From Ruminiclostridium sp. (GTDB lineage Bacteria; Bacillota_A; Clostridia; Oscillospirales; Ruminococcaceae), in the NCBI GenBank assembly GCA_017550775.1, contig JAFZOA010000241.1:1-9725 (forward strand): a stretch of DNA of 9,725 nt, in the 5' to 3' direction. Shown here one piece after another: positions 1-9,725 of this stretch. Numbering within the stretch: the first letter of the stretch is position 1; each line of letters begins with the position of its first letter. The notes under the pieces are model-generated. The model did no database searches. It was not told the DNA's origin and was given only the letters and a program-made list of their open reading frames with translations. Both the position numbers and the translations under genes were made by a program.

Positions 1-1
1 A

Positions 2-1174
2 AGACCGGGACCCGTGCTTATTGACGTTCCCATGGATGTTCAGCTCATGGAAACGGAGTTTCTGAACCCGGACAAGGTGGAAATACGCTCCTACAAGCCG
101 ACCACCGAGGGCAACAAGCTCCAGATAAAGCGCGTTGCGGACGCTCTCGCAAAGGCACAGCGTCCGGTGTTATGCGCGGGCGGCGGGGTGTTTTCCGCAA
201 ACGCGAAGGATGAGCTCGCACAGCTCGTTCACAGGTGCGATATCCCCGTCATCAACACGATGATGGGCATAACCAACATTGACATGACCGATAAGCTGTG
301 CTTCGGGATGCTGGGAACGTACGGCGTCAAAGCCGCAAATCACGCAGTCGGGAAGTGCGACCTGCTTATTCTGCTCGGTGCGAGAATGGGCGACAGAGCC
401 GTTGTGGCGCTGGAAAACAACGAGAATATGTCGGTTATCCACATCGACATAGATCCCGCCGAGATAGGCAAGAATGTTGACGTGAACACTCCCGTGGTAG
501 GGGATATACGCAGGATACTGTGTCAGCTCCTTGAGATCGTCCCCGAAATGAAGCATACCGAGTGGGTAAACGAGCTTGACAGTATACGCACTGAGGACAT
601 GAAAAGACCGCTTCCTGCTGAGAAGCCGGGTTCTGTATGTCCGAAAGCTTTTATCCGCGAGCTGAATAAACATATCCCGAAGAATTCGATCGTGGTATCA
701 GATGTCGGCAGCAACCAGATCTGGACTGCAAATAACATCATTCTCACCGAGGGACGGTTCATGACCGCCGGCGGAATGGGGACTATGGGGTATTCTCTCC
801 CGGCGGCTATCGGCGCAAAAAAGGCGCTTCCGGAGCGCACGGTAATAGCTATGTGCGGTGACGGAAGCTTTCAGATGGAGTTCATGGAGCTTGCTACCGC
901 CGTTCAGCACGGTATAAACGTGAAGATCGTCGTATTCGTGAATTCCAGCCTCGGAATGGTGAGAGAGCTCCAATACAGAGAATATGAACGTGAGACAGCG
1001 GTAGATCTCGCCGGAAGTCCGCAGTTCGACAAAATAGCCGAGGCATACGGTATAAACGCCGAGAACATCACGGATATATCTCAGGCGGAGTCGGCGGTGA
1101 AGAATATGCTCGCGTCCGAGAAGCCGTACCTGCTGCAGGTATTTGTTGACAGAGAGGAAAGGTCGATAATATGA
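2..1174 (+). CDS. ilvB: Acetolactate synthase large subunit, 5'-truncated by window edge
   Basis: This is the ThDP-dependent catalytic subunit that condenses two pyruvates to acetolactate (or pyruvate with 2-oxobutyrate) at the start of valine, leucine and isoleucine synthesis. The frame is open from base 2, and the first residues (RPGPVLIDVP) are the conserved GRPGPV-x-iDvP segment found well inside these enzymes. The GTG at 14 is therefore internal and the real start lies upstream. About 390 residues of an expected 550-570 are present: the central FAD/Rossmann-like domain (with LCAGGG and LLILLGARMGDR) and the C-terminal ThDP domain. The ThDP/Mg motif is visible as GDGSF (codons 857-871) followed by the VVFVN segment. 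The stop TGA overlaps the ilvN start as ATGA, which indicates translational coupling of the two subunits. Identification is firm; only the 5' end is missing. Confidence 0.96.
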   Translation, partial: RPGPVLIDVPMDVQLMETEFLNPDKVEIRSYKPTTEGNKLQIKRVADALAKAQRPVLCAGGGVFSANAKDELAQLVHRCDIPVINTMMGITNIDMTDKLCFGMLGTYGVKAANHAVGKCDLLILLGARMGDRAVVALENNENMSVIHIDIDPAEIGKNVDVNTPVVGDIRRILCQLLEIVPEMKHTEWVNELDSIRTEDMKRPLPAEKPGSVCPKAFIRELNKHIPKNSIVVSDVGSNQIWTANNIILTEGRFMTAGGMGTMGYSLPAAIGAKKALPERTVIAMCGDGSFQMEFMELATAVQHGINVKIVVFVNSSLGMVRELQYREYERETAVDLAGSPQFDKIAEAYGINAENITDISQAESAVKNMLASEKPYLLQVFVDREERSII

Positions 1175-1662
1175 AGCATACCATTTCTGTCCTTGTGGAG
1201 AACCATGCCGGCGTGCTCGCGAGAGTGGCGGGTCTGTTCGCACGCAGAGCATATAATATAGACAGTCTTGCTGTGGGCGTGACCGCGGACGAGAACATAT
1301 CGCGCATTACGATAGTCGCCGACGGTGACGACTACACCCTCGAACAGATATTGAAGCAGCTCAACAAGCTTATCGACGTTATCAAGGTACGTGCGGTCAA
1401 CGAGAGCGAGCTGCTTACCCGTGAGCTTGTGCTTGTTAAGGTGAACTGCACCCCGGCACAGCGCGCTGAACTCATATCCATAGCCAAGATCACCGAGGCG
1501 AAAATCTCGGATATCTCGGTCAACACCATAACACTTGAGCTGTCGGACTACAGCAACAAGATAAGAACGTTTGAGGAGCTTCTCCGACCGTACGGTATAA
1601 AGGAGATCGTCCGGACGGGAATCGTAGCTATACAGCGCGGAAGCGCTTCACTGACATTATAA
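1171..1662 (+). CDS. ilvN: Acetolactate synthase small (regulatory) subunit
   Basis: This is the regulatory subunit of acetolactate synthase, 163 residues, the usual length for IlvN/IlvH. Residues about 3-75 form an ACT domain: ISVLVENHAGVLARVAGLF is the standard opening, followed by RRAYNIDSLAVG. In the family this domain binds valine for feedback inhibition and also stimulates the large subunit. The C-terminal half (about 80-160, with LVKVNC and IREIVRTG-like GIKEIVRTGIVAI) matches the second conserved domain. The ATG overlaps the ilvB stop by four bases and has GAGGAAAGG just upstream inside ilvB, so subunits are probably made in a coupled fashion. ilvC follows after 21 bases. In Firmicutes the name ilvH is also used for this gene. 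Confidence 0.96.
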   Translation: MKHTISVLVENHAGVLARVAGLFARRAYNIDSLAVGVTADENISRITIVADGDDYTLEQILKQLNKLIDVIKVRAVNESELLTRELVLVKVNCTPAQRAELISIAKITEAKISDISVNTITLELSDYSNKIRTFEELLRPYGIKEIVRTGIVAIQRGSASLTL

Positions 1663-1683
1663 AAAGCAAAGGAAGTAACAGAA

Positions 1684-2685
1684 ATGGCAAAACTGTATCA
1701 CGAATCGGACTGTAATCTCTCGGTGCTTGACGGCAAGACAGTGGCTGTTATCGGCTACGGAAGCCAGGGTCACGCTCACTCTCTCAACTTAAAGGACAGC
1801 GGTGTAAATGTCATCATCGGACTTTACGAGGGAAGCAAGTCCTGGAATAAAGCGGAAGAAGCGGGTTTTGAAGTGTACACCGCTTTTGAAGCGGCACAGA
1901 AAGCCGATATCATCATGATCCTTATCAATGATGAGAAGCAGGCTGCGCTTTACGAGGAGAGCATCAAACCCAACCTCACAGCGGGCAAGGTCCTTATGTT
2001 CGCGCACGGTTTCAATATCCACTTCGGACAGATAATCCCGCCGGCTGATATTGACGTTATCATGATTGCACCCAAGGGTCCCGGACATACCGTTCGTTCG
2101 GAATACACTATCGGCAGGGGCGTTCCCTGTCTTATCGCGGTACATCAGGACGTTTCCGGACGTGCTACCGATATCGGTCTCGCTTACGCTGCGGGTATCG
2201 GAGGAGCAAGAGCCGGCGTTCTCGAAACGACCTTCAAAATGGAGACCGAGACAGATCTGTTCGGTGAGCAGTGCGTGCTCTGCGGCGGCGTTACGGCTCT
2301 GATGAAGGCGGGCTTTGAGACGCTTGTTGAAGCGGGCTATGATCCGCAGAACGCTTATTTTGAGTGCATACACGAGATGAAGCTCATTGTTGACCTTATC
2401 TACAAGGGCGGCTTTAAGATGATGAGGAACTCCATTTCCGACACAGCCGAGTTCGGCGACTATGAGATTGGCAAGCGCCTCATCACCGACGAGACCAGAA
2501 AGGAAATGAAGAAGGTTCTCTCCGAGATACAGGACGGTACATTCGCGCGCAACTGGATCATGGAGAACAAAACGGGTCGCTCGCACTTCAACGCGTGCAG
2601 ACGTATCGAGGGCGAACATCAGCTTGAACAGGTCGGCGCCGAGATACGCAAGCTCTATTCATGGAATGAGGAAGAAGACAAGTAA
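1684..2685 (+). CDS. ilvC: Ketol-acid reductoisomerase (NADP+), class I
   Basis: This enzyme isomerises and reduces acetolactate and acetohydroxybutyrate to the dihydroxy acids, the second common step of branched-chain amino acid synthesis. It has 333 residues, typical of the short class I form. The nucleotide-binding motif GYGSQGHAH is at residues 24-32, the conserved histidine of the FAHGFNIHF segment is H108, and the Mg-binding acidic pair of the TDLFGEQ motif is D191 and E195. [11 protein letters not shown] and the C-terminal helical region with [13 protein letters not shown] are also characteristic. The start ATG is preceded by AAAGGAAG with 8 bases of spacing. It is the last gene of the ilvB-ilvN-ilvC cluster, since a strong terminator follows the stop directly. 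Confidence 0.97.
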
Positions 2686-2690
2686 TGTCA

Positions 2691-2726
2691 GGGCGGCGGG
2701 CAGAGTTTGTCCGCCGCCTGTTTTTT
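2691..2726 (+). terminator. Intrinsic terminator of the ilv operon
   Basis: GGCGGCGGGC (2692-2701) pairs with GTCCGCCGCC (2709-2718) over ten base pairs, including one G-U, around a seven-base loop. The sequence then reads TG followed by six T residues (2721-2726). It begins five bases after the ilvC stop codon. The structure and U-tract are those of a rho-independent terminator. It lies inside the longest possible reading frame of the downstream comF-like gene, which argues against that gene starting at 2685. Confidence 0.85.
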
Positions 2727-2774
2727 AACGATATGAGTGTTGACAGAAGAAAACTGCACGGAGCCTACAGGTAC

Positions 2775-3428
2775 ATGATAAGCTGGCTGTATCCTAACGT
2801 ATGCCCGTGCTGCGATAAGTGCATAGACTACAACGCGGATTTCTGTGAAGATTGCCGCAGTAACATAACGCTCTTTGACGGCGGGGTCAGCGTACCGGAT
2901 ACCGACGGATTTACGGCATACTGTAAGTACGACCATAACATCGACAACGCGATACTGAAGTTCAAGCGCGACCCGAACGGGAACTGCTACTATGCGTTCG
3001 CCTGCGGTATAGCCGATGCGGTCAAAAAGGCGGAGTTTGCCGGCGACATCGATCTGATCGTTCCGATACCGATAACACGCCGGAAAATGAAGTCGAGAGG
3101 GTACAATCAGACCGAGCTGATTGCGCGAGAGCTGCGGTTCATGCTGAATGTTCCGTACGGTAACGCGCTTGTGAAGGTGAGAGACTCCGCCGACCAGAAA
3201 AGCCTGTATGGACGGGACAGAGCCGCGAATGTAAAGGGTGTGTTTGCCGTGTCACCTGAGTTTCCCGATATCAGAGGACGGAAGCTTCTGCTGATAGACG
3301 ACGTATGCACCACCGGAAGCACGCTTTCCGAGGCGGCGGGTGTGCTCAAAGAAGGCGGCGCGGAGAAAGTGTATGCCGCCGCGTTCGCAAAGACTGTAAT
3401 GAAAGACAGGGAAGGGAACGGAGATTGA
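2775..3428 (+). CDS. comF: ComF family protein (phosphoribosyltransferase-like)
   Basis: From this start the protein has 217 residues, normal for ComF-type proteins. The N-terminus opens with ISWLYPNVCPCCDKC (cysteines 10, 12, 13, 16) and continues to FCEDC (24, 27), the zinc-ribbon region seen before the transferase domain in this family. The phosphoribosyltransferase loop is LIDDVCTTGST at residues 173-183, and the PIPITRRKMKSRGYNQTELIARE segment is also typical. ComF is needed for DNA uptake in competent Bacillus; related proteins are found in many non-competent bacteria, so the role here is uncertain. The frame is open back to an ATG at 2685 (overlapping the ilvC stop as TAATG) and has another ATG at 2733. 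I prefer 2775 because the ilv terminator occupies 2691-2726, the family normally begins just before the LYPxxC motif, and GGAG lies 11 bases upstream. The 3' end is firm, the start is not. Confidence 0.85.
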   Translation: MISWLYPNVCPCCDKCIDYNADFCEDCRSNITLFDGGVSVPDTDGFTAYCKYDHNIDNAILKFKRDPNGNCYYAFACGIADAVKKAEFAGDIDLIVPIPITRRKMKSRGYNQTELIARELRFMLNVPYGNALVKVRDSADQKSLYGRDRAANVKGVFAVSPEFPDIRGRKLLLIDDVCTTGSTLSEAAGVLKEGGAEKVYAAAFAKTVMKDREGNGD

Positions 3429-3495
3429 ATGCACCGGTGATAAGATATGAGCATTTGCGAATGAGATCGCAAAAAATTTGAAAAGCTTTTTGTTG

Positions 3496-3534
3496 ACACC
3501 TCGCCCCGACTATCCTGGGTGAGGTGTTTGTTTT
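3496..3534 (+). terminator. Intrinsic terminator after comF
   Basis: ACACCTCGCCC (3496-3506) pairs with GGGTGAGGTGT (3517-3527) over eleven base pairs including one G-U, with a ten-base loop, followed by TTGTTTT. It separates comF from the metY transcription unit. The 67 bases between the comF stop and this stem hold only a weaker seven-base-pair hairpin (TTTGCGA/TCGCAAA, 3454-3473) that has no U-tract. Confidence 0.85.
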
Positions 3535-3581
3535 ATCATGAAAATGATACCGTAAAAATTATTTCAAAAAATATTACAAAA

Positions 3582-3598
3582 CCTATTGACAAAATAGG
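3582..3598. promoter_or_regulatory. Inverted repeat over the metY -35 box, possible operator
   Basis: CCTATT (3582-3587) and AATAGG (3593-3598) form a perfect six-base inverted repeat separated by five bases, with the -35 hexamer at its centre. A further pair, TAGGAT (3595-3600) and ATCCTA (3621-3626), flanks the -10 box. A symmetric site covering the -35 box is where a dimeric repressor would bind. An Rrf2/CymR-type cysteine regulator would fit a sulfur gene, but that is a guess from context and the site is not matched here to any known consensus. Confidence 0.35.
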
Positions 3599-3614
3599 AT
3601 TTGTGTGCTATAAT
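3586..3614 (+). promoter_or_regulatory. Sigma-A type promoter of the metY unit
   Basis: A consensus -35 box TTGACA (3586-3591) and a consensus -10 box TATAAT (3609-3614) are separated by exactly 17 bases. Transcription would be expected to begin near 3621, giving a leader of roughly 185 bases before metY. The stretch upstream (3535-3585) is AT-rich and contains a small hairpin, TATCAT-GAAA-ATGATA (3534-3549), with no assigned role. Confidence 0.88.
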
Positions 3615-3651
3615 GCATATATCCTACAAAACAGATATACATGGAGGCAAT

Positions 3652-3723
3652 ATGCAGAACACCTTTGAAAAGCTTGTAAGAGCAAACTTCCGGTTCGGGC
3701 GAATGTACCGATGTTGCTGTTGA
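3652..3723 (+). CDS. Cysteine-rich leader peptide (Cys-Cys-Cys-stop) upstream of metY
   Basis: This is a 23-codon ORF in the 5' leader of metY. It begins with ATG preceded by GGAGG at 3643-3647 (spacing four bases) and ends FRFGRMYRCCC followed directly by TGA. The three cysteine codons are TGT TGC TGT at 3712-3720. The peptide has no other cysteine and no hydrophobic segment, so it does not look secreted. A run of the regulated amino acid's codons at the end of a short leader is the hallmark of ribosome-stalling attenuation, and poly-cysteine leader ORFs controlling sulfur genes are known in mycobacteria. The inferred role is cis-acting sensing of charged cysteinyl-tRNA to control metY. No transcription terminator lies between this ORF and metY, so control would act on translation. 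Confidence is good that the ORF is translated, moderate for the mechanism. Confidence 0.75.
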   Translation: MQNTFEKLVRANFRFGRMYRCCC

Positions 3724-3800
3724 ATCTGAAAACAAAACAAATTCGCGAACAATACAACAACAAAACACTATCGGCACAACGCCGCACAACGAAAGGAAGT
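3686..3800 (+). promoter_or_regulatory. Possible long hairpin sequestering the metY ribosome binding site
   Basis: ACTTCC (3686-3691) inside the leader ORF is complementary to GGAAGT (3795-3800), the metY Shine-Dalgarno sequence. Continuing inward, TTCG (3694-3697) pairs with CGAA (3790-3793), GGCG (3698-3701) with CGCC (3780-3783), CCGAT (3708-3712) with ATCGG (3770-3774), and TGTTG near the cysteine codons (3718-3722) with CAACA in the CA-rich loop (3755-3762). All these pairings are nested, so they can form one interrupted hairpin. A ribosome halted at the cysteine codons would cover the inner strands and free the metY site. A competing local stem, CGGC/GCCG (3772-3784), is also possible. 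The pairing was found by eye and its stability has not been computed. Confidence 0.5.
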
Positions 3801-3807
3801 AACCATT

Positions 3808-5091
3808 ATGGCAAACTATAAATTTGAAACATTACAGCTTCATGTAGGTCAGGAACAGCCCGATCCCGCTTCGGACGCAAGAGCAGTCCCGATCTATGCA
3901 ACAACATCTTATGTATTCAAGAACTCCGCTCACGCCGCAGCACGCTTCGGTCTTGCAGACGCAGGCAACATCTACGGAAGACTTACCAATTCCACACAGG
4001 ACGTGCTCGAAAAGCGCATTGCCGCTCTCGAAGGCGGTGTAGCCGCACTCGCGCTCGCGTCCGGTGCCGCTGCGATCACCTACACGATACAGGCTCTCGC
4101 TACCGCAGGCGAGCACATAGTAGCTCAGAAGACTATATATGGCGGTTCTTACAACCTTCTTGCTCACACGCTACCGCTCTACGGCATCAAGACCACGTTC
4201 GTGAACGCGCATGACCTTGCAGAGATCGAGAACGCGATACAGCCGAACACCAAGGCGATATACCTCGAAACACTCGGCAATCCGAACAGTGATATCCCCG
4301 ATATCGACGCTGTAGCCGAGATAGCGCATAAGCACGGTCTCCCGCTCGTAATAGACAACACCTTCGGTACACCCTACCTTATCCGCCCGATAGAGCACGG
4401 CGCAGACATAGTTGTTCACTCCGCTACCAAGTTCATAGGCGGTCACGGAACCACTCTCGGCGGTCTCATAGTAGACTCCGGCAAGTTCGACTGGAAGGCA
4501 AGCGGGAAGTACGCTCCTATCGCGGCTCCGAACCCGAGCTACCACGGGATATCCTTTGCGGACGCTGTAGGCGCAGCCGCATTCGTTACATACATCAGAG
4601 CAATCCTCCTTCGTGACGAGGGAGCAACGATATCTCCGTTTGCGGCATTCCTGCTCCTCCAGGGCGTTGAGACTCTGTCGCTGCGTCTCGAGCGCCATGC
4701 CGAGAACACCAAAAGGGTAGTTGAATACCTTTCCAAGCACCCGCTCGTTGCAAAGGTAAATCACCCGTCGCTCCCCGATCATCCCGACCACGCGCTGTAT
4801 CAGAAGTACTTTCCGAATGGAGGCGCAAGCATCTTCACCTTTGATATCAAGGGCGGTCAGGAAGAAGCGCATAAGTTTATCGACAATCTTGAGATCTTCT
4901 CGCTGCTCGCAAACGTTGCAGATGTGAAGTCGCTGGTTATCCACCCCGCGACTACAACACACAGCCAGCTTACAGACGAGGAGCTTGCAGATCAGGGTAT
5001 CACACGCAGCACTATCCGCCTTTCTATCGGTACAGAGCATATCGACGATATAATTGCCGATCTCGAAAAGGGTTTTGCTGCTATCAAGTAA
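3808..5091 (+). CDS. metY: O-acetylhomoserine sulfhydrylase (homocysteine synthase)
   Basis: This cytoplasmic PLP enzyme of the Cys/Met metabolism family joins O-acetylhomoserine with sulfide to give homocysteine and acetate. The protein has 427 residues, the usual length for MetY and longer than MetB/MetC-type members (about 380-400). It opens with FETLQLHVGQEQPDPASDAR, the standard MetY beginning; YATTSYVF and YGRLTNSTQDVLEKRIAALEGG follow, and the PLP-binding lysine is K208 in the motif HSATKFIGGHGT. The C-terminal NVADVKSLVIHPATTTHSQL and IRLSIGTEHIDDIIADL segments are also typical. The start has AAAGGAAG 7 bases upstream. The gene stands alone between its own promoter and terminator, and appears to be controlled by a cysteine leader peptide and possibly an operator. 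Some family members also accept O-acetylserine, so a contribution to cysteine synthesis cannot be excluded. Confidence 0.95.
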   Translation: MANYKFETLQLHVGQEQPDPASDARAVPIYATTSYVFKNSAHAAARFGLADAGNIYGRLTNSTQDVLEKRIAALEGGVAALALASGAAAITYTIQALATAGEHIVAQKTIYGGSYNLLAHTLPLYGIKTTFVNAHDLAEIENAIQPNTKAIYLETLGNPNSDIPDIDAVAEIAHKHGLPLVIDNTFGTPYLIRPIEHGADIVVHSATKFIGGHGTTLGGLIVDSGKFDWKASGKYAPIAAPNPSYHGISFADAVGAAAFVTYIRAILLRDEGATISPFAAFLLLQGVETLSLRLERHAENTKRVVEYLSKHPLVAKVNHPSLPDHPDHALYQKYFPNGGASIFTFDIKGGQEEAHKFIDNLEIFSLLANVADVKSLVIHPATTTHSQLTDEELADQGITRSTIRLSIGTEHIDDIIADLEKGFAAIK

Positions 5092-5135
5092 TGTCAGAAG
5101 ATCCATTGAACTCCGTTTATTGCCATTGTTTTTTT

Positions 5136-5170
5136 ACCGTTCCCGGGCTTATACCGGGAGCGGTTTTTTT
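5136..5170 (+). terminator. Intrinsic terminator after metY
   Basis: ACCGTTCCCGG (5136-5146) pairs with CCGGGAGCGGT (5154-5164) over eleven base pairs with one G-U and a seven-base loop, followed by a run of seven T (5164-5170). It lies 44 bases after the metY stop. Between it and the next promoter (5171-5277) I see no gene or clear structure. Confidence 0.92.
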
Positions 5171-5277
5171 GCTTGATTTAAACATATTGTTCAGAACCAG
5201 CAGAGAATGACTTTGATGCTTCATAAACAGATTTATCGGGAGAAAACCTGTTCACGGGATTTTTGTTGTTTTATGTA

Positions 5278-5306
5278 TTGCAAAAGTCCGATAAGTGTGG
5301 TATAAT
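5278..5306 (+). promoter_or_regulatory. Sigma-A type promoter for the RING-protein operon
   Basis: TTGCAA (5278-5283, four of six matches to consensus) and a perfect TATAAT (5301-5306) are separated by 17 bases. It lies 48 bases before the start of the RING protein gene. As no terminator is evident further downstream within the window, it could serve all four following genes. Confidence 0.7.
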
Positions 5307-5353
5307 AAACATAATAATGTTCTACGATAAGATAGTTTTGAAAGGGACATGAG

Positions 5354-6577
5354 ATGGACAAAAAAGATAGATGTGTGATCTGCGGCGATCTGTTTACGGA
5401 CGAGGACATAAGGATATACTGTCCGGACTGCGGCATGCCGATGCATAAGGATTGCTTCGAGATGAAGGGAGAATGCCCCAACAGCCGGAACCATTACCGT
5501 TACGCGGCGCGCATGACCGCGGAGACCGGTTCGCCGGTTCGCACAGACCGCCATTTCGAGGACGGGAACGGCTGTGAGATCTGCGGCAAGCCTTTCGGTG
5601 CGGACGACGAGAAAGTTTACTGTCCGGACTGCGGAGCCGCTATGCACAGAGTCTGCTATAACATGACGCATAAATGTCCGTATGCGGATGAGCACTCTCC
5701 GAGACCTTTCGCCCGTTCTCCTCAGACTCCCGTATCTCAGGAGCCGGTGTGCGACAAGTGCGGCGAAAAGCTCGATAACGGAGATGAAAAGGTATATTGC
5801 CCGATCTGCGGCACGCCCGTACACCGCAAGTGCTGGGACGCGGATCCGGTATGCCCGAACGAGGACAAGCACGCCATGGGTTACGACTGGGAAGCGGAGC
5901 ATACCCCGAAGAAATCGGATATGAAGGAGAATATAAAGGACATACCGCTGAACCAGATAGCGTTCGACAACTTCTCCGAAATGATATCGAGCCACCCGAT
6001 ACGCTCACCGGAAAGCGGAGAGGAAATGACCGTAAGGGGAGTAAAGCAGGAGGAGCTGGTTCACTTTCTCGGTGAGAACAACATCAGTACACCGAGGTTT
6101 TTTGCACTGTTTCTGAATATGGCGAACCAGGGAAAAGTGGTCTCTCTCAATATCTCAGCATGGTTTTTTATGCCGTTCTACCACTTTTACCGGAGAATGA
6201 CAGGACCCGCAATTATTCTCACTCTTATGACGTTCGTGCTTACGGCACCCTCGCTTATCCGACAGATCATCTACTTCGGGAGCGGTGACGCAGGAGACCT
6301 GCCTCTGTTCAATCTTGCGAACATCACCTCATATATCCTGATAATACTGCGCATTTTGCTGCTGCTGTTCAACGACTACATCTATATGCGCTGGTCGGTT
6401 AGCAAGATATTGTCGCTTCGGGAGCGTTATAAGGACGCTTCTACGGACGAATACTACGCCGCGCTCGAACACAGTGGAAATCCACGCATGATGTATGTTC
6501 TCGGAGGAATAAGTCTGCTGTTCCTGTTGGTATATATTCTCAACCTGTTCATGAATCTGACGGGAATGATATCATAA
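5354..6577 (+). CDS. Membrane-anchored protein with three prokaryotic RING-finger modules and a DUF2628-like membrane domain
   Basis: The 407-residue protein has three tandem zinc modules with one pattern: C-x2-C-x12-C-x2-C-x4-H-x2-C-x6-C-x5-H. They begin at C7, C74 and C133, and all eight ligand positions are kept in each copy. This matches the Prok-RING type of RING-like finger, although no ubiquitin system is implied. Acidic and Pro-rich linkers join the copies. A soluble stretch (about 180-260) leads into a membrane domain opening with NISAWFFMPFYHFYRRM, which resembles DUF2628 proteins, and about three membrane segments follow (roughly 285-303, 322-345 and 382-402). The zinc modules therefore probably face the cytoplasm. 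AAAGGG sits 7 bases before the ATG. The next gene follows after 38 bases. Function is unknown; protein binding by the zinc modules is the likeliest role. The domain assignment is from motif recognition only. Confidence 0.85.
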   Translation: MDKKDRCVICGDLFTDEDIRIYCPDCGMPMHKDCFEMKGECPNSRNHYRYAARMTAETGSPVRTDRHFEDGNGCEICGKPFGADDEKVYCPDCGAAMHRVCYNMTHKCPYADEHSPRPFARSPQTPVSQEPVCDKCGEKLDNGDEKVYCPICGTPVHRKCWDADPVCPNEDKHAMGYDWEAEHTPKKSDMKENIKDIPLNQIAFDNFSEMISSHPIRSPESGEEMTVRGVKQEELVHFLGENNISTPRFFALFLNMANQGKVVSLNISAWFFMPFYHFYRRMTGPAIILTLMTFVLTAPSLIRQIIYFGSGDAGDLPLFNLANITSYILIILRILLLLFNDYIYMRWSVSKILSLRERYKDASTDEYYAALEHSGNPRMMYVLGGISLLFLLVYILNLFMNLTGMIS

Positions 6578-6602
6578 TACGTCTGTTACTATTGACCGAA
6601 AA

Positions 6603-6609
6603 GAGGTGA
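6603..6609 (+). promoter_or_regulatory. Strong ribosome binding site pointing to a CTG start
   Basis: GAGGTGA is an exact match to the 3' part of the Shine-Dalgarno consensus. It is six bases before CTG at 6616, an ideal position, and far from the first in-frame ATG at 6724. Its last three bases are the in-frame TGA that closes the reading frame upstream, so any start in this frame must lie after it. Confidence 0.7.
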
Positions 6610-6615
6610 AGTCCG

Positions 6616-8667
6616 CTGATATCCGAAAAGTTAAGAGCGCTGTATGAAAAATACGGCAACAAAGCCATATACCCGCCTCTTTTTTTCGCGTTCCTGCTTC
6701 TTAACCTGATCGGCGGTTTCGGAATGACATATCCCGCCGTTGACCCGAACGAGCTTTCCGTCATTGCAGTTGCGGACTTCTTTGCCGGGCGCACCTGGAC
6801 GGGCGTAATGGTGTCTGTCGATTATTACTACGGTTTCCTGCAGGGGCTTATCTACACCCCTGTTGTCATGCTGTTTGACGACCCGGAGCTTCAATATTCA
6901 CTTATTCTTGTCATCAATTCGATCTGTATAAGCCTCGTACCGGTAATTGCATTTTCTCTCGCTTTCCGTATGCGAATCGGAAAGATCTGGAAATGTGTCA
7001 TCACAGCGTTTGCGGCAGGCGGTTACTGCTGTTACTTCGCGCATACTAAATTCGCATGGCCGGAGACTGTCTCCATTGTCCTTCCGTGGATTATAATCTG
7101 GCTCACGTTCAGGACGGGCGACTGTAAGAACAAGGCTTCACGGTTCTTTATGTCACTGCTTCTCGGTGCGGTCTGCGGCATCTCGCTCGCGGCTCATATC
7201 CGCCTTTTCGCGGTCATACTTGCGCTCATAATAGCACTTATTATGGCAAGGTTCCTGTTTGGAAAGAAGATCATAAACCCGGTTTCCTTTGCGATCGCTC
7301 TGCTCATTACCACTATGGGAGTTATAGCGGTCTCGGGATATCTCCAGCGAAATCTGTGGTGTTCGGAGGATCCCGCCCTGCTTCATAACACGCTCAGCTA
7401 CTTTCTGAAAAGTGTTGCCGAAGGGTTACAGGGAGACGGATTTACCCGCCTTATGGAAACCCTTTGCTCGCAGATGTATTACTATGCGGTCACCACATGG
7501 GGTCTTGGCGCGGTAGCGTTCTGTCTGTTTGCCGCTGTAGTTTCTACCTGTATTAAGCACAGGGTACGCAAGGAACCGCATACCTACGAACTCGAACTTT
7601 CGGTATTCGCGTTCTTTTCGGTGCTTACTGTGATCTTCACGATCATGTTCAGCACGCTGTACCGTTTTCCGAACGACGGTTACGGCGTTTATCAGGACAC
7701 GATGATGTTCGGACGCTTCATTGACGGCATTGTACCGTTCGCATTCGTATTCGTGGTAATAATGTTGTTCACCCACTCTATCAGCGTGAACAAAATTCTT
7801 GGTGCCGCGGCTGTGCTCGGCGTGATCTACACTGCGTTCATAGCCTCCGCTGTACCGGTGATACTCGGGTCGGAGTCAACGCGTATAGCGCCGGTGCTGG
7901 GACTGTACCCGCTGAGAGTAGGTGCGGCGAGCCGTGAACTGCTAAACTTTGACAGCCTGCTGCTTACCATGTCCATGACCTTCTGTGTAATGGGCATACT
8001 GCTCGTGGTAATAAGCTGTACAAAGAAATACCGTTCGATCATCATATCCACGATGATGACCATGATAACGGTATATTCGCTCCTGTTCATTTCGATAGTG
8101 TATCTCCCGATATGCAGAACTGAGTCGGTGGAGAAGAACAAGTCGGTGGAAGGACTGTCCGATCACGTCTACAACCAGATAGGAGCACCGGCTATCACCG
8201 CTTACAACATAAGCAGGCATGACGCGCTCATGCTCCAGTTCCTTAACCGCAATGTCACGGTCAAGGTAACATACGATATCGAGTCGGTGCCGGAGAATAG
8301 CTTCCTTGCTGTCAAAGCTTCCGAGGACGTGTCCGCCCTCGAAAACAGCAGGACACCGTTCCTGCTCGTAGCGGAGAGCGGAGACCTGAGACTGTACGCA
8401 TACGGCGAAAGAGCTTCGGCATACATGGTATCGCAGGACATAGGCGAGGATGAGCTTCAGTCCGAGAAGGAGACCCTTATTCAGGAGAAGACCACCGCTC
8501 CGATCGAGCTGACAACTCCGGAGTCCACCACCACCACTCCGGCACCGGTAACGCTCGTATCCACAACGGAGCGCACTCCCGTAGTCTCGACATACACTCT
8601 CCCGTCGGTCATCACACTCCCCGCCGACAGCCTCGACGATGAGGACAACTGGGCTGTGATAGAATAG
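6616..8667 (+). CDS. Polytopic membrane protein, GT-C glycosyltransferase-like, probable CTG start
   Basis: The protein has 683 residues from the proposed CTG, or 647 from the first ATG (6724). The 36 extra residues include most of the first membrane helix (about 18-36, PPLFFAFLLLNLIGGF), which the ATG start would cut off. No ATG, GTG or TTG occurs in frame between the upstream stop at 6607 and 6724. About ten or more membrane helices span residues 18 to 530. A short loop after the first helix carries VDPNE (D43, E46), the position where GT-C enzymes place catalytic acidic residues, and MMFGRFIDGIVPF resembles the GRY-type motif of such proteins. An extracytoplasmic domain (about 535-620) follows, then a Thr/Pro/Ser-rich tail (about 625-683) ending in acidic residues. 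This could be a lipid-linked sugar transferase acting at the cell envelope, but the substrate is unknown and the family assignment is tentative. Confidence 0.75.
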   Translation: MISEKLRALYEKYGNKAIYPPLFFAFLLLNLIGGFGMTYPAVDPNELSVIAVADFFAGRTWTGVMVSVDYYYGFLQGLIYTPVVMLFDDPELQYSLILVINSICISLVPVIAFSLAFRMRIGKIWKCVITAFAAGGYCCYFAHTKFAWPETVSIVLPWIIIWLTFRTGDCKNKASRFFMSLLLGAVCGISLAAHIRLFAVILALIIALIMARFLFGKKIINPVSFAIALLITTMGVIAVSGYLQRNLWCSEDPALLHNTLSYFLKSVAEGLQGDGFTRLMETLCSQMYYYAVTTWGLGAVAFCLFAAVVSTCIKHRVRKEPHTYELELSVFAFFSVLTVIFTIMFSTLYRFPNDGYGVYQDTMMFGRFIDGIVPFAFVFVVIMLFTHSISVNKILGAAAVLGVIYTAFIASAVPVILGSESTRIAPVLGLYPLRVGAASRELLNFDSLLLTMSMTFCVMGILLVVISCTKKYRSIIISTMMTMITVYSLLFISIVYLPICRTESVEKNKSVEGLSDHVYNQIGAPAITAYNISRHDALMLQFLNRNVTVKVTYDIESVPENSFLAVKASEDVSALENSRTPFLLVAESGDLRLYAYGERASAYMVSQDIGEDELQSEKETLIQEKTTAPIELTTPESTTTTPAPVTLVSTTERTPVVSTYTLPSVITLPADSLDDEDNWAVIE

Positions 8668-8675
8668 GAGCGGCT

Positions 8676-9377
8676 ATGACAACGGAAGTATTTGACCTTT
8701 TCGGACATGATATCTATGTGAGCCGTGACCACCGCTTCGGCACGGACGCTCTGCTGCTTGCCGAGTTTTCGGCTCCGTCTCCCAAGGATACGGTCTGCGA
8801 CCTGTGCAGCGGCTGCGGGATAATCCCGATGCTGTTCTTCGCGTGGGGTAAGCCGCCTGCGAAAGCGTATGCCGTGGAGATACAGGACGAAGCCGTGGAG
8901 CTTATGCGAATGACCGTGGAGAAGAACTCTCTCCCGGACAGGCTTGTTCCCGTAAAAGCCGATCTGACAAAGGACGATGAGCTTTTCGCGGTGCCGCGCG
9001 GGAAAATGGAGCTCGTGACGGCAAATCCGCCCTACTACAAGGCGGGCTCCGGCGAGGAACGGTTATCCCCGTCGCAGGCGAACGCACGGCATGAGCTGCT
9101 GTGTGATCTTGAGGGAGTGATACGGGCGGCTTCGCTGCTGCTCAAATACGGCGGTTATCTGAAAATGTGTCACCTCCCGGAGAGGCTTGCGGACATTATC
9201 TGTCTCATGCGAAAATACGGCATAGAGCCGAAGGTGATGCGGTTTGCGCACCACAAAGACACATCGACCGCCCCGTATCTTGTGCTTATCAGCGGGAAGA
9301 AAGGCGGAAAGCCGGGAATGATAGTTGAGAAGCCGGTAACGGTGGAGGAAATGGACAGGCGGCTGTTCGGAAAGTGA
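8676..9377 (+). CDS. trmN6: tRNA1(Val) adenine-N6-methyltransferase family protein (YfiC/TrmN6-like)
   Basis: This SAM-dependent methyltransferase is of the family that makes m6A37 in tRNA1(Val) in E. coli. The protein has 233 residues, close to the usual 235-250. The N-terminal HRFGTDALLLAEF (residues 19-31) is the family signature. The SAM motif I is DLCSGCGIIPML (42-53), an acidic residue of motif II is E68 in AVEIQDEA, and the catalytic motif NPPY is at 117-120. The ATG follows AGGAG by five bases, and this site overlaps the stop codon of the preceding gene, so the two are probably coupled. The start of rnr is 30 bases downstream. In Firmicutes these genes are often annotated only as tRNA1(Val) methyltransferase, and the precise tRNA target here is not shown by sequence. 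Confidence 0.9.
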   Translation: MTTEVFDLFGHDIYVSRDHRFGTDALLLAEFSAPSPKDTVCDLCSGCGIIPMLFFAWGKPPAKAYAVEIQDEAVELMRMTVEKNSLPDRLVPVKADLTKDDELFAVPRGKMELVTANPPYYKAGSGEERLSPSQANARHELLCDLEGVIRAASLLLKYGGYLKMCHLPERLADIICLMRKYGIEPKVMRFAHHKDTSTAPYLVLISGKKGGKPGMIVEKPVTVEEMDRRLFGK

Positions 9378-9407
9378 TACCGAAAGCCGCTTTCTTGTGA
9401 GGTAACA

Positions 9408-9725
9408 ATGAAAGAGATATACAGAAAAAAGATAATAGAAGCTCTCCTTCCGAAGAAAAAGGAGGGTATGACCGAAGGCGCGATACTCTCCGCTCTCGGC
9501 ACGGCGAAAAAGGACAGAAAGCGCGTTATGGGCGTTGTTTCCGCTCTTGAAAAAGAGGGGATCGTTTACCATGCTAAGGGTAGATATATTCTCAAAAGCG
9601 CGGGACGCTACTTCGAGGGTACTGTCGTGAAGTTGTCGCGGACGCACGGCTTCATAAAGCGCAATGACAGCGACGAGGAGCTTTTCGTGCGCGGACGGGA
9701 TATGCTCGGGGCGCTACCCGGAGAT
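9408..9725 (+). CDS. rnr: Ribonuclease R, N-terminal part, cut by window end
   Basis: The frame is open from ATG 9408 to the last base (106 codons) with no stop. RNase R is a processive 3'-5' exoribonuclease of about 700-800 residues that degrades structured RNA. The visible part starts with a winged-helix-like region (about 1-62, with MTEGAILSALG and VVSALEKEGIV), then enters the first cold-shock-type domain: GRYFEGTVVKLSRTHGFIKR, then ELFVRGRDMLGALPGD, matching the family pattern of a glycine-rich strand, an iFV segment and GAl-x-GD. GAGG lies five bases before the ATG. The catalytic RNB domain is beyond the window. It is next to a tRNA methyltransferase gene, giving an RNA-related pair. 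In many Firmicutes rnr lies near secG and smpB, which would be expected downstream if the order holds here. Confidence 0.88.
   Translation, partial: MKEIYRKKIIEALLPKKKEGMTEGAILSALGTAKKDRKRVMGVVSALEKEGIVYHAKGRYILKSAGRYFEGTVVKLSRTHGFIKRNDSDEELFVRGRDMLGALPGD

Follow-up and report, generated by a model that had tools for sequence, protein, structure and literature searches.

In Firmicutes other than those considered here, methionine genes are controlled by the SAM-I riboswitch and the T-box. Control can also be exerted by short leader peptides: SpeFL is a regulatory arrest peptide, and the output of the TnaC leader runs through Rho. Poly-cysteine upstream ORFs (uORFs) preceding cysA2 and other genes of mycobacteria are said to have been described by Canestrari et al. 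in 2020. In the passages of the papers cited here, poly-cysteine leader ORFs of mycobacteria are treated repeatedly (PMC4633059; PMC9094748; PMC1262725; PMC13236596), and cysteine leader peptides are already on record (PMC1262725; PMC4633059; PMC8632094). For the mycobacterial leaders, Rho-dependent termination was put forward in what the cited part of the source calls a weak prediction (PMC1262725), and the cysteine system of Mycobacterium smegmatis is presented, in the part of the paper used, as translation attenuation and not Rho (PMC13236596). The uORFC-8-2 motif before cysS of Rhodobacterales is described as a case of ribosome-mediated attenuation with tandem cysteine codons, usually at positions 14/15, and an intrinsic terminator (PMC8632094). 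TnaC is classed as a regulatory arrest peptide in the passages cited (PMC3902921; PMC8429421), and attenuators of sulfonate transporters are reported from other bacteria, the relevant passages containing no motif like the one described below (PMC2965389).

The locus analysed here lies in a window of 9,725 nucleotides of Ruminiclostridium sp. DNA, the whole stretch under study, and all features given below are on its + strand. A short ORF at 3652-3723, encoding MQNTFEKLVRANFRFGRMYRCCC followed by a stop, is defined by its translation, an alignment of 25 leaders and a fixed distance from start to core. It is preceded by a Shine-Dalgarno (SD) sequence, GGAGG (3643-3647), ending 4 nt 5' of the ATG, and by a sigma-70-type promoter, TTGACA-17-TATAAT (3586-3614), in which 12/12 consensus positions are matched; the transcript is predicted to start at about 3620, with a 5' leader of about 30 nt. 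The ORF closes with the cysteine codons TGT TGC TGT (Cys21-23; 3712-3720), which adjoin the stop, and 84 nt separate this stop from the start of metY (3808-5091), an O-acetylhomoserine/O-acetylserine sulfhydrylase gene (TIGR01326, 627 bits against a cut-off of 495). The initial annotation had read this arrangement as an SD-led ORF before a sulfur gene, starting some 30 nt from the likely transcript start and ending in three cysteine codons and a stop, and it holds in each of these respects, the transcript start being a prediction from the promoter position. Upstream lie ilv genes and a comF-like gene (its match below the comF cut-off). Comparison of sequences suggests that this leader peptide acts in cis and belongs to a new family, termed NFRxGRM leaders, within a reading in which sulfur genes are controlled by coupling to cysteine. 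The probability of this reading is put at roughly 0.55, a joint figure for the whole explanation: leader family, stalling at cysteine codons, ON/OFF switch and Rho step.

Three cysteine codons plus stop, in any frame, arose in 0/20000 mononucleotide shuffles of 3616-3807, and this result, together with conservation before metY in other genomes, rules out a chance ORF; the comparative evidence is the stronger of the two. An inverted repeat, CCTATT-GACAA-AATAGG (3582-3598), overlaps the -35 box as the candidate operator of a repressor, perhaps a CymR/Rrf2-like sulfur repressor. Related signals recur among the 124 leaders assembled below: a loose TTGAC..TA-N3-T pattern lies upstream of 108/124 (1-6 in five shuffled sets), CCTA-N8..10-TAGG upstream of 41/124 (0-3 in each of five shuffled sets), and an SD-like motif was found by script before the chosen start in 95/124. 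No intrinsic terminator was detected on the + strand between 3200 and 4200, where the sole terminator-like site is on the opposite strand. A known riboswitch or T-box is likewise rejected at the window, for which the Rfam scan returned no family at gathering score; laxer settings give eight matches in 3429-3860, the best of them to a snoRNA family (E 0.023), and none comes near the gathering score. Elsewhere in the window, 5354-6577 encodes a protein with what look by eye like cysteine-rich, zinc-ribbon-like N-terminal repeats, for which NCBIfam gives weak matches, none of them reaching its cut-off.

Among metY loci from other genomes, a short ORF with N-[FY]-R-x-G-x-M occupies the same place in 36/80, and one further metY locus (L039) has a variant leader. 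A set of 124 non-redundant leaders was compiled from 130 non-redundant pattern rows, of which a regular expression kept 109, 15 were added by eye and 6 were left out; L118, where the pattern match falls inside a 456-codon ORF, was excluded. All 124 share the consensus F-x-x-L-[LV]-R-x-N-[FY]-R-x-G-R-M, in which the variable residue x of NFRxGRM is [FNCY], within a core of 18 codons. In 102/124 the start codon chosen by script and the N of NFRxGRM are exactly 11 codons apart, making the Met of GRM residue 18. At the window, the conserved part of the core is FEKLVRANFRFGRM (residues 5-18; 3664-3705), kept despite synonymous codon variation, and it ends in the near-invariant codon pair CGA-ATG (Arg17-Met18; 3700-3705), where the ribosome is suspected to slow down or arrest. 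CGA encodes the Arg of GRM in 117/124 leaders, while it accounts for 11/483 Arg codons in the 5' parts of the adjacent metY genes. Elsewhere in the motif synonymous drift is extensive, 109 leaders between them using every one of the six Arg codons at NFR, of the four Gly codons and of the two Asn codons. The near-absolute conservation of one synonymous codon needs explaining, and pairing of CGAATG with a nearby complement is rejected, since CATTCG occurs near the leader in 2/124 cases against 4.7 in shuffles and is not enriched. Judged from the aligned leaders, the constant part is this 18-residue core ending in GRM (CGA-AUG) and not the CCC end. The initial annotation had taken the cysteine end as the defining feature, missing the core; its proposed check, conservation upstream of metY, was borne out for frame and core at the 36 of 80 loci, the constant element being the GRM core in place of CCC.

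The family is absent from the libraries and papers searched. No Pfam or NCBIfam model matches the four family peptides compared; a profile built from 25 leaders found 62 database proteins, three of them with a source name, each time 'hypothetical protein'. The strings NFRFGRM, FRFGRM, NFRNGRM, RANFRFG and RQNFRFG gave no match in the paper texts searched, and the literature matches listed include neither an NFRxGRM family nor, for Clostridia, any leader peptide that controls methionine or cysteine genes. The core motif, searched as a degenerate DNA pattern, matched 81/394 sampled genomes of the order of Faecalibacterium, which we take to be Oscillospirales, compared with 16/394 for a reversed-pattern control in the same order (own count from the table). 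These 394 genomes contain 90 matches, 84 judged real and 6 unrelated. Two weak matches of a separate scan (in genomes G020 and G030) did not enter the leader set. With a stricter pattern, which also misses the Faecalibacterium genome itself, matches were found in 2/299, 0/119 and 2/199 genomes of nested samples, and in 4/120 genomes of the phylum of Treponema, one of them the query genome. Seven Treponema records (L018, L027, L033, L037, L051, L073, L074) have the leader with metY, some with GVM or GLM; at the Treponema loci the Arg position of GRM is Arg (CGC or CGA), Val or Leu. Horizontal transfer of the leader from Clostridia to Treponema is possible.

metY follows 100/124 leaders, 91 of them assigned by a first script and nine more by a second choice of ORF (L018, L027, L073, L162-L165, L171, L180). 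The other 24 include 14 genes for MetQ/NlpA lipoprotein-like proteins recognized by eye, of which the four scanned (L085, L143, L195, L207) match PF03180, and two MetN-like genes, of which L132 was scanned (TIGR02314, 362.7 bits, below the cut-off of 499.7, plus a NIL domain). NMT1-type substrate-binding proteins are encoded downstream in three (L176, L179 and L208, the last SsuA-like but below cut-off) and permeases in two (L190, scanned and TauC/SsuC-like below cut-offs, and L191, which is alike). L151 lies 228 nt upstream of a ThiF-family gene, a peptidase-like fragment follows L126, and for L202 the available sequence contains no ORF downstream. By predicted function, the genes concerned extend beyond cysteine to methionine uptake and sulfonate-type transporters. 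In addition to metY, such leaders precede metQ-like and transporter genes, and a sister leader precedes cysK (L239, below).

SAM-I matches were found in 64/77 leader-positive genomes (58 over cut-off) and in 36/77 without a pattern match; the search took 77 of the 81 pattern-matching genomes, excluding four whose sole match was judged unrelated. In leader-positive genomes, 19/20 of the SAM-I regions read are followed by metK (identified by eye from its start, FTSESVTEGHPDK), L228 being unclear. Apart from tRNAs, an Rfam scan of 24 loci without and 20 with the exact core yielded a single hit, a purine riboswitch located on the other strand of L047, so that a SAM-I riboswitch or T-box is rejected as the controller at the loci scanned. 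Since SAM-I stands before metK in the cases read, metY and the transporters of these genomes seem to be under leader-peptide and not riboswitch control, and the family may account for the regulation of metY and of methionine and sulfonate-type transporter genes where the SAM riboswitch precedes metK.

Met and Cys residues abound in a second kind of leader ORF, distinct from the first and present at L068 (4190-4318, + strand, stop included; MIKPYTTIIMMWMCMWICQMCMCLCA...), and similar ones occur at L015, L030, L072, L109, L135, L136, L138, L152, L183 and L189. This ORF is placed between the promoter and the NFRxGRM leader and, in those inspected, is followed by a terminator-like hairpin and a U run. 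It passes the threshold at 14/124 loci, about 11 of which look alike, and its pattern occurs in 4/394 genomes, at positions that adjoin NFRxGRM leaders already known. The arrangement resembles a classical Met/Cys attenuator placed in tandem with the NFRxGRM leader.

Cysteine codons occupy particular places relative to the core. Counting from the Met of GRM as 0, with x at -3 and the first tail residue at +1, Cys fills 3/1736 places (14 x 124) from -17 to -4, 16/124 at -3, and none at -2, -1 and 0. After GRM it is found at 52/92 (+1), 12/89 (+2), 37/87 (+3) and 23/78 (+4), and falls off further on, with 10/68 (+5), 6/45 (+7), 7/54 (+6) and 3/37 (+8). Short tails of 0-11 residues characterize 93/124 leaders, 32 of them empty (GRM-stop); 59/61 non-empty short tails contain Cys, which makes up 122/309 of their tail residues. 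The remaining 31/124 leaders have longer tails. No Cys is present at x or in the tail of 35/124 leaders, and sensing of Cys-tRNA therefore cannot be the whole story. The proposal that the cysteine codons exert control thus finds backing in their position-specific occurrence and in the non-empty short tails, and meets its limit in the leaders that have none. The opposite reading, that Cys is not conserved and only methionine genes are concerned, was dropped given the sulfonate-type transporters, cysK and the position-specific counts.

A possible RNA switch can be recognized in 16 relatives with long tails, where a strand at about +6 to +16 nt after GRM (CTCCCGGxCTG) pairs with the 5' arm of an intrinsic terminator. 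In the predicted structures of these relatives, antiterminator and terminator are mutually exclusive, and the antiterminator adjoins the control codons. The 16 loci come from 22 that were picked by eye, and the inner hairpin of L160 was entered by hand. For the antiterminator helices (alignment A1, 16 loci), 89% of cells are paired and two-sided changes occur in 12/17 pairs. On none of five measures did any of 500 shuffles attain these levels, and pairing in slid controls was 28-45%, values that are to be read with the proviso that the shuffles ignore relatedness and that the tested structure was derived from the same sequences. The initial annotation had likened the window ORF to an amino acid attenuator, a comparison that suits these 16 relatives, with their covarying switch, and does not extend to the window, which has neither a terminator nor a supported alternative fold.

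The influence of a translating ribosome was modelled by shifting its footprint codon by codon, the footprint and equilibrium folding being assumptions. Averaged over the 13 switchable loci, the terminator has a probability of 0.12-0.16 for P-site positions -5 to -3 (0.12 at -4), which rises to 0.46 at P=-2, 0.65 at P=-1 and 0.94 at the GRM Met; it stays at or above 0.87 from there to +9 and is mixed beyond. A terminator probability above 0.5 is reached in 1/13 with P at -4, where codon -3 is in the A site, against 13/13 at the GRM Met. Without a ribosome all 13 are predicted ON, at 0.24 or less. With the ribosome at the ORF stop the terminator also forms in 3 of the 13, and in the other three of the 16 (L048, L128, L193) it forms in the model whatever the ribosome position. 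Cys occurs at x (-3) in 12/16 terminator loci and in 4/108 others (Fisher p 2e-10, uncorrected for relatedness), and a Cys codon therefore tends to adjoin the switch point, on its upstream side, where a terminator exists. A ribosome waiting at Cys -3 is thus predicted by the model to correspond to ON, and one that reaches GRM to OFF, in the terminator relatives. Starvation for methionine-tRNA as the only signal was discarded, as P=-1 already forms the terminator in 9/13, the wrong sign for a methionine gene.

A sister type of leader, MCC(C)RM, is found among the metY loci without the exact core (n=44), ten of which have a Cys-containing frame ending in the searched Arg-Met pair. Nine were judged related (L025, L040, L046, L057, L061, L063, L064, L069, L075) and one unrelated (L062); an example is L040, MTTYFVKLRNKIMCCCRM-QYSWADFMAG. 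All nine have CGA-ATG, CGA not having been required by the search. The records are assigned to Lachnospiraceae, Acetatifactor, Roseburia, Bacillota, Eubacteriales and, once, Atopobacter. A strict sister pattern matched 5/246 genomes of the order of Butyrivibrio, with no control matches; four look real and L241 does not. Downstream of these are metY (L237, L238), cysK (L239; TIGR01139, 461 bits against a cut-off of 351) and a MetQ/NlpA-like gene below NCBIfam cut-offs (L240). By eye, a plausible start often, if not always, lies 17-18 codons from the Met of RM. The switch strands of the NFRxGRM leaders are also present in most sister leaders. In the model, the terminator probability of L240 is 0.01-0.17 while the A site holds a Cys codon and at least 0.68 further on; L240 is the only sister leader with clean switching at the Cys codons, L046 switching only at the first. 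To suppress the terminator of L075 the ribosome has to stand farther upstream, and in L064, L069 and L237-L239 the terminator wins at every ribosome position. As to the scope of this model, the script found no terminator for L025, L040 and L063 and picked the wrong hairpin for L057 and L061.

In the preferred reading, the leader would couple translation of the 18-codon core and the Cys codons to expression of the sulfur gene. When Cys-tRNA is scarce, the ribosome would wait at the Cys codon or codons and the gene would be expressed; with sufficient cysteine it would proceed to CGA-AUG or to the stop, and expression would fall. In the terminator relatives, a ribosome held at Cys -3, upstream of the antiterminator strand, would leave the switch ON, and one on the GRM Met would cover that strand, letting the terminator form (OFF). 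The ribosome probably senses cysteine supply and sets the sulfur genes accordingly, and the cysteine link of the family is supported by codon placement and by the modelled switch.

At the window, a strict attenuator is not demonstrated, because there is no + strand terminator and no convincing or supported alternative fold. Here, the proposal is that a ribosome stalled at Cys21-23 would shield the spacer from Rho, so that metY would be transcribed when cysteine is short, an output resembling that of TnaC and the least certain step of the mechanism. The spacer between the leader stop and the metY SD (3724-3791) is A-rich with far more C than G, a candidate Rho loading stretch; counted over 3724-3792, it has 20 C and 8 G. 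Mean C-G skew over 71 short-tail loci is +0.26 in the spacer compared with -0.03 in the 5' flank, and is positive in 54/71 spacers and 27/71 flanks (p 2e-9), which provides circumstantial support for Rho. Since the M. smegmatis system is described, in the passages cited, as translation attenuation (PMC13236596), a translational output is an alternative for the window. Counting against the preferred reading, the window model predicts that metY SD access goes up from 0.21 to 0.43-0.60 when the ribosome occupies the core as far as GRM and stays unchanged when it occupies the Cys codons, an effect that would be opposite in sign to the terminator loci.

The rival that fares best, and which is judged to fall somewhat short of even odds, is a nascent-chain sensor, in which the core would arrest the ribosome at CGA-AUG on a sulfur metabolite (cysteine, methionine or S-adenosylmethionine), with the Cys codons accessory. 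It draws on the conservation of the peptide while the codons drift, on the 18-residue length in 102/124 and on the 32/124 leaders that end in GRM-stop without Cys. In addition, the first downstream position at which the modelled terminator forms in 13/13 is that with P at the GRM Met, and it holds in at least 12/13 up to +9. As an arrest at GRM means OFF in the terminator loci, the effector would be an end product. Against this stands that the arrest itself is a prediction from sequence, and that the sister type has CGA-AUG but Cys codons in place of NFRxG, an indication that codon sensing by itself can suffice. Moreover, it is not obvious how a GRM-stop arrest would produce OFF at loci that have no terminator, and in the window model such an arrest would open the metY SD. 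A combination of the two ideas, held yet more tentatively, is that the core could be a nascent-peptide sensor of sulfur amino acids, arresting at CGA-AUG in the presence of ample end product, with codon and nascent-chain sensing as interchangeable modules on one attenuator. If true, this would be a bacterial arrest peptide controlling cysteine and methionine genes, in anaerobic bacteria. As both leader forms sit on the same RNA switch, they offer a clean test of nascent peptide versus codon starvation.

A translation booster or coupling leader, by which the short ORF would load ribosomes that reinitiate at metY without any sensing, is improbable. The good SD and the short spacers are in its favour (median 63 nt over 73 short-tail loci, the gene start having been placed by script in 73/93), and the part of the source cited proposes such reinitiation at bacterial leader peptides (PMC4833913), but the peptide core, the CGA codon, the Cys positions and the conserved terminator switch would be left unexplained.

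More improbable is an RNA-level element, with core nucleotides conserved, for example, for pairing with the metY SD. The metY SD (AAAGGAAG; 3792-3799) is predicted to pair with the leader core, and in the fold of 3622-3830 (z -1.6) it is ACTTCC of the core that meets GGAAGT of the SD. CGAATG is almost invariant, and complementarity between motif and SD slightly exceeds that of swapped pairs (mean rank 0.39, expected 0.5, 73 loci). Yet the other codons use nearly all synonyms and complements of CGAATG are not enriched. Among 61 short-tail loci, moreover, SD access has no sharp step by ribosome position, rising slightly almost anywhere on the leader and most at -1, 0 and -8 (+0.13 each), and a conserved SD-sequestering fold is accordingly not claimed for this group. 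The 61-locus scan supersedes a difference of +0.12 between GRM-bound and free short-tail leaders obtained without positional control. A small protein acting in trans is the least probable alternative, its high core conservation and the listing of the Faecalibacterium version as a hypothetical protein being outweighed by tails that range from 0 to more than 20 residues, by long-group tails that follow the RNA switch and by the position of the leaders in cis before sulfur genes at nearly all loci read.

Set against the known systems, the coupling of leader translation to cysteine favoured here shares with E. coli trp that ribosome position on the leader ORF would choose between antiterminator and terminator in the 16 relatives. 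It differs in that the control residue is one Cys or none, the nascent peptide is conserved and the window has no terminator; unlike trp, the 13 switchable loci are predicted to read through without a ribosome. With TnaC and SpeFL, the family has in common a short conserved leader with key residues beside the stop, and the segment that would lie inside the ribosomal tunnel is conserved at the amino acid level, but a putative arrest in the terminator relatives would switch expression OFF, not ON. The SAM-I and T-box systems differ in that neither was found at the leader loci scanned. uORFC-8-2 resembles the sister MCC(C)RM leaders in its tandem Cys codons and terminator, belongs to another phylum and precedes cysS, with no RM/CGA-AUG element described in the passages cited (PMC8632094). 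As far as the cited descriptions go, the mycobacterial poly-cysteine uORFs are similar in having Cys codons near the ORF end, sulfur genes and no intrinsic terminator. In place of the leaderless form expected of that class, with the ATG at the transcript start, the window ORF has an SD and a predicted 5' leader of about 30 nt; going by these descriptions, it is also set apart by its 18-residue core running to CGA-AUG, its place before metY and relatives that are often without Cys. Cysteine leader peptides are thus already known, and it is the conserved nascent-peptide core that may set the NFRxGRM leaders further apart.
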